From Streptomyces sp. CC0208 (GTDB lineage: Bacteria > Actinomycetota > Actinomycetes > Streptomycetales > Streptomycetaceae): a DNA stretch of 64,000 nucleotides. The DNA lies in assembly GCF_003443735.1 (NCBI RefSeq), contig NZ_CP031969.1, positions 9,114,001 to 9,178,000 of the forward strand. The letters run 5' to 3'. Positions 1 through 64,000 of this stretch are shown here, piece by piece. The first letter of the stretch is position 1. Each line of letters begins with the position of its first letter. Made by a program: the position numbers and the translations under genes. Below the pieces are notes generated by a model. That model was not told the DNA's origin and made no database searches. It was given only the letters and a program-made list of their open reading frames with translations.

Positions 1-1255
1 GAGTGTCCAGCCGTTCCCGGCGGAAGAACACGACCACCGAGACAGAGGTCAGGAAGTACAGGAGCATGACCGCCAGCACCGCGACCCCACTGAACCAGGA
101 GAAGAGGCTCAGCACCGGGTCCTTGCCCAGCAGCGCGAAGGACATGACCAACGCGAGCGAGATCACGGTCTGCACGCCGCCGGCCGCCCAGGGCGAGTGG
201 CGTCGGTTGACCGCGGTCAGCCCGCGCGGCAGCAGGCCGTCGCGGCCGAGCGAGAACAGGTAGCGGTTGGCGGAGTTGTGGAAGGCGAGGGCACCGGCGA
301 AGAGGGAGGTGACCAGCAGGATGGGCAGCGCGTCGCCTGCCCAGCCGCCGAACTGCGCGGTGATCGGCGCGAAGACCCAGGACGTGGCGTCGCCGCTCTC
401 CAGTGCCTTCCCGGCGGCCGCGGTGGCGTTCGAGGCGCCATGGGCGGAGACCAGCATCCACGAGGTGAAGGCGAAGAAGACGGTGACGAACATGACGGAC
501 AGGTACGTGGCCCGGGGGACGGTCCTGCGGGGCTCCCGTGCCTCCTCGCCGTAGATCGCTGTGGCCTCGAAGCCGAACATCGACGCCACAGCGAACATCA
601 GCGCCACGCCCGGTGCCCCCTGCAGGGCCGCATGGGGCGAGAAGCTGTGGGCGAAGCCCAGCCCCTCGGGACCGCCGCCCTTGAAGAAGGTCACCAGGGC
701 GAAGGCGAACAGGATGCTGAACTCGGCCAGGACGAAGACGGCGAGGATCTTGGCGCCCATCTCGATCCCGGCGGCACCGAGGATCTGGACGATCACCATG
801 GTGACCAGGACCCAGACCCACCACGGTGTGCTCAGCCCTGCGTACTGCTCGACCAGGCCGCTGACGATGAAGCCGTACAAGCCGTACATGGCGGCCTGGA
901 CCGCACAGTAGGCGAAGAGCGCGACTCCTGCGCTCCCGGAGCCGATGGGGCGGCCGAGCCCCTTGCCGATGTAGGTGTAGAAGGCGCCGGCGTCCACGAC
1001 ATGTCGCCCCATGGCGACGAAGCCGACGGAGAACAGCAGGATGACGGCGCCGACCGCGGCATACGCGGCGGGCGCACCCGCACCGCTGCCGATGGCGACG
1101 GCGATGGGCACGGCACCGGCTATGCCGGTCAGCGGCGCCTGCGCGGAGAGAACGAAGAAGAGGATTCCCAGAACACCGAGGGAGTTGGGTTTGAGCCTGC
1201 CTGCAGCGGAGGGGCTCTGCACGGTCTGTGTTGGTTCGACCGTCTGACTGTCCAC
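1..1255 (-). CDS. APC-superfamily amino acid/amine permease, C-terminus off the window
   Basis: About 418 codons are present; the gene runs off the left edge, so the end of the protein is missing (family members are usually 470-510 residues). The N-terminal motif with PLTGIAGAVP near residues 42-51, followed by repeated hydrophobic segments, is typical of APC permeases that import amino acids or amines. I chose the GTG at 1253-1255 because AGGTGAT lies just upstream; an in-frame GTG at 1264 is possible. The gene follows the TetR gene in the same direction but has its own promoter and a copy of the operator shared with the catabolic genes, so it probably imports that pathway's substrate. The substrate itself cannot be read from sequence. 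Confidence 0.85.
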   Translation of the reverse strand, partial: MDSQTVEPTQTVQSPSAAGRLKPNSLGVLGILFFVLSAQAPLTGIAGAVPIAVAIGSGAGAPAAYAAVGAVILLFSVGFVAMGRHVVDAGAFYTYIGKGLGRPIGSGSAGVALFAYCAVQAAMYGLYGFIVSGLVEQYAGLSTPWWVWVLVTMVIVQILGAAGIEMGAKILAVFVLAEFSILFAFALVTFFKGGGPEGLGFAHSFSPHAALQGAPGVALMFAVASMFGFEATAIYGEEAREPRRTVPRATYLSVMFVTVFFAFTSWMLVSAHGASNATAAAGKALESGDATSWVFAPITAQFGGWAGDALPILLVTSLFAGALAFHNSANRYLFSLGRDGLLPRGLTAVNRRHSPWAAGGVQTVISLALVMSFALLGKDPVLSLFSWFSGVAVLAVMLLYFLTSVSVVVFFRRERLDT

Positions 1256-1288
1256 GCGGATCACCTGCCTGGAAGGGGGAGAGGTTTC

Positions 1289-1341
1289 GTTTCGAGCCAA
1301 ACGAGTTGCTTCATAGTGGGCTGGAACTATCCAGATGGCAA
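1289..1341 (-). promoter_or_regulatory. Permease promoter with copy 1 of the shared operator
   Basis: Reading leftward there is TTGCCA (1336-1341), a 17-bp spacer and CACTAT (1313-1318), a plausible sigma-70-type promoter. Ten bases downstream lies GTTTGGCTCGAAAC (1289-1302), an imperfect inverted repeat matching the operators at 7869-7882 and 7976-7989. A repressor bound here would block this promoter. The TetR protein encoded at 1466-2101 is the obvious candidate, by inference. Confidence 0.6.
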
Positions 1342-1414
1342 GGGTTTGTGTGGTGTTTTTAGGCCACCGCATCGTCGGTATGAGGCCGCGGCCGAGGTGG
1401 CATCCGAGCCGAAC

Positions 1415-1445
1415 GAGGCCCCGGGCGCCAAGCGTCCGGGGCCTC
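1415..1445. terminator. Hairpin terminator downstream of the TetR gene
   Basis: A perfect 10-bp inverted repeat (arms GAGGCCCCGG and CCGGGGCCTC) has an 11-base loop. It begins 20 bp past the TetR stop codon and precedes the permease promoter, so it probably ends the leftward catabolic operon. There is no strong T-run, as is usual in Streptomyces. Confidence 0.65.
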
Positions 1446-1465
1446 ACAACAGGCAGGTCGGCGAG

Positions 1466-2101
1466 TCAGGCGCCGCTGTCGCCCGCACTCTCGCCGTCTG
1501 CGTCGGCGTCGAGCAACCGCAGCAGGGAGCGGAGCTCCTCGATGGCCGCGTCAGTGACCTCGGGTCCGCCGCCCAGAACGAGCTGGTGCAGGACGAGACC
1601 GTCGAGGGCGGCGAAGACCAGCCGCGTCATCGCCCGGTTCGCACCCTCGGGGAGCATCCGGGACAGCTCGCGCTCGGTGGCATCGAAGTACTCGTCGTAC
1701 AGCCCACGGATCAGCGGCAGCAGCTCCGGCCTTCGCCGGGATTCGAGCAGCAGCTCGTACTGGAAGAGCTGGGTGTCCGGATCGGCGGTGACCATCTCGG
1801 ACACTCCGGCCGAGAAGTCGGACACCTTGCCGGTCCCCGGCTCGACCGCGCTGACGCTCAGGCTGGAGCGTACGGTGTGGGCGAGCGCCTCCTCGATCAG
1901 CGCGTCACGGGTGCCGAAGTGGTGGACGACAAGACCGTGGGTGACTCCTGCCTCCTCCGCCACCGCGCGATAGGTGAGCTTGCGCAGACCACCCCGGGCC
2001 ACCACCCGCACGGCCGCGTTGAGCAGGGCCTCCCGGCCCTGCCCGTAGTTCACCCGCTTGCGCGGCCTGCGGCCCTCAGGGGTCCCGGTGGCTTCGGTCA
2101 T
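1466..2101 (-). CDS. TetR-family transcriptional regulator of the catabolic cluster
   Basis: A 211-residue one-component regulator. The N-terminal helix-turn-helix is clear (AVAEEAGVTHGLVVHHFGTR, about residues 45-64), with the conserved HHF/YHF recognition-helix end. The C-terminal half is the variable ligand-binding and dimerisation domain. I start at the ATG at 2099-2101; a longer in-frame extension has no family resemblance. It is the last gene of the leftward run and sits between the catabolic genes and the permease. The shared 14-bp palindromes at the three promoters are its likely operators. The ligand is probably the pathway substrate or an intermediate, by inference. Confidence 0.85.
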   Translation of the reverse strand: MTEATGTPEGRRPRKRVNYGQGREALLNAAVRVVARGGLRKLTYRAVAEEAGVTHGLVVHHFGTRDALIEEALAHTVRSSLSVSAVEPGTGKVSDFSAGVSEMVTADPDTQLFQYELLLESRRRPELLPLIRGLYDEYFDATERELSRMLPEGANRAMTRLVFAALDGLVLHQLVLGGGPEVTDAAIEELRSLLRLLDADADGESAGDSGA

Positions 2102-2230
2102 GGGTGCGACCCTACCGGCCCGTACACGCACGGCGGTCTCTCCCCTGCCCGGCCGCACGGGACGGACAGGTGAAGCACCACGCCGGGCACCGTCGTGGCA
2201 GGCCGGGTGCGGTTCCGCCTGCGGTGGGCA

Positions 2231-3076
2231 TCAGCGCTTGGGGGGCCGGATACCGCGGAACTCCCAGTCGCCGCCGAGCGCGGTGGACAGGACCTCTTCC
2301 GATTCGGTGGGCTGGGCTCCGACGTCCGTACGGATCGAGGTGGGGCCGGTGACGATGTGGTTGGTGAGCCGCCCCAGGCCCTCGACCTCGACCTCGACGA
2401 CGTCACCGGGCTGGACAGGGCGGGAGTTGGCCGGGGTACCGGAGAGCAGCACGTCGCCGGGGTGGAGAGTGATGGTGCGCGCGATGTCGGCGACGAGGTA
2501 GTGCATGTCCCACTCCATCTCATCCGTCGAACCGTCCTGTACGAGCTCGCCGTTGACGTACGTGCGCAGGTACTTGCCGTGGAAGTCCCAGTCGGTGACC
2601 AGGCCCGGGCCGAGCGGACACAGGGTGTCGGAGCCCTTCACCCGCAGCATCGAACCGGCGTCGGTGTCGCGGAAGTCGTGCAGGCCGTAGTCGTTGGCCA
2701 CGGTGTAGCCCGCGATGTACTCGCCTGCCTCGGCAGGGGAGATGTTGCGCGCGGTCCGGCCGATGACGATCGCCACCTCTCCCTCGTAGTTGAGCCACTT
2801 ACAGCCCTCGGGGCGGACGATGGCGCCCTTGTGGGAGTTGAGGGCGGAGGTCGGCTTGTGGAAGTACGTCGGCGTCGGGGTCAGCTGGATCTGGAACTCG
2901 TCGACCCGGCTGCGGTGGTTGAGGTGAACGGCGACGACCTTGGACGGCACGACCGGCGGCAGGTGCTGGGCGTCCTCGATCTTGACCCGGCGGCCGTCCC
3001 CGGCGACGAGTTCGTCACCGTCGCGGACGGTCTCGACAGCGGCTCCGTCGAGGAGGGCACGGCGGTATTCGGGCAT
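2231..3076 (-). CDS. FAH-family hydrolase/isomerase-decarboxylase (HpaG-like)
   Basis: A 281-residue protein of the fumarylacetoacetate hydrolase fold. Visible family features are NYEGEVAIVIGR (the metal-binding Glu region), YTVANDYGLHDFR, and the C-terminal stretch LLSGTPANSRPVQPGD. In the homoprotocatechuate meta-cleavage pathway, HpaG-type members decarboxylate and isomerise the oxidised ring-cleavage product. The neighbouring HpaD-like dioxygenase and HpaE-like dehydrogenase support that role here. It starts 12 bp after the dioxygenase stop in the same transcript. Other FAH-fold activities, such as a hydratase, cannot be excluded. Confidence 0.8.
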   Translation of the reverse strand: MPEYRRALLDGAAVETVRDGDELVAGDGRRVKIEDAQHLPPVVPSKVVAVHLNHRSRVDEFQIQLTPTPTYFHKPTSALNSHKGAIVRPEGCKWLNYEGEVAIVIGRTARNISPAEAGEYIAGYTVANDYGLHDFRDTDAGSMLRVKGSDTLCPLGPGLVTDWDFHGKYLRTYVNGELVQDGSTDEMEWDMHYLVADIARTITLHPGDVLLSGTPANSRPVQPGDVVEVEVEGLGRLTNHIVTGPTSIRTDVGAQPTESEEVLSTALGGDWEFRGIRPPKR

Positions 3077-3088
3077 GGCGGGGCCTTT

Positions 3089-4024
3089 CTAGGAGCGGCT
3101 GTGCGGGGTGCGGGGGGAGACGGACGCGGGCGCGCCGGTGCCGGTCCAGCCCTCGGCCGGGCGGTCGAACCAGAGGTGGACCTGGCCGGTGCCGATGGAG
3201 TTCTCGTACTCGCCGTACTGACGTGCCTCGGCGACGCATGCCTGCTCGCCGAGGGCGCCGGCCATCATCAGGTAGTGGTAGAAGCGGGCCTCGGGCTTGT
3301 ACTTCCAGAACTCGTCCATGGTGTCGAGGACCTTGTCGTGGCGGCCCTCCTTGAACCAGGCGATGCGTTCGTAGTCGGCATCGCGGGCCTCGGACGTGAA
3401 GATGTGGCCGGGGTCGCTCGACTCGTGGTCGCGAAGCTCGCGCAGCGGCCAGAAGGTGTGCGACAGCGCTCCGGAGGCGATCAGCAGCACGCGGCGGCCA
3501 GGAGTGGCGGCGATACCGTCCGCCAGGGCGCGGCCGAGCCGCAGGTGGTCCTCCATGTCACCGGTCTGGCAGACGCCGATGGTCACCCATCGCTTGTCCG
3601 GCAGCCCCTCGCCGAGGAACTTCCACAGGTTGATGGTGGCGTAGTAGATCGGGAGGTACTCGTCGTCGATCGCGGTGACCCAGGTGCCGTGCTTGTCGGC
3701 GAACCGGGCGATGTTGTGGGCCAGTTCGGGATCACCCGGGAAGTCGTACGGCATCCGGCACATGCCGCGCGGCAGTTCCTCGGAGGTGAACAGTCCGGCC
3801 CTGCGCTGCTGGGCGGTGACGACGAACTCGACGGTGGTGGCCCAGTGCGAGTCCAGGACCACGACGGTGTTGTAGTCGTCACTGTCGAAGACGTCCTCGC
3901 GGAGCTGTCGCAAGCCGGTGACGAGGGTGATCTCCTTGCCCTGGTTCAGCTCGAGCCGGTCCCCCTCCGGCAGCACGATGGTGGGGACGTGGGCGAGCAG
4001 GCCCGCCCCGACGATTTCACCCAT
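3089..4024 (-). CDS. hpaD: Class III extradiol ring-cleavage dioxygenase (HpaD/LigB-like)
   Basis: A 311-residue protein resembling 3,4-dihydroxyphenylacetate 2,3-dioxygenases of the LigB superfamily, which open a catechol ring next to the hydroxyls using Fe(II) and oxygen. Candidate metal ligands are His12 (LLAHVP) and His60 (LDSHW); the ASGALSHTFW and GTGQVHLWF stretches are also family-typical. Length is normal. Its start overlaps the end of the aldehyde dehydrogenase gene by 8 bp (ATGGGTGA), indicating translational coupling. The exact catechol is unknown; the flanking HpaE-like and HpaG-like enzymes point to a side-chain-bearing catechol such as homoprotocatechuate or an amine-derived analogue. 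Confidence 0.8.
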   Translation of the reverse strand: MGEIVGAGLLAHVPTIVLPEGDRLELNQGKEITLVTGLRQLREDVFDSDDYNTVVVLDSHWATTVEFVVTAQQRRAGLFTSEELPRGMCRMPYDFPGDPELAHNIARFADKHGTWVTAIDDEYLPIYYATINLWKFLGEGLPDKRWVTIGVCQTGDMEDHLRLGRALADGIAATPGRRVLLIASGALSHTFWPLRELRDHESSDPGHIFTSEARDADYERIAWFKEGRHDKVLDTMDEFWKYKPEARFYHYLMMAGALGEQACVAEARQYGEYENSIGTGQVHLWFDRPAEGWTGTGAPASVSPRTPHSRS

Positions 4025-5480
4025 GGTCTTGCCATCCGTTCGGTGCGGTGACGGTGTTCTTGACGTCGCAGTAGAAGTCGAAGCTCCATGTGCCGCCCTC
4101 CCGGCCGACGCCCGAGTGGCGGGAGCCGCCGAAGGGAGCCTGGAGGTCGCGTACGAAGAAGCAGTTGACCCAGACCGTGCCCGCGACGAGCCGCGCGGTG
4201 ACCCGCTTGGCGCGCTCGTGGTCGCCGGTGACGAGGGTGGCGGCCAGACCGAAGCGGGTGTCGTTGGCGAAGCGCACGGCCTCTTCCTCGTCGCCGAAGG
4301 TCTGGAGCGTCAGGACCGGACCGAAGACCTCCTCCTGCACGATCTCCGAGTCCTGGGCGACGTCGGTGAGGAGGGTCGGCTCGTAGTACAGAGCGTCCTT
4401 GCGCTTGCCGCCGATGACCGCGCGAGCCCCGTCGTCGAGCGCGCGACGCACGAAGCCGTCGATCTTCTCCAGCTGGCGCGGGTGGATGTTGGGGCCGAGG
4501 TCGGTGCCCTCGTCACGCGGGTCACCCTGTCTGAGCCGGCTCGCCTTTTCCACGAACCGGCGGGTGAACTCGTCCGAGACCGCCTCCTCGACAAGGATGC
4601 GGGTCGCGGCCAGGCATACCTGCCCGGCGTTGTCGTACTGCTCCACCGCCAGGTCCACGGCGAGGTCGAGGTCCGCGTCGGCGAAGACCAACAGCGGTGA
4701 CTTTCCGCCGAGTTCGAGGCTGAGAGGGGTGAGGTTGGCGGCGGCCGCCCGGGCGATGTGCTGGGCGGTGGGCACGGAACCGGTGAAGCTGATCCGGCGG
4801 ACGTCCGGGTGCGAGACAAGAGCGTTGCCGACCTCGGTGCCGTATCCCTGCACGACGTTGAGGACACCGGCCGGCAGCCCTGCCTCGGCCGCGATGTCGG
4901 CGAGCAGCGAAGCAGTGAGCGGGGACCACTCGGCGGGCTTGAGGATCACCGTGTTCCCGGCGGCCAGCGCCGGGGCGACCTTCCAGGTGGCCAGCATCAG
5001 CGGGGCGTTCCACGGCGTGATCAGCACGCACGGGCCCGCCGGGTCCCAGCTCACGTGGTTCGTGTGGCCGCGGGAGGCGAAGTCCTCGTGCTCCAGCTTC
5101 AGCAGCCAGTCGGCGAAGAAGCGGAAGTTGTGCGCCACGCGCGGCATCACACCGCGGCGGTGGGAACGCAGGAGGGCGCCGTTGTCGAGCGTCTCGACAT
5201 TGGCGAGGTCCTCGATGCGCTTCTCGACTCCGTCGGCGATGGCGTGCAGGATGCGGGCGCGCTCGGCGCGCGACGTGGCGGCCCAGGCGGGAAAGGCGGC
5301 GCGAGCGGCGGCGACGGCCGCCGCGGCCTCCGTCGCCGTGCCCCGGGAGATCTCTCCAAGGGTGCTTCCGTCGATCGGCGACACGTCGGTGAACGTCTCG
5401 ACGGACGCCACGCGTTCCCCGCCGATCCAGTGCCGGGTGTCGACGGCGACCCCGGCCACCGTGGTGATGTGCTCGGTCAT
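4017..5480 (-). CDS. hpaE: NAD(P)-dependent aldehyde dehydrogenase (HpaE-like)
   Basis: A 487-residue ALDH-superfamily enzyme. FTGS (232-235) lies in the cofactor site, LELGGKSP carries the general base Glu256, and NAGQVCLA carries the nucleophile Cys289. Similarity and context fit oxidation of the semialdehyde formed by the neighbouring extradiol dioxygenase, as in the homoprotocatechuate pathway. I start at the ATG at 5478-5480, preceded by GGAG; the 60 extra in-frame codons upstream overlap the preceding intergenic region and gene and do not look like ALDH. No key residue is missing. Confidence 0.88.
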   Translation of the reverse strand: MTEHITTVAGVAVDTRHWIGGERVASVETFTDVSPIDGSTLGEISRGTATEAAAAVAAARAAFPAWAATSRAERARILHAIADGVEKRIEDLANVETLDNGALLRSHRRGVMPRVAHNFRFFADWLLKLEHEDFASRGHTNHVSWDPAGPCVLITPWNAPLMLATWKVAPALAAGNTVILKPAEWSPLTASLLADIAAEAGLPAGVLNVVQGYGTEVGNALVSHPDVRRISFTGSVPTAQHIARAAAANLTPLSLELGGKSPLLVFADADLDLAVDLAVEQYDNAGQVCLAATRILVEEAVSDEFTRRFVEKASRLRQGDPRDEGTDLGPNIHPRQLEKIDGFVRRALDDGARAVIGGKRKDALYYEPTLLTDVAQDSEIVQEEVFGPVLTLQTFGDEEEAVRFANDTRFGLAATLVTGDHERAKRVTARLVAGTVWVNCFFVRDLQAPFGGSRHSGVGREGGTWSFDFYCDVKNTVTAPNGWQDHG

Positions 5481-5514
5481 GTCCGGTCTCCAGGTCTTCT
5501 GATGCGTAAGGGGG

Positions 5515-6321
5515 TTACTCGGCCTCGGAGGTGCCGGATTCCAGCAGTCGACCGCCGTCCCAGACGACGCCCACCTGCCGGTAGTACGCGGCGATCGGCT
5601 CTCGGATCTCCAGCCGGGCCAGCTCTTCCGTCGGCGCCTCGAACAGCTCCAGTTCCGCATCGCCGACCCACGGCTGTCCGGCCTCGAACGACGCGGCGCC
5701 GGTCTCGATCAACTCGTCGAGCGCGAGGCCCTTGCCGTTCTCGATGGAGGGAAGCCAGCGGTGGTGGGCCATCGGGTGGCCGTTGACGAAGCCGTTGGTC
5801 TCGGACGGCTCGCGCAGGGTCACCACCGTCTGTGCCAGGCGTCGGTCGGCTGCGGCGAGGGTGGCGCCGAAGCGGGCTCCGGCCTCGATGCGCGGGGCCG
5901 GACCGTACAGGTGCGGGCGCGTCTGGTGGATCGAACCGAGCTTCTTCGGGTAGCCCTGGTGCAGCCCGCGGGCGATCGCGAAGTCCTTGTCGACCCAGAT
6001 GTACACGCAGCGCGAGTACGTCCGCCCCTGGTACGAGCAGCGGACGACGGCGAAGGCCTCCTTGTACTGGGCGCGCACCGGGTCCAGCAGCTCCTCCTTC
6101 GTACCGGAGCAGGACTGCCAGTCGGCCCAGATCAGCGCGACCGCGCCCGGGTCCTCCTCGGCGAGTTCCAGCGGTGCGGGCAGCAACTCCCGTACACGTG
6201 CGGGATCGGTGCGGTACTCGATCGTGAGCAGGTCGCCGGAGTAGTGCCAGGGGGGTGAGGGGATCAGGGACGATGATCCGGTCGCCGTCTTGGGATGGAA
6301 GTAACCACGGACGCTGGCCAT
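5515..6321 (-). CDS. Acetoacetate-decarboxylase-family (ADC-like) protein
   Basis: A 268-residue protein of the acetoacetate decarboxylase fold, recognised from the PPWHYSGDLLTIEYRTDP opening and the GYPKKLGSI segment, where ADC enzymes carry a Schiff-base lysine. Many members outside true ADC have other C-C or C-O chemistry in aromatic and amine catabolism. Its place between the ALDH and the ferredoxin reductase genes makes a role in this pathway likely, but the step is not known. Spacing to the ALDH start is 34 bp, and it begins 12 bp after the reductase stop. Confidence 0.75.
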   Translation of the reverse strand: MASVRGYFHPKTATGSSSLIPSPPWHYSGDLLTIEYRTDPARVRELLPAPLELAEEDPGAVALIWADWQSCSGTKEELLDPVRAQYKEAFAVVRCSYQGRTYSRCVYIWVDKDFAIARGLHQGYPKKLGSIHQTRPHLYGPAPRIEAGARFGATLAAADRRLAQTVVTLREPSETNGFVNGHPMAHHRWLPSIENGKGLALDELIETGAASFEAGQPWVGDAELELFEAPTEELARLEIREPIAAYYRQVGVVWDGGRLLESGTSEAE

Positions 6322-6333
6322 GACGTTGGTTCC

Positions 6334-7548
6334 TTACGCGGTGAGGGCGGGCTGCTTGAGCAGCTGGGCGCGGTAGCGGGCGGCGCCGGTGGCAGCGGCT
6401 GGGCCGCCGAGGGCGACGACGCCGACGAGCTGCCCGCCGTCGGTGTGGTAGCCGACGAGCATGTCGCCGCCCGGATCGCCGGCCAGGACGCGGATGTCGG
6501 CGAGGCCGAGTACGGGGGAACCGAAGGACTGCAGCCGGAAGTCGTGCTGGTCGCTCCAGAAGGTGGGCAGCGGCGCGAACGGCGGCAAGCCGGCTTCCGC
6601 ACCCGTGAGATGAGCCATCAGTGCCTTGGCCGCATGTTTCGCGGTGTCGCCGGGGATCGACCAGTGCTCGACCCGGCGCGGTACGCCGTCGTAGCGGGCA
6701 TTGGGGAAGCGGGCGACGTCGCCGACCGCGACGACGTACGGCAGTCCGCCGACCCGCAGCTGCCCGTCGGTGAGCACGCCGTCGGTCAGGTCGAGACCGT
6801 TGCCGTCGAGCCACTCGGTGTTGGCGACGGAGCCGACCGACTCCACGACCACATCGGCCGGGAGCACTGTCCCGTCACTCAGTACGACCCCGGTGACGTG
6901 CTCCTCGCCCTCGAACCCCGAGACACCCGCACCGAGAGCGAAGCGCACACCGCGTTCCTCGTGCCGCCCCAGCAGCGCGCGGGCCGGCAGCTCGCCGAGT
7001 GGTCCGACCATGGGCAGCGGCAGCGGGTCGACCACGGTGACGTCCGTGACGCCGAGACCGACCGCGGTGGCGGCCACCTCGCAGCCGATGAACCCGGCAC
7101 CGATGACGACGACCCGGGCGCCCGGCCGGACCAGCTCCGCACGCAGGGCCTGAGCGTCACCGAAAGTCCGTACGGTGTGACGGCCGACCGCGGGGCCTTC
7201 GCAGCGCAGGCGCCGGGGACGCATACCCGTGGCGACGACCAGTCCGTCGAAAGGCAGCTCCTCGCCGCTGTCGAGCACGACGACCCGCTCGGCGAGTCGG
7301 GCGCTCGTGACGCTCGTACCGAGCCGCCACTCCACGTCGGCCGCGCTCGCCTTGGGAGCGAAGGCCAGGGACTCGAACGACGCCTTTCCGGCCAGCGCTT
7401 CCTTGGAGAGAGGCGGCCGGTTGTACGGCATGTGGGGCTCGTCACCGATCACGGTGATCGCGCCGGTCCACCCGGCGCCGCGGAGTTGTTCGGCCGCGCG
7501 CAGGCCGCCGATGGAGGCCCCGGCCACGATGATGCGCTGCGTCGTCAT
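6334..7548 (-). CDS. FAD-dependent NAD(P)H:ferredoxin reductase
   Basis: A 404-residue pyridine-nucleotide-disulfide-oxidoreductase-family flavoprotein of the putidaredoxin-reductase type. The N-terminal FAD-binding motif is VAGASIGGLRAA (residues 8-19), and the second Rossmann motif VIGAGFIGCEVA near residue 150 binds NAD(P)H. It starts 5 bp after the ferredoxin stop, so the two are co-expressed. Together with the ferredoxin it should deliver electrons to the P450 at 9485-10783, which shares the regulatory site. I start at the ATG at 7546-7548; the upstream extension overlaps the ferredoxin gene. Confidence 0.87.
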   Translation of the reverse strand: MTTQRIIVAGASIGGLRAAEQLRGAGWTGAITVIGDEPHMPYNRPPLSKEALAGKASFESLAFAPKASAADVEWRLGTSVTSARLAERVVVLDSGEELPFDGLVVATGMRPRRLRCEGPAVGRHTVRTFGDAQALRAELVRPGARVVVIGAGFIGCEVAATAVGLGVTDVTVVDPLPLPMVGPLGELPARALLGRHEERGVRFALGAGVSGFEGEEHVTGVVLSDGTVLPADVVVESVGSVANTEWLDGNGLDLTDGVLTDGQLRVGGLPYVVAVGDVARFPNARYDGVPRRVEHWSIPGDTAKHAAKALMAHLTGAEAGLPPFAPLPTFWSDQHDFRLQSFGSPVLGLADIRVLAGDPGGDMLVGYHTDGGQLVGVVALGGPAAATGAARYRAQLLKQPALTA

Positions 7549-7553
7549 GCCGC

Positions 7554-7742
7554 TCAGTCCTCGATCCGGATGGCCTGCAGCGGACAGACGTCCGCGGCCT
7601 CCTCGACCTCGTCGCGCAGGGTGTCGTCCGGGTCGCTGACGTAGGCCAGCCGTCCGTTGTCGTCCAGCTGGAAAACGTCGGGGGCCGCGAAGACGCACTG
7701 TCCGTGGTCCTTGCACTTGTTCATGTCGACGACGACCTTCAT
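7554..7742 (-). CDS. 3Fe-4S-type ferredoxin
   Basis: A 62-residue ferredoxin. Cysteines 10 and 16 (CKDHGQC) and Cys53 (CPLQAI) form the three-cysteine pattern typical of actinobacterial P450 partners; the usual fourth cysteine position is His13, which favours a 3Fe-4S cluster. The ATG at 7740-7742 has a perfect AGGAGG upstream. It is the first gene of the leftward operon and is transcribed from the promoter carrying operator copy 2. It should shuttle electrons from the adjacent reductase to the P450. Confidence 0.9.
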   Translation of the reverse strand: MKVVVDMNKCKDHGQCVFAAPDVFQLDDNGRLAYVSDPDDTLRDEVEEAADVCPLQAIRIED

Positions 7743-7868
7743 GGCCGGTCCTCCTGGAAGGTGGGTGCGCCGGAGCGGGCGGGAGCGAGGGGCAGGGGCG
7801 GGATGGAAGGGCCCGGCCTGTGGCCGGGCCCCCAGCCACAGGGGGACGGGAAGCCGAACCCCTGACTC

Positions 7869-7911
7869 GTTTGGCTTCAAACAACATAGGAAGCCGCCAC
7901 GCTCTGGTCAA
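7869..7911 (-). promoter_or_regulatory. Promoter of the ferredoxin-led operon with operator copy 2
   Basis: Reading leftward there is TTGACC (7906-7911), a 17-bp spacer and TATGTT (7883-7888), close to the sigma-70 consensus. Directly after it lies the perfect inverted repeat GTTTGAAGCCAAAC (7869-7882; 5-bp arms GTTTG/CAAAC). A protein bound here would cover the start site. Confidence 0.7.
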
Positions 7912-7948
7912 TACCTATCCGGATGGATAAATTCTTTGGCGCACCCCC

Positions 7949-7989
7949 TTGCGGGAAGGTGGCCACCTCCATACCGTTTGGCTTCAAAT
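7949..7989 (+). promoter_or_regulatory. Promoter of the glutamine-synthetase-like/P450 pair with operator copy 3
   Basis: Reading rightward there is TTGCGG (7949-7954), a 17-bp spacer and TACCGT (7972-7977), overlapping GTTTGGCTTCAAAT (7976-7989), which differs from operator copy 2 by one arm base. The two divergent operators are 107 bp apart centre to centre, so one regulator could control both directions. CTATCC-RGATGG also recurs at 1327-1338 and 7915-7926; its meaning is unclear. Confidence 0.6.
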
Positions 7990-8107
7990 GATTAACCGGG
8001 GCTTCACGACCGCGGCATCGCCCGGCGCCCCGACCAGTCTTCGCTCCGCCACCCTCCCCCCGGGCTCGACGCCCGAGAGGTGCCCCGAATCCGCCGAGGA
8101 GACATCG

Positions 8108-9463
8108 GTGAGCGCTCACGACACCCCATCCGTCCGCCGGCACCAGGACCGGCTCGCCGCCGAGGGCATCGACGTGGTCCGGGTGACCTACCCCGACCTC
8201 ATCGGCACCGACCGCGCCCGCGACGTGCTGCTCGACCACCTGCCGTCGGCCTGCGAGCACGGCCTGGCCTTCTGCCGCGCCGTTTACCACACCACCCCGC
8301 GCGGCGACGTCGTCGCGATCCAGGGCGGCATCGATGCCGGCCTGCCCGACATCTCCGTGCGACCGGACCTGAGCACCCTGGCACGCGTGCCCTGGGAGCC
8401 CGGCGTTGCGTGGTGTCTCGGTGACACGACCGACCCGGCGACCGGCGGGCCGGCCGCGGAGTCGCCGCGCGATCTGCTGCGCTCGGTGCTGGCCCGATGT
8501 GCGGACGTGGGCCTGAGCCCGGTCGTCGGCCCGGAGCTGGAGTACTTCCTCCTCGAAGAGGACGCCACCGCGCCGAACGGCTGGCGGCGCAGCCCCACCG
8601 TCACCGGGTCCGTCTACACCGCCGGCCTGCGCGCCGACCCCGACAACCACCTGCTGCGTACCCTGCGACAGCTGCGCGACCTCGGTATCGGCGTCATCAC
8701 CGGCAACCACGAGTTCGACGGCGGCCAGTACGAGATCAACCTGACCCACTCCGACGCCCTGGACGCCGCCGACCGGGCGTTCCGCTTCAAGGCCGCTGTC
8801 AAGGAACTGGCCCGCAAGGAAGGCAAGTTGGCCACCTTCATGGCCAAACCCTTCAACGATTCGGGCGGCTCCGGCTTCCACCTGCACTTCTCCTGCGTCG
8901 ACGCCGACGGCCGCAACGTCTTCGACGACCCGGCCGGCGCCTTCGGTCTCTCCGGCAACGCCCGGCACGCCATCGCCGGCATCCTCACCCACGCCCCGGC
9001 GCTCGCCGCGCTGCTCAACCCGACCGTCAACTCGTACAAGCGCTTCGGGCCCGACACCCTCGCGCCCTGGCTGATCAACTGGGGCCTGGACAACCGAAGC
9101 GCCATGGTCCGCATCCCGCCCGAGCGCGGCTCCGGCGCCCGTCTGGAGGTACGGCTCGGAGACGCCGGCGCCAACCCGTATCTCGCGATCGCCGCGCTCA
9201 CCGCCGCCGCCCTGCTCGGCGTCCAGGAGGGCGAGGAGCCGCCAGCGCCGCTGGAGGGCTACGGCTACGACCTGGAGAAGTCCCAGGTCCTGCCGATGAA
9301 CCTGACCGCCGCGCTCGACGCCCTCGAAGCCGACGAAGCGCTCATCGAACTGCTGGGCAAGGACTTCACCGCGTCCTTCCTCGCCTACAAGCGCGACGAG
9401 GCCGAACGCTTCCAACGACACGTCACCGACTGGGAGTTCGCCGAGTACTCCTACCACCTCTGA
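8108..9463 (+). CDS. Glutamine-synthetase-like gamma-glutamyl-amine ligase
   Basis: A 451-residue GS type I fold protein. Catalytic-domain landmarks are NHEFDGGQYEI (from residue 200), MAKPFNDSGGSGFHLH (from 245) and NPTVNSYKRF (from 304). The family ligates an amine to the gamma-carboxyl of glutamate using ATP. True nitrogen-assimilating GS genes are not found inside P450/ring-cleavage operons, so this copy more likely activates an organic amine. GTG at 8108 is preceded by GAGGAG. The P450 gene follows after 21 bp. GS-like genes next to P450 genes are, as I recall, known in mycobacterial cyclic-amine degradation, and GS-like enzymes start bacterial aniline degradation. Confidence 0.82.
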   Translation: MSAHDTPSVRRHQDRLAAEGIDVVRVTYPDLIGTDRARDVLLDHLPSACEHGLAFCRAVYHTTPRGDVVAIQGGIDAGLPDISVRPDLSTLARVPWEPGVAWCLGDTTDPATGGPAAESPRDLLRSVLARCADVGLSPVVGPELEYFLLEEDATAPNGWRRSPTVTGSVYTAGLRADPDNHLLRTLRQLRDLGIGVITGNHEFDGGQYEINLTHSDALDAADRAFRFKAAVKELARKEGKLATFMAKPFNDSGGSGFHLHFSCVDADGRNVFDDPAGAFGLSGNARHAIAGILTHAPALAALLNPTVNSYKRFGPDTLAPWLINWGLDNRSAMVRIPPERGSGARLEVRLGDAGANPYLAIAALTAAALLGVQEGEEPPAPLEGYGYDLEKSQVLPMNLTAALDALEADEALIELLGKDFTASFLAYKRDEAERFQRHVTDWEFAEYSYHL

Positions 9464-9484
9464 GCACCCCGCCAGGAGCACACC

Positions 9485-10783
9485 ATGACGAGCACCCTGA
9501 ACACCACCGACACCCACCACGCCCCCGACGACCCGATGCCGCTGGACGAGGTCGACCTCGCCGACAACGACAAGTTCCTCGACGGCGTCACCCCCTGGCG
9601 CATGTTCCACACCCTGCGCCACCAGGACCCGGTCCACTGGCAGCCGGAGCCCGAGCCCAACCACGGCTTCTGGGCTGTCACCCGGCACGAGGACATCACC
9701 CGCGTGGGACGCGACCCGCAGACCTTCACCTCCACCAAGTTCGCCAACCTCGAAGAACTCGACGACGACCAGATCAAGAAGCGCGCCTCCATCCTGGAAC
9801 TGGACGGCGTACGCCACCGCGCGATGCGCAGCCTGCTACAGCGTCAGTTCGGCCAGGGCGTCATCAACGAGTACGCCGACTTCCTGCGCGGCCTGACCGC
9901 CAGGACGCTGGACACGGCCCTCGCCAAGGGCACGTTCGACTTCGTCGCCGACGTCGCCGCCGACTTCCCCATCAACGTCCTCGCCCGGCTCCTCGACGTC
10001 CCCCCGGAGGACAACCAGCAGCTCATCGACTGGGGCAACCGGATCATGGGCAACACGGACCCCGACTACGCCGATGTCCTCCTCCACAGCGAGGAGAGCG
10101 AGCAGTACAAGGATCTGCCCTTCCGCAGCCCGGCCTCGCTGGAGGTCTTCGAGTACGGACGGGAGCTGGCCCGGCAGCGGCGGGGCGGCACCGGCACCGA
10201 CCTGATCTCCAGACTCGTCAACGAGAGCCCGCGCGACGGCGTCCCGCTCTCCGCGCAGGACTTCGACAACTACTTCCTGCTGCTGGTCGTGGCCGGCAAC
10301 GAGACCACCCGGCACACCATCTCGCACTCCATGCTGGCCCTCATCCAGCATCCCGAGCAGCTGACCAGGCTCCAGGAAGACCCCTCTCTCATCCCGGTCG
10401 CCGTCGAGGAGTTCCTGCGCTGGGCCACGCCCGTCTACCATTTCCGCCGTACCGCGACACGCGACGTCGAACTCGGCGGCAAGCGGGTGAAGGAGGGCGA
10501 CAAGGTCGTCATGTGGTACGCCTCCGGCAACCGCGACGAAGAGGTGTTCGGCAACCCGTACGACTTCGACGTCACCCGCCAGGACAACGACCACCTCACC
10601 TTCGGCAAGGGCGGCCCCCACCTGTGCCTGGGCAACCTGCTCGCCCGCACCGAGATCCGCATCATGTTCGAGGAACTGATCCCGCGCCTCGCCGACATCC
10701 GCCTCGCCGGCGACGTCCCCCGGGTCCGCTCCAACTTCGTCAACGGCATCAAGAAACTGCCGGTCGAGGTCACCCTCGCCTGA
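9485..10783 (+). CDS. Cytochrome P450 monooxygenase
   Basis: A 432-residue soluble bacterial P450. The I-helix oxygen-activation motif is AGNETT (from residue 270), the ExxR motif is in EEFLRW, and the haem loop FGKGGPHLCLG (373-383) carries the ligand Cys381. The N-E in place of the usual x-D before T-T resembles CYP124/125/142-type enzymes, although the substrate cannot be deduced. It is co-transcribed with the GS-like ligase and shares its regulatory site with the ferredoxin and reductase operon, which together make a complete three-component system. A strong terminator follows. Confidence 0.92.
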   Translation: MTSTLNTTDTHHAPDDPMPLDEVDLADNDKFLDGVTPWRMFHTLRHQDPVHWQPEPEPNHGFWAVTRHEDITRVGRDPQTFTSTKFANLEELDDDQIKKRASILELDGVRHRAMRSLLQRQFGQGVINEYADFLRGLTARTLDTALAKGTFDFVADVAADFPINVLARLLDVPPEDNQQLIDWGNRIMGNTDPDYADVLLHSEESEQYKDLPFRSPASLEVFEYGRELARQRRGGTGTDLISRLVNESPRDGVPLSAQDFDNYFLLLVVAGNETTRHTISHSMLALIQHPEQLTRLQEDPSLIPVAVEEFLRWATPVYHFRRTATRDVELGGKRVKEGDKVVMWYASGNRDEEVFGNPYDFDVTRQDNDHLTFGKGGPHLCLGNLLARTEIRIMFEELIPRLADIRLAGDVPRVRSNFVNGIKKLPVEVTLA

Positions 10784-10796
10784 CCGTCTGTACACG

Positions 10797-10833
10797 GAGC
10801 TGTGGCCACCCGGACGCTGGGTGCCCACAGCTC
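10797..10833. terminator. Strong hairpin terminator after the P450 gene
   Basis: The arms GAGCTGTGGCCACCC and GGGTGCCCACAGCTC pair along 15 bp with one mismatch around a 7-base loop, starting 14 bp after the P450 stop codon. Confidence 0.8.
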
Positions 10834-10946
10834 TGTGCGTCTGGGCGGCAACACTCTGATCGCGGCCGTTCGCCAAGGGCACGCAAACTCGGTCAGAAGG
10901 TGACCTTCGGCATCACCTCGAAACGACTCCCGCACTGAGATACAAA

Positions 10947-11110
10947 GCCACACACGACACCGGCCTGGGCACCTTCCGCTGGGTCGTCGAGCGGACCATC
11001 TCCTGGCTGCACGGCTTCCGCCGGCTGCGCATCCGCTGGGAACGACGCGACGACATCCACGAAGCGTTCCTCGGACTCGCCGTCTGCCTGATCACCCACC
11101 GGGCACCGAC
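10947..11110 (+). pseudogene. C-terminal scrap of an IS5-family transposase
   Basis: About 55 codons match the C-terminus of the transposase at 26351-27169 almost residue for residue (GLGTFRWVVERTIS, then LHGFRRLRIRWERRDD and AFLGLAVCLITHR). The match stops abruptly at ACCCACCG, and no N-terminal part or terminal repeats are visible. It marks the boundary between the intact catabolic regulon and the decayed region to the right. Confidence 0.8.
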
Positions 11111-11250
11111 CACGTACGGCCGTGCGGCTCACCGGTCGAGGACCAAGCTGATCATGGACAAGCCTGCGTGGTATGCGTTCATCGCCTGCCACGTACCGGC
11201 GCCGGTTGAAGCGCTCGCCGTTGGTACGCGGCAGGCGATGCGAGTGGTGG

Positions 11251-12705
11251 TCAACCGGCGGCTACGATCCGCCACTGCTGGTTCGTGCTGTTGCTGTCAC
11301 TCCACTGGCCCAGATCAGATCCATTGCCGGTGCGGCCCATGCCGTCGATGTACTTGCCGGTGGTGCGGTTCTTGATGCGCACGTTGTCGGCGACGGTCAC
11401 CACCGACCACTGCTGGCTCGTGCTGTTGCTGTCACCGTACTGGGTGAGCGCGGATCCGTCCGAGGTGCGGCCCGCTCCGTCCAGGTACAGGCCGGTTGCC
11501 CGGTTCTTGATGCGCACGTAGGGCCCATCGTTCTCGACGGTCCACTGCTGCTCGTACCGGTTGCTGCTGCCGCTGGCTTCGCCGACGGTGGCCCCACTGG
11601 CCGTGCGGCCCTCTCCGTCGATGTACAGGCCGGTGGCGGCGTTGGTGATCCGCACGTATGTGCCGCCGCCGTTGCCGATCCCCCAGGCGTACTGCAGCCG
11701 GGTCAGTCCCGAGGCGTTCACCAAGGACAGCTTGATGCCCGAGCCGGTGCCGCTCTTGCTGGTCATGCTGTACCAGTCGCCGTCACGCAGCCCCGGCCAG
11801 TAGACGCTCCCCATGCCGAGGCTGCGCAGTTCGCTGCTGACCCCCCGGACGTAGTCGGCGAAGAACGAGCCACTGGGAACGCTGTAGTCGATGGTGTTGT
11901 AGTGGACGCCGTTCTTGCTGCCCGGGCCCATCGGGCCGCCCCACTCGGTGGCGATCGTGCGGGAGGCGTATCCGCCGATGTACCCGGCGAGGTGGTTCGC
12001 CCACTCGGTCTCGTCCTCGTATCCCGCGAAGAACGAGTAGTCGTGCACCGCCAGGAAAGTGCCGTCCAGGCGGCTGTCGCGACCGACTGCCGCGACGTCC
12101 TGGGCCAGCCCGGCGCCGTCGAGGATCACCCTGGAGCGCGGCACGGAGGGGTACCTGGCCAACCAGCCGCTGTACATGTCGTCCAGGCTGGTCGTGCTGT
12201 AACCGTACGGCTCGTTGATGACCTCGAAGTAGGCGTTGGGGTTGGAGCCGTACTTCTGTACGACCTTGTCCCACATCTGGTTGAACCCGGCGGTGCTCGC
12301 CGGCTTGCCGCCGCTGTACGCCCAGTAGGCGAGGATCACGTTTCCCTTGGTGAGGGCCGTGTCGATCGCCCCGGTGTAGGTGTTCCAGTAGTCGGCGACA
12401 GTGGGCTCGTTGACAGGCATGCGCACGGTGTTGGCGCCCGTCGCCACGTACATCTGGCCAACAACCTGGTCCGCCACGGCGGAAGCCGATGAGTAGGTGT
12501 CCGACGCCCCGAGCCCGGACGGGTGCAGTACGCCGTTGACGAAGTTGTCTCTCTGGTCGGCCCAGTTCACTCCTCTGAACTGCGATGTGGAAGCGTGTGC
12601 CTGGTTCGGACCGGCCGCCAGAATTCCTGCGGCGAGTGCGAACACCGCCAGCAGTCTGGTCATCTTGGCTGGCTTTCCACGTGTATTGGCGATCGGGTTT
12701 CCCAT
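11251..12705 (-). CDS. Secreted GH5-family glycoside hydrolase with C-terminal ricin-type (CBM13-like) domain
   Basis: A 484-residue secreted enzyme. Residues 1-39 form a signal peptide (MTRLLAVFALAAGILAAG core, cut near AHA-ST). The catalytic domain shows the GH5 pattern: acid/base Glu165 in FEVINEPYG and nucleophile Glu254 in IATEWGG. After about residue 345 come three beta-trefoil repeats, each with ATGLYIDG-like and QQW motifs, giving a carbohydrate-binding module. Substrate is a beta-linked polysaccharide, perhaps mannan or glucan; motifs alone do not decide. GGGAG lies upstream of the chosen ATG. Gene 13032-14558 on the same strand has a similar add-on domain, but 326 bp separate them. 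Confidence 0.83.
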   Translation of the reverse strand: MGNPIANTRGKPAKMTRLLAVFALAAGILAAGPNQAHASTSQFRGVNWADQRDNFVNGVLHPSGLGASDTYSSASAVADQVVGQMYVATGANTVRMPVNEPTVADYWNTYTGAIDTALTKGNVILAYWAYSGGKPASTAGFNQMWDKVVQKYGSNPNAYFEVINEPYGYSTTSLDDMYSGWLARYPSVPRSRVILDGAGLAQDVAAVGRDSRLDGTFLAVHDYSFFAGYEDETEWANHLAGYIGGYASRTIATEWGGPMGPGSKNGVHYNTIDYSVPSGSFFADYVRGVSSELRSLGMGSVYWPGLRDGDWYSMTSKSGTGSGIKLSLVNASGLTRLQYAWGIGNGGGTYVRITNAATGLYIDGEGRTASGATVGEASGSSNRYEQQWTVENDGPYVRIKNRATGLYLDGAGRTSDGSALTQYGDSNSTSQQWSVVTVADNVRIKNRTTGKYIDGMGRTGNGSDLGQWSDSNSTNQQWRIVAAG

Positions 12706-13031
12706 CGGGTTCTCCCTTCTGTGCGTGTAGTCCCTTCGGAGGCTCGCCGCCGGTCATGGGGCGGATTCGTGTCTCCTGCGGTCCACCCGAGGGTCCACAT
12801 CTGTTTGGTCCGTACATTGCAGTTCCAGGTGGGCCGGCAGCGTGCCCGCCGTGGTGCCGCACCTGATATGGCCAGGCCTCTTTCCCGCACCGAACGCACA
12901 CATCTCGCCCCCGGCCCGCCGCAGGGTCGATGGCCCGTGTCTGCGTCGGGCTGGTCGCCGCGGCCACCAAGGAGGCCGGCCCGGCGACGATCGACCCGTC
13001 GGGGACCGTCGTGGTGTTGGCCGCCGAGAAG
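12706..13031. other. Intergenic stretch upstream of the GH5 gene
   Basis: 326 bp with no gene I can support. It must hold the promoter of the leftward GH5 gene; I see no clear inverted repeat or -35/-10 pair. Confidence 0.5.
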
Positions 13032-14558
13032 TCACTCAGGCGGAACCCGCGAAAGCGCGCGCTGGTTGTCGAAGTGCGGCCGCAGGTCCCTGCCGGTCGT
13101 GGGTCGTGATGTCTTCAGGAACTTGCCCGGGCCATTGGGTTGCCTGGGTGAAGCGGCGCTGCTTATGGGCTGTCCGAGTGTCCAGTGCTGGTTGGCCGCG
13201 CCGTTGCAGGTCCACAGTTCGACCAAGGCGCCGTTCGCGGTGGCCCCGCCGGTCACGTCCAGGCACAGCCCGGACTGTGCCCCGGTGATCGTGCCGTTCG
13301 CATTCACGTTCCACTGCTGGTTCGACCCGCCGTTGCATGGCCAGATCTGCACCTTCGTACCCGGACTGGCGCCCTGCGCGTCGGCGTCCAAGCACATGGT
13401 CGAGCTACCGCTGTACACCGTCAGTCGGCCGGAGGAAGTACGCGTCCACAACTGGTTGGCCCCGCCGTCGCAGGTGTGGATCTCCACCTGCGTGCCCGCT
13501 GTCGTGCGCTGGTCCGGTACGTCCAGGCACTTGCCCGCACCCACCGCGTGGACAGGCTCACCGCCGGCAGGCGTCGGCGGCGGCGTCGGGCCGCTCGGGG
13601 GAACGTAGGGGCACTTGGGCTGGTAGACCGAGACGGTGGAGGGGTCCGGCAGGCCCGGGCAGAGGAACTGCGTGTAGCGGGTGTCGTTGTCCACGAACAC
13701 CTTCAGCCACGGGATCAGTAGCTTCAACTCCACGTTGTTCGGACGGGTGTAGTACACGTGGTCCGCTCCGGCGATCTGGGCGAAACCGCTCTGCGTGGTG
13801 CCCGGCAGCGTCGCGTACAGACCGCTGAGATACGACGGGGTGACGACCGTGTCGTTCTGGCCGCCGATGACCAGACTCGGCACCCTGTCGGTGGCCATGC
13901 TCAGGCCATTGCCGGGGAACCCCGGAGCAAGGCCGATCATCGCCTTCAGCGACGGCTGGCGTTCTGCCGCGATGATCGCTCCGGCTCCGCCCGCGGAGTG
14001 GCCCAGTACGGACAGCCGATTCGGGTCGATCTCCGCCTTGACCGGGCTCTGCGTGGTCAGCCACTTCAGCCCCGCCAGCAGTTCGGCGGCCCGGGCGTCG
14101 GCCCCGTCGGTACGGCTGTTGGTCTCGATGCAGATCACCACGAACCCGAATGAGGAGAGCCACGGCCCCATCCACGCCTCTTCGTCGGCGCACCGCGCCG
14201 TGTACCCCGGCACGATCGCCAATGCTCCCCACGTGCCCAGGCTGGTGTCCGTCGGGTAGTAGACCACTCCGCCGTTGAACCCGTTGCCCGGCGCCACACC
14301 CATCTGCGCCGTGGCGAACGGACCGCGCGACGCCTCGATACCGGTCAGGGTGGGATCAGGGCCGCGCTGGTACGGATTGCTCTGGGCAGCCTGCGGCGCG
14401 GCGGCGCCTGACGCCGGCAGGGCTGACGCCGGTGCTACCAAGAACATCGCAGCGACGACCGCAGCGACGGCTGCCACCGCCGCCATCCACGCCGGCCATC
14501 GCCTCGTTCGCGCCCTCCCCGCTTCGGCGCGTCCTGGCGTTGATCTCGACATCGGCAT
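13032..14558 (-). CDS. Secreted cutinase/PETase-family polyester hydrolase or lipase with ricin-type domain
   Basis: A 508-residue protein. Residues 1-60 hold a basic start and a hydrophobic export segment. The alpha/beta-hydrolase domain (about 60-318) begins NPYQRGPDPT and ends VDNDTRYTQFLCPG, both hallmarks of the Streptomyces lipase, Thermobifida cutinase and IsPETase family. The triad is Ser188 (GHSAGG), Asp236 (GGQNDT) and His267 (ADHVYY); Cys300 and Cys316 should form the usual C-terminal disulfide. A proline linker leads to a ricin-type domain (about 335-465) with three CLDV/CLDA-QW repeats. The residue after Ser188 is Ala instead of Met, and the usual Pro-Trp after the domain core is Pro-Gly, so polyester activity is uncertain. 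The last 44 residues look like read-through. The ATG at 14556-14558 follows GGGAGG. Confidence 0.85.
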   Translation of the reverse strand: MPMSRSTPGRAEAGRARTRRWPAWMAAVAAVAAVVAAMFLVAPASALPASGAAAPQAAQSNPYQRGPDPTLTGIEASRGPFATAQMGVAPGNGFNGGVVYYPTDTSLGTWGALAIVPGYTARCADEEAWMGPWLSSFGFVVICIETNSRTDGADARAAELLAGLKWLTTQSPVKAEIDPNRLSVLGHSAGGAGAIIAAERQPSLKAMIGLAPGFPGNGLSMATDRVPSLVIGGQNDTVVTPSYLSGLYATLPGTTQSGFAQIAGADHVYYTRPNNVELKLLIPWLKVFVDNDTRYTQFLCPGLPDPSTVSVYQPKCPYVPPSGPTPPPTPAGGEPVHAVGAGKCLDVPDQRTTAGTQVEIHTCDGGANQLWTRTSSGRLTVYSGSSTMCLDADAQGASPGTKVQIWPCNGGSNQQWNVNANGTITGAQSGLCLDVTGGATANGALVELWTCNGAANQHWTLGQPISSAASPRQPNGPGKFLKTSRPTTGRDLRPHFDNQRALSRVPPE

Positions 14559-15139
14559 GGTGAACCTCCCGATGGGAATAGCGAGAGAGTCTGGATGGTG
14601 GCGTGCGCAATGAAGTGAGATCAGACCAAGCACGTCAGTGATGGGATGTATAGCGCGCCGTGTCCACTGCGGGGTGAAGATGCCATAGCAATGCGTCGAC
14701 TTCAATGGGCTGTTCACACTCGCAGTGAAAGAAGGAAGGCGATCAGGACAGTCGATCTGCCCCACGGAGATCCCATGTCATGACCGATGGTGCCCTGGGA
14801 GCACCGGCACTGAGCCGCGGCCGCAGCACCGCCCTTGCAGGCGTGCCGAACGGCTCGATGTGAACGTCAGGCGGGCGACGTGAGACGCCGTAGGTCAGCA
14901 TCGCCCCGAACTGCAACGTGGAGTTCCGGCACCCCGATCGAGAACAGCCTTGCCGGACAACCGGCTGCCGCCAATAAACCGGCCGAAACCCCGCCCCCCG
15001 ACGTCACAGCCAAAAGGGCAGTTCGCCCTCGAAGGTGGCGTTCTGCGCGATGGCGTCGTCGTCGTTGGTGCCGTGCCCGCCCGCACCGTGGCCGTGCCAC
15101 CCGCACCGCTGGGCGACCCGGGGGAGCTATCCAGCGAGG
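14559..15139. other. Intergenic and degenerate sequence upstream of the polyester-hydrolase gene
   Basis: About 580 bp. The part next to 14558 must contain the hydrolase promoter. I see no supportable gene, RNA or repeat. Confidence 0.4.
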
Positions 15140-15570
15140 GCTGGATCGTATCGAAGCTGGACAGCAGGTCCCGGGTGGTGAGGGGGCAGGGCATCCACTC
15201 CCCGACGCGCGTCGCGTCTGCGACCGAGAACCATTCGATCCAGTTTCACCAGTTCCACCTGGAGGACAGCCGGGCCGCGGCTGGTGATCGCGTCGGCCTC
15301 AGGGGTGTCGGCGGCGATGGCGGAGCCCTGGGCATGGAGGAGGGCGTTGCCGCCGACGTGGTCGGAGTGTCAGTGGGTGTTGACGACCAGGTCGACGTTT
15401 CCGGCGTGTGTGCGGGCCGATGCGGCGGTTTCGTCGGCGTGGCCGACGAAACCGGTGTCGACCAGGGCCGGTTGGCCGGGCAGCAGGAGGGTGTTGGCGT
15501 CGGGGAAGGGGCGCTGCCACCACGCAACGAGGCCGGCCGTGCCCTTGTCAGTGGTGGCGCGGGCGAGGCA
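15140..15570 (-). pseudogene. Broken metallo-beta-lactamase-fold hydrolase
   Basis: In one leftward frame the sequence reads FPDANTLLLPGQPALVDTGF, then VDLVVNTH, a TGA stop (15370-15372), then HSDHVGGNALLHA. The stop replaces the Trp expected in the metal-binding THWHSDHVGG motif (HxHxDH), so a full-length product cannot be made. Family similarity is lost near 15150, and no start region is visible upstream. Remnant of a hydrolase gene of unknown substrate. Confidence 0.7.
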
Positions 15571-16185
15571 GCAAGGCGAACGCGCTCTCCGCGATCGAGG
15601 TCAGGCGGTCGGGACTGTGGCCGTACGCGCCTACGTGGCGCGGCTGTGGTCGAGGTCGTCCAGCAGCAGATGGCGCTGGTCGTGGGTGCTCAGGGCGTGC
15701 ACGGCGGCGAGCACAAAGCTGAGCCGCTCGCGGGCGTGGGGGAGGCGGTCGAGAGTGCCGCGCAGCTGCCGCGGACGATGCCTGTCGCCGTACCGCCGAC
15801 TACCTGCTGCGCAGCAGACTCGGACACCTGACTGTACTGCGCGCGCCGATGGCGGCCAGCCGGTCGCACCGCAGTGTCTGGTGACGGCTGTGGGAGCTCT
15901 TGACCATATCCAGGCCGAAACGCGGTGCCGAACGTGGCCGGATGCGGCGTTCCGGTCTTGCTGCCCTCGACGGGTCGGTAGCTTCCGTGCCATGAGCGAA
16001 CACCGAGCACCCCCTGCACAGCGGTGGCCGGGCTGGTCGACCAGCAGAGCGGCTCAGGCCGTGCGGCAGCGGGGCGTCGGGGCGCGCGGCAGCGGCTTCT
16101 CCACACTTCCGGCAGAAAAGCGTGCAACCTTTCGACCGATCCAGCTGTCTCGCCCAATAGGACAATAACCTGCTTGGGGGACGAG
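15571..16185. other. Degenerate stretch with leftward coding-like remnant
   Basis: The complement of 15631-15830 encodes a coherent C-terminal tail (RGTLDRLPHARERLSFVLAA, then LLLDDLDHSRAT) of a protein I do not recognise, without an intact start. It contains the first copy of the 64-bp repeat (15834-15897). The sequence just before 16186 should hold the promoter of the AMIN-like gene. Confidence 0.4.
15834..15897 (+). repeat. 64-bp direct repeat, copy 1
   Basis: Matches 16909-16972 with roughly 85 percent identity by eye, including the 20-base core GGCGGCCAGCCGGTCGCACC and the end GTGACGGCTGTGGGAGC. The two copies flank the AMIN-like gene in the same orientation, 1,075 bp apart. Confidence 0.8.
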
Positions 16186-16761
16186 ATGGCAAGAAATAGT
16201 ACAGTCTGGGTGACGGCGGCTCTCATGGCCACCACGCTGGGAGCGGCCACGGTGCCGGCCATGGCCAGCACCGCCCCCGCCACGCAGGCGGCGACCGCCT
16301 GCCCGGCCGGCTGGGGCAGCGTCGAAAAGACGAACTCGGCCAGCACGGCCGGCCACTACGTCACGAACGCCAGGACCGGCCGCCACGACTGCTATGACCG
16401 GTTCGTCATTGACGTCCCCGGTGCGCCTGCCGACCAGCTCGGCTACAGCGTGCGGTACGTCGACCAGCTGATCCAGGACCCGACCGGCCACCGCATCCCC
16501 GTCAGCGGCGGCGCCATCCTCGAAGTGATCGTGCGTGCACCCGCCTACGACATCGACTCCGGCACCCCCACCTACCCCGGCCAGGCGGGCAAGCTGCTGC
16601 CCGGCGTGAACCTCACCGGCTACCGCACCTTCCGCGACGCCAAGTTCGCCGGCACCTTCGAAGGCCAGTCCCAATTCGGACTCGGACTACGAGCCCGACT
16701 GCCCTTCCGCGTACTCCAGCAGGCCGGACACCTCGTCGTGGACGTCGCCCACACCTGGTGA
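16186..16761 (+). CDS. Secreted AMIN-like domain protein
   Basis: A 191-residue protein. Residues 1-28 are a Sec signal peptide (VWVTAALMATTLGAATVPAMA). The mature part resembles the actinobacterial AMIN-like domain: a beta-rich module with the segment HDCYDRFVIDVPGAP, the VRYVDQLIQDPTG strand and a C-terminal HLVVDVAHTW. Its function is unknown; related AMIN domains bind cell-wall material. ATG at 16186 is preceded by a G-rich ribosome site. It stands alone between the two copies of the 64-bp repeat. Confidence 0.78.
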   Translation: MARNSTVWVTAALMATTLGAATVPAMASTAPATQAATACPAGWGSVEKTNSASTAGHYVTNARTGRHDCYDRFVIDVPGAPADQLGYSVRYVDQLIQDPTGHRIPVSGGAILEVIVRAPAYDIDSGTPTYPGQAGKLLPGVNLTGYRTFRDAKFAGTFEGQSQFGLGLRARLPFRVLQQAGHLVVDVAHTW

Positions 16762-16908
16762 ACCAGCCACCACCCCGTACCCGAACCGAGCCGCGCTGCC
16801 ACGGTCGCTGGCTTCCCGATGACTTCGTCCCCCCTGTCCGGGTGCCGCTCCGCCTCGTACGCGGCATCCGCCTCCGCTACGGCGTCCTCGTTCGCCATCA
16901 ACCGACGG

Positions 16909-16972
16909 TGCTGCGCGCGCGGCTGGCGGCCAGCCGGTCGCACCGCGGCGTCGCGTGACGGCTGTGGGAGCG
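16909..16972 (+). repeat. 64-bp direct repeat, copy 2
   Basis: Second copy of the sequence at 15834-15897. Both copies can be read leftward as part of coding-like segments (AVTRHCGATGWPP versus AVTRRRGATGWPP), so the repeat may be a duplicated gene end, not a mobile-element terminus. Confidence 0.8.
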
Positions 16973-17089
16973 TCAATGCCTGCCGTTGGCCCGGGAGTTG
17001 TCACATTATGTGCTGTCTGGCCGCATTTCGCGGCCGGGCTGCCGGGCTGCCGGGCTGCCGGGATGCGTGTAACGGGAGGCTGAGCCGAC

Positions 17090-17450
17090 GTGGGTGTTCC
17101 TGCCCGGCAGGGTCCGGGCGAGGATCTGGCCCCTGTGTGGGGGCGGAAGCTGACGGTGCCGTGTCCGCACTGCACCCTGGCGACGCAGCGTCACCGCACC
17201 CTGGGCTTCGACGGTGTGAACATCTACCGGTCCCAGGCCGGTCCTGATCCGGCTCGTGTGGTGGAGGGCGAGGATCCGTCGCTGCAGCGGGTGTGGATCG
17301 CGCTGACGCCGGGTGACTATCTGGCGAGGCTCTTCGCGGACACCGAGCTCGACCATCTGGTCGGCGGGATTGCCTGGCCAGGCCCGCATCACCGTGACTA
17401 CGGCAACGCCAAGGTCGACCACAACGCGTGCAGTCCGGGGCAGCCTTCGA
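17090..17450 (+). pseudogene. Fragment of an unrecognised protein
   Basis: Strongly GC3-biased codons run from 17090 to about 17430: KLTVPCPHCTLATQRHRTLG, then FDGVNIYRSQAGPDPARVV and a stretch ending LDHLVGG. After that the reading becomes low-complexity and unlike protein. The CPHC pair could be half of a zinc site. No family recognised; probably a truncated gene. Confidence 0.4.
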
Positions 17451-17609
17451 GCCGGCCCACGACCACTGGGGGGCGGCGGAGCTGTGGCAGGCCATGCGAG
17501 TGCGGCTCACCCGCAGCACCCGTCGTGGTGTCGGATGACGGACGAAGGCGACCAGCCTGGTGGCCGCCTTGCTGCAGAGGCTCGCCACACCACCTATTTG
17601 CGCGAGCTC

Positions 17610-18728
17610 TTACGGGTTGGTCTCGGACGGGCGTCGGCGGGCGAGAGCGAGGCTAGTCAGCGTCGTGATCGCCATGGCGCCGATGCCGACCAGCGCCGCG
17701 GTGGTGTAGGCCCTGTCGCCGGGGAAGAGGTGGCCGGGGCCGGTGCCCGCGGCGAGGATCAGACCGCCGATGGCACTCCCAGGGAGTACTCGATGCTGCG
17801 GACGACGTAGTTGAAGCTCATGGCGCTCGACGTCTCGCCATTGAGGGTGACGGCCAGGATGACGCCGGGCATCGCGGCCGAGAAGCCGCCGACGCCGAAG
17901 CCGAGCACGCCCATCGCCACGAACAGTTCGGCCAGGTCCGACCGGGCCGCCGCGAACAGGGCGAACCCGCCGCCGACCACAACGGCGCTGCCCGCCAGGA
18001 GCAGGGGGCCGGCGACCCGCTTCCGGACCCGCGGCGAACTTGCCAGCGACGAACCCCAGCACCAGGAGCAGCGCAGCGGCCAGGACGACCGCGCCTGCCA
18101 CGTCCACGTGGGCCAAGCGGCCTTCGGGGGCTGCGGGCATGGAGCGCCACGCGGTCAGGAGGGCGGCGGCGGTGACGATCAGGCCGAGGCCGTAGGCGGC
18201 CCGTACCCCGCCGAGCTCGGCGAGCAGTGCGGCCAGCGGGTAGCCGACGCCGGCCCCAATGATCGAGACCACCGAGATCAGGGCGATCACGGCCGCGCTG
18301 CGCTCCTCGGGGAGGTGGTCCCGGGCCACGCCGATCATCAGCGCCGTCAGCCCGATCCCGGCGCCCTGGGCTGCCCTGCCGGCCAGCAGCCACGCGAACG
18401 GCAGCGGAAGCACGGTGAGCGCGCTCCCGGCGACGACGACCGCCAGCGTGGCGAGGATCGTGGCCCGCCGGTGCGGGCCGGCTCCGAGTCGGCCCAGGAC
18501 CGGCGTGGCGACGGCACCGCTGAGCAGCGCGACGGTCAGCGTCCACTGCGCGCTGCCGAGCGAGACGTGGAACGAGGTCGCCATGCTGGTGATGAGCGGT
18601 GTCCCGAGGCTGGCGACCGCCGCCACGACCGGAGCGATGAGCATCAGGGCGGGGGCCAGCAGCCGCGCCTCGGAACGCGCCACCGGGAACGCCTTCACCG
18701 CGCCCTCGCTGACCGGCTGCCCGGTCAC
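17610..18728 (-). pseudogene. MFS efflux transporter broken by two frameshifts
   Basis: A DHA1-type major facilitator gene. The GTG at 18728 overlaps the stop of the MarR gene (GTGA), typical of a regulator-transporter pair. The first ten or so membrane segments read continuously to VLGFVAGKFA. The frame then shifts near 18020, continues as VVVGGGFALFAAARSDLAEL to RSIEYSLG, and returns near 17785 to the first frame (AIGGLILAAGTGPGHL to the stop). The two shifts compensate. As written the product would be scrambled over about 80 residues. Either inactive or two base errors. Confidence 0.8.
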
Positions 18729-19010
18729 TGCTTCGGCGCTTCGCGGTTCTGGCTTTCGAGCTCTGGCAGATGCTTCAGCGCCGGAAGGGCCGCCACCAGC
18801 GCCTCGACCTCGTCTCCGGTGAGCTCGCCGATCAACCGCTCGAACGCCTGGACGCCCGCCTGGCGCCGCGTGCTGACATAGGCGGCGCCGTCCTCGGTCA
18901 GGCACACCAGCGTGACCCGCTTGTCGCACGCGTCGCCCCGCCGCTCAACCAGGCCGGACTCCTCCATCACCACCCGTACTAGGGCGGTCATCGCGGGCTC
19001 TGCGGAACTG
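18725..19010 (-). pseudogene. MarR-family regulator missing its N-terminus
   Basis: The leftward frame keeps the second half of a MarR winged helix ([20 protein letters not shown] then [13 protein letters not shown]) and the C-terminal dimerisation helix. The first part of the domain, including helix 1, is absent; upstream of about 19005 the sequence belongs to a LuxR-type gene on the other strand. It would have regulated the MFS gene it overlaps. Confidence 0.75.
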
Positions 19011-19205
19011 GCTGCCGCCCTCAGCCCCCGCGAGATCGACATCCTGCGGCTTGAGGCACGCGGTCGGACCAACCGGGAGATCGCCGCACAGCTCTATCTC
19101 AGTGAGGGCACCGTCAAGAACCACGTCTCCCGCATCCTCAGCCGCCTTTCCCTGCGCGACCGCACTCAGGCGGCACTGCGCGCTCGTGACCTCGGCCTGC
19201 TGTGA
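19000..19205 (+). pseudogene. LuxR-type (NarL/FixJ) DNA-binding domain fragment
   Basis: The rightward frame encodes a complete LuxR helix-turn-helix ([20 protein letters not shown], then [18 protein letters not shown] and ARDLGLL). The receiver domain expected upstream is missing: that DNA is the truncated MarR gene on the opposite strand. The two regulators meet tail-in at about 19000-19010. Confidence 0.8.
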
Positions 19206-19543
19206 ACTCCGGCATTCCCGGCCTTCGGATGTTCCCCTTCTCGCACTGGCACCGCCGGTCGCGCATCCGGCCCCGCAGGTACTGCGGGGTGTACCCACCG
19301 TGAAGTTGTGGCGCCATCACGCGGCCCAGGGGCAGGCCGACCGGAGCACGGAACTGGCCGCCGAGCGTAAGGAGCCGTGGCTGAAGCGGTAGGTCGGGAA
19401 GATCTCCTCGGAGTGGGAGTTCGCCAAGGCGTTGCAACTGCTGGAGGAGGACCCGGAGGTCTACGGCCGGACCGAGCGGTGCGACGCCCAAGCCTGCTGG
19501 GTGACAGGTTCCCTACCCTTTGCCTCCTTGCGGAGAACGCGAG
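19206..19543. other. Intergenic/degenerate stretch
   Basis: A short rightward coding-like piece (VKLWRHHAAQGQADRSTELA to a TAG near 19390, continuing in the same frame) hints at another broken gene, but no family is recognisable. Otherwise nothing supportable. Confidence 0.3.
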
Positions 19544-19863
19544 TCATTCCTGCGTGACAGCGCAACCGGCGACGGACGGCCAACGAACCGTCAACAACAC
19601 CGATTCCTCTTCCGCGCACCATGAGTGGTCGACTCCGCGCCCCCAGACGATATGTTGCCCTGCTTCTCGAGAAGGAAATTCCGCCCCGGGAATTCCACGC
19701 GAAACCGGCCGCTGGTGACCAGGAGAGCGGTCCGCTCCTCACCCCGCACCCACTTCGCCCGCTCCTCTCCACGCGGATGGATCCCCTTCCCTACGTAAAT
19801 ACTGTCCCTCATGTCTGGGAATATCATCGGTGGATTCAGGGAGGGTGATGTGTAATTGCACAC
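19544..19863 (-). pseudogene. Cupin-fold protein broken by one frameshift
   Basis: The leftward frame begins with KGIHPRGEERAKWVRGEERT and FRVEFPGRNFLLEKQG, then shifts near 19675. The next frame continues HIVWGRGVDHSWCAEEES and VLLTVRWPSVAGC to a TGA at 19544-19546. Joined, this is a small single-domain cupin of a type common in Streptomyces; its GVDHSW segment holds a metal-ligand-type histidine. The N-terminus may also be shortened. Confidence 0.7.
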
Positions 19864-19986
19864 GAGATTGCGTCAAGTGACCGGTATTCGTCGGGCACTT
19901 CACGGGGACGGTCAGGAAATGCCCATTGCCGGCGCTGTGGTGTCCGAAGAGCGAGCCCGTCAGGTCGACGTAGAGGGACCTGGACG

Positions 19987-21297
19987 TCACCCGGTGACGA
20001 AGGTGGTCAGGCTCTGAGCGGGCAGTTGTCCTGTGAAGGAACCGTTCGTCACCGTGATCCGGCTCTGGGACGCGAGGTTCCTGCTTGCGTCCGTCACCCA
20101 GGACGACACCCCGGACGAGGCGGTGTTCTGGAGGGCGAACTGCTGACCCACCTGTGAAGTCCCCTTGTTGACGGCCACGATGACCACACGAGAGCCGCTT
20201 CCCCTGTAGGCCGAGAGGTAGACGTTCTGCTGGGGATTCGCGGTGATCGCGATCCGCACGTGGCCCGGACGGACGAACTTCGAGAAGTGCGCCAGGCTCG
20301 CACCGCGCTTGCTGATCCGGCCGTCCTCCCGCATGGGGCCGTAGCTGCGCCGGATGTACCACCACACGTACGCCTGGAACTCGGCGTCCACCAGGGCGCG
20401 ATGGATGTGCTCCCCGACGTCGAGAGCCTGAGGCCAGAGATCGGCCGAGTCACTGCTGTTGGGGTAGTAGACCTCGGTCATCCACAGCTCCTTGCCCGCC
20501 CCTTTCTGCTTGAAGAGGGGGTACGGGAAGTTCTGGAACGGTGTGCCGTACAGGTGCGCCCCGAGGATGTCCATGTTGGCAAGGGCTGCGGAGTCGTTGA
20601 GGATCGGGTCCGAGAAGCTCTTCACGTACTGGAAGGACTCCGGTGCGATCACCCTGGTGCTGATCGAGCCGGCGTTCTCGCGCAGGAACCTGGTCATCTC
20701 GCTCGGGGTCCACCAGGTCCAGTCATGAGCGTAGTCGGGTTCGTTCTGCACGGAGATGGCGTACAGGTCGACCCCGTTGCTGCGCATGAACGCGACGAAG
20801 TCGTTCAGGTGTTGCGCATAGGCGCCGTACATGGAGTAGCGGAGCCGCTTTGCGTTGGTCTGCTGGCCGTGGACGAAGGTCTCGACCATCTGAGCAGGTG
20901 GATTCCAGGGCGACGCGAAGACGGTGGCCCCGAGTTCGGCCGCGCGCTTCGCCGTCGCGACCTCGCGGCTCCAGTTCGTCCGGTCCTCGGAGACGAAGAT
21001 TCTCAGCATGGAGAGTCCGAGCTGTCCGTCACCGTTGCCGAAGGCCGTGTCCCTCTGGGCACCAGTCAGATCGCCGATCCAGAGCGGGTGGTTCATGCCG
21101 CCGAATCCGCGGATCGTCTGCCGCGTCGCGGACGGGTCGACGATCACCGCGGCGGCCGCCGCGGACGGTGTGCGGGCTGCGCCCGCGGCCGGGGTCGTGG
21201 CGGCGAGCACCGGCAGTGCGCTCATGGTGGCGAGAACGGCGCGACGACTGGGGTGCTCCGGCCCTGCGTCGCCGGATCCGTTGCGGCGTAACGACAT
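19987..21297 (-). CDS. Tat-exported GH30 glucuronoxylanase
   Basis: A 436-residue glycoside hydrolase family 30 enzyme. The N-terminus PSRRAVLAT followed by a hydrophobic stretch is a Tat signal. Catalytic residues are acid/base Glu186 (ISVQNEPDY) and nucleophile Glu275 (LWMTEVYYP). WWYIRRSYG (312-320) is the region in which subfamily-8 enzymes bind the glucuronic acid branch of xylan through arginine, so an endo-acting glucuronoxylanase is the best reading. The C-terminal beta-sandwich ends at the stop without a separate binding module. Two CGAAANTTTCG palindromes upstream suggest control by a LacI-type or xylan-responsive regulator. Length is normal and the gene looks intact. Confidence 0.9.
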   Translation of the reverse strand: MSLRRNGSGDAGPEHPSRRAVLATMSALPVLAATTPAAGAARTPSAAAAAVIVDPSATRQTIRGFGGMNHPLWIGDLTGAQRDTAFGNGDGQLGLSMLRIFVSEDRTNWSREVATAKRAAELGATVFASPWNPPAQMVETFVHGQQTNAKRLRYSMYGAYAQHLNDFVAFMRSNGVDLYAISVQNEPDYAHDWTWWTPSEMTRFLRENAGSISTRVIAPESFQYVKSFSDPILNDSAALANMDILGAHLYGTPFQNFPYPLFKQKGAGKELWMTEVYYPNSSDSADLWPQALDVGEHIHRALVDAEFQAYVWWYIRRSYGPMREDGRISKRGASLAHFSKFVRPGHVRIAITANPQQNVYLSAYRGSGSRVVIVAVNKGTSQVGQQFALQNTASSGVSSWVTDASRNLASQSRITVTNGSFTGQLPAQSLTTFVTG

Positions 21298-21321
21298 TGC
21301 TCCTCCTTGTGGACTTCTCTC

Positions 21322-21334
21322 CCGAAACTTTCGG
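21322..21334. promoter_or_regulatory. Palindrome CCGAAACTTTCGG upstream of the xylanase
   Basis: A 13-bp inverted repeat centred 31 bp before the GH30 start codon. Its core CGAAANTTTCG is shared with the site at 21429-21441 and resembles the palindromes reported upstream of actinomycete xylanase genes. Confidence 0.65.
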
Positions 21335-21428
21335 TCGTTGATCAGGTGGCTCCGGTCGAAATCGCCGAGCGGAATGGAGTGTCGTGAGGCGCGTGGGTGC
21401 TACGCGGTGTGGGAGCGCTCGCTTCCCG

Positions 21429-21441
21429 TCGAAAATTTCGA
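21429..21441. promoter_or_regulatory. Second CGAAANTTTCG palindrome
   Basis: TCGAAAATTTCGA is a perfect inverted repeat about 107 bp further upstream of the xylanase gene than the first copy. Spacing of about ten helical turns would allow looping between the two sites. Confidence 0.6.
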
Positions 21442-22029
21442 AGAAGTGAACGATCGTGCGGTGGTGGTAGACCGTAGGTTCGCCGTGTTCCGCCGTCAAC
21501 CCTTTGGGACACGCGCGGACGACATGCGGGGCGAGTTCAGGTCGTATCGCCTGCGTGACCGGACAACACTTGCGCCGCGGCCTGAGGTGGGGGAGGGGCT
21601 CGGCCTTTATGGCGGGCAGCGCGATGGAGAGACTGCAGGGCGTGGATGCGTCAAACCCATGAACTGCCCCGTACTTGAGCCGCAGTTCCTCCAGAGTCTG
21701 CTGCACGGCCGCGTCGGTCCAGTTCAGCATGAGGGTCGAGTGCGCCTCGGTCATCGACGGGTCGATGAAACGGTCGAAGGGGACAGCGCCATCGCCTTCT
21801 CCGTGGCCGCGACGTAGTCCTCCCGGGCCGCAGGCGGGTTCCCAGGACTGGCCGGGGACTGAGCACCGACGCCGCGGAGCTTCAGTGATCCTCCGGGCGA
21901 CGCTCCCGGGAGCCGAGTGGGCAGTGACTTTTGGCTGTGCCCGAAACACCTGGTGCCGGTCGCGGGATGCCACGAACCATGAGGGTGTCGTCAGGAACAA
22001 CGGTTCCGGGCCCGCCCAAGGGAGAAAAC
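21442..22029. other. Stretch between xylanase promoter and I36 gene
   Basis: About 590 bp. The complement of 21600-21800 has a short protein-like piece (SMTEAHSTLMLNWTDAAVQQ, then LEELRLKYG) without start or stop context; it may be the scrap of a gene I cannot identify. The part before 22030 holds the next gene's promoter and GGAG. Confidence 0.35.
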
Positions 22030-22620
22030 ATGAGTCCACTGCACTCGCGGAAGACGGTGAGCATGCGCTGCGCCTCGCTCGCACTCGGACTGGTAGCCGC
22101 GTCCGTGTTCACGACGGCTCTAGCCTCGCCGTCGATGGCCGCGCCGGCACAGACCGCCTCGTCCCTCCAGGCGGCGGACGCCAGAATGGAGCGGGAGATC
22201 GCGGGCCTGCTCCGCCACAATGAGGGTGCCGAGCGGGTGGCGAAGGACCGGGTGCGGCTGGAGCCGGGCGTGGAGATGACTGTCCCGTCGTCCACCCGCG
22301 CGGCCGCCGGTATGGGCGACTGCCGACCCGGTTACGCCTGTGTGTGGCAACACGCCAACTACAGCGGCTACCGCCTGGACTTCTACTACTACGGCTCCTA
22401 TGAACTGGCCAAATACCCCATGCCCGGCGGCGGCACCTGGCAGGACCAGGTCAGCTCCTTCTTCAACAACCAGACCGGAGGCGCCTGGATGGTCGGCAAG
22501 GACTGGGTCAGCGCGGGCGGCAGCAGTGGATGGGAGTGGATCTTCGGCGGGCCGGGTGCGTATGCCGAGTCCCAGGTGAGCGCCAACGACCGAGCCGATC
22601 TGATCCAGTTGTACGCGTAG
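22030..22620 (+). CDS. Secreted peptidase-inhibitor I36 / beta-gamma-crystallin-like protein
   Basis: A 196-residue secreted protein. Residues 1-37 are a signal peptide ending SMA-AP. A short charged helix follows, then the I36/SMI-type module from about residue 98 (GDCRPGYACVWQHANYSGYR), with the paired cysteines and Y-x-G-Y repeat typical of small Streptomyces metalloproteinase inhibitors. It ends with DRADLIQLYA. ATG at 22030 has GGAG five bases upstream. Role is probably control of secreted proteases, by family only. Confidence 0.75.
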   Translation: MSPLHSRKTVSMRCASLALGLVAASVFTTALASPSMAAPAQTASSLQAADARMEREIAGLLRHNEGAERVAKDRVRLEPGVEMTVPSSTRAAAGMGDCRPGYACVWQHANYSGYRLDFYYYGSYELAKYPMPGGGTWQDQVSSFFNNQTGGAWMVGKDWVSAGGSSGWEWIFGGPGAYAESQVSANDRADLIQLYA

Positions 22621-23204
22621 CCCTGACCTGAAGACGTGGCGCGGTACCGGCTCCGGCGCGGTGCCGCTGTCCGTCGTCTCCTTCACCGCGTGATGGCAAG
22701 GCCGAAAGCACGGTCCCTCGCCCGGACCGCGTCTCGCTGAAGATGACCCGCCACTGGTCACGGCTCGAGAGAGTTCGTCTTCCCTACGGCGGGATACCGC
22801 GCGTCGTCCGAAGCGCCGGCCGATCGTCTCGGGGGACATACGCCGGTGAGATCGCGGAATGCTCGATCGCTCCTCCGTAGGGGAGCGTGGCTGCAGGGCC
22901 AGCGCCTGAGGCTCGGTCACCTTCTTCACCCGGGACTTCTTCGGCAACTCGTTTACGTCGGCGTTCTCACCGCGAGTACTGGCGTTCTGGTGGTCACGGT
23001 CTTGGACTGCGGGACCACCAGACTGAGGGTGGACCACGGATCAGCGCCGGGACGGCGTTGCTGAATCCACCGGATGATCCACCCGGTCACGCTCGCACCC
23101 AGGGCGCCGCCACCGCGGACGATCCCGTGGCCCGCCGTTCGAGCGAGAGCGTAAGGCTGGGGTATGGGACCTTGGACCCCCACGGTTCGCGGTCGACGGC
23201 TGTC
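22621..23204. other. No supportable gene
   Basis: About 580 bp with no frame of convincing codon bias on either strand and no clear repeat. Confidence 0.4.
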
Positions 23205-23740
23205 CTACGGGGCAGGGCTGATGTCGCGGTTGGTGTTCATGTTGAAGATGCCCTGGGTCTTGCCGTCGACTTTCAGGTGCTTGAGCCAGTGCTTCGAGAG
23301 GTCGTGCACGTGCTCGTGCTGCATCTCCCACACCACCGAGTGCCCGGCGCAGTCCAGCTTGACCATCAGCTTGTGGTCGCCGGCGATGGCCTTGTAGAGC
23401 GCGGGGACCGAGAAGTTAAAGTCCGGGTCTTCGCTCGACGTGTTCACCTGCCTGTCGTACTCCCCGTACGCGATGAGAACCGGCACGCTGCCGCCGAGGA
23501 CGCCGCCCTGTGCCGCGGTGGTCTTGTTCCAGCCCCACCGTACGAAGTTTCTGATGCGATTGAGCCCTTCATCGACCGGCCCCCACGTGCTGCCCACCGG
23601 ATCGCTCTTCATGATCGCGTCCAACACCTTGTCTTGCATCGCATCTTCGCGCTGCCCATCGCAGTGCACCTCGCTGCCCCACCCGTCCCACGTTCCCCCC
23701 TTCGTGCTCACGAACGTCGGGAAGCCGGGCTGCGGCAACG
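23205..23740 (-). pseudogene. C-terminal part of an alpha/beta hydrolase
   Basis: About 175 codons end at 23205. The segment holds the late part of an alpha/beta-hydrolase fold: VLIAYGEYDRQVN would carry the acid residue and LDCAGHSVVWEM the catalytic His. The first half with the nucleophile Ser is missing; homology stops at PGFPTF near 23735, where it runs into the end of a phosphatase fragment in the same direction. Confidence 0.75.
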
Positions 23741-23741
23741 G

Positions 23742-24328
23742 GTCAGGGTCGTCTCGGGGAGGGCGTGATCGAAGGCGTCGCCACTGATCCCGTAGGCGGG
23801 TTCGAGGACGGCCGTGGAGACCACGCGCGTATTGCCGATCGTCCGGGGCGGCAGGAAGGCACGCAGCATCTCGGAGGGCAGTTGCATGCGTTTGGTGCGG
23901 GTGCGCTGGACGTACGAGTCCGTGAAGGTGCGCCGGGAGGTGACCATCATCGCCACGAGGGTGGCCAGGGCCTTGCCGCGATTCAGGGAGGCGGCGGTGG
24001 GGGAGTGGCAGTAGACGGCTAGGACTCCCAGTCGTTCGGCGCCGTCCAGCAAGGGGAACCAGGCCACCATCGCGCCGGAATCCGCGGACGCGACTCGCAG
24101 GGACTGGGTGCGGTACGTCCAGCCCGCCAGGGAGTGGTCGATAGGGAGCGTCGCGGTCACATCGGTGAGCGGTGCCAGGTGACATTGCTGGATGTCGGCG
24201 AGATAGGCCACGGAGTGATGCAGCCCGAGGGCCTTGGCGCAGCGGGCCATGGCGGTGGTGAGGGCGACGGTCCGGTTGGCCGAGTCGGCCAGGAACTGGT
24301 GCAACTGGTCGTCACCGGCCTAGGGCAT
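23742..24328 (-). pseudogene. N-terminal part of a GAF/SpoIIE-type (PP2C) phosphatase
   Basis: The piece encodes a GAF-like sensory region (LPIDHSLAGWTYRTQSLRVA, then MVAWFPLLDGAERLGVLAVY) and the beginning of the SpoIIE domain (MLRAFLPPRT, then EPAYGISGDAFDHAL), where the phosphatase metal Asp lies. It is cut off right after GDAFDHALPETTL. An ATG at 24326-24328 with GAGG upstream is followed by CCC and a TAG stop, so codon 3 is nonsense. Doubly inactivated remnant of a sigma-regulation or signalling gene. Confidence 0.75.
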
Positions 24329-24858
24329 CGTCACCTCGTTCCGCCTCCCTCAGGTCGCGTGCCGTGTGGCGCCCATGGTTCAGCAGTCTCAACCGGGGTT
24401 ACGCGGGCGCATTCGGACGGCCGTCCTCGGGTGACGCGCGGCGCCGGAATCGGAAGCGGTGCTCTGTCGCCGGCCGGGGGCGCCGTCCGCTCACGGGGAG
24501 TCGAAGCAGCGATCGTCTGTCTGAACTCGACAGCGAGGCGCGTGTCGGCGGAGTTGTTCTGTCCGGTCAGCCAGAGTCCGCGCCTGTTCCGCACGGACGG
24601 CCGCGAGGGCCGATGCCGTGGAGGCCTCAACCGGAGATGCTGTGGGTCGGCGTGGGAATGCCTGGCCCTACTGGCTGATCTGCTCGTGCATCCGGTCGGC
24701 TCGTGGGCCTTCGGCGGTTGCCGCGGCTACGGAGGCCCGCGCCGCAACCGGCGCGCGCGGATGGGCTCGGGAGAAGGCTGCCAGCAGACGTTCAGCCATT
24801 TGAGCGGCAGTGGGCTCGGCATTGTTCGATTTAGGACGGGTGGTCGCTGGGTTCAGTG
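24329..24858. other. No supportable gene
   Basis: About 530 bp. A weak leftward coding-like piece (AAQMAERLLAAFSRAHPRAP) lies near 24750-24820, too short to name. Confidence 0.35.
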
Positions 24859-25461
24859 TCAGGGGGAGGCTGTGCGGCGGGCGTAGGCGCGGGCGGCGCG
24901 TGCGCGGTCGCCGCAGCGGGTGGAGCACCAGTGGCGGCGGCCGTGGCGGAGCAGGTAGCGGTTGCAGGGGGCGGAGCCGCAGGCGGTGAGGCGGACCGCG
25001 TCGGGGCCCGTGAGCAGGTCGGCGGCGTCAGCGGCGAGGGTGGCCAGGGCGTGGTCGACGATCGCGGTGGTGCGGTGCGGGGTGGAGCGGTAGGGGCCGG
25101 TCTTGTCGTCCCACTGCAGCAGGGGGGCGGTGGGAACGCGGGTCATCGCGTCGTTGACGGCCCTGACCGCGGCGGGGAGGGCAGCCAGCCCTTCGGAGCG
25201 GGCGGCGAACAGCGACCTGATCTGTTCGCGCAGCGAGCGCAGTTGCGTCGCGCACATCTCCCGCATACCGGCGTCGACCGGTGCGAGCCCGCGTTCTGTC
25301 AACCAGTGGTTGGCCTGCGCGGGGGTGCCCAGAAAATCGACCGCATGGCCGCCCGTCAGTGCGATCGCGCTGTTGGCGAGGGCGAGGGAGAGGTGTTCCT
25401 CCTCGCCCTGAGCGGGCGGCAGGCCGAGCTGGTCGGTCAGGGACTCTTTCACGTTTCTCAT
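24859..25461 (-). CDS. ABATE/CGNR zinc-finger transcriptional regulator
   Basis: A 200-residue protein with an N-terminal ABATE (stress-induced, ligand-binding) domain and a C-terminal CGNR-type zinc finger (ACGSAPCNRYLL then HWCSTRCGDRARA; four Cys). These proteins act as DNA-binding regulators in actinobacteria. It is divergent from the MBL-fold gene at 25539, with only 77 bp between starts, and a perfect 10-bp inverted repeat there is the likely operator, so it probably controls both itself and the hydrolase. Confidence 0.85.
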   Translation of the reverse strand: MRNVKESLTDQLGLPPAQGEEEHLSLALANSAIALTGGHAVDFLGTPAQANHWLTERGLAPVDAGMREMCATQLRSLREQIRSLFAARSEGLAALPAAVRAVNDAMTRVPTAPLLQWDDKTGPYRSTPHRTTAIVDHALATLAADAADLLTGPDAVRLTACGSAPCNRYLLRHGRRHWCSTRCGDRARAARAYARRTASP

Positions 25462-25479
25462 GTTAGGGCTTGCGTGTAT

Positions 25480-25509
25480 CCGTGAGAAGCGACTACGTTC
25501 TTCTCACGG
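25480..25509. promoter_or_regulatory. Inverted repeat operator between divergent genes
   Basis: Arms CCGTGAGAAG (25480-25489) and CTTCTCACGG (25500-25509) are perfect, with a 10-base spacer. A further half-site ATCCGTGAG recurs about ten bases later, next to the ribosome site of the MBL gene. Likely bound by the CGNR regulator. Confidence 0.65.
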
Positions 25510-25538
25510 TTAAAAAACTCTCATCCGTGAGGTGCCTC

Positions 25539-26330
25539 ATGTCTTCTCTTCCCGCAACCACGCATCCGTTTCCGGTCAGGGTCTTCGGCGGCCCGACCGC
25601 CCTCTTCGAGTACGGCGGCCTGCGCTTCCTCACCGACCCGACCTTCGACACCCCGGGCGATTACGCACGTCCCGACGGCCGGTTCCTCACCAAGACCGCC
25701 CCCTCCAGCGGAGCCCCCGCCGATCTCGGCTCCATAGACTTGGTTCTGCTGTCGCACGATGAGCATCCCGACAACCTGGACAAGTCCGGCCGAGCCCTGC
25801 TTGCCGACGTCGAGCTCACCCTCACCACCCCCGGCGGCGGGCAGCGCCTCAAGGACGGGGCGAAGGGTCTGGCCGACTGGGAATCCGTCGAGCTGAACCG
25901 CCCCGAGGGTGGCACGATCACTGTGACCGGTGTTCCCGCCATACACGGCCCCGGGCCGCGTGAGAAGGTCGAACCCGTTACCGGACAGGTCGTCGGCTTC
26001 GTCCTGACCGGAGAGGACCTGCCGACCGTCTACGTCAGCGGCGACAATGCCTCCCTCGACGTGGTCCAGGAGATTGCCGAGCGCTTCGCCCCCATTGACA
26101 CCGCTCTCCTCTTTGCCGGCGCCCCCCGCTTCCCCGAACTCTTCGACAACCAGTTGATCGTCCTGAGCAGCGCCCAGGCCGCCGAGGCGGCCCAACTCCT
26201 CGGCGCCCGTCGCGTGGTCCCTGTTCACTACGACAGTTGGGCCCACTTCACCGAGGGCCGCGACGAGTTGGCCGCCGCCTTCACTGCCGCCGGTCTGGCC
26301 GACCGCTTGGACTGGGGCCAGCGAGACTGA
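25539..26330 (+). CDS. UlaG-like metallo-beta-lactamase-fold hydrolase
   Basis: A 263-residue protein of the MBL superfamily, L-ascorbate-6-phosphate-lactonase (UlaG)-like branch. The metal motif is LLSHDEHPDNLD near residues 70-81 (HxxHxDN instead of classical HxHxDH), followed by a GVPAIHGPGP histidine, the YVSGDNAS aspartate region and the late VPVHYDSWAHF histidine. Such enzymes hydrolyse lactones or phosphoesters; the substrate is unknown. ATG at 25539 has GAGGTG upstream. Divergent from, and probably regulated by, the CGNR protein. Confidence 0.82.
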   Translation: MSSLPATTHPFPVRVFGGPTALFEYGGLRFLTDPTFDTPGDYARPDGRFLTKTAPSSGAPADLGSIDLVLLSHDEHPDNLDKSGRALLADVELTLTTPGGGQRLKDGAKGLADWESVELNRPEGGTITVTGVPAIHGPGPREKVEPVTGQVVGFVLTGEDLPTVYVSGDNASLDVVQEIAERFAPIDTALLFAGAPRFPELFDNQLIVLSSAQAAEAAQLLGARRVVPVHYDSWAHFTEGRDELAAAFTAAGLADRLDWGQRD

Positions 26331-26343
26331 GCTTCGGCGCCTT

Positions 26344-27233
26344 ACTGGCCCTAACAAAGCCTTTGGACGTGGCGGTGGGTGATCAGGCAGACGGCGAGTC
26401 CGAGGAACGCTTCGTGGATGTCGTCGCGTCGTTCCCAGCGGATGCGCAGCCGGCGGAAGCCGTGCAGCCGCGAGATGGTCCGCTCGACGACCCAGCGGAA
26501 GGTGCCCAGGCCGGTGCCGTGTGGCTGGCCGCGTTCGGCGATCACCGGGCGAATGCCCCGCTCACGCAGGAGGCGGTGGTACTTGTCGTGGTCGTAGCCG
26601 CGGTCGGCGAAGAGCATGTCGGGTCGGCGTCGTGGCCGGCCCACGAGTCCCGCGACTGCTGGGATCTTGTCCAGCAGGGGCAGGAGTTGGGTGACGTCGT
26701 TGCGGTTGCCGCCGGTCAGCGACACGGCGAGCGGGATCCCTTGGCCGTCGGTGATGAGGTGGTGTTTGCTACCCGGGCGTGCGCGGTCGACCGGGCTGGG
26801 CCCGCTTTTGGGCCCCGGCGGGCGGCCCGGACGTGGGAGGAGTCGATCACCGCCCGGGACCAGTCCAGCTGGTTCTTCGAGCGCAGCTTGGTCAGCAGCA
26901 GCCGGTGCAGCTGGTCCCAGACACCGGCCTCGTTCCAGGCCGCCAGGCGGCGCCAGCAGGTCATGCCCGAGCCGAAACCGAGTTCCTGGGGCAGGTACTC
27001 CCACTGGATGCCGGTGTGCAGCACGAAACAGGATCCCGCACAGAGCCTGCCGGTCGGGCACCCGCGGCCAGCCCTCCACCTGCTTCGGCGGTGGCTCGGG
27101 CAGCAACGGTTCGATCAGCGACCACAGTTCGTCCGACACGATCCACGGCCGCGACTGACGCTTCCCCATGCGCGCACCAACGAGCGATCAAGCCGACAGT
27201 CACATGATCAACTCGCCTTTGTTAGAGCCAGTG
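26344..27233. mobile_element. IS5-family insertion sequence (about 0.89 kb)
   Basis: Near-perfect terminal inverted repeats are visible: ACTGGCCCTAACAAAG at 26344-26359 and its complement with one mismatch (ACTGGCTCTAACAAAG) at 27217-27232. Between them is one leftward transposase in two frames. The exact outer ends and target duplication are uncertain because the repeat may include duplicated target bases. Confidence 0.75.
26351..27169 (-). pseudogene. IS5-family transposase (two frames)
   Basis: The N-terminal part reads from 27169 (MGKRQSRPWIVSDELW) to CGILF. Near 27025 an extra T (CTGTTTC) shifts the frame; the middle, VLHTGIQWEYLPQELGFGSG to the DDE region VIDSSHVRAARRGPK, is in the next frame. 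At CCCAAAAGC near 26805 it returns to the first frame (SGPSPVDRARPG to MLFADRGYDHDKY and the C-terminus). The second shift looks like the programmed -1 site of two-ORF IS5 elements; the first looks like a disabling insertion or a base error. Related to the scrap at 10947-11110. Confidence 0.8.
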
Positions 27234-27305
27234 ATGGCATTCGGGTGAGGCCGGTAGGTCATTGCCGGTACGGTCGAGGCCTGAGCCCGCAGCCCGTCCT
27301 TCGGT

Positions 27306-27749
27306 GTGCTGTGCGAGGAGGCCACTCTGTTCCCGTTCGCTGCGATGATGGCCCGACTGGCCGAACCTGCCCTGAGCGACCTGCTGGAGCTGTCCAGGCG
27401 GCGCGGGGAGGCGAAGAGCGGTACGAATCCCTTGCTCGAAGCGACCGTCTCCATCGGGGGCGACAACGAGGTGTCCTACACGCGGGTCAGTCTGAAGCGG
27501 TCGTCCCCTGGTGCCACGGTGAAGATCTATGTGTACAGCTGGGACGTCAACCATGATCTGGCCCGCTACGTGGGCGGTGATCCCCCGCCGGACGAGGAGG
27601 ACGCATTGCTCCGGTCGCGCGGTCCTGTGAGCCCACACCGCAGCATCGGCAGTTGGCGTGTCGCCGAGGAACTCTGCAGGATGGTCGGCGGCACCGGCGT
27701 CACCAGGGGGGACGACGGTCTCGCGTATTTCTCTCTCACACTAAGTTGA
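27306..27749 (+). CDS. Hypothetical protein
   Basis: 147 codons with good GC3 bias: FPFAAMMARLAEPALSDLLE at the start, a beta-rich middle with VSYTRVSLKRSSPGATVKIY, and a C-terminal SWRVAEELCRMVGGTGV. No family recognised and no signal or membrane segment. It lies directly beyond the right end of the IS; the start is uncertain and the N-terminus may be truncated by that insertion. Confidence 0.45.
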   Translation: MLCEEATLFPFAAMMARLAEPALSDLLELSRRRGEAKSGTNPLLEATVSIGGDNEVSYTRVSLKRSSPGATVKIYVYSWDVNHDLARYVGGDPPPDEEDALLRSRGPVSPHRSIGSWRVAEELCRMVGGTGVTRGDDGLAYFSLTLS

Positions 27750-28273
27750 GCTTGTCGTTCAACGTCCGGCGGGTCCTGCGGGACGTGGCATTCTTCGGCA
27801 GTGCGACTTACTGATCGAGCAGGCCGCATCGGCCTGCGGCCGCTCGATACCAGCTTCCAGTGGCCAGCGGTGATCGCTGAGGGCCATGAACGGTCGGGCA
27901 GGCCGTAGGGCAGTGCCATCAGCACGTCCAGGCCGCCGCAGCCGTAATCGCTGGCCGACGGCCAAGCCGGTGGCGTGACGTCGTTCTGCTCTGCGTCGTC
28001 AATGTCGAGCTGGAGCTCCGCGACGCCGAAACCGGTAGCCGCAGGAGCTGTTGCGCACACCTCTCCTCCTCCTACAGGGCCAGGACGAGGGCCACAGCGC
28101 TGGCGACATCGCCCGACGCCGGGACATCCAAACAGCGCGCCCCAAATGTCCCGGCACAGGTCGCCACCCCGCTGCGAGCTCGGCGGTGAGCAGGGTTGGT
28201 TGCCGCTGCAGCACCGGCCGCCCTCGTAGCGACGACGGGCCATCGATGCGCAGGATTGAGAGGTCCCTCACTC
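27750..28273. other. Degenerate stretch with a leftward coding remnant
   Basis: The complement of about 27840-28070 is protein-like with GC-rich third positions (GFGVAELQLDIDDAEQND, then DVLMALPYGLPDRSWPS), without start, stop or recognisable family. The remainder holds nothing I can support. Confidence 0.35.
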
Positions 28274-28450
28274 ATGTCCGACGTCAACCGGCGCAGATCC
28301 CTCCAACTGGCGGGCGCCACCACCGCCTTCACGGCTCTGTCGAACAGCATCCAGCGCGCCGCCGCGCTCCCGGCCCACCACCGCACGGGGACGATCGAGG
28401 ACGTCGAGCACGTCGTCGTGCTGATGCAGGAGAACCGGTCCTTCGGCCAC
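28274..28450 (+). pseudogene. N-terminal fragment of a Tat-exported phospholipase C
   Basis: The first 58 or so codons match the start of bacterial non-haemolytic phospholipase C: a twin-arginine signal (NRRRSLQLAGATTAFTALS) and then EDVEHVVVLMQENRSFGH, the beginning of the catalytic domain (normally ENRSFDHYFG). After that the sequence no longer matches and the frame ends within about 35 codons. The catalytic domain is lost. Confidence 0.75.
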
Positions 28451-28638
28451 TTGTTCCTGCTCCGGCTCCAGCCGTGCGGCGACTACCGCCACCCTGTTCT
28501 GCACGAAGCTGGTCAGCGGACGGAGCCCGGTGAATACGGTCTTCGAAGTTGAGCGGTGCGGTGGCTCGGTCTACGGATGGGACGTCACAGTAGGTGTTGG
28601 GCCGGGGGGCTTGGCCCTGGATGCAAGATGCCCGGGCC

Positions 28639-28680
28639 CTGCGTGATCATTTATGTTCTCTCCGCAGAACGATCACGCAG
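28639..28680. repeat. 10-bp perfect inverted repeat with 22-bp spacer
   Basis: Arms CTGCGTGATC (28639-28648) and GATCACGCAG (28671-28680). It lies 70 bp past the stop of the TetR gene at 28749, so it may be a terminator-like hairpin for it, or the trace of a mobile element. Confidence 0.5.
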
Positions 28681-28748
28681 GAGTCATAAGCTTGCTTAAT
28701 CGACGGGCCCACCGGCCTTCTGCCTCAAGGCGGCGGTGAGGAGAACTG

Positions 28749-29399
28749 TCAGGGTTCCCCGGCATGTGTTTCGTCGGCAAGAAGGCCCAGCAGGATGATG
28801 TCGAGCGCCCCGGCGATGCGCTCGTGCAGGTCGAAGGGGGCCGGTTCCTCGCGGATCCAGCGCAGGATCGTCGAGAAGTAGCAGGCGGCCAGCAGTTGGC
28901 CGGCCTGATCGCGGTCGACGCCGGCCCTGATCTCCCCGCGTTGCCGCCCTTGCTCGACGATCCTGGCGAGTTCGTTTTCCAGAGACCGATCCTGCAGAAG
29001 GCTGCCGTACCGCGCGGAGGCGTCCATCAGGACGGTGGTCTCGGCGCGGGAGGCGACGTTGAGGTCGGCCATCGCCTTCAGGTAACGGCGCAGCCGGTCG
29101 CCGACCGGCAGGTCCTCGGCGTGCTGGGAGCCGAGGATCTCGTTGACGCGGGCGCGGCGGCGGACTCCCCATTCTTCAAGGAACCCGACCTTCTGTGAGA
29201 AGTGGTTGAAGACGGTGGCCCGGGCGACGTCGGCGGTTTCGGCGATCTGGTCCATGGTCGTCGCCTCGTACCCCTGGGTGACGAACAGGTGCAGCGCCGC
29301 GGCGTAGAGCTGGTCGCGCGCCTGCTGTCGCTTGCGTTCCCGCCGTCCGGCGGGCGGCGCTGCGGGCACGACTTCGACTCCGGCCTCCGGGATCTTCAT
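28749..29399 (-). CDS. TetR-family regulator of the second catabolic operon
   Basis: A 216-residue regulator. The N-terminal domain is clear: ARDQLYAAALHLFVTQGYEA, then TMDQIAETADVARATVFNHF with the recognition helix ending FNHF. The C-terminal domain is a typical ligand-binding helix bundle. I start at the ATG at 29397-29399. It is divergent from the MBL-MFS-FAH-Sco operon, and the 140-bp gap holds facing promoters and an inverted repeat, so local control is likely. Confidence 0.85.
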   Translation of the reverse strand: MKIPEAGVEVVPAAPPAGRRERKRQQARDQLYAAALHLFVTQGYEATTMDQIAETADVARATVFNHFSQKVGFLEEWGVRRRARVNEILGSQHAEDLPVGDRLRRYLKAMADLNVASRAETTVLMDASARYGSLLQDRSLENELARIVEQGRQRGEIRAGVDRDQAGQLLAACYFSTILRWIREEPAPFDLHERIAGALDIILLGLLADETHAGEP

Positions 29400-29431
29400 G
29401 GCCTCCAGTACAGCACATGGCTGCACGGGTA

Positions 29432-29485
29432 TTGACGCCTCCACACGACCTTCTTAGATTGTCACCCATTGATGGACCCCAGTCC
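29432..29485 (+). promoter_or_regulatory. Promoter and probable TetR operator of the second catabolic operon
   Basis: TTGACG (29432-29437), a 17-bp spacer and TAGATT (29455-29460) make a good sigma-70-type promoter toward the MBL gene. Just downstream is GGACCCCAGTCC (29474-29485), an inverted repeat with 4-bp arms. On the other strand TTGGAC with an 18-bp spacer and GACAAT could serve the TetR gene, so one bound repressor could block both. Confidence 0.55.
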
Positions 29486-29536
29486 AATAATGTACCTAGG
29501 TCTCGCTATTTGATGCGGGGCGAAACAGGAGGCAAC

Positions 29537-30769
29537 GTGGCTTCCGTGGCATCCCGAACAGGATGTGTCGAGCTCGGACACGGCTGTTACGCCTGGATCG
29601 CGGACACTGTCGGATGGGGCATGAGCAACGCCGGGCTGATCACCGGCGGGGGCGAGTCACTGCTCGTCGACACCCTCTACGACCTGCGGCTGACCAAGAA
29701 CATGCTCGACGCGCTGACGCCACTGACCGCCACCGCGCCCATCGCCACCGTGGTCAACACCCACGGCAACGGCGACCACTGGTTCGGCAACCAGCTCGTG
29801 GCTCACGCCGAGATCATCGCGGCCCGCGGGTCCGTGGCCGACATGCGTCAGGTGGGTCCGGCCGAGATGCTGGCACTGACCGGCATGGACAGCCCCGCCG
29901 GACACTTCGCGCGACGGATCTTCGGCCGCTTCGACTACACCGGCATCGAACCCGCCCTCCCGAACCGGATCTTCGACGGCGAGACAGTCCTGGACATCGG
30001 CGGCACCGAGGTCCGCCTCATCGACGTGGGACCCGCGCACAGCGCCAGCGACACGATCGTGCACGTGCCGCAGGCCCGGACCGTCTACACCGGCGACATC
30101 GTCTTCGCCGGAGCAGCGCCGATCGTCTGGCACGGCCCCTTCGCCCACTGGCTCGCCGCCTGCGACCTGCTGCTGGGCCTCGACGCGGACACCGTCGTGC
30201 CCGGCCACGGCCCCGTCACCACCAAACAGGCGGTCCGTGAGATCCGCGACTACCTGGAATACGTCCATGAGCAGGCCACCGCCCGGTTCACCGCCGGTAT
30301 GCCGGTCATGGACGCGGCCTGCGACATCCGCCTCGGCCGCTTCGCGGACCTGCACGAGAGTGAACGCCTGGCCGTCAACGTGCACACCGTCTACCGGGAG
30401 CTCGACCCCAGCCTGCCCCCGCTCGACGGCCCCGGGCTGTTCGGCTGCATGGCCGAGCTCTGCCCCGCCTCTGACGACGCCCCACCCTCCGCCGACCGGC
30501 GCACCGCCCCTTCCGGTGCGTACTCCTCGCCGTCCCCTCGGGCCATACGTCCCGCCAAACCCTGCAAGGAGGAGACATGGTCTCCGCCCCCTCCTACGAC
30601 CCATCCGCCGCCCCGTCGCCAGATGCCACACCGGCCTCTACGGCACGCCACACCCGCACGATCATCGCCGGCTGTCTGGCCGTCTGCCTGGCCCAGATCG
30701 GACTGGTCCTGCCCGCCGCGATCAACGGCGTCATGCAGCGCACCCTCCACGCGTCCGGCGGAGAACTGA
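29537..30769 (+). CDS. Metallo-beta-lactamase-fold hydrolase
   Basis: 410 codons from GTG 29537 (AGGAGG upstream). The MBL core covers about residues 1-300: VVNTHGNGDHWFGN carries the metal motif with Asn in place of the second His, then GPAHSASDTIVH, YTGDIVF and VVPGHGPV. The last 90 or so residues are low-complexity Pro/Ser/Arg, and the final 193 bp overlap the MFS gene in another frame, which suggests the native stop was lost by a small indel near 30450-30560. First gene of the operon; role probably hydrolysis of a lactone, thioester or ester linked to the pathway. Confidence 0.75.
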   Translation: MASVASRTGCVELGHGCYAWIADTVGWGMSNAGLITGGGESLLVDTLYDLRLTKNMLDALTPLTATAPIATVVNTHGNGDHWFGNQLVAHAEIIAARGSVADMRQVGPAEMLALTGMDSPAGHFARRIFGRFDYTGIEPALPNRIFDGETVLDIGGTEVRLIDVGPAHSASDTIVHVPQARTVYTGDIVFAGAAPIVWHGPFAHWLAACDLLLGLDADTVVPGHGPVTTKQAVREIRDYLEYVHEQATARFTAGMPVMDAACDIRLGRFADLHESERLAVNVHTVYRELDPSLPPLDGPGLFGCMAELCPASDDAPPSADRRTAPSGAYSSPSPRAIRPAKPCKEETWSPPPPTTHPPPRRQMPHRPLRHATPARSSPAVWPSAWPRSDWSCPPRSTASCSAPSTRPAEN

Positions 30770-32178
30770 CCTGGATCAGTGACGCCTTCCTGGTGCCCGC
30801 CGCCGTCCTCGCGCTGACCTTCGGCGTCGTGGGCGACCTGTACGGCCGCAAGAAACTGGTGGTGGGCGCGGCACTGGTGTCCGCCGTCGGCTACCTGGTG
30901 TCCGCCACCTCGGACTCGGCAGCCCAGCTGATCACCGGTCAGGCGATCTCCGGCATCGGAGCCGCCGCGCTCTTCCCCGCCTCCCTGTCCATGATCACCG
31001 CGGTCACGACCACCCCGGCCGCACGGGCCAAGGGGCTGGCCTCCTGGACCACGGCACTGTCGCTCGGCGCCTTCCTCGCCCCCCTGATGTCCGGCGGGAT
31101 CGTCGAACACGCTTCCTTCCAGTGGGCGTTCGGCGTGACCGGCGTGCTCGCCGTGATCACCGCGTTGGGTGCCTGGCTGCTGGCCACAGAGTCCAGTGCC
31201 CCCGAGGGCCGCTCGCTCGACTGGCCGGGCCAGATCGCCATTGCCGTGGCCATGCTCGCCCTGCTGTACGGCATCATCCAGGGCCCCTCCGACGGCTGGA
31301 GCTCGACACCCGTCGTCGCGTCCTTCGTCGCCTTCGCCGTGTTCATCGTCGCGTTCGTGCTGGTGGAGAGCCGCAGCGCGGCCCCGATGCTGCGCCTGGA
31401 GCTGTTCCGCATCCCGGCCTTCGCCGCGTCGGCCGGGATGGCGGTGATCGGCATGTTCGGCTTCCTCGGCGGCGCGTACGACCTGAGCATCCGCCTCGGC
31501 GTCATTCAGCACCAGAGCCCCTTCCAGGCCGCAGTGCCCTTCCTGATCATCCAGGGCGTCACCCCGCTCATCTGGCCGCTGCTGGTCCGCCTGCTGCACC
31601 GGGTGGGCCCCGGCCCCATGCTCGTCACCGGGTTCGTCTCACTGGCTGGAGCCCAACTGTGGCTGCGGGCGGTGCCGATCCACGAAAGCGGCCTGATCCC
31701 CCTGCTCGGGCCGCTGGTGCTCAACGGTGTCGGCTTCGGTCTGGTCGTCGCCGCGCTCACCGCCGCGGCCGTGAACGTCGTACCGCCCAAGCTGACCGGC
31801 ATGGCGGGCGCCACCACCAGCCTGGTCCGCGACCTCGGCCAGACCCTCGGCCCCGCCATCGTCGGCGCCGTCGCCCTCGGCATGGCCGCACGTCAAATCA
31901 CCGGCAGCCTTGCCGACGCGGGCCTGACCCCCAAGGAGCACGGCATCGCCTCCACCGTCCTGCACGAGGGCGGCCCGCTCGCGCTGCACACCGCCGACCT
32001 CGGCCCCCTCAGCGCCAAGCTCGCTCCGTACACCACGGAGGCACTTGCCCGCGGCTACAACAACGGACTGATCCTCACCGCCGTCGCCTGTCTGTCCGCC
32101 GCTGTGATCGCCGCCGTCTTCGTCGGCTTCCGACCCAGCGGCACGCGGCCGGCCGAGGCGGAAGGGAGCACGGCGTGA
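30577..32178 (+). CDS. MFS transporter, DHA2 (14-TM) family
   Basis: A 533-residue membrane protein with about 14 hydrophobic segments. Motif A is GVVGDLYGRKKLVVGA (near residue 86); motif C-type glycine-rich helices follow. DHA2 members are mostly proton-driven exporters of drugs or lipophilic compounds, and some sit in catabolic operons. ATG at 30577 has AAGGAGGAG upstream. Its stop overlaps the GTG of the next gene (GTGA), so the two are translationally coupled. Confidence 0.88.
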   Translation: MVSAPSYDPSAAPSPDATPASTARHTRTIIAGCLAVCLAQIGLVLPAAINGVMQRTLHASGGELTWISDAFLVPAAVLALTFGVVGDLYGRKKLVVGAALVSAVGYLVSATSDSAAQLITGQAISGIGAAALFPASLSMITAVTTTPAARAKGLASWTTALSLGAFLAPLMSGGIVEHASFQWAFGVTGVLAVITALGAWLLATESSAPEGRSLDWPGQIAIAVAMLALLYGIIQGPSDGWSSTPVVASFVAFAVFIVAFVLVESRSAAPMLRLELFRIPAFAASAGMAVIGMFGFLGGAYDLSIRLGVIQHQSPFQAAVPFLIIQGVTPLIWPLLVRLLHRVGPGPMLVTGFVSLAGAQLWLRAVPIHESGLIPLLGPLVLNGVGFGLVVAALTAAAVNVVPPKLTGMAGATTSLVRDLGQTLGPAIVGAVALGMAARQITGSLADAGLTPKEHGIASTVLHEGGPLALHTADLGPLSAKLAPYTTEALARGYNNGLILTAVACLSAAVIAAVFVGFRPSGTRPAEAEGSTA

Positions 32179-33119
32179 AGTTCGCGACCTTCGTCCACGA
32201 CGGGAAATGGCAGTCGGGACTCGTCGCCGACGGTCAGGTCCACCCGTTCGAATACCCCGTCGAACTGCTGGACCTGATCGCGGAGGGCGAGCAGTCCCTG
32301 CGCGGGGCGGGTGAACGCGCCCTGACCGGCTCCCTGCCGGTGCCCCTGGCCGACGTACGGCTGCTGCCACCGCTGCGACCGCCGACCGTACGCGACTACA
32401 TGACCTTCGAGGCCCACGTCGCGGGCATCGCCCAGGGATACGGCGACACCGTGCCCGACGAGTGGTACGAAGCCCCCGCGTTCTACTTCACCAACCCGTA
32501 CTCGGTGATCGGCGCCCACGACGACGTGCCGGTACCGCCGGGTTGCGCACGCTTCGACTTCGAACTCGAAGTTGCCGCCGTCATCGGCAAGCCCGGCCGG
32601 GACCTGCCCCCCGACCAGGCACGCGAGCACATCCTCGGCTACACGATCCTCAACGACTGGTCCGCCCGCGACCTCCAGGGCCGCGAGATGAAGGTCAAAC
32701 TCGGCCCGGCCAAGGGCAAGGACACGGCAACCACCCTCGGCCCCTGGCTCGTCACCGCCGACGAACTCGAACCCCACCGCAACCCGGAAGGCTTCCTCGA
32801 CCTCACCCTGACCGTCCAGGTCAACGGCGAGACCGTCGGCCAGGACCGACTGGCCAACATGGCCTGGACGTTCGAGGAGATGGCGGCGTACGCCTCCCGC
32901 GGCACCTGGATCCGCCCCGGCGACGTCCTGGGCTCCGGCACCTGCGGCAACGGCGGCTGCCTGGCCGAACTCTGGGGCCGCAACGGCCTCCTCGAACCCC
33001 CGCCCCTCGCCCCCGGCGACACGGTCACCATGACAGTCGAGGGCATCGGTGCCATCAGCAACACCGTCGTCGAGGGCGTCGCCCCAATCCGTCTGCCACC
33101 TGCCCGCAGCAGCCGATGA
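32175..33119 (+). CDS. Fumarylacetoacetate-hydrolase-family enzyme
   Basis: A 314-residue FAH-family protein: RDYMTFEAHV, then the metal-ligand segment FDFELEVAAVIGKPGRD, TILNDWSARDLQ and GSGTCGNGGC. FAH enzymes split acylpyruvates; the true FAH product pair is fumarate and acetoacetate. The following CoA-transferase genes, which activate acetoacetate, make a C-C hydrolysis that releases acetoacetate or a similar 3-oxoacid the most economical reading. GTG at 32175 is coupled to the MFS stop. Confidence 0.82.
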   Translation: MKFATFVHDGKWQSGLVADGQVHPFEYPVELLDLIAEGEQSLRGAGERALTGSLPVPLADVRLLPPLRPPTVRDYMTFEAHVAGIAQGYGDTVPDEWYEAPAFYFTNPYSVIGAHDDVPVPPGCARFDFELEVAAVIGKPGRDLPPDQAREHILGYTILNDWSARDLQGREMKVKLGPAKGKDTATTLGPWLVTADELEPHRNPEGFLDLTLTVQVNGETVGQDRLANMAWTFEEMAAYASRGTWIRPGDVLGSGTCGNGGCLAELWGRNGLLEPPPLAPGDTVTMTVEGIGAISNTVVEGVAPIRLPPARSSR

Positions 33120-33184
33120 CCACCGCGCGCTGAGCTCTGGCACCACCCCGGTGCCGGACACCCCATCCGGCACCGGAGAAAGGC

Positions 33185-33959
33185 ATGAACAACGTGGACA
33201 AAGTCATGGCCTGGGCCGCCGACGCGGTCGTCGACATACCGGAAGGGACCTCGCTGGCGGTGGGCGGCTTCGGGCTGTGCGGTATCCCCACCGTGCTCAT
33301 CGGCGCCCTGCTCGCGCAGGGCGCCGGCGGCCTGCGTGTGGTCTCCGACAACTGCGGCGTGGACGGCCAGGGGCTCGGCATCCTGCTGGCGGCCGGCCGC
33401 ATCGCCCGGGTGACCGGCTCCTACGTCGGGGAGAACAAGGAGTTCGCCCGCCAGTACCTCGCCGGTGAACTGGAAGTGGAACTCACCCCGCAGGGCACCC
33501 TCGCCGAACGGCTTCGCGCCGGCGGCACCGGCATTCCCGCCTTCTACAACCCCGGCCGGGGTCGGCACCCAGGTCGCCGAGGGCGGACTGCCCTGGCGCT
33601 ACGGCCCCGACGGCAGCGTCGCGGTGGCCTCCCCGCCCAAGGAGACGCGAAAGTTCCGCGGCCGGACGTACGTCCTGGAGGAGGCCATCACCACCGACTT
33701 CGCCCTCGTACGGGCCGCCCGCGGCGACCGCCACGGCAACCTCGTCTTCCACCACAGCGCCGCCAACTTCAACCCCCTCGCGGCCATGGCCGGACGGACC
33801 ACCATCGCCGAGGTCGAGGAACTCGTCGAACCCGGCGCCATCGACCCCGACGCCGTCCACCTGCCCGGCATCTACGTCGACCGGATCGTGGGCCCCGTCC
33901 TCGCCGACGACAAAGGCATCGAGAGGCGCACCGTCCGCACGCGTGAGGAGCAGCACTGA
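33185..33959 (+). pseudogene. scoA: 3-oxoacid CoA-transferase subunit A with one frameshift
   Basis: The first 120 or so codons are a normal subunit A ([20 protein letters not shown], then [13 protein letters not shown], and [10 protein letters not shown]). At TACAACCCCGG near 33549 one extra base shifts the frame; the rest ([20 protein letters not shown] through [20 protein letters not shown]) continues in the next frame to a TGA at 33957-33959. Restoring one base gives a full-length subunit, so this may be a recent mutation or a base error. The stop overlaps the ATG of subunit B. Confidence 0.82.
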
Positions 33960-34609
33960 TGGCCTGGACCCGCGACCAGATGGCGGCCCGCGCCGCACGC
34001 GAACTGCCCGACGGCTCCTACGTCAACCTGGGCACCGGACTGCCCACCCTCATCCCCAGCCACCTCCCGCCCGGCATCCATGTGGTTCTACACTCGGAGA
34101 ACGGCATCCTGGGCACCGGCCCCTACCCCTACGACGACGAGGTCGACCCCGACCTGATCAACGCGGGCAAAAAGACCGTCACCGTGCTGTCCGGCGCCGC
34201 GTTCTTCGACTCAGCACAGTCCTTCGGAATGATCCGCGGCGGCCGCATCGACGTCGCCGTGCTGGGCGGCATGCAGGTCTCCGCGGCCGGTGACCTCGCC
34301 AACTGGACCGTACCCGGCAAGACGATCAAAGGCATGGGCGGTGCCATGGACCTGGTGCACGGCGCCCGCAAGGTCATCTTCCTCATGGAGCACACCGCCA
34401 AGGACGGCTCCCCGAAGATCGTCGATGAGTGCACCCTCCCGCTGACCGGGCGCGCCTGCGTCCACCGCGTCATCACCGACCTCGCCGTCCTCGACATCAC
34501 GGCCGACGGCCTGTCCCTGGTAGAACTCGCCCCTGAAGTGTCCCTCTCGGACGTTCGCGAGCGCACCGAACCGGAGGTGGGAATGGCACTCTCCGTCCCC
34601 CACGGCTGA
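33959..34609 (+). CDS. scoB: 3-oxoacid CoA-transferase subunit B
   Basis: A 216-residue subunit B. Family features are [16 protein letters not shown], the catalytic Glu47 in [23 protein letters not shown] and [16 protein letters not shown]. With subunit A it moves CoA between succinyl-CoA and a 3-oxoacid such as acetoacetate. It begins within the subunit A stop codon (TGATG), so output depends on translation of the frameshifted upstream gene. Last gene of the operon. Confidence 0.9.
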
Positions 34610-34758
34610 CTCCGCCACCAGGAAGAACCTCCGAATGTGTCCTGTCCTCACCCGACCCCTTCAGCAGGCAGCGGCTCACCGGGGCCGACTGGCGCCGCTT
34701 CCTCCATATACCGGAGGGACCGCGGCCGTCGGCGGACTGATGTGTACTGGGACCACGA

Positions 34759-34787
34759 AGGCCCTCCCGTCCGCCGGACGGGGCCTA
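34759..34787 (-). terminator. Hairpin terminator beyond the tRNA fragment
   Basis: The arms AGGCCCTCCCGTCCG and CGGACGGGGCCT pair with a three-base bulge. Read leftward it lies about 20 bp past the acceptor end of the tRNA fragment and could be that tRNA's own terminator; read rightward it could end the scoB transcript. Confidence 0.5.
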
Positions 34788-34805
34788 TGACCAGGCGTTT
34801 TTCTG

Positions 34806-34842
34806 TGCCCCGGCAGGTTTCGAACCTGCAACACCCGCTTCG
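34806..34842 (-). tRNA. 3' fragment of a tRNA gene (T-arm and acceptor half only)
   Basis: Read leftward the sequence has a perfect T-arm (GCAGG, loop TTCGAAA, CCTGC) followed by CGGGGCA, a normal 3' acceptor half. The 5' acceptor half, D-arm and anticodon arm cannot be folded from the upstream bases, which instead run into a transposase remnant. tRNA 3' ends are common attachment sites for integrating elements, so this may be an old att site. The isoacceptor cannot be named. Confidence 0.5.
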
Positions 34843-34849
34843 AGCGATA

Positions 34850-35340
34850 CGACGGTGTTGCTCGGTTTCGGCGGGGCGTCCGTCGCCCGGGGCGAGCGGC
34901 TGGCGGATGGGAGATGCCGAGTCCGCTCGGTCACGGCCGATGAGAGGGCCCGGGCCTGCCCGGTCTGCGGAGTCTTCGCCACCCGGGTGAAGGGCTCCGC
35001 GACCACCCGGCCCCGCGATCTGCCGTACGGCGTGAGCGGACTGGAGTTCCGTCGGCACAGGCGTCGCTGGTGGTGCCGGGAGCCCGGCTGCTGCGCCGGT
35101 CCTTCACCGAGCGGGTCCCGCAGCTACCGGCCGGCGCGCGGATCACCGTGCGACTGCGCGGTGCCGCCGGGCGGCGAATACGCGACGCCGCCTCCACAGT
35201 CATCGAGGCCGCCCGGGATCTGCACCTGTCCTGGCCGACCGTGATGGACGCCTTCCGCGCCCGCCGCACGCGAGGTGATCGAGGCACCGCTGCCCGAGGT
35301 GCCTGCCTACCCGTACGGACGGCCGTCGGCCTGCTGGCCG
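34850..35340 (+). pseudogene. N-terminal part of an ISL3-family transposase, frameshifted
   Basis: The rightward frame begins VLLGFGGASVARGERLADG with the zinc pair ACPVCGVFATRVKG and RRWWCREPGC. It shifts near 35085 to RSFTERVPQLPAGARITVRL and DLHLSWPTVMDAFRAR, and again near 35270 to REVIEAPLPEVP. It stops before the DDE catalytic domain. Three frames and a missing C-terminus show a dead element. Confidence 0.75.
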
Positions 35341-35461
35341 GCCAGGGCCCCGCGCGCCAGGAAGTGGTGCCTGACGTCTCGTCCCGGAGATGGAAAGCCC
35401 CGATCGCCCAGCACCTGACTTCCCTGCCATCCATCCTGGACACATGACGTCCAGCGACCTC

Positions 35462-35591
35462 GCCCCGGCACACGCGCAGCGAAGAGGGCTGGTCCAAGAC
35501 CGGCGGCTACTACCTAGCGGACGGGCTGCTGCCCGTCTTCACCGAGGCCTGGAACCGCATCAAGCAGGAGAAGGCAGGGAAGAACACATGA
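35462..35591 (+). pseudogene. C-terminal tail of an unrecognised protein
   Basis: One rightward frame reads EEGWSKTGGYYLADGLLPVF, then TEAWNRIKQEKAGKNT to a TGA at 35589-35591. An ATG overlapping the stop (ATGA) starts a second coding piece that is cut after about 10 codons by a transposase fragment. Not assignable to a family. Confidence 0.4.
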
Positions 35592-35614
35592 CCGCAGCCC
35601 CAGCACCGCGAACA

Positions 35615-35828
35615 CCAGCTGATGGCTGGCGCCGGCACCCGCGGCGCGCTTCCTGGCCCCGCCCCGCGTCGCATGGCGACGACCCTCGATCCCGGCCTGC
35701 CAAGGCTCGGCCAACTCTTCGACCAGGCACGCAAGATGAGATTGAGAGAGCCCCGTAAACAGCCGATGTGACAGTACTGCCCGATTGACCATGATCGCCA
35801 CAGCGGGATCATGCCATCCACCTGGCAC
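35615..35828 (-). pseudogene. N-terminal fragment of an IS5-like transposase
   Basis: Leftward frame: MVNRAVLSHRLFTGLSQSHL, then CLVEELAEPWQAG and ASHQLVFA, the usual N-terminal DNA-binding start of a Streptomyces transposase family. It stops at VFA near 35615, before the helix-turn-helix and DDE parts. Confidence 0.6.
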
Positions 35829-35924
35829 GACACCTCACCCGTTGTCACGCACCAACTCGTTAGGCATCGGGCTCCCCGTTCCGTCGCAGTGCGGTCGCAC
35901 AGACCCACGCGGGCAAGAGGCCCC

Positions 35925-36216
35925 TTCCGCTCGGCGGAGGACCTGGACCCGCGCATCCTCGACCGCCTGCGCGAGATGGCCCTGCACACCATCGCCAAGC
36001 ACACCCCGGGGGAGCGGAACTGGCATGTGCCGATGACGGATACCTGGGCCCGGGTGCCCGAGATCGACGTCCCGGTGCTCACCGTCAACGGCACGCTGGA
36101 CTCGCCGGACCTGCTCGCCGACGCCGAACGCTTCGCGAACACCGCGTGCAACGGCCGCTCGGTCCTGGTGGCGGGCACCTCGCACTTCCCCATCTTGGAG
36201 AAGCCCGTGACACCCC
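35925..36216 (+). pseudogene. Internal fragment of an alpha/beta hydrolase
   Basis: A rightward frame contains LDPRILDRLREMALHTIAKH, then EIDVPVLTVNGTLDSPDLLA and LVAGTSHFPILEKP: the late acid and His segments of an alpha/beta hydrolase of the peptidase or lactonase type. The nucleophile part is missing and the C-terminal helix is lost at an adjoining permease fragment. Confidence 0.6.
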
Positions 36217-36218
36217 GC

Positions 36219-36564
36219 CGACGCCGACCGCTTGTGCGAGTACCCGAAACAACACCGGCGACGAGGAAGGAGACGAGGACTGCGGGTCCCGCCGTACCGT
36301 CCGCCACTGTCCCGGACGGAGTGAAGGTGCCCGCACCGATGATGCCGCCTACGCCGATTGCGGTCGGCGGCCACAGCCCGAGCGACCGTTCCAGGCCGTG
36401 GCCGCGCCGGATTCCGTCTCCGCGCCGCCCTCGATCGGTTTGCGGCGGAGAATCCCCTCGCCCATCCGGAACCGTGCCATGCGCCTCACCTCTTCGCGTT
36501 CGGCAAAGGGGTGACGGCAGATCATGGCGACCCCGAGACGCCCGGGACGGAAGGCGCCGCGCAA
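36219..36564 (-). pseudogene. N-terminal fragment of an APC amino acid permease
   Basis: Leftward, MARFRMGEGILRRKPIEGGA is followed after a frameshift near 36400 by ERSLGLWPPTAIGVGGIIGA and GTFTPSGTVADGTAGPAVLV, the first two membrane segments of an APC permease. The rest is gone. Confidence 0.65.
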
Positions 36565-36582
36565 TACATGGCGGAAGCAAGT

Positions 36583-36604
36583 GAACTGAACGGCCGTTCA
36601 GTTC
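36583..36604. promoter_or_regulatory. Perfect 22-bp palindrome upstream of the ethylene-forming-enzyme gene
   Basis: Each half is GAACTGAACGG and the second half is its exact complement. It is centred about 67 bp before the start codon, where an operator would sit. Size and symmetry fit a TetR-type dimer. No TetR gene is adjacent, so a regulator elsewhere may bind it. Confidence 0.75.
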
Positions 36605-36660
36605 GTGGGTCGGAGTAGTTTGTCCCGCAACCACTGAGCGGAGTTCTCGGAGGTTCCAGA

Positions 36661-37722
36661 ATGACCACTGACCCACATGTCCCGGCGCCCTTGCGGACGT
36701 TCCGGCTGCCGACCGCCGTCGACGGCACGGATGCCGACCGGGCCCTCGGCCGAGCGCTCGTCGCCGCCTGGCAGTCCGACGGCATCTTCCAGGTCCACGC
36801 CACCCCCGCCCAACAGGAAGCCACCGAAAGGGCACTGGAGGCATCCCGGGCCTTCTGTCGCAGACCCCTCAAGGAGAAGGCAGGGTACGTCTCGGACCTC
36901 AGCTACAGCGGCTACGTGGCCTCCGGCGAGGAGGAGACGGCGGGGGAGCGGGACGGCTCGGAGATCTTCACGGTGTGCCCCGACATCCCGGCCGACGACC
37001 CCCGCGTCATCGACCAATGGCCCTGCCACGGCCCGGCACCCTGGCCCTCACCCGGCTACGCCCGCGCCATGAAGGGCTACATGACGGCCGTCGGCGAGTT
37101 GGGGCACCGCCTGCTCCGGCTCACGGCTCTCGGCCTCGGCCTGGACGACCCCGACCACTTCACCCGGCTCACCGCGGACGGCTGGCACCACATGCGGGTC
37201 CTGCGGTTCCCGCCCGCCGACGCGCGCTCCGAACGCGGCATAGGCGCCCACACCGACTACGGCTTGCTCGTCATCGCAGCGCAGGACGACGTCGGCGGCC
37301 TCTACGTCCGGCCACCCGTTCCCGGCGAGGAACGCGGCCGAAACTGGCTGCCCGGCGAGTCCATGGCCGGCCGTCACGAACACGAGGAGCCGTGGACCTA
37401 CGTCACCCCGGTCCCGGCCGTCCTCACCGTCTTCCCCGGCGACATCATGCAGTTCATGACCGGCGGCGCCCTCCTGTCGACCCCGCACAAGGTCCGCCTG
37501 GCCGACCGCGAGCGCTACACCCTCGCCTATTTCCACGAACCGGCCTTCAACGCGGTGGCCCGCCCGCTCGACACCGCGGACCCCACCGAGTACATCCACT
37601 ACGGCACCCACTTCACCCGGATGTTCATGCGCTGCTATCCGGAGCGCGTGACCACCGCCCGCATCGAGACGGAGGGCCGGCTGAAGGTGCTGGACCGGCT
37701 GCGCGAGGAGGCACTGACCTGA
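36661..37722 (+). CDS. efe: Ethylene-forming enzyme (2-oxoglutarate/Fe(II)-dependent dioxygenase)
   Basis: A 353-residue protein very similar along its whole length to the Pseudomonas syringae ethylene-forming enzyme as I remember it (DLSYSGYVASGEEETAGE, RDGWHHMRVLRFPP-type and HTDYGLLVIAAQDDVGGLYV-type blocks). EFE turns 2-oxoglutarate into ethylene and CO2 and also hydroxylates L-arginine. Fe(II) ligands are His197, Asp199 and His276; Arg285 (ADRER) should bind the 2-oxoglutarate carboxylate, and Arg179 in HHMRVLRF is kept. All positions are +8 relative to the P. syringae numbering. The ATG has GGAGG upstream. It is single-gene, surrounded by transposase and gene scraps, which points to acquisition by transfer. 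Confidence 0.93.
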   Translation: MTTDPHVPAPLRTFRLPTAVDGTDADRALGRALVAAWQSDGIFQVHATPAQQEATERALEASRAFCRRPLKEKAGYVSDLSYSGYVASGEEETAGERDGSEIFTVCPDIPADDPRVIDQWPCHGPAPWPSPGYARAMKGYMTAVGELGHRLLRLTALGLGLDDPDHFTRLTADGWHHMRVLRFPPADARSERGIGAHTDYGLLVIAAQDDVGGLYVRPPVPGEERGRNWLPGESMAGRHEHEEPWTYVTPVPAVLTVFPGDIMQFMTGGALLSTPHKVRLADRERYTLAYFHEPAFNAVARPLDTADPTEYIHYGTHFTRMFMRCYPERVTTARIETEGRLKVLDRLREEALT

Positions 37723-37934
37723 ACCGACCGACGTGCGCCCGACTCGGCAGGGCCGGCACCGGGCCGCGGCCCCGCCATGAGCCCGGCTACGGCACCACCG
37801 TCACCGGCCACCGCCCCGCCTTCACCAGACGCACGGCGACCGACGCGACGATCCGGTGCGGCGCCTTAAGACCGTGTCCTACGTGGTGAGGCCGACGGTG
37901 ACCCGGTATGGGGCGGGGTACTTGGAGTTGGATC
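37723..37934. other. Downstream of efe
   Basis: About 210 bp with no gene or clear terminator. The sequence from about 37870 may be the outer end of the IS remnant that follows. Confidence 0.35.
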
Positions 37935-38062
37935 GGGCCGGACGGACTGTATGACATTGCGAAGCCGCTGATCCCAGAGCAACGAACGCGGCCGCAGGGC
38001 GGCGGAACAGCCAACCCCCTGGTGAGACGCTGTTCGCGGCCATCGTCTATGCGTTGGTCAGC
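37935..38062 (+). pseudogene. N-terminal scrap of an IS5-family transposase
   Basis: A rightward frame reads DGLYDIAKPLIPEQRTRPQG, then after a shift ETLFAAIVYALVSG, the usual start of a Streptomyces IS5-type transposase. It stops at VSG and abuts a polymerase fragment on the opposite strand. Confidence 0.65.
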
Positions 38063-38064
38063 GG

Positions 38065-38270
38065 TCGGCGACGGCTTCGAGTGCGAGGGTTTGTCGTCGC
38101 CTGCCTCGAGGGTGAGCTGCCGGGTGGCCCGGGCGGCGGGCCGAAGGGCGTCAGCGCGCAAGGTGATGCTGTGGACCCGGGCGCGCTGGAGCCCGAGGGA
38201 GTCGTGCACCGCGTACGCGGTCCGGGCCAGGAGGAGCGCCGCCGTCACCGCACGGCTGTTGCTCGCCGCC
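38065..38270 (-). pseudogene. Fragment of a Y-family DNA polymerase (DinB-like)
   Basis: Leftward frame: ARTAYAVHDSLGLQRARVHS, then ITLRADALRPAARATRQLTL and EAGDDKPS. This resembles the little-finger domain of actinobacterial error-prone polymerases. Catalytic palm and fingers are absent. Confidence 0.5.
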
Positions 38271-38641
38271 GGCTTCGTGGAACCGGGGACGCACCGCATC
38301 GCGCTCGCCGAAGAGGCCGTCCGCACTGCCCGCGAGGCCGACGACCCAGCCACGATCCACGCCCTCGAGTACGTGCGATCCGACCGGCCGGAAGCCGGCC
38401 GGTCCCGTCCTCAGCGCCATGCCCGCTCACGAGCGGCACTCGTTGCCACCTGGGGGAAATCCCGCCCGGCACCCGGCCCACGAGCGGATCCCGGTCGACT
38501 GCCACGACCTCCGGACCGACGGTGCGGCACGTCGACGCTATCTCCGTGCCGAGCAGCCCTGCTCAGTGGACCAGGACTCTGCCGGCGCGCATCGGGTCCG
38601 TCTGTGTCGCTGCCTGCTCTGCCCCACCCTCGTTGCGGTCC
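38271..38641. other. No supportable gene
   Basis: About 370 bp of degenerate sequence between the polymerase scrap and the stress-protein gene. Confidence 0.35.
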
Positions 38642-39142
38642 CTACCTGTGATGCGGCGGCGGAGGGGGCGAGGGCGGGATGCCGGACAGGCCGGGGGCGT
38701 GCTCGGGCCACACCAGCAGCACAGGGCAGGGGGCATGGTCGACGACGAACCGACTGGTCGGGCCCAGGCTCTTCGGGCCCAAATGGCTGCGGTCACCGTC
38801 GCGGGCCACGATGAGCAGGCCGGCTCCTTGGGCCGCGGCGACCACTTCGCGCTCGACACGGCCGGTGCGCTCGATACGGGTACAGGGCCGGTCGAGACGG
38901 TCGGCCGCCTTCTGCAGCAGCTGCCGAGCGGAATCGGCGGCCAGATGCTCCATCTGGATGCCGGGATCGCGTTCGGCGCGGCCGCGGCCCAGGAGGCCGG
39001 CGAACGCGCCGTGCCCCACCCCCGCAACCTCTTGTCCGGTCACGTGCAGCAGCGCGATGTCGGCCTCCTCCGGTGCGTGCACGCGGGCGGCATCCACACA
39101 CGCCGGCCAGGTGCCCTCGGCGATCCAGACGACGATGGCCAT
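38642..39142 (-). CDS. Universal-stress-protein-like protein
   Basis: A 166-residue single-domain USP fold. It begins MAIVVWIAEGTWPACVDAAR, with ADIALLHVTG as the first strands, and the C-terminal half VEREVVAAAQGAGLLIVARD and SRFVVDHAPCPVLLVWPEH is typical. The ATP-binding G-2x-G-9x-G(S/T) motif is not clear, so it may be a non-nucleotide-binding type. The ATG at 39140-39142 follows GGGAGG. Intact and monocistronic. Role in stress response is by family only. Confidence 0.75.
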   Translation of the reverse strand: MAIVVWIAEGTWPACVDAARVHAPEEADIALLHVTGQEVAGVGHGAFAGLLGRGRAERDPGIQMEHLAADSARQLLQKAADRLDRPCTRIERTGRVEREVVAAAQGAGLLIVARDGDRSHLGPKSLGPTSRFVVDHAPCPVLLVWPEHAPGLSGIPPSPPPPPHHR

Positions 39143-39468
39143 ACGGATGATCCTCCCAGCCTCCCGCAATGACTTGCCCAACGTCCGATCATGCGCAGCA
39201 CGCCCAGACGGTCACCACCGAACAGGCCGTCGTGCGCCTGGCACGGTGCACAGACGCCCGGTGACCTCGCCCAGCTCCCCGTCAGTGTCGCCCTCGCGCA
39301 CGGTACGCCGCCATACCAGCGTCGCCGGGGATCCGGCGTAGGTGAGGTAGGGGTCGACGTTGAAGTCCAGCAGCACCGGGAGGAGCGCCCCAGGACAGAC
39401 CAGGGCGGTAAGCGGCGGGAATACCACGGCTGCAGCACGCGATCGAGGAGCGCAGTGCCCCTTCCGGC
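39143..39468. other. Degenerate stretch
   Basis: The complement of 39215-39420 carries a short protein-like piece (LLDFNVDPYLTYAGSPATLV, then WRRTVREGDTDGELGEVTG) with no start and no recognised family. Confidence 0.3.
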
Positions 39469-40140
39469 TTGAGCTGCAGAGCCCAGAGGTTTGTCGAAGT
39501 GGGCGGCATTCGTGTCCCGATGCAGGGCATCCGGCGCCACCGCGACGCCTGGGTCGGCCGCGGGATTCCCGCAGCGGAGATCGACCGCGCCATGGAATTT
39601 CAGGACCGCTGGGGCGGCCTTGCCCTGCCACCGGCTCCGTTCTACGAGGGCGGTCCGCGCATCCTGGGCGCCGACCATCCCGAGGGCTCGGCGACGAAGG
39701 GCTGGTCGTTCCCGGCCGGGAGCGGGCGGGTGTCCATGGCCTACGGATTCATGATCGGACCTGGAGGCGAGTTCGGGATTGATGCCAACTGCTGGACGCC
39801 CCTGCACGCCAACACGGACGGATGGGTGGAGTCCTTGGCGCTCGCTGCCCATGCCGGACGCTGGGCCAAGACCGTCACCAAGATCAGAGGCAAGGCCGTC
39901 GAGTCCCTGGATCTCGGCGGGTATGAGCCGGTACCTGAAGTGCGGGGCCTGCCCGACACGTGGTGGCGAGGCAAGGACTCGCTGATCGCCCTCTACCGCG
40001 GCGAAGCTGTTGGCCTTGACGCACCTCAATGCCTTGAGGCTCACGTCTACGGAGGCCTCGATGAGGGGGCCTCCACGGTGGCTAGCCGCTCGCCAGCCCC
40101 TCCGGATCTCCTTACAGCGCAGGGGCCGTGCAAGGTCTGA
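39469..40140 (+). CDS. Hypothetical protein, N-terminus uncertain
   Basis: The convincing part starts near residue 25: IPAAEIDRAMEFQDRWGGLA and then a beta-rich SMI1/SUKH-like looking region (EFGIDANCWTPLHANTDGWV) and WAKTVTKIRGKAVESLDLGG. SUKH proteins often act as immunity proteins, but the match is only in general pattern. The reading before about 39540 and after 40060 looks like neighbouring sequence, so the true ends are unclear and the gene may be truncated. Confidence 0.45.
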   Translation: MSCRAQRFVEVGGIRVPMQGIRRHRDAWVGRGIPAAEIDRAMEFQDRWGGLALPPAPFYEGGPRILGADHPEGSATKGWSFPAGSGRVSMAYGFMIGPGGEFGIDANCWTPLHANTDGWVESLALAAHAGRWAKTVTKIRGKAVESLDLGGYEPVPEVRGLPDTWWRGKDSLIALYRGEAVGLDAPQCLEAHVYGGLDEGASTVASRSPAPPDLLTAQGPCKV

Positions 40141-40309
40141 AGAAGTGGCTTGTTCCCAGGTCGGATGTCAACCACGATCACCTCATGACGACCAGAAAGG
40201 GCCGTGCCGTCTAGGCGCCCCGCTCCGCTCTCCACCGCTCGCGCACCGCCGTCGCCGCACCGCAGTGCCCGATGGCCGTGACCGACCGCCCACTCAGGAG
40301 AGCCAACCC

Positions 40310-40570
40310 GTGCAGCAGACCGCCCTCGTTCCCTACGCCCACCTCCCTCAAGCGCACCATGACCGCCACGTCCTGACCAGTACCGTCGACATTTGCGGCG
40401 CCGCCCACTGGCTGCTTGCCGAACGCGCTCCGCAACCCGGCGGCGATGTCCTGCCCTTTGACGCGCTAGTCGTTTCCGTCGATTTGGGCGGCAACGTCGA
40501 ACTCACCGAACTAAGCGCCGTGCGTGCCGGCTGGCCGCACCTGGACCGCCGGATGCGGCCGTGCCGGGTT
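40310..40570 (+). pseudogene. N-terminal part of a hypothetical protein
   Basis: The GTG at 40310 with AGGAGAG upstream begins QQTALVPYAHLPQAHHDRHV and continues through PFDALVVSVDLGGNVELTEL to WPHLDRRM. After about 40570 the frame enters sequence that codes leftward for another protein, so the gene appears cut. No family recognised. Confidence 0.45.
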
Positions 40571-40740
40571 TTCCGTCGCCAGATCGGCACCAACTGCCGG
40601 TGCAGAGCGCGTGCTTCGGCCCGGAGTGCCCCCAGTGCGGTGGCCGGCAGCTGCCGGTGTGACAGCAGGGGGTCGCGCCAGGTGCCGATCAGGGCGGTGG
40701 AGATGGCTTCGTTCCACCGGGAGCTTCACGGCAGCACCAG
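40556..40740 (-). pseudogene. Fragment of an unrecognised leftward protein
   Basis: The leftward frame SRWNEAISTALIGTWRDPLL, then LPATALGALRAEARALHRQL and VPIWRRKTRHGR is coherent and GC3-biased but lacks start and end; it meets the rightward fragment at about 40560. This is another join of two broken genes. Confidence 0.4.
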
Positions 40741-40824
40741 TTCCCGGGCGGCCAGCCGCGTGAGTGAGCCCGCGGTAGGCCGGATGATGCTCCTGCGGCA
40801 GATCGTCGCCGGACGACGCCTCTG

Positions 40825-41316
40825 TCACCCCCTGGTGGGGGCCGCGGACGGCTCGGCCGGGTCCCGGGTGGCCGACGTGGCGGACGAGCGGGACGCGGCG
40901 GGGCGGGAGGGGGACGAGTACGAGGGGACGGCACGGGTGGCGGGCTCGGTGGGCCGGGCGGTCTCCGACGGGCTGCCGCTGGGTTCCCGTGCGGTGGGAA
41001 GCGGGCGCGGGGTGGTGGTGGGTGACGCGGACCGCTCGGGCACGGGGATGGTCGCCGAGGGCGGAGCCATGGGGATCGTCGGGGAGCGATGGGTACCGGA
41101 GGCGGACGGCCGCAGGGGCAGGACGACGAGCGCGGCGACACCGACGGTCAGGGCGGCTCCGGCGGCGGCGCGCAGCACCTTGCGGCGGGCTGCACCGCGG
41201 CGGATCGCCTCGTAGCGGCCCGGAGGTGCGCCGAGGTAGTCGGAGGGGGGCCGCAGGAGGACGGTGAGCGGGTCGTCGGGGTCGCGGTCCGGGCCCTCTT
41301 CAGCGTGTGTGATCAA
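40825..41316 (-). CDS. Single-pass membrane protein coupled to the ECF sigma factor
   Basis: About 163 residues from a TTG start that overlaps the end of the sigma gene. A 45-residue cytoplasmic part (PSDYLGAPPGRYEAIRRGAA) leads to one membrane segment (VLRAAAGAALTVGVAALVVL) and a long Ser/Pro/Thr-rich extracytoplasmic tail. Position and topology fit an anti-sigma-like partner, but no zinc HxxxCxxC anti-sigma motif is visible, so it could instead be a sigma-associated membrane protein. Confidence 0.65.
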   Translation of the reverse strand: MITHAEEGPDRDPDDPLTVLLRPPSDYLGAPPGRYEAIRRGAARRKVLRAAAGAALTVGVAALVVLPLRPSASGTHRSPTIPMAPPSATIPVPERSASPTTTPRPLPTAREPSGSPSETARPTEPATRAVPSYSSPSRPAASRSSATSATRDPAEPSAAPTRG

Positions 41317-41818
41317 AGCTTCTCCCCAGGTGGGCGCGGAGCAGTTCACGGGCCGCGTGGAGGTCGGCCTTGACGGTGCCCTCCTTTCGTCCGGTCAGCA
41401 TGGACACCTCCCGGATCGGCATGTCGGCGTAGTAGTGGAGCAGGATCGGCACCCGAAGCCGTTCGGGCAGGGACTGCACGAGCAACCGGACTGAGGGATC
41501 CGCCTGTTCGGAGGTCGGGCCGATCGCGGACTCGGTGGTGGCCCGGCGTAACGCCTTGCGCTCGCGCTCCAGTTTGCGCCAGTGGTCCCGGACCAGGTTG
41601 GCCGCGGTGACATAGAGGAAGCCGCGCGGTTCGTCCACGGCCGTCCAGCGGGCCCACAGCCGGGTGAACGCCTCCGAGGCGATCTCATGGGCCGTCCCGT
41701 CGTCGTCGACGAGCCGGCGGCACCAGCCGGCGAGACGTGGGTAGAGGGCGGCGAACAGCTCGGACGCTTCCTTCTCGCGGGACCGTTTCAACGTTCTCCA
41801 TAGGGTGGTGGCGTTCAC
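41300..41818 (-). CDS. ECF-type RNA polymerase sigma factor
   Basis: A 172-residue group IV sigma factor. Region 2 is about residues 20-90 (ELFAALYPRLAGWCRRLVDD, with FTRLWARWTAVDEPRGFLY), and region 4 is RVPILLHYYADMPIREVSML followed by RKEGTVKADLHAARELL. GTG start at 41816-41818 with no strong ribosome site. Its end overlaps the membrane-protein gene downstream. Targets unknown; the adjacent sortase operon on the same strand is a possible one. Confidence 0.88.
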   Translation of the reverse strand: MNATTLWRTLKRSREKEASELFAALYPRLAGWCRRLVDDDGTAHEIASEAFTRLWARWTAVDEPRGFLYVTAANLVRDHWRKLERERKALRRATTESAIGPTSEQADPSVRLLVQSLPERLRVPILLHYYADMPIREVSMLTGRKEGTVKADLHAARELLRAHLGRSFDHTR

Positions 41819-41875
41819 GGAGCAAGACCCCGGGCCGGCAGACGGGGTTCCCGCCGGCCCGGGGCGCGGACGCCG

Positions 41876-42550
41876 TCAGGGGCTCGCGGAGCGCAGCACC
41901 GCGAAGACGATCACGTTGTCGAGGTAGCCGTCGCCGGTCCGGGCTCCGCCACAGGTGATGAGCCGCAACTCCGGCCGGTCCACGTCGCCGTAGACCTCCT
42001 TGGTGGGGAAGTCGGCCTTGGCGACCGTGCGCACCTCGGTGACGGCGAACACAGTGGATGTGCCGTCCTGAAGACGGGCCACGATCTCGTCGCCCTTGCG
42101 CAGGTCCGCGAGGTGCCGGAAGACGCCGTCGCCGTAGGAGCCGACCGTGACATGACCGAGGATCACCGACGGTCCCTTCTGCCCTGGGGTCGGCGAGTGC
42201 TCGTACCAGCCCGCCCGGTCGTGCGCGGCGATCGGCGGCACCTGCACGCTGCCGTCTTTCGCGAGGCCGAGCCGGATGAGCGGCGTGTCGACGCCGATGG
42301 CCCGCACGCGCAGCGAGAGGGGCACCGAACGTCCCACCGTGGTGACGGACTTGGCGGCGGGCGAACCACTGACGGAACTACCGCCCGTGCCCGCCCGACC
42401 CGTGTCCGCCCCACCCGAGCCGCCGGGCCCACCACAGGCCACCGCCACAAGGGTCAGGGCAGCGACGAGAAGGGCACGTACGGCTACGGCGGCCGGGAGG
42501 AGACAGGTCCGCCCGGCCGGCACCCCGGTGCCGGGCCTGTCGGTGGTCAC
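41876..42550 (-). CDS. Class F sortase
   Basis: A 224-residue membrane-anchored sortase. One N-terminal hydrophobic segment (VRALLVAALTLVAVA), a Gly/Ser linker, then the sortase barrel with catalytic His133 (ILGHVTV), Cys200 (LRLITCGG) and Arg204. Class F enzymes are the actinobacterial single-gene sortases that attach surface proteins to the cell wall. Its GTG overlaps the stop of the preceding surface-protein gene (GTGA), so enzyme and substrate are probably made together. Confidence 0.88.
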   Translation of the reverse strand: MTTDRPGTGVPAGRTCLLPAAVAVRALLVAALTLVAVACGGPGGSGGADTGRAGTGGSSVSGSPAAKSVTTVGRSVPLSLRVRAIGVDTPLIRLGLAKDGSVQVPPIAAHDRAGWYEHSPTPGQKGPSVILGHVTVGSYGDGVFRHLADLRKGDEIVARLQDGTSTVFAVTEVRTVAKADFPTKEVYGDVDRPELRLITCGGARTGDGYLDNVIVFAVLRSASP

Positions 42551-42909
42551 GCCTCGTTCGCGCGCCGGCGGCGGAGCAGCAGGACCGTGCCACCGCCCAG
42601 GACGACAACCGCGGCGGCGCCCCCGCCGATCAGGGCGCCGTGGGAGGAGCCCGAGGAGGTCGGGACCTCACCGGTGTCCGGGGCGCCGCTGGGGACGACG
42701 CGGACCTGACCCTCCGAGGGAGCCGCGCTCGGAGCCCGGGTCGGCTCGGCGCTCTCGCTCGGGGCTCGGGTCGGCGCGGTGGTCGCGCTCGGCGCCGCGG
42801 AGGGGGCTGTGCTCGGGGAAGCGGACGTCCCGTCGGCGAATGCGGGCATCGCGCCCGCCATGACGGCTGCGCACGCGAGGGCCAGGGCACTGAGGCCGGT
42901 TCGACGCAT
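42547..42909 (-). CDS. Small cell-surface protein, probable sortase substrate
   Basis: A 120-residue protein: signal peptide (LSALALACAAVMAGAMPAFA), an Ala/Pro/Ser/Thr-rich stalk with repeats of APTRAPSES type, then GAPDTGEVP, a hydrophobic segment (LIGGGAAAVVVLGGGTVLLL) and a basic tail RRRRANEA. This is the layout of a sortase sorting signal, with APDTG standing where LPxTG would be. Coupled to the class F sortase. Confidence 0.78.
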   Translation of the reverse strand: MRRTGLSALALACAAVMAGAMPAFADGTSASPSTAPSAAPSATTAPTRAPSESAEPTRAPSAAPSEGQVRVVPSGAPDTGEVPTSSGSSHGALIGGGAAAVVVLGGGTVLLLRRRRANEA

Positions 42910-43238
42910 GGATCGCTCTCTCTTTCATCGGTCGACCCACCGGCGGGACCGGCGGTGGGTGGCATGGATCGAGCGGAGAGACGAACGGGACGGGAGACGG
43001 GTTGCAAAGAGAAGGCAAAGCCACGCGGGCCCGAGCGCATCGATGCGCCGCGACGCGCACTGCCGCACTGTGCGATCGCCATTCGGCATGTCGTTGGCCT
43101 GCCGTCGGCCTTCAGCCCAGTGCACGGACGCTCGCCGCTCTCATTCATGACGAGCCGAGTCGAAGTTGAGCAGCCCGGGCCCCGCGTGACGGAAGAAGTG
43201 AGCTTGCTCCGCTTTGACGGACATCATTGGTGCGGTGG
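42910..43238. other. Intergenic region upstream of the sortase operon
   Basis: About 330 bp holding the sortase operon promoter (not clearly identifiable) and, near 43180-43238, the probable outer end of the IS3 remnant. Confidence 0.4.
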
Positions 43239-43858
43239 TCAGGATGCGAGTGCGGTCTCGTATTCGACGGGACTGCGGTAGCCGAGGCTGCTGTGCAGTC
43301 GGTGCAAGTTGTACCAGCCCTCGACGAAGTCGAAGATCGCGGTGCGGGCCGCAGCCAGGCTGGGCCAGGTTCTCGTGTCGAGCAACTCCCGTTTGATGGT
43401 GGCGAAGAACGACTCGGCGAGCGCGTTGTCCCAGCACTGTCCGGTGCGTCCGACGGGCAGATGGACGCCGAACTCCGTTGCCAGGGTGGGGAATTGCTGA
43501 CTGGTGTATTGACAGCCACGATCCGAGTGAAAGATCACCGGCCGGGTGGGACGACGCTGTCGGCAGGCCGCCGTGAGGGCATCGGCGACCAGATCGGCCC
43601 GCAGGTGATCGGCCGTCGCCCAGCCGATTACCCGGCGGCAAGCGATGTCGATGACCGTGGCCAGATAAAGCCAGCCCTCCTCGGTCGGGACGTAGGTGAT
43701 GTCGCCGCACCAGCGGGTGTCGACGCCGTCCGGGTCGGGATCGAACTGCCGCAGGACGAGGTCGGGCCGGGAGGCGGCGTGAGGGTCGGGGACGGTGGTC
43801 AGGTGCCGTCGCCTGCGGTGGCGGCCCTCCAGACCCGCCGCCTCCAACCGTCTGCCAT
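43239..43858 (-). pseudogene. IS3-family transposase OrfB, truncated N-terminus
   Basis: About 200 codons of an IS3 OrfB integrase. The DDE residues are all present: Asp in CGDITYVPTEEGWLY, Asp in IFHSDRGCQYTSQ and Glu in CWDNALAESFFATIKRE. The N-terminal HTH_21 region and OrfA are missing; upstream of about 43855 the DNA belongs to another gene. Cannot transpose on its own. Confidence 0.85.
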
Positions 43859-44037
43859 GCCATGTTGCGCCCTCCGGACAACCGCGGCAGGCTGCGCAGT
43901 TCGGGGCGTGAAACCCGAGGGGTGGACTGCATGATCTCCACCAGACGCGCGGCAGTGGCCCGCAGCGCGGCCAGCTCTTCCGGAGTCGAGATCAGAACAG
44001 CGGCACTGGCACTCTGCTCGTCCCACGCCGGGGTCAT
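43859..44037 (-). pseudogene. Hypothetical gene interrupted by the IS3 remnant
   Basis: Leftward from an ATG at 44035-44037: MTPAWDEQSASAAVLISTPE, then ELAALRATAARLVEIM and a basic stretch. It runs straight into the IS3 sequence after about 55 codons. It starts 18 bp after the previous gene's stop, so the two formed an operon. Not recognised. Confidence 0.4.
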
Positions 44038-44055
44038 GTCGGACCGAAGCGCGAT

Positions 44056-44424
44056 TCACTCCTTGGCCTGCAGTGCGTCCGGCAGAAGCTGGTCAGTTGT
44101 CGTGATTGTCTGCGGGTGGCCGACGAGTTGCTCGGATACGCCCTGCTCCAACAGAGCGAGCGTCGCGGCGGCGCTGGTGTCGAGGACCACCCGCCCGTTC
44201 CGGGCGGCCTGCACCGCCTGAGTCTCAGCCGGGTCAACCGGGATGCCGACGGCGTATGTGACCGGCCGTTCTGCGGTGCGGCGCATGCATGCCTCGGCAT
44301 AATTCCGGCCTGCGGCCAAAGAGAGTATTCCTACGGGCAGTTCGCCGCTGGCGACCTTCTGGCGGACTCTTTGGTGCGTTACCCCGCCGCCGTCGCATCG
44401 AGTTGGCCGCAGGCTCCTGTGCAC
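44056..44424 (-). CDS. Hypothetical protein, possibly PIN-like, N-terminus uncertain
   Basis: About 122 codons. The C-terminal half VVLDTSAAATLALLEQGVSE, then PQTITTTDQLLPDAL resembles the start of a PIN-type fold (an Asp in LDTSA), but the other acidic residues are not obvious. The N-terminal half (QKVASGELPVGILSLAAGRN) is unfamiliar. Upstream partner of the interrupted gene at 43859-44037; a toxin-antitoxin reading is only a guess. Confidence 0.4.
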   Translation of the reverse strand: MHRSLRPTRCDGGGVTHQRVRQKVASGELPVGILSLAAGRNYAEACMRRTAERPVTYAVGIPVDPAETQAVQAARNGRVVLDTSAAATLALLEQGVSEQLVGHPQTITTTDQLLPDALQAKE

Positions 44425-44802
44425 GAGCTCCGGCCGGGTGCCCCGGGTGGCGGACGCCGGGCGGTGGCGCCATCGGCCGCTGGGTCGTTGCTGCTACAGG
44501 CGGTCCCGGCAACGCTTCGCCGGCCGAGGCAATCCGTCGGCGGGCGTTGCCGTAAGCGACGCCCCGCTCGGGTCGTAGGGCGCATCGTCCGTCTTCGTGT
44601 CCTGCGCGGGCGCCGGGCGACACCACCCGCATGACATGCCGGTGGTGCCGAACGCACCGCGCCCGCCCGCGTTGGGCGTGCCGCAGCAGGTCTGGGAGGA
44701 TGGCCGGCAGCTGTCCGTCCTGGGTTCGGAACCCGCGGGCGGCGAGAGGCGGGCGGGCGCGGGCAGCGGTCCGGCGGACGGAAGAGCGGAGCGGTAGGGC
44801 AC
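44425..44802. other. No supportable gene
   Basis: About 380 bp of very GC-rich sequence before the DUF218 gene. Frames on both strands look like low-complexity reading, not protein. Confidence 0.4.
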
Positions 44803-45801
44803 GTGCCGGAGTACCCGGAGTATTTCGCAGCGGTCGTGTTCGCCGCGGGCGGCGGCGTCAGCGCCCTGCTGGCGCCGCACCGGTTCTCCGCCGCTGTCCT
44901 GTTCTGCCTCGCGGTGACCTCTGCCGGACTCGGCGTGGCCGGTCGCAGTGCGGCAGCCCACCCGACGATTGCCACCGTCCTCGCCGTGGCCGCCCTGCTG
45001 CTGGCGCTCGCGCTGGGCCTGTTGCTGCTGGCCGACGGCGTCATTCTGGTCCGGTGCTACGGACCGCAGGCGGGCCTGCTGGCGACCGGGGCCGCCGGCG
45101 GCGCGGTGCTGGCGGTGGTCGGCCTCGACGTGGTCTTCCGCGCGGTCGGCGGCGAGGCGTTGGGTGTCCTCGTTCTCGCGGTGAACGCGGTCGCGGGGTA
45201 CCTCGCTCTGCTCTTCATGGTCTTCGCCGGCTACGTGTTCGTCCGGGGTCGTAGCACCCCCTTGCCGGAAACTACCCATGTCGTCGTCCTGGGCGCCGGG
45301 CTCGATGGCGACCGGCCCGGCCCGCTGCTGACCCGCAGGCTGGAGCGCGCCCTTGCCATCGACGCCACCAGCGCACCGGACACGCCTCCTGTGGTGTTCG
45401 TCCTCTCGGGCGGCCAGGGCGCCGACGAGGTCCGCTCCGAGGCGGACGCGATGGCCGACTATCTACGCGGACGCGCAGTGTCCGCCGACCGGATCGTGCG
45501 GGAGGACCGCTCCGTCAACACCGGGCAGAACCTGCGTTTCAGCGCGGCCCTCGTGGACAACACCAGTCCCGGCCACCGTGCCACGGTGGTCACCAGCGGC
45601 TTCCACGTCTACCGCACGACCCTGCTGGCCCGCCGCGTCGGCGTGCCCGTGCACGTCGTGGGCGCGCCGACCTCCCCCGCCTACTGGCTGGCCGCGACCC
45701 TGCGCGAATTCGCTGCTGTCCTGTGGCTGGACCGCCTCGCCCTGGTCGGACTCAGCCTGCTGCTGGCGGTGCCGGTGGCGACGGCGGTATTCGAGCGCTG
45801 A
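44803..45801 (+). CDS. DUF218 (YdcF/SanA-like) membrane protein
   Basis: A 332-residue protein with about five N-terminal membrane segments (residues 5-150) and a C-terminal DUF218 domain outside or at the membrane: HVVVLGAGLDGDRPGPLLTR, VFVLSGGQGADEVRSEADAM, RSVNTGQNLRFSAAL and VVTSGFHVYRTTLLARR. A final hydrophobic helix ends the protein. The family is implicated in envelope integrity and vancomycin sensitivity in enterobacteria; the reaction is unknown. GTG start. It appears monocistronic. Confidence 0.85.
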   Translation: MPEYPEYFAAVVFAAGGGVSALLAPHRFSAAVLFCLAVTSAGLGVAGRSAAAHPTIATVLAVAALLLALALGLLLLADGVILVRCYGPQAGLLATGAAGGAVLAVVGLDVVFRAVGGEALGVLVLAVNAVAGYLALLFMVFAGYVFVRGRSTPLPETTHVVVLGAGLDGDRPGPLLTRRLERALAIDATSAPDTPPVVFVLSGGQGADEVRSEADAMADYLRGRAVSADRIVREDRSVNTGQNLRFSAALVDNTSPGHRATVVTSGFHVYRTTLLARRVGVPVHVVGAPTSPAYWLAATLREFAAVLWLDRLALVGLSLLLAVPVATAVFER

Positions 45802-45932
45802 AGCGCCGGCGGCAGCCCTCGTGAGATGTCCTGACGAAGACGCCGTACATGGTGCGGTTGAGGAGGGGAGAGGACCGGGTGGGCCGCCCGACCGGTGCGC
45901 GCAGCCCCTCGACGGCTCCCACCGTCGCCGCC

Positions 45933-46730
45933 TCACCACAGCTGGGTTCCCGGGGCGCCCTTGAACGGTCCGCGCACCTCCGCGGTGATCCAGCCGCCGT
46001 AGAAGTCGCCCTCCTGCGCCATGACCTGCACTCCGTCGACCGTGCAGCGGTCCATGCGGCTGGGATAGAAGGCGAAGAAGTCGGCGAGGGGTGCGTAGCC
46101 GGGCTCGGGACGGGGATAGCTCCAAGCGGCGCGAGCGCGTACGTCGTCTCCCACGATGACGTCCCAGTACTGGGCCGGTCCCTTCCATTCGCACCAGGTC
46201 CGGCCCGAGACCGCCGGGAACAGGAGCGCCGTACGGACGTCCTGCGGAGGGATGTAGAACACGGGGGGATGGCTGGTCTCCAGTATCCGCACGGCCCGGC
46301 GGGTCTCGGCCACCACCTGCCCGGCGCACTCCACCCGCACGTCACGGTCGTCCTCCCGCATGACGGGCGGCCGCGGGTAGTCCCAGACCGACTCGGGCGT
46401 CCGCGAGGCGGAACGCGGCAGGGGATCTTCCAGCGGGCCCAGATACGCCTCGTCCTCGTAGCACCAGGCCCAGTCCCGGTCGCGTGCCAGGGTGCGTGCC
46501 ACCGGGTGTGCGCTGGAGTCGAAGTGGGCCGTGGCGTGAGCGCCACGAGAGCTGTCGCTGCAGCCCACGTGGCCGCAGGTCAGGCACAGCAGCAGGTCGG
46601 CCGGTGCGCGTCCGCTCGCCGCGCAGGACGCGCACGTCTCACTCAGCGGGGGTGGGTCCGCCGTCCAGGTGTGGGAGCACGGTTTCCCTGAGGGCCGGCC
46701 GCCATCGGGCCGGGGCGTCCATCTCGTCAT
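45933..46730 (-). CDS. Fusion of a UBP-type zinc finger with a DUF427 domain
   Basis: A 265-residue protein. Residues 15-92 form a zf-UBP domain: C18, H20, C33, C36, C49, C52, H54, C57, H65, H69 and H75 are spaced as in ubiquitin-binding zinc fingers, ending WAWCYEDEA. Residues 120-262 are DUF427 (VFYIPPQDVRTALLFPAVSG, TWCEWKGPAQYWDV, AFYPSRMDRCTVDGVQV). Both occur separately in actinobacteria; the DUF427 reaction is unknown. No signal peptide, so cytosolic. Intact and monocistronic. Confidence 0.83.
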   Translation of the reverse strand: MTRWTPRPDGGRPSGKPCSHTWTADPPPLSETCASCAASGRAPADLLLCLTCGHVGCSDSSRGAHATAHFDSSAHPVARTLARDRDWAWCYEDEAYLGPLEDPLPRSASRTPESVWDYPRPPVMREDDRDVRVECAGQVVAETRRAVRILETSHPPVFYIPPQDVRTALLFPAVSGRTWCEWKGPAQYWDVIVGDDVRARAAWSYPRPEPGYAPLADFFAFYPSRMDRCTVDGVQVMAQEGDFYGGWITAEVRGPFKGAPGTQLW

Positions 46731-47014
46731 CGGTGATCACCGGCCTGTGCGGTCGGCATCGCGCTTCTCGGCATCACTGCGCCCCGGCCCACGCTCGTGT
46801 AGCTCACGCTCTCTCCTGTGTGGTCCTCGTTCTCCTCCCTGTTTCGCCGCGACACCGCGCGGGAGATGCACGCCGCCCGGTACGCCTCCCGCCGGGTCGG
46901 CTCACCACGCCGGAGGTGTGCGCCACCGGGAAGGGGCCACGGTCACCATCGTCTGGGAGGGAACCGGCAGCCAGGTCTTCCTCACCTCACACTTGCCATG
47001 GAGCGCGCTCGAAG
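46731..47014. other. Intergenic
   Basis: About 280 bp. Holds the promoter of the UBP/DUF427 gene and the truncated end of the NACHT gene. Nothing else recognised. Confidence 0.35.
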
Positions 47015-48062
47015 TCATAGCGTGGAGGACGCAACGGCGCACGAGGCCGACTCAGCGCCCGCTCCTCCCGGCCGAAGCGTGGTGCTCAAGGCGTCCCGGC
47101 AGCGCTCCACAGCCTGTCGTTCCTCGGGTTCATCGACCGACGTCAGGACAGCCGCATGCCACCGATGGACGAATCGGTCGACGTTATGGCGGGTCATCGG
47201 GAGCAGGTTGAACTCGGCGAAGTCGAGCTCCGCCAGCCAGTGTGTGCCCACGGCCGATGGGCGGGACGTGACGAGGAAGAAGGTCCCGGGGTAAAGGTCG
47301 ACGAGATCATGCAGCCAGCGCCGCACTACGGGTCGTTCGCTCTCGGATACTTCGTCCACGCCGTCGATGAGGACCATGCCGCGGCCGCTTGCGAGCACTC
47401 GGTCAGCCCAGTGCTCCGGCTGGAGAGCGTGCAGTATATTGCCCGCTGCGCCGAGGAATTCCTCGGGACGTGGCAGCCCTGTGTGTTGGGCGAGTGCGCG
47501 CAGGGGGAGCATGAACGGTACGCGGCCTCGCAATTCCGCCAGCCCTTCGGGAAGGCGTCTTGTGCAGAGGAGACGGCCATCCACTGCAGCAGGGGGTCTT
47601 GCCCGATCCCGCCATTCCCCGCAGCATCGCCCGGTTGCAGTCGGAAAGGGCTTCCTTTACCCGCCGACGGTTCGCCGATGGCGAGGCTCCGGCACGTTGC
47701 GAGGCCAGTTCGAGGTTCAAATAGGCGGTGTCCAGTGGCCAGCGAGCTCGGTTGGGGTCGCTCAGGTCGAGGCCGAAAATGTTGAGCTTGCCATACTTGC
47801 GTTCGATGTGCGCCAGATAGCGGGTCTCGAATTCCTCGTCGGCGCTGCCGGGATGCGGAATGCGGTCCACGAGAGCGTCTAGCGTGCGCAGTGTCTCGTC
47901 AAGCATGCGGGTCTGGGCCACCAGAGCATTGGCGATGAAGGTCGAGCGTTGAGTGAAGAAGTGCAGGATGTGGAGACAGCTCAGATCGAGGAGGCTGTCG
48001 TAGAGAGCGGTGGCATCTGCGGACAGGTCGCGCGTGGCGTCCGGGCGTGCTGCCTTCAGGCG
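47015..48062 (-). pseudogene. NACHT-type STAND ATPase, truncated at both ends
   Basis: Leftward reading starts inside the gene (LYDSLLDLSCLHILHFFTQR near 48030) and passes to the P-loop AMLRGMAGSGKT near 47610. One base is missing there (ACCACC has become ACCCC), and the following frame continues with the hallmark GMVLIDGVDEVSESER and TFFLVTSRPSAVGTHW. It breaks off after LSTTLR near 47100, well before the C-terminal sensor region. Such ATPases are common anti-phage sensors; this copy cannot work. Its 5' end abuts the rightward gene at 48047. Confidence 0.78.
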
Positions 48063-49117
48063 GTGCGCCAGTTCCTCCGGCCCGAGACGGACCGCCTGGA
48101 CGTCGTCCAGACGACGAGGACGGCGAGGACGGTCTGGCGCCGGAGGATGAGGAGGACGAGCCCGAGGGCCATGTCTTCCCCGCCCTGAAGATCCTCAAGG
48201 ACTCGGTCGGCCGCTCGAAGATGCACCCGATCCGCGTCATCCGCAAAGAGGAGCGCGACAGCGGCCCGTGGCCGCTGATCAGCGAGCACATGGACGGCGA
48301 GCCCCGCTGGGTCCACCCCGACGTCACCGCCACCCGCGTTCCCCACATCCGGGCGAACGGCAGGCGCGTGCGCCGCGACCAGCTCGACGTACCCGACTCG
48401 TTCGGCGAGGGCGTGCTGTGCCTGATCGACCGCAACGGCAGCTTCCCCTCCGCCTGTTCGGCCGTCCCGCTCGCCCCGAACAAGCTCCTGCACACCGGCC
48501 CGCTCGACGCGTACGACAAGGCCGCAGCCGGCATCTACCTCATCGACATCCCCGCCTGGACGCGCACCGACATGCCGCACCCCCTGGGGCGGATCGCCGA
48601 CCGGCCCGACGAGGACGGCCGAGCGTGGGTCACCACCCCCCACATCAAGCAACTGGTGAAACTCGTGAGGGACAACCACCTCGACGCGATGCCGACCATC
48701 CACGACTCCTGGACCGGCAAGGCCAACGAGTCGCTGTTCAAGCCGTTCTACGAAGCCACCCGCAAGGCACGCACCGAACTCGTCCAGATCCGCGGCGACC
48801 CCTACAAGGCCTACAAGACCCGGCTGTCCATCGCGCTGCGCCTGCTGTGGCCCAAGCGCCCCTCCCAGCGATCCCCGTTCTGGCGGCCGGACTGGCGCGT
48901 GAGCATGGTCGCCGAGGCCTCCGTGAGGCACTGGACCGTCGCCTTCAAGGCCGTCCAGGAAGGCCACACCCTCGTCGCGCTGCGCAACGTCGACCAGGCC
49001 ATCTTCTGGACCCCACCCAACACCCCGCCGTCCACCTACCGGATCGGGACCGGCTTCGGCGAAGTCAAGAGCAAGTTCGTCCAGGCCGGCGAGACCATCC
49101 TCGGAGGTGACGACTGA
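48047..49117 (+). CDS. Plasmid/ICE-type hypothetical protein
   Basis: Up to 356 codons; the true start is unclear because the first 50 residues are acidic and adjoin the NACHT scrap (an ATG at 48221 is possible). The conserved-looking part reads HPIRVIRKEERDSGPWPLIS, then LCLIDRNGSFPSACSAVPLA and PTIHDSWTGKANESLFKPFY, and a C-terminal FGEVKSKFVQAGETILGG. I do not recognise a named family; the pairing with the next gene looks like units found on actinobacterial plasmids and integrative elements. Stop overlaps the next start (TGATG). Confidence 0.6.
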   Translation: MLPSGGAPVPPARDGPPGRRPDDEDGEDGLAPEDEEDEPEGHVFPALKILKDSVGRSKMHPIRVIRKEERDSGPWPLISEHMDGEPRWVHPDVTATRVPHIRANGRRVRRDQLDVPDSFGEGVLCLIDRNGSFPSACSAVPLAPNKLLHTGPLDAYDKAAAGIYLIDIPAWTRTDMPHPLGRIADRPDEDGRAWVTTPHIKQLVKLVRDNHLDAMPTIHDSWTGKANESLFKPFYEATRKARTELVQIRGDPYKAYKTRLSIALRLLWPKRPSQRSPFWRPDWRVSMVAEASVRHWTVAFKAVQEGHTLVALRNVDQAIFWTPPNTPPSTYRIGTGFGEVKSKFVQAGETILGGDD

Positions 49118-49687
49118 TGGCCGGACCCACCGGACGCGGCACCTCCCTCGGCGCCTCCTCAACGACCTGCTGCGCTCCCAGGTCACCCCCCGCCACCGGC
49201 TGTCCTCCTACAACGCCAAGCACTGGCACGCCCAGCTCTCCCAGCTCACCGCGCCCCACCGCGGGCAGCAAGCCCTCGCCGACGCCGGCCTGAACGTGAC
49301 GACCAAAACCCTCATCAACTGGCTGTCCGACGCCGAGTACAACATCCGCCGCAACTACCGCGACCTCATCCACACCGCGTACGAGAACGTCGCCATCGTG
49401 CCCGCCGACCCCATCCCCCGGCACATCAAGCGGGGCCAGTACGAGATCAGCGGTGTCGTTACGACTGGCGACGACGAACGCGAACGCGGCACCGCAGACG
49501 CCGCACCCCTGCGCATCGACGGCAGCCGCGGCTACTGGGACGCGATCGAGGAGCTCTGGCTCGCCGGTGAACTCACCGACGACGAGTTCGAGGACCACTT
49601 CATCGACGACGTCATCGTCGAGGACTCGGCGAAGGCACCGACGGCTGGCAGTTCACCGGCGGCTCCTACTCCGTCGAACTCCGGTAG
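49117..49687 (+). pseudogene. Partner of the preceding gene, two frameshifts
   Basis: ATG at 49117-49119, with GGAGG nine bases upstream, starts MAGPTGRGTSLG; the main body (LLNDLLRSQVTPRHRLSSYN, AGLNVTTKTLINWLSDAEYN, IPRHIKRGQYEISGVV) is in another frame, implying one base lost near 49155. A second base is lost near 49630, after FIDDVIVED; the last part GEGTDGWQFTGGSYSVELR is in a third frame to a TAG at 49685-49687. A helix-turn-helix-like segment lies in the middle. Restored, about 190 residues. Possibly a DNA-binding protein of a mobile element. Confidence 0.6.
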
Positions 49688-49867
49688 CAACCGGCACGAA
49701 CAGCCGAACCACCCGCCGGAACAGGGGAATCCACACCACGGTCCATCCACCCAGAACGGCGGACGTTCCGGCGGATACCGGCGCGCCCCGCAGCATGGCA
49801 GCTCCACACGGACGTCGGACGCCACGACACCTTGATCCTTTCGGCTCCGAGCCTGTTGAATCAGGAG

Positions 49868-50727
49868 ATGACTGAGACCGGTGTGGACCTTGGCACCGTC
49901 AACGCGCCCTCCGGGATGCTCGTGCTGGGGATGGCGGGCTGGATCGACTACTGGCCGCAGGTCGGGGGGCCACTGTCCGAGCGGGCCCGGGCCGCAATAG
50001 CCGGCGGCGGCGGTCACCTGCACGGACCTGAAGACACCGAGCCATCCGCTTGGATGTGCGAGGCGATCGCCGTGGCAGCAGCCGCCGACCAGCCCTTGCA
50101 GGTTCGGGCCCGGACCTCAGCCTCACCCTTCGACGGGGCACCGACGATCGCCGTCCTGGAGGTAGAGCTCGGCTTGCCCTGGCCCAACCCCGATGGCCGC
50201 GAGCCCGTGCAGCTCGGAGACCTGCCTGTCGACCGGTGCGGCATGGTTCTCGGCGACGCCCGGGCGCTGGACGGCTTCACCGGCCTGGGCCAGTCCACCG
50301 ACGGCCTGGCGGACGTCACCTACTGGGGCAAGTACGCAGACACCGTCCATGCCCAGTTCGGTGGCGACCGCACAGCGGACACGGCCCGCGCGGATGGCTC
50401 GACCTCCCGTTGGACGAGGCCGAAGCTGTCGCCGAACGGCTCCGGGCTTGGACCCGCGAAGGACCCGGCAACGGCCTGAGGGTCGCCGTCGACGCCCACA
50501 CCGACTTCCATCGACTCACCCGGGCCGGATGGGGCCACCCACTGCTCGCGGGCACCATCGACCTCGACGCCTGCCAAGTCCTCGGCCTGGGCTGGGATCC
50601 CGGGGATCACTCCATGCGCCACCGCGGAGAACGGGCCTACGGTCAGGTCTACCCCGCCACACTCGAAGCCCGCGCGGGCGCAGCGGTACTGCGCTGGACC
50701 ATCCCGCCGTACGAGCCTGGCCGGTGA
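49868..50727 (+). pseudogene. Conserved hypothetical protein with one frameshift
   Basis: The ATG at 49868 opens MTETGVDLGTVNAPSGMLVL and reads well to HAQFGGD near 50370. The frame then shifts and continues HGPRGWLDLPLDEAEAVAER, LRVAVDAHTDFHRLTRAGWG and VYPATLEARAGAAVLRWTIP to a stop at 50727. Restored length about 285 residues. No family recognised; no signal or membrane segment. Confidence 0.6.
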
Positions 50728-50799
50728 ACCGCACTGCGACTGGAAGAGCGCCAGAAGAACGCAGTTGAGCGGGATGGTACGGCGCGGCACACGCGCCCG

Positions 50800-51129
50800 A
50801 TGAGCCACAGCACGCAGCCAGGCCGCTGGAACGGGCCCTGGTACAGGGCCGACGTCGCCAAGCTCATCGCCGTCAGCCGCGCACCGGCCGACACATCCGT
50901 CATCCTCGAACGATCTTGCAGGACCTACTCGTCGCCTTCACGACTCTGGACTCTCGACGGGAGCTGGCCATATGAGGTCGATGAGCCAGGGCCGGACAAC
51001 CTGCTCCAAGTCGCGCGAGAACTGGTCCCCGCTGCCACCTGCCATCCACTGTGCCCATTGGCGCGTCGCGCCCGCGGCCCAGTCGACTTGACCGAGATCC
51101 CTGCCGCCTCCGCCTGGTGCCTGCCCTAA
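50800..51129 (+). CDS. Doubtful small hypothetical protein
   Basis: 109 codons (MSHSTQPGRWNGPWYRADVA, then SRLWTLDGSWPYEVDEPG). Codon bias is weak and there is no recognised family; it may be non-coding. Confidence 0.25.
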   Translation: MSHSTQPGRWNGPWYRADVAKLIAVSRAPADTSVILERSCRTYSSPSRLWTLDGSWPYEVDEPGPDNLLQVARELVPAATCHPLCPLARRARGPVDLTEIPAASAWCLP

Positions 51130-51253
51130 CGGCCAACGTCACTGCTTCCGTCATGTCAGTGAGGGTGGGTTCGATGCCCGCCGGGCCACTCGATCAGGTG
51201 ATCGCGGTGGTCCGCCTGGGCGAGTCTGGTTCGGAGCGCCTTAGCTTGACGCT

Positions 51254-53563
51254 GTGACGATCTCCGCAGGTCTTTCATCCTCAGGTACCCGTGTGCCCTC
51301 TCCCTCCGCGGAGCCGGTCACCCGTCCGACGCCTTTCGGCACGCCGCATCCTTCTGCAGGCCTCGAATGGTGGTATCTCAACGGGCATCTGAGCGGTGCT
51401 GACGGCCGGGAAGCCCATTGGATGATCATCATCATCCGGCATGAGGCACTGCACGACCCGGGAGCCGAGCCAGGGTACTTCTGCGCGTTCACCTGCGACG
51501 GGGATCCAGGCGTGTTCTCGGGAAGCTGGGTGAGTCCGGCCGGCCTCGGCGTACTGCGGGATGCGCACAGTGGTGATCTGGTTGAGGACACTCAGTTGCG
51601 GGCTGCTCTCTTGGAGGTTCTCGCTGAGGGCGTGCCGCTGCCCGACCGGCTCATCGAGGAGCCGGTGCGAAGCAGTGACACCGTGCTGGATATCGCTCTG
51701 GGGGAGTTGGGGGCGCTTTTTCGCAGCGAGAGCGGGGGCTACCGCCTGAGCTTCCACGGTGGGGGACTGCCGCAGCTTGACCTTGAACTCATTCCGAAGA
51801 AGCCCTCTGTGGCGCAGTTCCACGAACACGGCCAAATGAGCGGGCGGTTTCCCGACGGAGGAGACACGCAGACCACACGCATTTTGCCGCGGTTGGATGC
51901 GCAGGGAACAGTGACCTATGCGACTGGCGAGCAGGTCGCTATGCAGGGGCAGGCGTGGTTCGAAAACACCTGGGGTGGCGCGATGGGACGTACCGAACGT
52001 CGCAAAAGCGCGGGTGACCTTTCGTGGGAATGGGCCGGCGTCCAGTTGGACAATGGCTGGGAGATCAGTGCTCTGCAAAAGTACGTGGCAGACGTCGTCA
52101 CCGGCTCACAGCGGGACCAGGTCATCGTAGCCACAGCGGTCGCCCCGGAGGGGAGCGTCGCCCATCATGAAATGATCTGGCAGCCCCTGCGTCACTGGAC
52201 GTCCGCAGCCACGCTCAACACGTTCCCCACCGCGGTCCGCTTTCGCATCCCAGCACTCGACATGGACCTCGAAGTCACCGGACCTGCCGACGGACACGAG
52301 ATCCGCACCCTCATCGCCGGCAGCGGATGGTGGGAGAGCCCGGCGATCGTAACGGGCACCATGGGCGGGACTCCTGTCCGCGGCCAGGCGTTCCTGCAGA
52401 CACTCCCGGTCGGTACCATCGACAACATCAGCAGCGTCACGCGTCGCGCCTTTGCCATCGCCCGCGACGAGGCCGCCGCCGTCTACCCGAGCAGTCCCAG
52501 GAGCGCACTGGCAGCGGTGACCGGTACTGAGCAGGGCCCGCCACTCGATACTTCGACGCAGGACCGGCTCCACGAATCGCTCGTGCAGCCGGTGCGCATG
52601 CTCCTTGACGCACCTGGCCGGGCCTGGCGGCCATACACGGCCCTGTCCGTCCTGTGTCTGTTCGGCGCCGACCCGGAACCCTACCGGCCCCTGGCCGCCC
52701 TGACCGAGCTGCTGCACACCGCCTCGCTGATCATCGACGACATTCAGGACGGCTCCCCGCTGCGGCGCGGCCGCGCCACCGTCCACGAAGTCATCGGGAC
52801 CCCGGCTGCCATCACTGCAGGAACCGCAGCCTTCTTCGCCTTCGAGCCTCTCCTGCAGCGCATCCCCCAGCACGATCCGGCCACCATGCTGCGCGTATAC
52901 CAGCTGTGCCTGCGCGCCTTACGCGCAGGGCATGCGGGCCAGGCGCTGGACCTCTCCTCGCACCAAGCGGCCTTTGATCATGCCGTCACCACCGGCGACA
53001 ACCGTCAGCTGCTCGCGGACATTCGCACCACGCACCGGCTGAAGTCCGGCGTGCCGGTTCGCTGCATCGCCGAGGTCGCGGCGGTGCTGGCCGACGCCGA
53101 TGAGGCTCAGATCCGGGCCGTCGGCGACTACTTCGAAACGGTCGGCATCGTCTACCAGATCAGCGACGACGTCGCAGACTTGGACGGGGTGAGCACAGCC
53201 CAGGACCGTCGTCAGGGCCGGACGGCCAAGCGTCCGGCAGAGGACCTCCTCAACGGCAAGGTCACCTACCCCGTCGCCCATGCCGTCGCGCGGCTGGACC
53301 AGGCGGACCGGTTCCGGCTGCGCGACGCCCTGCGCCTGCGTACACCCGCGGGAGCCGCCCAGGCCGCCGAACTCCTGACCCACAGCGGATCTCCGCAGAT
53401 CTGCCTGGAAGACACCCACGACATGATGACTCGTGCCTGGGCTGCACTGGCGCCTGTCCTGCCACCCACGCAGCACAAGGCGCTGATCTGTGCCTTGGGC
53501 TGGTACGCCGCCCAGCGGATCCCCGACCAGGCCGGTCCGGACGCCGAAGAGGACGCGCGGTGA
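51254..53563 (+). CDS. AttH/CrtC lipocalin-like domain fused to an isoprenyl diphosphate synthase
   Basis: A 769-residue two-domain protein. Residues 20-400 resemble the AttH/hydroxyneurosporene-synthase (CrtC) lipocalin-like family: GLEWWYLNGHLSGADG, GQAWFENTWGG, LSWEWAGVQLDNGWEISAL, GWWESPAIVTGTMGG. This fold includes carotenoid hydratases and pericyclases such as fungal Diels-Alderases. Residues 430-740 are a trans-isoprenyl diphosphate synthase with both aspartate-rich motifs: DDIQD (495-499) followed by RRGRATVHE, and DDVAD (638-642) in QISDDVADLDG. All catalytic aspartates are kept. GTG start at 51254, weak ribosome site. Its stop overlaps the ABC ATPase start. Probable role: make a prenyl diphosphate and modify or cyclise the product in one polypeptide. 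Confidence 0.88.
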   Translation: MTISAGLSSSGTRVPSPSAEPVTRPTPFGTPHPSAGLEWWYLNGHLSGADGREAHWMIIIIRHEALHDPGAEPGYFCAFTCDGDPGVFSGSWVSPAGLGVLRDAHSGDLVEDTQLRAALLEVLAEGVPLPDRLIEEPVRSSDTVLDIALGELGALFRSESGGYRLSFHGGGLPQLDLELIPKKPSVAQFHEHGQMSGRFPDGGDTQTTRILPRLDAQGTVTYATGEQVAMQGQAWFENTWGGAMGRTERRKSAGDLSWEWAGVQLDNGWEISALQKYVADVVTGSQRDQVIVATAVAPEGSVAHHEMIWQPLRHWTSAATLNTFPTAVRFRIPALDMDLEVTGPADGHEIRTLIAGSGWWESPAIVTGTMGGTPVRGQAFLQTLPVGTIDNISSVTRRAFAIARDEAAAVYPSSPRSALAAVTGTEQGPPLDTSTQDRLHESLVQPVRMLLDAPGRAWRPYTALSVLCLFGADPEPYRPLAALTELLHTASLIIDDIQDGSPLRRGRATVHEVIGTPAAITAGTAAFFAFEPLLQRIPQHDPATMLRVYQLCLRALRAGHAGQALDLSSHQAAFDHAVTTGDNRQLLADIRTTHRLKSGVPVRCIAEVAAVLADADEAQIRAVGDYFETVGIVYQISDDVADLDGVSTAQDRRQGRTAKRPAEDLLNGKVTYPVAHAVARLDQADRFRLRDALRLRTPAGAAQAAELLTHSGSPQICLEDTHDMMTRAWAALAPVLPPTQHKALICALGWYAAQRIPDQAGPDAEEDAR

Positions 53564-54270
53564 CCAGCACGCCGGCCGACGATCCTGTCACCGCATCGCA
53601 CGGTAAATCCAGCGTGGGGAGCACCGAAGGGAAGCCAGCCACGGGCGCATCGGGACGCGGGGCCCGGTTGACGCTGGAAGAGGTCTGGAAGTCCTACGGG
53701 CGCCGACCGGTACTGCGCGGTGTCGATCTCGTCGTGCCGGCGGGCGCCCTGGTGGGCATCGTGGGCGAGAACGGGGCAGGCAAGACCACTCTGCTCCGCA
53801 CCGTGATCGGCGAGTTGGTACCAGATCGAGGAAAGGTCAACCGGGTCGGCGAGGCGGGGTACTGCCCGCAGGAAGCCGTGGTCAATCCACTGCTGAGCGT
53901 GGCCCAGCACCTAGAACTCTTCAGGGTCGCCCACGAGCTGGCGGACGTGAAGAGAGCCCGGGAGCTGCTGGCCATACTCGGCTACGCCGAGCCGCTCGAG
54001 CAGCGAGTCGGGACACTGTCGGGCGGAACCCAGCAGAAGGTCAATCTGGTCCTGGCCCTGATGCACGATCCTCCGCTGCTGGTCCTGGACGAGCCCTACC
54101 AGGGCTTCGACTGGCACACCCACGAGCGGTTCTGGGAGCTCGCCCGGCACCTTAAGGAACGCGGCCAGTCCATCGTCGTCGTCTCTCACCTGATCCATGA
54201 CTTGGCACATTTCGACACCGTCCTCGAATTGCGCGACGGCAAGCTGCACCAGGGGGTCTCGACGGCATGA
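53560..54270 (+). CDS. ABC transporter ATP-binding protein
   Basis: A 236-residue ATPase. Walker A is GENGAGKTT (69-77), the signature LSGGTQQK lies near 154, and Walker B LLVLDEPYQGFD near 172; the H-loop is VVSHLIHD. The first 35 residues are a loose extension. Its GTG overlaps the fusion gene's stop and its own stop overlaps the permease ATG, so the three genes are made together. The ABC-2-type partner suggests export. Confidence 0.9.
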   Translation: MTSTPADDPVTASHGKSSVGSTEGKPATGASGRGARLTLEEVWKSYGRRPVLRGVDLVVPAGALVGIVGENGAGKTTLLRTVIGELVPDRGKVNRVGEAGYCPQEAVVNPLLSVAQHLELFRVAHELADVKRARELLAILGYAEPLEQRVGTLSGGTQQKVNLVLALMHDPPLLVLDEPYQGFDWHTHERFWELARHLKERGQSIVVVSHLIHDLAHFDTVLELRDGKLHQGVSTA

Positions 54271-55100
54271 CACGTGGATCTGTGAAGTGCTTGACGGCGC
54301 TGCGGTTCACCGTCGCCGCTCACCTCCGCAACCGGCTGGCGTTGGTGCTGGCCATCACGTTCGTCCCCACGTGGATCCTCGTAGTACGCGCGTGTGCGTA
54401 CGGCGCAACGCTGCACTTCCATGAACACGCCGCGGGCGGGATCATCGCCGCCAGCAACAATCGTGTGACGCAGGTCAACAGTGCCCTGAATGCGGTGACG
54501 GTGATCACCGGATTCATGATGTTCATGGAGGCGTTCAAGTCCGGTCCCCTCGACCGCCGTCTCGTCCTGGCCGGGTTCCCGCGCCGCTACCTGATGGCGG
54601 GCAGGGTCTTCGCTCTCGTTGTCGTCGCCGCCGTCCTCGCCGTGTACACGGCAGGACTCCTGGAGCTCTCGTGGCATCAAGACCAGTTCGGCGCGCTGGT
54701 TTTGGCTATCTTCGCGGCGAACACGGCGTACGGAGGGATCGGGCTCCTGCTGGCCACCCTACTCCGCGGCGAGCTCGAGGGCTTCTTCGTGATCATCATG
54801 CTCAGCCTTATGGACGCCGCACTGCAAAACCCCGGCATGAACCCCCTCGCCAACCAATGGGGCCTGCGATACGTACCGATGTACACCGCCTCCCAATCCG
54901 CCTACGCCGCCTCCTTCACTCACGTATGGCCAGGCAGCTACCTAGCCGGAGGCCTGGTCTGGTTCATAGGGTGTGCAGCAGGGGGCCTGCTGATCTTCGC
55001 GCTGCGAACCCATTCCTACCGCCGCTCTTCCACCCACGTGGGGCCACGGCAGACTCCCGCGAACAGGCGTCGCGACCCTGTCCGGCTTCGAGTGCGATAG
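54267..55100 (+). CDS. ABC-2-type transporter permease
   Basis: A 277-residue membrane protein with about six hydrophobic segments (for example LVLAITFVPTWILVVRA and VFALVVVAAVLAVYTAGLL) and a Arg-rich C-terminal tail. It is the membrane half of the transporter with the ATPase upstream. The partner fusion protein suggests that the cargo is a terpenoid or prenylated compound, by inference. Confidence 0.83.
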   Translation: MTRGSVKCLTALRFTVAAHLRNRLALVLAITFVPTWILVVRACAYGATLHFHEHAAGGIIAASNNRVTQVNSALNAVTVITGFMMFMEAFKSGPLDRRLVLAGFPRRYLMAGRVFALVVVAAVLAVYTAGLLELSWHQDQFGALVLAIFAANTAYGGIGLLLATLLRGELEGFFVIIMLSLMDAALQNPGMNPLANQWGLRYVPMYTASQSAYAASFTHVWPGSYLAGGLVWFIGCAAGGLLIFALRTHSYRRSSTHVGPRQTPANRRRDPVRLRVR

Positions 55101-55364
55101 CACCTCTCGTTCCATTTCGACCTGTAAGCGGTAGTTAGCCGGGAGGCGCTCTGCGTAGAGGGCTTTGCTGGTCTCCTCAACGACCTGACCGGCGTCGACG
55201 ACATCGCCCTCAACACCCCCACCGACCGGACCACCTACACCCACGAAATCCTCCGACCGCCCTCCGCCACCCCCGACCGGGAAAATAACCTTCGTGAGTC
55301 TGCGGTGTGCACAGTGAGGTAGTGGCACCGTCGCGTTCGACGGCGGTTCGCGAGGCGTGCGGGC
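55101..55364. other. Intergenic with short coding remnant
   Basis: A rightward piece (GLLNDLTGVDDIALNTPTDR, then TTYTHEILRPPSATPD) lies at about 55160-55290 with no start; unassigned. No terminator seen after the permease. Confidence 0.3.
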
Positions 55365-55778
55365 GTGTTCCCTTCTATGTGCCCTCAGGCCGAGGCGGAG
55401 GCATGGGGCTGCTATAGCGGGCGTGCGCGTTTCCCACTGGACGTAGCCGGCGCTGTAGTCCTTCATGGCTTGGACGCAGTCGCGGCCAGCCGGGTCGAGG
55501 TTGAGACGCGTACAGCCGCAATCCGCCGCCTCTCGCAGGACTGTGTCGCGGTGGCGTGCGAGCCCGGATCGGCCGACGGCCGCGAGATGACCGACGGACA
55601 GCATCGCGAAGCCGCCGCCAAACTGAGCCGCGTATGGGAGCGGATCGGGTTCGAACCCTTCCAGGACGGCGTACACATCCTGGACTGCCACCTGCAGCGG
55701 CCCCAGGACCTCCTTGCCGAACGCCAGGAGGAGTTCCACGCGCTGTGCCGCGCCTGGTGGGAGCCTCACCGGCCGTAG
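55365..55778 (+). CDS. Hypothetical protein, probably N-terminally truncated
   Basis: The second half is convincing: LSQDCVAVACEPGSADGREM, then KLSRVWERIGFEPFQDGVHI and LDCHLQRPQDLLAERQEE. The W-E-R-I-G-F segment resembles the end of a GNAT acetyltransferase fold. The first 30 residues do not look like the same protein and no ribosome site is clear. Confidence 0.45.
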   Translation: MFPSMCPQAEAEAWGCYSGRARFPLDVAGAVVLHGLDAVAASRVEVETRTAAIRRLSQDCVAVACEPGSADGREMTDGQHREAAAKLSRVWERIGFEPFQDGVHILDCHLQRPQDLLAERQEEFHALCRAWWEPHRP

Positions 55779-56155
55779 GGCCCACGAAGCACACCCCTGA
55801 ACGTCAGCACCGATCGTTTGAGATCTGTCGCGGCAGGCTGGAGCCGTCCGAATTTCGAGCGTCCTGTCGAGGAGCTGCGGTTCCGGATGTTCGACGGCGG
55901 CAGTGGGCGCGTGATCGCCGTCAACGGCCGTGGTGGTGACGCCGGCATCAACGTACAGGTCACCACCGACGCCGGCCTTCGGAGAGATGCCGTGCGGTCG
56001 CAGCCACGGCCTCAGTGAGAGGCGAAATCAGTGAGGTGTGGACGATCACGTATTTCCCCAGGGCTGCGGTGCCGGGCGGGGTGAGTGGGCGTCTGTCCTG
56101 TGGCGGAAGGAAACTGTTCGACGGGCCGGGCCGGAACAGGCCATGATGCGCGCTC
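55779..56155. other. No supportable gene
   Basis: About 375 bp. A weak rightward piece (SFEICRGRLEPSEFRASCRG) is not convincing. The end should hold the next gene's promoter. Confidence 0.35.
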
Positions 56156-56866
56156 GTGACGGCGATGAAGCAGTTCGTGATCCCGGCCGCTGCCCGCAAC
56201 AACGCCGAGTGGTGCGCGGCGATGAGCCGATCGCACGGCTTGACGGGCGAGTTCGGGGTGCAGGCGTGGGCCGTTTCGGCCCGGCCGCCGCTGTACTACC
56301 CCGACGCGGTGACGCTGGTGCCGGGGGCCGATGCGGCCGCGCTGGTGGACCGGATCGATACCGCCGGTGCCGGTGCCTGTGTCAAGGACAGTTTCGCCGA
56401 CCTCGACCTGGCTGCCGCTGGCTTCAAGGTGCTGTTCGACGCGCAGTGGATCCACCGTCCGGCGAGCGCGCCGGTCACCTCACCGGATCCCGCCTGGGAC
56501 GTGGTCAGCGACCGGGACATGTTGCGGGCCTGGGCCCTTGCCTGGGATGACGGGGACGGCAACGCGGACCTCTTCCGTCCCGAATTGCTCGATGACCCGG
56601 CCACGTCCGTGCTCGTCGGACACTCCGCTGACGGCCTGGTGGCCGCCGGGGCGGTGGCGAGCCGCAATGACCATGTGGTCGGAGTCTCCAACGTCTTCGC
56701 GGTGGAGGGCGGCGCTGACCGGGCCTGGCCGGTGGTGCTGGACGCAGTGCACCGGCTGTTCCCGACCCTGCCCGTAGTGGGCTATGCGCACGGCGCGGAC
56801 CTGGATGCCGCTATCCGCCATGGCTTCGAGGCGGCCGGCGCGCTGCGGGTCTGGCTGCACGGGTAG
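56156..56866 (+). CDS. Hypothetical protein, possibly GNAT-fold
   Basis: A 236-residue soluble protein with good codon bias: FVIPAAARNNAEWCAAMSRS at the start, a middle with AGACVKDSFADLDLAAAGFK, and SVLVGHSADGLVAAGAVASR followed by HGADLDAAIRHGFEAAGALR at the end, which resembles the last two strands of a GNAT acetyltransferase. No acetyl-CoA-binding Q/R-x-x-G-x-G/A motif is evident. Appears intact; likely start at 56156 or the internal ATG two codons later. Confidence 0.6.
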   Translation: MTAMKQFVIPAAARNNAEWCAAMSRSHGLTGEFGVQAWAVSARPPLYYPDAVTLVPGADAAALVDRIDTAGAGACVKDSFADLDLAAAGFKVLFDAQWIHRPASAPVTSPDPAWDVVSDRDMLRAWALAWDDGDGNADLFRPELLDDPATSVLVGHSADGLVAAGAVASRNDHVVGVSNVFAVEGGADRAWPVVLDAVHRLFPTLPVVGYAHGADLDAAIRHGFEAAGALRVWLHG

Positions 56867-56877
56867 TTGATCGCGGG

Positions 56878-57168
56878 TCAATTCCTGTTGCTGGGGTTCT
56901 TCGGGCGCTTGTCAGGGCGGTAGCTGGGGCCGTTCATGATGACCTGGTGGCTGGCGTTGATCAGCCGGTCCAGGAGCGACTCGGCGACGACCGGGTTGGG
57001 GAAAGCGTGGATACCAGTCGCTGGGCGCCCGGTTGCTGGTGATGATCAGGGATCGGCCTTGCCGCTCGGAGACGAGTTCGTAGAGGTCGTCGGCCTGCGG
57101 TGCGGTCAGCTGGCGCATGGCGAAGTCGTCGAGGGTGAGCACGTCGGGCCGGATGAGTTCGCGGAATG
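56878..57168 (-). pseudogene. C-terminal fragment of an IS21-family IstB-like ATPase
   Basis: Leftward: FRELIRPDVLTLDDFAMRQL, then LYELVSERQGRSLIITSNRA and DWYP, a one-base insertion near 57005, then FPNPVVAESLLDRLINASHQ and VIMNGPSYRPDKRP to a TGA at 56878. This is the sensor part of the transposition helper IstB. The Walker A half and IstA are missing. Confidence 0.78.
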
Positions 57169-57217
57169 GCGATCCCGGACTTCGGGCTCTGTCAGTGGGG
57201 CTCTATACCGTTCGGCC

Positions 57218-57988
57218 ATGGGATACACAGCAGATGAGCGTCTGGCGGCAAGTCCGGAAGAGAGCCGGTACTTGGGGGCGGTGTTCACACTGGGGGCGCA
57301 GGTGGGCACGCCTGCCGAGGATCCGGCGAGAGCCGTGTACGTCGTCGAGGTGACGGAGGTGAGCCCGATCCGGGTGCCGAGCGGCCGGCTCGTCGTCGCC
57401 TCGCCCTGGCCGGATGATTCCGACTGGGAGTTGCCCACCCCGGCTGGCCGGGAACTGAAGGACCGGATCCCTCCTGGCGTTCACCGGGTGCAGGTCTCCT
57501 GGACGGAAGCGCCGTACGAGTACAACGGCGAGCAGTTCGACGGTCGCGAGGAGGTCGCGGTCCGCCTGCTTGTCAGCGATGCCCCTGTGGCCTGCTGGGA
57601 GGCGGCCCTCGGTGTCGGTGAGAGCATCGAGCGAGTCGTCCCCGGTGAGCGGCCGATCTTTGACTCGGAGGAAAATATGGGGAGTTTCGCCGACGCCACC
57701 GCCTGGCCGTCGCTGACCGAGCCGTTCCGCCAGTTCTGGCTCGACGTCGATGCGGGCAAGCAGGATGCATCCCGGGCCACCGAGTCTTTGGACGAGTCGT
57801 TCGAGCGGGTGAGCGACGAGGCTCTCGAAGCCGACCTCGTGACGTTCCCGACCGGAGGAGGGACCATCGTATGGCTGGGGCGCACGGAGACCGGGAGCAT
57901 CGCCTCGATCGTCACGACTGGACCGGCCTTCTTCCATAACGAGCCGATTACGTCCCGTGTGAGCCGGGCCTGCCGGACGCGGTCGTAG
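57218..57988 (+). CDS. DUF4241-like protein
   Basis: A 256-residue protein: PSGRLVVASPWPDDSDWELP, VHRVQVSWTEAPYEYNGEQF, WEAALGVGESIERVVPGERP and TFPTGGGTIVWLGRTETGSI, in the order expected for DUF4241. Function unknown. The last ten residues (RVSRACRTRS) look non-conserved. ATG at 57218 stands immediately beyond the IstB remnant. Confidence 0.6.
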   Translation: MGYTADERLAASPEESRYLGAVFTLGAQVGTPAEDPARAVYVVEVTEVSPIRVPSGRLVVASPWPDDSDWELPTPAGRELKDRIPPGVHRVQVSWTEAPYEYNGEQFDGREEVAVRLLVSDAPVACWEAALGVGESIERVVPGERPIFDSEENMGSFADATAWPSLTEPFRQFWLDVDAGKQDASRATESLDESFERVSDEALEADLVTFPTGGGTIVWLGRTETGSIASIVTTGPAFFHNEPITSRVSRACRTRS

Positions 57989-58310
57989 CCCACCCGGCGC
58001 ACCGCGTCCTCCGCCGGGCCGACCGCAGACGTGTCCTTTGCCTCTTTTGCGGGCTCGCATCCTGACACGGCCCTGACTTCGGCATTCACTAGATCGCTGG
58101 CAGAACCAAATTCAAATAGCGCCATCACCCTTCGGGCGAGCTCCCTCGGTATCCGCTTCGGCACCGTGGGCGTCGTTCTCGAACCGCCAACTGCCGCTGC
58201 GCAGACGGGGATCGGCAAGCGCCTCGACACCGACCAGGCCATGGGGGACGAGACGCTGGAGTTCGAGGCGGGCCGGGTGATGGCGGAGGAGACCGCGGGA
58301 CTGCTGGGAA
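57989..58310. other. No supportable gene
   Basis: About 320 bp with weak coding-like signal on both strands; nothing named. Confidence 0.35.
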
Positions 58311-58480
58311 TTACCGGTACAGGACGATCGAGTTGATCGGGGTCAGGTTCAGGTACTCGCCGTAGCCGGGCCCCAGCACTTTGCTGCAGTCGCCGGTGTA
58401 TCCGGTGCACAGCTTGACGTACGCGTCCTCGAACGGGCCGTTCTGGTTGTTCAGGACCCAGTGAAACCCTGCAAGAGAGG
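58311..58480 (-). pseudogene. C-terminal tail of a probable secreted protein
   Basis: A leftward frame ends at TAA 58311-58313 and reads FHWVLNNQNGPFEDAYVKLC, TGYTGDCSKVLGPGYGEYLN and LTPINSIVLYR. Two cysteines and the aromatic-rich pattern suggest a small secreted protein; the N-terminal part is absent. Confidence 0.45.
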
Positions 58481-58586
58481 TATCTACGGCCGGGCCTCGT
58501 TCGGACTGCTACGGACCTGCATCCTCGGCAACGGCCCGTGAGACAGTCGGGCACGGCTGACCGGTCGTCACCGAGGAGAAGGATCC

Positions 58587-59063
58587 ATGAGAGCGTTGCC
58601 GGCCATTACCGGCCGTGATGAGTTCGACGTCCTGGTCGTCAGGACCGATTACCACGATGACCAGGCGTGGCAGGACGTGATGGCGGCGTTGATGGAGCCC
58701 TGGGGGGACAGGCAGTACGAGGCACACGTCCACGTCATCGACAACCCAGCCTGGGCAGAAGCGACCGTTGACGAGGCGCTGAATGCGGTCTGCGCCGACC
58801 AGAACCTGGCCGTTGTCTTCCTCGCCGACCGAACAACCATGCAGGCCGAAAGCCACGCGCTGCTGGCGGTCACCACGCTGACGCGGGAGGAGTGCGTGGA
58901 CGACGAGGACTACGAACAGTTGACCGAGTTCGGCCGTGAGTTCCGCACCGTCCCCGCGGGGGTCCACGACGTCCACGCAAACCTGAGCATCGGCAACCTG
59001 GGCTTCGAGGAGTACGCCGCATGGGCTCACGATGATCCCGAGGGGATCTACCGGTCCTTCTGA
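58587..59063 (+). CDS. DUF6924-like protein
   Basis: A 158-residue soluble acidic protein: LVVRTDYHDDQAWQDVMAAL, VHVIDNPAWAEATVDEALNA, LAVVFLADRTTMQAESHALL, FRTVPAGVHDVHANLSIGNL and FEEYAAWAHDDPEGIYRSF. This pattern is the actinobacterial DUF6924 family of unknown function. ATG at 58587 has AGGAG at -12. Intact. Confidence 0.7.
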   Translation: MRALPAITGRDEFDVLVVRTDYHDDQAWQDVMAALMEPWGDRQYEAHVHVIDNPAWAEATVDEALNAVCADQNLAVVFLADRTTMQAESHALLAVTTLTREECVDDEDYEQLTEFGREFRTVPAGVHDVHANLSIGNLGFEEYAAWAHDDPEGIYRSF

Positions 59064-59191
59064 ACAGGGCTCACGGAACTGCGGACGGAGCCATGCGCAG
59101 AGAGCTCCATCAGAGCAGCTCAACGCCCTGCTGCGCTGGGGGTGGGAGGACGCGGGTCGAGCCCCGGAGCTGACCACCATGGCAGGCAAGC

Positions 59192-60520
59192 TCAGTGGTT
59201 GCGGAACGATTCCCAGGGGTCGGGGAGGGGAGCGGTGGGGCCCTCGCCTTCGGCGGGCAGGCCGACGTAGGCGCGCAGGGCGGGGCGGGTGCCGGGGAGG
59301 CCGTACCGGGTGAACTGCTCGTGGAGGTCTGAGCCGAACGGCAGGGGTTGGAAGTCCGCGGCGGTCAGCAGCTCGGCCAGGACCCTCAGCAACTCCCGGC
59401 GTCCGCGGGAGAGCTCAGTGAACACCGGTACGGCGTCCGCGGGTTCGAACAGGGCTTCCAGCAGGTTCCCGGCACGGGCTGCCAGCGGGCAGGGCACGAC
59501 CGCGGTCTCCTTGATACGGGGCAGGACGCGGACGATCTCCAGGAGGACCCCGTCCAGGTCCTCGGCGACGCCCATCAGGTGCAGCAGGCTGCGGACGGTG
59601 TAGCTGTGCAGGTCACCGTCGTGGTGGACGGTGGCGGGCTCGGGGGCGGACCTGGCGCCGAAGGCGGCCAGCTCGGCGGCGATGCGCTGCGCCGGCGGCA
59701 GGCTGGGTGCGGCGGCCGGGTGAGCGACCAGCACGCGGGTCAGGGCGGTGGCGGCGGCCCAGCGCGGCAAGGGGTACTCGTGATCGAGGTGGTGCCGGAG
59801 TCGGCCGTCCGGGTCGTGGTCGGCGAGCAGCCCGACCGCGACGAGGACCGTGGCGGCGCAGACGGGGTCCCGCTCACCGTCGAGACAGGCCAGCAACGCA
59901 GGCAGGGTGGAGTCGGCCTCCTCGGGGAACCAGCCCAGGAGGTACGCGGTCTTGGTGCGGATCTCCAGGTCGCGGTCGCTGAGCAGTGCGAGCAGGGCGG
60001 GAAGCTGGGCGCGGACCGCGTCGTAGGAGCGCAGTGCCCCCTCGCGGGAGTCGACGGGGTGCCCGGCCGCGCAGTACGCCCGTGCCTCACGCCAGCCCTT
60101 CAGCTGCTCCTCGTCGGTCTCGGCGACGATCTGCTCGTCATACCAGCGCAGGGTCTCTTCGGGGCTGATGGCTGCGGCGCGCCACGCGGCGGTGTCGATA
60201 CCAAGCGGGAGGTCATATTCGTCGTGCCAGTCAACGGCCAGACGGGTCAGCAGCATGAGGGCGTCGACCCGGGCGTCGGCCGGGCCTGCGACAGCGATGC
60301 GGGCGAGGAACGGCACGGCGTACGGAGAGGCCGAGTACCGGGTGCCCTGGTGGAAGATGTTGCCGAACAGGCTGCGGAAGGCGCTCTCCCGGGTCTCCTC
60401 ATCCGGCCCGTACACCGCCCGGAGCTGGCCGGGCACGTCCATGGCGCTGCCATAGGCGTGCCCCAGGACTGCCCAGTCAATGTCGTCCAGCCCTACCAGA
60501 AGATCATCCGATCGCTTCAT
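59192..60520 (-). CDS. HEAT-repeat protein
   Basis: A 442-residue protein built from helical repeats: the central part SYDAVRAQLPALLALLSDRD, EIRTKTAYLLGWFPEEADST and LPALLACLDGERDPVCAATV shows consecutive HEAT-type helix pairs, continuing through LPRWAAATALTRVL. No enzymatic motif, signal or membrane segment. Such proteins are usually protein-binding scaffolds. I start at the ATG at 60518-60520; longer in-frame reading upstream is not protein-like. Confidence 0.72.
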   Translation of the reverse strand: MKRSDDLLVGLDDIDWAVLGHAYGSAMDVPGQLRAVYGPDEETRESAFRSLFGNIFHQGTRYSASPYAVPFLARIAVAGPADARVDALMLLTRLAVDWHDEYDLPLGIDTAAWRAAAISPEETLRWYDEQIVAETDEEQLKGWREARAYCAAGHPVDSREGALRSYDAVRAQLPALLALLSDRDLEIRTKTAYLLGWFPEEADSTLPALLACLDGERDPVCAATVLVAVGLLADHDPDGRLRHHLDHEYPLPRWAAATALTRVLVAHPAAAPSLPPAQRIAAELAAFGARSAPEPATVHHDGDLHSYTVRSLLHLMGVAEDLDGVLLEIVRVLPRIKETAVVPCPLAARAGNLLEALFEPADAVPVFTELSRGRRELLRVLAELLTAADFQPLPFGSDLHEQFTRYGLPGTRPALRAYVGLPAEGEGPTAPLPDPWESFRNH

Positions 60521-60851
60521 GATCCGTATGCTCGCAGGCGGCACTGACACCGAACCCGCAGACGATCGATCGAGAGAACAAGCTGAGTGCCTGTAGCTGA
60601 AAGTCTGGTGGAGGCGTGCCGAGAGCTCCGCCGACGGGCTGTGCTGAAGGCCGCCGGAGTCCCGGGCAGCATCGTCACGACCATGCCTTCGGCCTCTCTG
60701 GCCGTTCCCTGACCTGAGCCCGTGGGTACGAGCGGCCGTACGTGCGGGGATCCGGCGGATCAGCTCCTCCCTCCCCGGGATACGCTCGCGCCCTTGCCTG
60801 GTCAATTTCTCGTTCCAGGCTTCTTGTTCCGACCTTCTTCCGGGGGAAATC
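60521..60851. other. Divergent intergenic region
   Basis: About 330 bp between the leftward HEAT gene and the rightward lipoprotein gene; it must hold both promoters. No clear operator recognised. Confidence 0.4.
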
Positions 60852-61811
60852 ATGGGGATATCCGTACGCCGGTCCGTGTCGCGGAGAGTGGCGAGTGCAG
60901 CCCTCGTGTGCGTGGTGCTCGGCGGAGGAGCGGGGGCCTGTGGGACGGGTGGCGAGAGTAGTTCCGGCAAGTCCGCGCAGACGTCGGCGCCGGCCCTGAC
61001 GCCCTCCGAGGCCGTGGCGAAGGCCGCGGAGGACTCCGCCGACATCACGTCCCTCCGTTACCGGATCACCGGATCCGTGCCGGATCAGGGCCAGTTGACC
61101 GTCGACGCGGCCATGAGCACGGCGCCGCTGTCCATGACCATGGAACTGACCATGGCGGACCAGCGCGCGAAGGGCCCGCTGAGCATCCGGTTCGCTGGCA
61201 AGGCGATGTACGTCGGCGGTGGCGCCCTCGACATCCGGAAGTTGGGGAGATCCGCGAACCTGGACCCGGACAAGTTGAACGGCAAGAGCTGGCTCCGCAT
61301 CGAGCCGGCGGCCTGGGGTCTCATCTCCGTGGACAACCAGTCCTACGGCGTACTGCCCCACCAGGTCGAGGGCAGCCCGATCGTCCAGTCCACGCTGCTG
61401 ACCGGCGCCAAGAACGCGAAGAAGATCGGGGCCGAGACGATTCTCGGCGCCCGCACCACGCACTACCGCGGAACCGTCACCTTCGACGGATTGCGGGCCG
61501 CCCAGGATGCTGCCACCGACAAGGCCAGCCGGGAACGCCAGACCCGCAGCCTCGACCAGTTCATCGCGCTGGAGCTCGACAAGAACCTCATCATGGATCT
61601 GTGGATCGACGACGACGGGCGCACCAGGCAGTTCCGCATGCGGGGCGCCACCTACAAGATGCCCGTCAAAGCCGGCGAAGAGCCGACCGTGGGCGATCCC
61701 GTCGACATGACCGTCGCCTTCCTCCGGATCAATGAGCCGGTCACCGTCACAACCCCGTCCGCCGGGGACACCACGGACGTGGGCGCCCTGCTGGACGCGC
61801 AGACCGGCTGA
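60852..61811 (+). CDS. Lipoprotein, LppX/LprG-like
   Basis: A 319-residue exported lipoprotein. The signal peptide ends with lipobox GGGAGAC, lipidated at Cys30, then a Ser/Gly linker. The mature part begins AVAKAAEDSADITSLRYRIT and has alternating strands (LSMTMELTMADQRAKGPLSI, WLRIEPAAWGL, YRGTVTFDGLRAAQDAA), matching the lipid-carrier-like fold of actinobacterial LppX/LprG relatives. Ligand unknown. ATG at 60852 has GGGGGA upstream. Intact, monocistronic. Confidence 0.78.
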   Translation: MGISVRRSVSRRVASAALVCVVLGGGAGACGTGGESSSGKSAQTSAPALTPSEAVAKAAEDSADITSLRYRITGSVPDQGQLTVDAAMSTAPLSMTMELTMADQRAKGPLSIRFAGKAMYVGGGALDIRKLGRSANLDPDKLNGKSWLRIEPAAWGLISVDNQSYGVLPHQVEGSPIVQSTLLTGAKNAKKIGAETILGARTTHYRGTVTFDGLRAAQDAATDKASRERQTRSLDQFIALELDKNLIMDLWIDDDGRTRQFRMRGATYKMPVKAGEEPTVGDPVDMTVAFLRINEPVTVTTPSAGDTTDVGALLDAQTG

Positions 61812-61920
61812 GCTTGTCCTGCCGTCCAGGCGCCCCGGCGTCGGCGCCGAGGCCGGCACCGTCGGCACGGCGCATCGAGTGCGGCGCGGGGCTGGAGGTC
61901 GTGCTGCTGGCCGGACGGCG

Positions 61921-63270
61921 TTACCGAGGTGCGGCAGGTGCTGTTTCGTCAGCGCTGATGGCCTCCAATGCCGTGTCGTCGTCCCTTGGCTCTACGCAGC
62001 CGTCGGTAACCCAAAGGATTTTCAGGTACGCCTCGTTGCTCTGGTGATCGGGATCGGGGGTTGCCAAGGCAACCTCATTTCCAGCGCTGAGCCAGCGTGC
62101 GGTGTTCTTGAAGCTCTCTGTTGATGCCGCTTCAGTAGCGATCCGGCATTCGGGCCATAGCTGCACGGTGGTTGCGAAGGAAAACACGAGATCGACGTCG
62201 TCGAGCGGACGTACCTCGGACCCACGACGCATCGATCCGTTGTGGAAGATGGCAGACCACAACCGGCGCAGGCCTTCTGTTTGCCTCGTGAGTACGGAGT
62301 GCCGGCGCAGCCGTCCAGCCTCGCCTCCTTCGACGCCAGCACGCTCAGGCAGGCTGTCCCTTGCCCGAGCGCGGGCCTTGAGGATTTCGTCGAAGTACGC
62401 CAACGCCCCAAACTGCACCGTGCACACGCTGGAGGAGGTCCACAAGAGATGCTGCATTGCGCCCTCCATCGCCAGCGCAGAGGACTGCTGTTGTCGTTCA
62501 TCGCGCACACCACCGGGCCGACCGCTCAAGCTGAAGGGGATCGCCTGAGCATGCTGCGGTGAATCATCGATGAGGACCGGCCAGGCTTTCCTTGCACCGG
62601 TAGGTGCTTCAGCAGCACGGCGTGCTTTCTGCATGAGCAGCTTGGCCTCATGCTGCAACTGCTGTGCGTCGCATAGCAGTTGCGCGGTGGCGCGGTGGTC
62701 CGCAGCAATCTGATCACGGGCCTCGTCCCGTGCGCGGTCGGCCTCCTCGCGCGCTGTGGTGATCAGTTCGTCGGCCGTGCTGCGGGCCTGGTCGAGGATC
62801 TGCCGCGCTTCGGCCCGGGCAGCGTCCATTGCCAGGCCGGCCTGCGTCCAGGTGTGCAGGAGCGAGGCCCACTTCTCCACGTCAAGCGGGACAGCATGCG
62901 AGGCGCCGGTCGCGCACAGATCCGCATCCGGCGTGACCTCGACGGTGGCCGGGTGGGCGGGTTCCTCCACCGCCGGACCTGATTCGATTTCCTCGAGCGC
63001 CTGCTCGGCGCCGGGGACGCCGTGTTCGGCAGCCACGCGCAGCCATCGCTTGGCAGCGACGTAGTTGTTGCGCCGGAGGTTCTCATGGCCCAGTGCGTAC
63101 GCCTCGTGGCCGAGGATCGCGGCATCCGCCTGTGCCCGCAGCCGGGCACGCTCCTGCTCGCTGCGTCCCTTCAGCCGCTTCATGACCGCGGCGAAGCCGT
63201 CCGTTTTCTCGGCGGTACTCAGGTGGAGGGCCTCGTGCCGCTCACCGTCCTGGGGGGAGATGGGGTTCAC
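61921..63270 (-). CDS. Sel1-repeat/coiled-coil protein coupled to an ECF sigma factor
   Basis: A 449-residue soluble protein. Residues 50-95 hold one Sel1-like helical repeat (NNYVAAKRWLRVAAEHGVPG). Residues 150-220 are a long Ala/Glu/Arg-rich coiled coil (AEARQILDQARSTADELITT and beyond). The C-terminal half (LWSAIFHNGSMRRGSEVRPL, DLVFSFATTVQLWP) is unrecognised. GTG at 63268-63270 overlaps the sigma stop (GTGA). It may be an effector or regulator of that sigma factor; no zinc anti-sigma motif is present. Confidence 0.65.
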   Translation of the reverse strand: MNPISPQDGERHEALHLSTAEKTDGFAAVMKRLKGRSEQERARLRAQADAAILGHEAYALGHENLRRNNYVAAKRWLRVAAEHGVPGAEQALEEIESGPAVEEPAHPATVEVTPDADLCATGASHAVPLDVEKWASLLHTWTQAGLAMDAARAEARQILDQARSTADELITTAREEADRARDEARDQIAADHRATAQLLCDAQQLQHEAKLLMQKARRAAEAPTGARKAWPVLIDDSPQHAQAIPFSLSGRPGGVRDERQQQSSALAMEGAMQHLLWTSSSVCTVQFGALAYFDEILKARARARDSLPERAGVEGGEAGRLRRHSVLTRQTEGLRRLWSAIFHNGSMRRGSEVRPLDDVDLVFSFATTVQLWPECRIATEAASTESFKNTARWLSAGNEVALATPDPDHQSNEAYLKILWVTDGCVEPRDDDTALEAISADETAPAAPR

Positions 63271-63872
63271 CGGTGCGCCTCCTTCGCCGTGCTGACGATC
63301 TGGTAGCTCTCCATACGGGGTGACCGGCGTAGCTTGGACAACGCCGTCTTCAGGATCTTCTTCATGTTGTCGATGCCGACTTCCATGACCTCGGCGCAGT
63401 CCTTCACGGGAAGATCGGCCACGTACCGCAGGCCCAGGGCCTGCCGTTCACGCTCGGTCAGGTCTTGTAGAGCGGCGGCGAGGTCGACACGCCGCACGAC
63501 ATCGGCGAGGTCGTCGTGGTGGGAACCGTCGGCCGCGGCCTCTGCGAGGTCCTCGGCTTCGAGAGTCTCGACCCGTCCGTGGCGGCGAAGGTAGTCGTTG
63601 AGGCGACACCGTCCGATGCGGTAGAGCGTCGCCACCGGTTTGGGGTGCTCGGGATGCTCCGGCCACCACGCGAAGAACTCCTCACAGACCTGGCTGAGAA
63701 GCTCCCCGCCGTCGTCAGGGCCGGCCTTGCGGGCCAGGAACCTGAACAGCTGGTCCGCGTGCGTCTCGTAGAAGGTGGCGAGCATCGTCTCGTCGACCAC
63801 CGGTGCGCCGACGATCGGCCTGTCGGCCTCGACTTGGTCGAGGCCGAGCAGCATGTCCGAGTGATTCTGCAT
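63267..63872 (-). CDS. ECF-type RNA polymerase sigma factor
   Basis: A 201-residue sigma factor. Region 2: FYETHADQLFRFLARKAGPD, CEEFFAWWPEHPEHPKPVAT and YRIGRCRLNDYLRRHG. Region 4: DLTERERQALGLRYVADLPV and VMEVGIDNMKKILKTALSKL. I start at the ATG at 63870-63872; an in-frame GTG two codons earlier is possible. Translationally coupled to the Sel1/coiled-coil gene. An inverted repeat lies about 60 bp upstream. Confidence 0.85.
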   Translation of the reverse strand: MQNHSDMLLGLDQVEADRPIVGAPVVDETMLATFYETHADQLFRFLARKAGPDDGGELLSQVCEEFFAWWPEHPEHPKPVATLYRIGRCRLNDYLRRHGRVETLEAEDLAEAAADGSHHDDLADVVRRVDLAAALQDLTERERQALGLRYVADLPVKDCAEVMEVGIDNMKKILKTALSKLRRSPRMESYQIVSTAKEAHR

Positions 63873-63930
63873 GGTCACCGGCGCCGCCTCGCCGGTGCCG
63901 TACGACTGTCCCCTGTGAGGATTTCCCGCT

Positions 63931-63956
63931 CTTGACCGTGTCCGGTGCCGGTCAAG
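63931..63956. promoter_or_regulatory. Inverted repeat upstream of the ECF sigma gene
   Basis: Arms CTTGACCG and CGGTCAAG with a 10-base spacer. Each arm carries TTGACC, so the repeat may double as -35 elements or be an operator. Confidence 0.45.
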
Positions 63957-64000
63957 GACCACGCTTTGGCGCCACCACCGTGGTGCACGTGGACGTCCCT

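Follow-up and report, generated by a model that had tools for sequence, protein, structure and literature searches.

Recent transfer within Streptomyces of a chromosomal slice carrying a probably active ethylene-forming enzyme gene and a probable operator

The window, the whole 64-kb stretch of DNA analysed here (64,000 nucleotides of a 9.32-Mb Streptomyces chromosome), carries an intact gene for an ethylene-forming enzyme (EFE), preceded by a perfect palindrome and closely bordered by the remnants of two other genes. Pseudomonas is the best-studied source of EFE. The features discussed below are, in window coordinates and with the strand where one was assigned:

26351-27024, IS4/5-type transposase in two pieces, flank of efe
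34855-35244, ISL3 zinc-ribbon piece, flank of efe
35919-36207, forward strand, C-terminal remnant of an alpha/beta-hydrolase gene (about 98 codons) carried with efe, 96% DNA identity to S. griseorubiginosus DSM 40469 (L006)
36583-36604, no strand, exact 22-bp palindrome GAACTGAACGGCCGTTCAGTTC, probable operator
36616-36621, forward strand, TAGTTT, possible -10 element, kept in 7/9 aligned upstream regions
36646-36653, forward strand, ribosome-binding site CGGAGG, read directly, GGAG kept in 9/9 aligned upstream regions
36661-37722, forward strand, ethylene-forming enzyme gene (efe), intact, 353 aa
37790-37882, reverse strand, remnant of a universal stress protein (USP) gene (C-terminal 31 aa), with which the transferred slice ends on the right
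43239-43847, integrase core, flank of efe

The efe reading frame runs from an ATG at 36661 to a stop codon at 37720-37722; the start at 36583 given in the original prediction is that of the palindrome, whose exactness and position, 56 bases before the ATG, we confirm. Comparison with near relatives gave dN/dS values of 0.17-0.33, and thus purifying selection; efe is a selected gene and no pseudogene. The surroundings had been described as broken transposases with permease and polymerase scraps, of which the transposase remnants were recovered and the permease and polymerase pieces had no family match. To the left of efe, region 28749-34609 contains a TetR gene, divergent metallo-beta-lactamase-fold and MFS genes, another enzyme gene and two CoA-transferase subunits (the first of whose ORFs seems broken), apparently forming a catabolic cluster.

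The predicted product aligns with the EFE of P. savastanoi PK2 over 339 residues at 63% identity (E 1e-145). Searches against solved structures placed Pseudomonas EFE entries at the top, covering residues 10-349, with 9eir, which we take to be a fungal EFE, second at 2e-115 and the remaining matches at 6e-35 or weaker. Pfam matches were limited to two generic domains, DIOX_N and 2OG-FeII_Oxy, and an NCBIfam search of the protein gave no EFE match; in a phylogenetic tree it groups with EFEs against an IPNS-like paralogue of the same genome. The assignment as EFE therefore holds on identity to the PK2 enzyme, on the retained EFE-specific loop, and on the phylogeny that the original prediction had proposed as a check. 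Such an enzyme would most likely split 2-oxoglutarate into ethylene and CO2 when L-arginine is present, and in a side reaction would most likely hydroxylate arginine at C5, releasing guanidine and P5C.

The palindrome upstream of efe is the only perfect one of at least 20 bp in the window. Given that a first-order Markov simulation expects 0.08 palindromes of at least 22 bp per 64 kb, its length alone is only modestly unusual, and more weight falls on its conservation in relatives. Eight relatives (L003, L004, L006, L007, L008, L009, L017 and L095) have retained a 16-mer core, CTGAAYNNCYGTTCAG, upstream of efe, at a nearly constant distance from the ATG and within poorly conserved surrounding sequence, with the outer flanks of the stem not kept. 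This conservation bears out the operator-like character first proposed, and we regard the palindrome as a probable conserved operator. One further relative, L005, is without palindrome and control region; the palindrome was lost there, since the match of L005 extends no further than 16 bases upstream of the ATG. This palindrome was not found upstream of efe in S. scabiei and the scab-causing clade. Most efe genes of this clade (L010-L019) share another upstream motif, about CCCCTCAGAMGGGGGTAGTGGA, in its place, and in L016 a gene for a LuxR-type response regulator precedes efe. A literature search for the 16-mer core found no mention of it.

A scan upstream of efe detected no consensus sigma-70 promoter. 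If TAGTTT, 12 bases downstream of the palindrome, serves as the -10 element, the palindrome would cover the -35 region. Transcription would then probably start just downstream of the palindrome, and a dimeric regulator bound at the palindrome would block this promoter. Guanidine riboswitches were sought in the window and in the loci of 44 relatives, and none was found near efe. A different arrangement was observed in three Pseudomonas loci (L054, L059 and L079), where efe (from about 6000) starts about 220-240 bases after the CrcZ small RNA (about 5350-5780), a position that may place it under CbrAB/CrcZ carbon control; in L049 CrcZ is present as well, about 5.5 kb from efe.

No regulator gene adjoining efe was found in the window, whose two TetR genes lie at 28749-29399 (about 7 kb away, beside an unrelated cluster) and at 1466-2101. 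Another candidate, the MarR gene that neighbours the hydrolase in L008 and L009, is not favoured, its own promoter being without a similar palindrome. The search for a TetR-type regulator suggested by the original prediction thus yielded none next to efe and, as a possible candidate, an unlinked BetI-type TetR in whose conserved operator the same half-site and spacing recur. The efe palindrome contains the half-sites and spacing ACTGA-N8-TCAGT, a pattern for which the 9.3-Mb genome has three sites: (i) at efe, (ii) in the promoter of a Glu/Leu/Phe/Val dehydrogenase gene (G000:C1:1142108; L159 1609-1626), and (iii) upstream of an aldo-keto reductase-like gene (G000:C1:1463244; L191 1501-1518). 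The reversed control pattern occurs nowhere in the genome. Further copies of the half-site, for which the original prediction had proposed a search, therefore exist in this shorter form; the 16-mer core has a single exact copy in the host genome, beside a few near matches that lie partly in coding DNA. In other Streptomyces the 16-mer core occurs mostly behind two unrelated gene families, at 3' ends and terminator-like in appearance, and three copies lie in the promoter of the Glu/Leu/Phe/Val dehydrogenase gene, in two of which a TetR gene is visible behind the dehydrogenase. The host has its BetI-type TetR (G000:C1:1143379) behind the same dehydrogenase.

Of the 30 loci of this TetR, 21 have a TACTGA-N8-TCAGTA-like element, usually in the same position, within the dehydrogenase promoter about 1.4 kb before the TetR gene. 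Among the dehydrogenase-TetR loci L160-L206, most Streptomyces sampled have the TACTGA-N8-TCAGTA operator. That the BetI-type TetR binds the efe palindrome as well as controlling the dehydrogenase, so that efe would be tied to the supply of 2-oxoglutarate or amino acids, is a tentative proposal that we consider possible, though doubtful. It draws on the match between this element and the efe site, on the three genomic occurrences against zero for the reversed control, and on the presence of the TetR in 14 of the 15 efe-bearing genomes tested; however, more than half of the genus has the TetR in any case (35/61), the outermost T/A pair differs between the efe and dehydrogenase sites, and some efe-bearing genomes are without a clear dehydrogenase site. 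Because the search was made after the fact and the host genome has 127 TetR matches, among which a chance match to one operator is plausible, this TetR is a candidate regulator in the sense of a lead and no more. The proposal adds to our overall reading and competes with it on the identity of the regulator only. Its fullest form, in which one shared operator would place both the dehydrogenase and a mobile efe under this TetR and the output of ethylene and guanidine would track 2-oxoglutarate or amino-acid status, seems to us slightly less probable again.

The palindrome might instead be a transcription terminator or an RNA hairpin rather than a site for a protein, as is suggested by the position of most non-efe copies of the 16-mer in other Streptomyces, just after gene ends, and by the window sequence, which folds well as RNA (z -2.5). 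In relatives, however, about 290-350 bases separate it from the end of the hydrolase upstream and it adjoins the start of efe, the outer flanks of the stem have diverged, and a scan found no terminator-like site. RNA folds of the region in L007, L008, L009 and L017 are no better than those of shuffled sequences, and a site acting at the DNA level is therefore likelier. We consider a terminator or hairpin unlikely and retain the palindrome as a probable operator.

Active-site residues were compared in an alignment of 77 EFE homologues using PK2 numbering. The window protein resembles PK2 EFE (P. savastanoi/syringae; PDB 5V2Y, 5LUN, 6VP4) in fold family, in its iron and 2-oxoglutarate ligands, in the EFE-specific loop and in most of the L-Arg pocket. 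The 2-His-1-carboxylate iron triad H189, D191 and H268 is kept as H197, D199 and H276, the 2-oxoglutarate-binding residues R171, R277, F283 and A281 are identical, and E84, T86, D91, Y192, E215, I304, Y306, R316 and C317 are likewise retained. The differences from the PK2 enzyme are V85E, E213P, F278Y, A279T and I322V. The earlier claim that all metal, 2-oxoglutarate and arginine contacts are kept is thus correct for the first two and fails at one L-Arg-site position, V85 (E92 in the window protein), the sole difference in a pocket formed by E84, V85, T86, D91, Y192, R316 and C317. The loop at 210-232, which is essential for activity, aligns without gaps and has P at position E213.

These substitutions differ in what they may mean for catalysis. 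Neither F278Y nor I322V lowered ethylene formation in PK2 EFE, in which the double change V212Y/E213S did lower it and position E213 of the loop correlated with ethylene formation (PMC4202696). Position 85 is V, I or L in EFEs reported active. E85 occurs throughout the main Streptomyces clade (18 of 18 members) and in one other Streptomyces sequence, and is therefore a clade trait and not decay; simulations of PK2 variants place the L-Arg contact on the V85 backbone (PMC11025135), so that V85E may be harmless. It is also conceivable that the protein mainly hydroxylates arginine or decarboxylates 2-oxoglutarate in an uncoupled manner, with little or no ethylene, as do some reconstructed or distant EFE-like enzymes. 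V85E (throughout the main Streptomyces clade), E213P and A279T near the active site are compatible with this, as are distant relatives with altered L-Arg pockets that form almost no ethylene (PMC12329707). We judge it improbable given that the residues reported as critical (iron triad, R171, E84, T86, E215 and Y306) are all kept, and that the 63% identity to PK2 EFE is similar to the closeness of the window protein to the EFEs of Scytonema NIES-4073 (L025) and Nostoc ATCC 43529 (L028), which sit in the same EFE tree and for which ethylene-forming activity has been measured (PMC9101411). Our literature search found no assay of any Streptomyces EFE. On the retained residues, efe probably encodes an active EFE.

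In the EFE tree the window protein falls within a Streptomyces clade with a support of 100/100, away from Pseudomonas and in the company of sequences from S. griseorubiginosus, S. canus and S. antibioticus; S. scabiei, S. turgidiscabies and S. europaeiscabiei form the sister half of the clade. The tree leaves out the fungal EFEs, and its root is uncertain because its sole outgroup is very distant. The efe gene is present in 17 of 392 Streptomyces genomes, and EFE homologues also occur in Amycolatopsis, Lentzea, Frankia, Kutzneria, Nonomuraea, Myxococcus, cyanobacteria and others. It appears interrupted in L077 (S. stelliscabiei DSM 41803, match split over frames) and in L078 (S. tailanensis, match cut short). 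The passage of PMC8369830 that cites Bignell et al. (2010) already describes efe in S. scabiei; EFE is therefore known in Streptomyces and the gene itself is ordinary. The efe of S. scabiei 87.22 and other scab-causing Streptomyces (PMC8369830; L016) shares the clade, E85 and P213 with the window gene at 78% identity, but belongs to the sister half and has other neighbours.

Although EFE is best studied in Pseudomonas, a direct origin of efe from a plant-associated Pseudomonas is rejected by the tree and by GC3 (0.915 against 0.579 in Pseudomonas efe L055), is at odds with the Streptomyces chromosomal DNA of the flanking slice, and has a negligible probability. Compared with the PK2 system, the window gene stands in a chromosomal Streptomyces context and under another control region. 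The original prediction argued for horizontal transfer from the gene's surroundings and from EFE being best known in Pseudomonas and some fungi; the gene was indeed acquired horizontally, with the corrections that the donor was a Streptomyces and that EFE is frequent in actinobacteria. Carriage by a plasmid or phage was also rejected: the plasmid search returned a single homologue, 45% identical, on an S. clavuligerus plasmid, and the phage search for EFE homologues returned none.

The origin is best seen from the conserved efe locus that S. griseorubiginosus and S. canus share with three other strains, in the order CapA, alpha/beta-hydrolase, efe and USP, with a sigma-factor-like gene at the left and a sortase gene at the right in most of them. 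The window matches this locus over 35919-37859 only, with 93% identity to S. griseorubiginosus L006, and is unrelated to it on both sides of this slice. Between the two, the EFE proteins are 97% identical, and palindrome and hydrolase and USP borders are shared; in L006, however, efe lies within the intact locus, whereas the window has the slice only, on a chromosome arm. The USP remnant is 81% identical (tblastn) to the USP downstream of efe in L006, the DNA match ending at 37859. At the DNA level the hydrolase remnant matches L006 at 96% identity and the host's own hydrolase at 72%. The host retains its own copy of the locus (G000:C1:899822-904923), with hydrolase and USP and without efe, towards the other end of the chromosome from the window gene.

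Synonymous divergence conflicts between the two loci. For efe, dS is 0.078 to L006 versus 0.37 to L007 (S. canus), and for six genes of the native locus it is 0.21-0.35 to L006 versus 0.11-0.21 to L007. With efe nearest L006 and the native locus nearest S. canus, a recent transfer of efe within the genus, from another Streptomyces, is supported. A slice of about 2 kb from an S. griseorubiginosus-like chromosome, comprising the last part of the hydrolase gene, efe and its control region, and the last part of the USP gene, would have reached the chromosome arm of the host near one end. Near-identical efe genes in L003, L004 and L005 have left flanks that differ from one another and from those of the window, with a common right border just before the stop codon of the window gene; given these differing flanks, efe was probably mobilised more than once. 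After this border, to the right of efe (about 7057-7225 in these loci), the three have a common sequence of 110-170 bp.

The best explanation as a whole, that efe encodes an EFE, arrived recently on a slice of another Streptomyces chromosome and is transcribed from a promoter that a regulator at the palindrome would block, has in our estimate a probability of about 0.8. New here is the resolution of the transfer of efe together with its control site. The candidate regulator makes the regulation of efe directly testable. In this genus, efe moves as a small chromosomal slice carrying its own control site, and species differ in whether the home locus contains it. Members of the V85E clade are natural variants at the arginine site, a site that affects how the reaction divides between making ethylene and hydroxylating arginine. 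Bacteria have few known sources of guanidine, of which EFE is one, and ethylene is a plant hormone; ethylene-forming Streptomyces could signal to plants.

Follow-up and report, generated by a model that had tools for sequence, protein, structure and literature searches.

The gene at positions 51254-53563 of the window (the whole 64 000-nt stretch of Streptomyces sp. CC0208 that was analysed) encodes, in one frame, a domain of the AttH/CrtC fold followed by a trans-isoprenyl diphosphate synthase domain and, as far as the compared sequences tell, this fusion is old and general across bacteria and some archaea. We propose, at about even confidence, that the protein is a bifunctional assembly-line terpenoid enzyme, in which the synthase would make the chain and the AttH domain would alter its far end, served by a dedicated exporter. 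The chemistry of the AttH domain, the product, its chain length and its export are what we infer here.

The fused gene in the window

ORF analysis of the window gives one frame of 769 codons with a GTG start; the chromosome, a single contig of 9.32 Mb, ends about 150 kb beyond the window. The gene, its domains and the two genes coupled to it are as follows.

51254..53563, + strand: fused AttH/CrtC-fold and isoprenyl diphosphate synthase gene, 769 aa, GTG start (ORF; same frame in relatives)
51329..52408, + strand: AttH/CrtC-fold domain, residues 26-385, two predicted beta-barrels (Pfam CrtC and Lipocalin_9; AlphaFold2 pLDDT 91.6; 2ich Z 33.9)
51956..51964, + strand: W235-F236-E237, position of the CrtC catalytic acid (Y266-x-D268) (profile alignment with six CrtC proteins; D/E in 81/88)
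52025..52033, + strand: W258-x-W260, position of CrtC W283/W285 (alignment to CrtC)
52409..52543, + strand: interdomain linker with a helix, residues 386-430 (secondary structure in predicted models)
52544..53518, + strand: trans-isoprenyl diphosphate synthase domain, residues 431-755 (Pfam polyprenyl_synt; PDB matches to solved synthases)
52736..52750, + strand: first Asp-rich motif, DDIQD, residues 495-499 (D495, D496 and D499 invariant in 88/88)
53165..53179, + strand: second Asp-rich motif, DDVAD, residues 638-642 (D638 and D639 invariant in 88/88; third Asp position D in 27, N in 58)
53560..54270, + strand: ABC transporter ATPase, 236 aa, 4-bp overlap with the fused gene (Pfam ABC_tran; Walker A/B and signature motifs)
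54267..55100, + strand: ABC permease, 277 aa, 4-bp overlap with the ATPase gene (weak ABC2_membrane_3 match; hydropathy; conserved partner in Actinomycetota)

Pfam assigns residues 161-241 to the CrtC N-terminal lipocalin domain, PF07143 (39.3 bits, cut-off 22.5), residues 256-382 to Lipocalin_9 (45 bits, cut-off 26.2) and residues 441-705 to polyprenyl_synt (147 bits, E = 6e-43, above cut-off). The frame described in the earlier note, an AttH/CrtC domain followed by a synthase with both DDxxD motifs, is thus confirmed, and so are the 4-bp overlaps it reported between the fused gene, the ATPase gene and the permease gene (GTGA at 53560, ATGA at 54267). Its remark that no other terpene gene is nearby also holds: none of the ten neighbouring ORFs scanned belongs to a terpene family, carotenoid genes included, and the genome's nearest other synthase match lies at a distance of about 0.5 Mb. 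Rfam gave no match in the window.

Occurrence of the fusion in other genomes

A scan of about 85 000 species genomes for relatives of the fusion yielded at least 80 loci, of which the best 80 were listed. Among these listed matches, which come from independent assemblies, both domains lie in one open frame in 79/80; the exception, L057 of S. himastatinicus, is a damaged copy with a 468-aa frame in which the AttH part is broken. The fused frame is also present on annotated plasmids of S. canus (NZ_CP109336) and Tolypothrix. An assembly join, or a chance frame of two unrelated genes, is refuted by these recurrences and retains only a negligible probability; nothing was found in its support, though one locus (L046) has separate AttH-like and synthase genes together. 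The claim of a single two-domain protein therefore stands, relatives sharing the architecture rather than always keeping the domains apart.

Among the matches listed, the fusion occurs in Actinomycetota, Myxococcota, Bacteroidota, Pseudomonadota (including Legionella quateirensis), Cyanobacteriota, Verrucomicrobiota and Acidobacteriota, as well as in a Clostridia MAG and in MAGs of Thermoplasmata (archaea); many of these loci are MAGs and single placements may be wrong, the cultured carriers including Actinomycetota, Bacteroidota and Legionella. Within Streptomyces, an AttH match is found in 16/296 genomes and the full fusion in about ten. A rapidly built tree, several of whose branches are long, groups the fused synthase domains in a single clade, which one branch (SH-aLRT 96) divides from 11 unfused synthases. 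Among fused relatives, distances in the AttH and synthase domains correlate (r = 0.95), as is expected from the sequences of a unit travelling together, with shared species history also contributing to the value. We found no published description of an AttH-synthase fusion in the open literature, a scope outside which lie most subscription journals and all bioRxiv preprints.

Transporter genes and other neighbours

In the ATPase encoded directly downstream of the fusion, the Walker A and B motifs and the LSGG signature are intact. No Pfam family fits the permease well (ABC2_membrane_3, 17.4 bits for a cut-off of 31.6), and a simple hydropathy analysis gives 5-6 hydrophobic segments. Of the ABC ATPase and six-TM permease that had been described, the former is secure and the latter stands in part.

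At the loci of relatives, permeases were sought by tblastn. Nocardiopsidaceae (4/4) and Glycomyces (1/1) repeat the arrangement of the window, with the same ABC pair directly downstream of the fusion and co-oriented with it; in most Streptomyces that have the fusion the pair is divergently upstream. The pair has stayed with the fusion in Actinomycetota although the gene order changed, which at the level of gene neighbourhood speaks for a functional link. tblastn of the listed loci detected no homologous ABC pair beside the fusion outside Actinomycetota. The notion that the fused protein comes with its own ABC transporter is thus upheld for Actinomycetota, in two gene orders, but it does not extend to the fused family overall.

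The permease family occurs in 73/296 Streptomyces genomes. Around permease homologues, which are high-scoring and not all independent, we fetched 20 stretches of 16 kb without the fusion, and 11 of the 20 hold a synthase, where about 0.2 would be expected (about 0.9% per stretch, from 5 synthase matches per 9.3 Mb). In several of the 11 the synthase is accompanied by UbiA or a squalene-hopene-type cyclase, in others by a squalene/phytoene synthase, and in others it is alone. Relatives of the ATPase and permease in Streptomyces thus recurrently adjoin isoprenoid genes. The closest ABC relative (permease 69%, ATPase 67%) adjoins an unfused synthase at L157, which, with those at L029 and L173, belongs to the sister clade of the fused synthase domains and is linked to the same ABC family; the difference from the fusion is that no AttH domain was found at these three loci.

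Other lineages provide other partners. Glycosyltransferase genes adjoin the fusion or lie near it in Acidobacteriota, Cyanobacteriota, Verrucomicrobiota, Bacteroidota, a Clostridia MAG and one Myxococcota. The Tolypothrix protein has 1509 aa and carries a sulfotransferase and a glycosyltransferase, fused in one chain, ahead of its AttH-synthase part; DevC-type ABC genes are near. An MMPL transporter replaces the ABC pair in Microtetraspora, Nonomuraea pusilla and one Streptomyces. As read from gene content, the glycosyltransferase, sulfotransferase and MMPL partners are compatible with a decorated and exported terpenoid or lipid. A PKS-NRPS gene adjoins the fusion in L038/L055 and L039, and an AMP-ligase gene is found at L040/L063. 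These genes could suggest that the AttH domain is a hydratase or pericyclase working on some other substrate (a prenylated polyketide, a peptide or a glycolipid), the fusion only supplying the prenyl donor; the fold does include the pericyclases CghA, Fsa2 and Phm7. We consider this quite unlikely, since the window and most loci are without such a partner gene or a prenyltransferase nearby. A complete minimal pathway, as the earlier note proposed for the locus, is a tentative reading: in several relatives the fusion is part of a larger context (PKS-NRPS, MMPL, glycosyltransferases).

Residues of the two domains and the proposed function

Residue conservation was read from an alignment of 88 sequences of the family. 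The window protein has the features by which a trans-isoprenyl diphosphate synthase is recognised, namely both Asp-rich motifs, RRG and the active-site Gln and Lys, and throughout the family there is little or no variation in the two Asp motifs, RRG and the GQxLD region (D495, D496, D499, R504, R505, Q563, D566, K597, Q635, D638, D639 and T671 are the same in all sequences). From these residues, synthase activity is likely. Shortly upstream of the first Asp motif are A490 and S491. In prenyl synthases, small residues just before this motif point to products of C20 or longer and, because A490 and S491 are small, a product in this range would be expected here. Another possibility is that the synthase-like domain has turned into a class I terpene cyclase or an altered condensing enzyme and does not elongate chains. 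Such a change could account for the replacement of the GKxT lysine by T, E or R in many close relatives, many Streptomyces included, and for a second motif that reads DDxxN in most of the family. But the window protein retains K669 at the GKxT position together with both DDxxD motifs, and with the near invariance of the regions just named this makes the change improbable. A family 2 encapsulin cargo polyprenyl transferase was also considered and rejected, the score with NF041169 (NCBIfam) being 116 bits where at least 450 are required.

Modelled alone with AlphaFold2 from 71 sequences, the AttH domain reaches a mean pLDDT of 91.6 (68 for a full-length model from 8 sequences), and the predicted model has the two orthogonal lipocalin-like barrels of the AttH fold. 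The closest solved structure is AttH NE1406 (2ich; Z 33.9 over 299 residues, rmsd 2.8, 20% identity), followed by kievitone hydratase (7a0q; Z 30.4, 14% identity); 25-phosphosteroid lyase (9g2i) has Z 23.5 and the fungal pericyclases CghA, Fsa2 and Phm7 about 23, and after these AttH-type neighbours the next fold drops to Z 10. Structure prediction thus bears out the AttH-type domain that had been recognised in the translated frame. For NE1406, a genome context with ABC ATPases has been reported (PMC2954199); this nearest structure shares such a context with the window protein, but it is a stand-alone protein with no assigned activity.

In RgCrtC, a hydratase that adds water to the last prenyl unit of C12-C20 terpenes, D268 serves as the acid and the cation is stabilised by W110, W283 and W285; hydration requires both D268 and the W283/W285 pair (PMC12402844; see also PMC4717167). 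When six CrtC proteins were aligned as a profile to the family, and also when one CrtC was placed on the family alignment, D268 fell on E237 and W283/W285 on W258/W260; the profile match is weak (probability 25%, E 8e-4), the N-terminal alignment, W110 region included, is unsure, and hhalign of a single CrtC against the family returned no alignment. Position 237 is acidic in 81/88 sequences (D in 61, E in 20, Glu in the window), W258 is kept in 81/88 and W260 in 80/88. The passage from D268 to E237 would be a conservative change, and E237 is a candidate acid. Other residues stand at the positions aligned with CrtC H239, W241 and Y266. The AttH domain therefore resembles a hydratase in its putative acid and WxW pair and, by its full residue set, it is not a CrtC. 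A carotenoid hydratase proper was rejected because H239, W241 and Y266 are not kept and there are no carotenoid genes among the ORFs scanned. Compared with CrtC, to which it is also tied by the PF07143 match, the window protein has in addition a fused synthase and a second barrel (Lipocalin_9).

Lipocalin-type barrels commonly bind lipids, and the AttH domain could be a non-catalytic module of this kind, which would shield the prenyl chain and pass it to the ABC transporter, to a glycosyltransferase or to the membrane, the only chemistry being elongation. The recurrence of transport partners agrees with such a carrier, as does the loss of the acid at 237 in L055, L064 and L074, where the synthase is intact. 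Most of the 88 sequences, however, keep D/E at 237 and the WxW pair, which goes beyond the needs of a carrier, and among enzymes of the fold a hydratase and a lyase come closest; we therefore judge this explanation unlikely.

The mechanism that we favour, that of a two-step terpenoid enzyme, would run as follows. The C-terminal synthase would condense IPP with an allylic diphosphate into a prenyl diphosphate of C20 or more. The AttH domain would take the chain, and E237, as general acid, would protonate the far-end (omega) isopropylidene, the resulting cation being stabilised by the W258/W260 pair. Water could then add to the cation to give a tertiary alcohol, as with CrtC and kievitone hydratase, or the cation could close a ring. 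Finally, the ATPase and permease would carry the product itself, or something derived from it, through the membrane or insert it there. Hydration is a simpler assumption than cyclisation, given that a hydratase and a lyase are the fold's nearest enzymes. Speaking for the proposal are the wide distribution of the fusion, the invariant synthase residues, the retention of the acid and WxW in most of the family, the hydratase and lyase among the nearest structures, the ABC pair kept beside the fusion in Actinomycetota with relatives beside other terpene genes, and the glycosyltransferase, sulfotransferase or MMPL partners of other lineages. Against it count the missing H239/W241/Y266, the acid being Glu, its loss in L055, L064 and L074, the weak CrtC profile match, the GKxT lysine lost in many close relatives and an ABC pair confined to Actinomycetota. 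It is conceivable, though we would not bet on it, that the AttH domain is a proton-initiated beta-barrel terpene cyclase, whose acid would sit in a WxD/E motif and which would lack the DxDD or DDxxD motifs of known cyclases; fused to its own synthase, it would make up an unrecognised class of bifunctional terpene synthase in many bacterial phyla and in Thermoplasmata.

Assembly-line terpene synthases are known from fungi: PvCPS joins a class II cyclase and PaFS a class I cyclase to a prenyltransferase (PMC8190136). Like them, the window protein has a prenyl synthase fused to a putative chain-modifying domain and, as in PvCPS, this domain is N-terminal and would work by protonation. It differs from both in having an AttH/CrtC beta-barrel instead of an alpha-helical cyclase, a function read from sequence, a prokaryotic distribution over many phyla and, in Actinomycetota, a linked exporter. 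The principle of fusing a synthase to a chain-modifying domain is thus known; what would be new is the AttH partner together with the exporter and the spread over taxa. If our proposal is correct, a family present in at least 80 species genomes and filed as 'polyprenyl synthetase family protein' would consist of terpenoid or lipid enzymes, forming a beta-barrel parallel to the fungal systems and giving access, through a single protein, to prenyl compounds hydrated or cyclised at their terminus, for which there is industrial demand (PMC12402844). Simple handles for genome mining would then be the linked ABC pair or the joint presence of an AttH domain and a synthase in one frame. Genome-mining rules may miss such a locus, as the earlier note supposed; a polyprenyl-synthase-anchored cluster that antiSMASH 6 missed is that of gromomycin (PMC12105684).

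Kievitone hydratase (7a0q, 7a0t), which adds water to a prenyl double bond to form a tertiary alcohol (PMC5805349), has the same fold as the AttH domain and differs in being a fungal, stand-alone enzyme acting on prenylated isoflavonoids. The reactions of this hydratase and of the 25-phosphosteroid lyase both take place at a tertiary carbon in a prenyl or isoprenoid side chain.

Terpene genes beside the ABC pair

Across the Streptomyces ABC loci L157-L176, relatives of the window's ABC ATPase-permease pair repeatedly adjoin terpene genes of varied kinds, one set comprising a synthase, UbiA and a squalene-hopene-type cyclase and another a synthase together with squalene/phytoene and undecaprenyl synthases. 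The pair may flag unrecognised terpenoid clusters. In the window itself, the gene at 60852-61811, some 6 kb away from the ABC pair, encodes a protein with a sub-threshold match (19.6 bits against a cut-off of 24) to LppX_LprAFG, a family of lipid-carrier lipoproteins; a tie between this protein and the ABC genes is at most possible.

An extended fusion, separate genes and apparently decayed copies

A single protein of 1509 aa, encoded on the Tolypothrix PCC 7601 plasmid NZ_CP064882 (L028, 12598-17124) close to DevC-type ABC exporter genes, carries in order sulfotransferase, glycosyltransferase, AttH/CrtC and isoprenyl diphosphate synthase domains. In Streptomyces genome G090 (L046, 3236-9429), an AttH-like gene and an isoprenyl synthase gene are separate members of one cluster, which also holds cis-prenyltransferase, squalene/phytoene synthase and MMPL genes, all on one strand. 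Apparently decayed copies are found in S. himastatinicus (L043 / L057, the AttH part being broken in L057) and at the end of S. canus plasmid NZ_CP107991 (L030), where the match of the synthase fragment is limited to residues 544-759.

Other neighbours

Clustering of neighbour proteins revealed two families without Pfam match that repeatedly adjoin the fused gene in Myxococcota, one of about 600 aa (13 loci; e.g. L085, 10367-12166) and one of about 200 aa (9 loci; e.g. L081, 7184-7792). At loci L038 / L055 and L039, the fused gene is adjoined, in divergent orientation, by a large gene with AMP-ligase, PKS (KS-AT-KR) and condensation domains.
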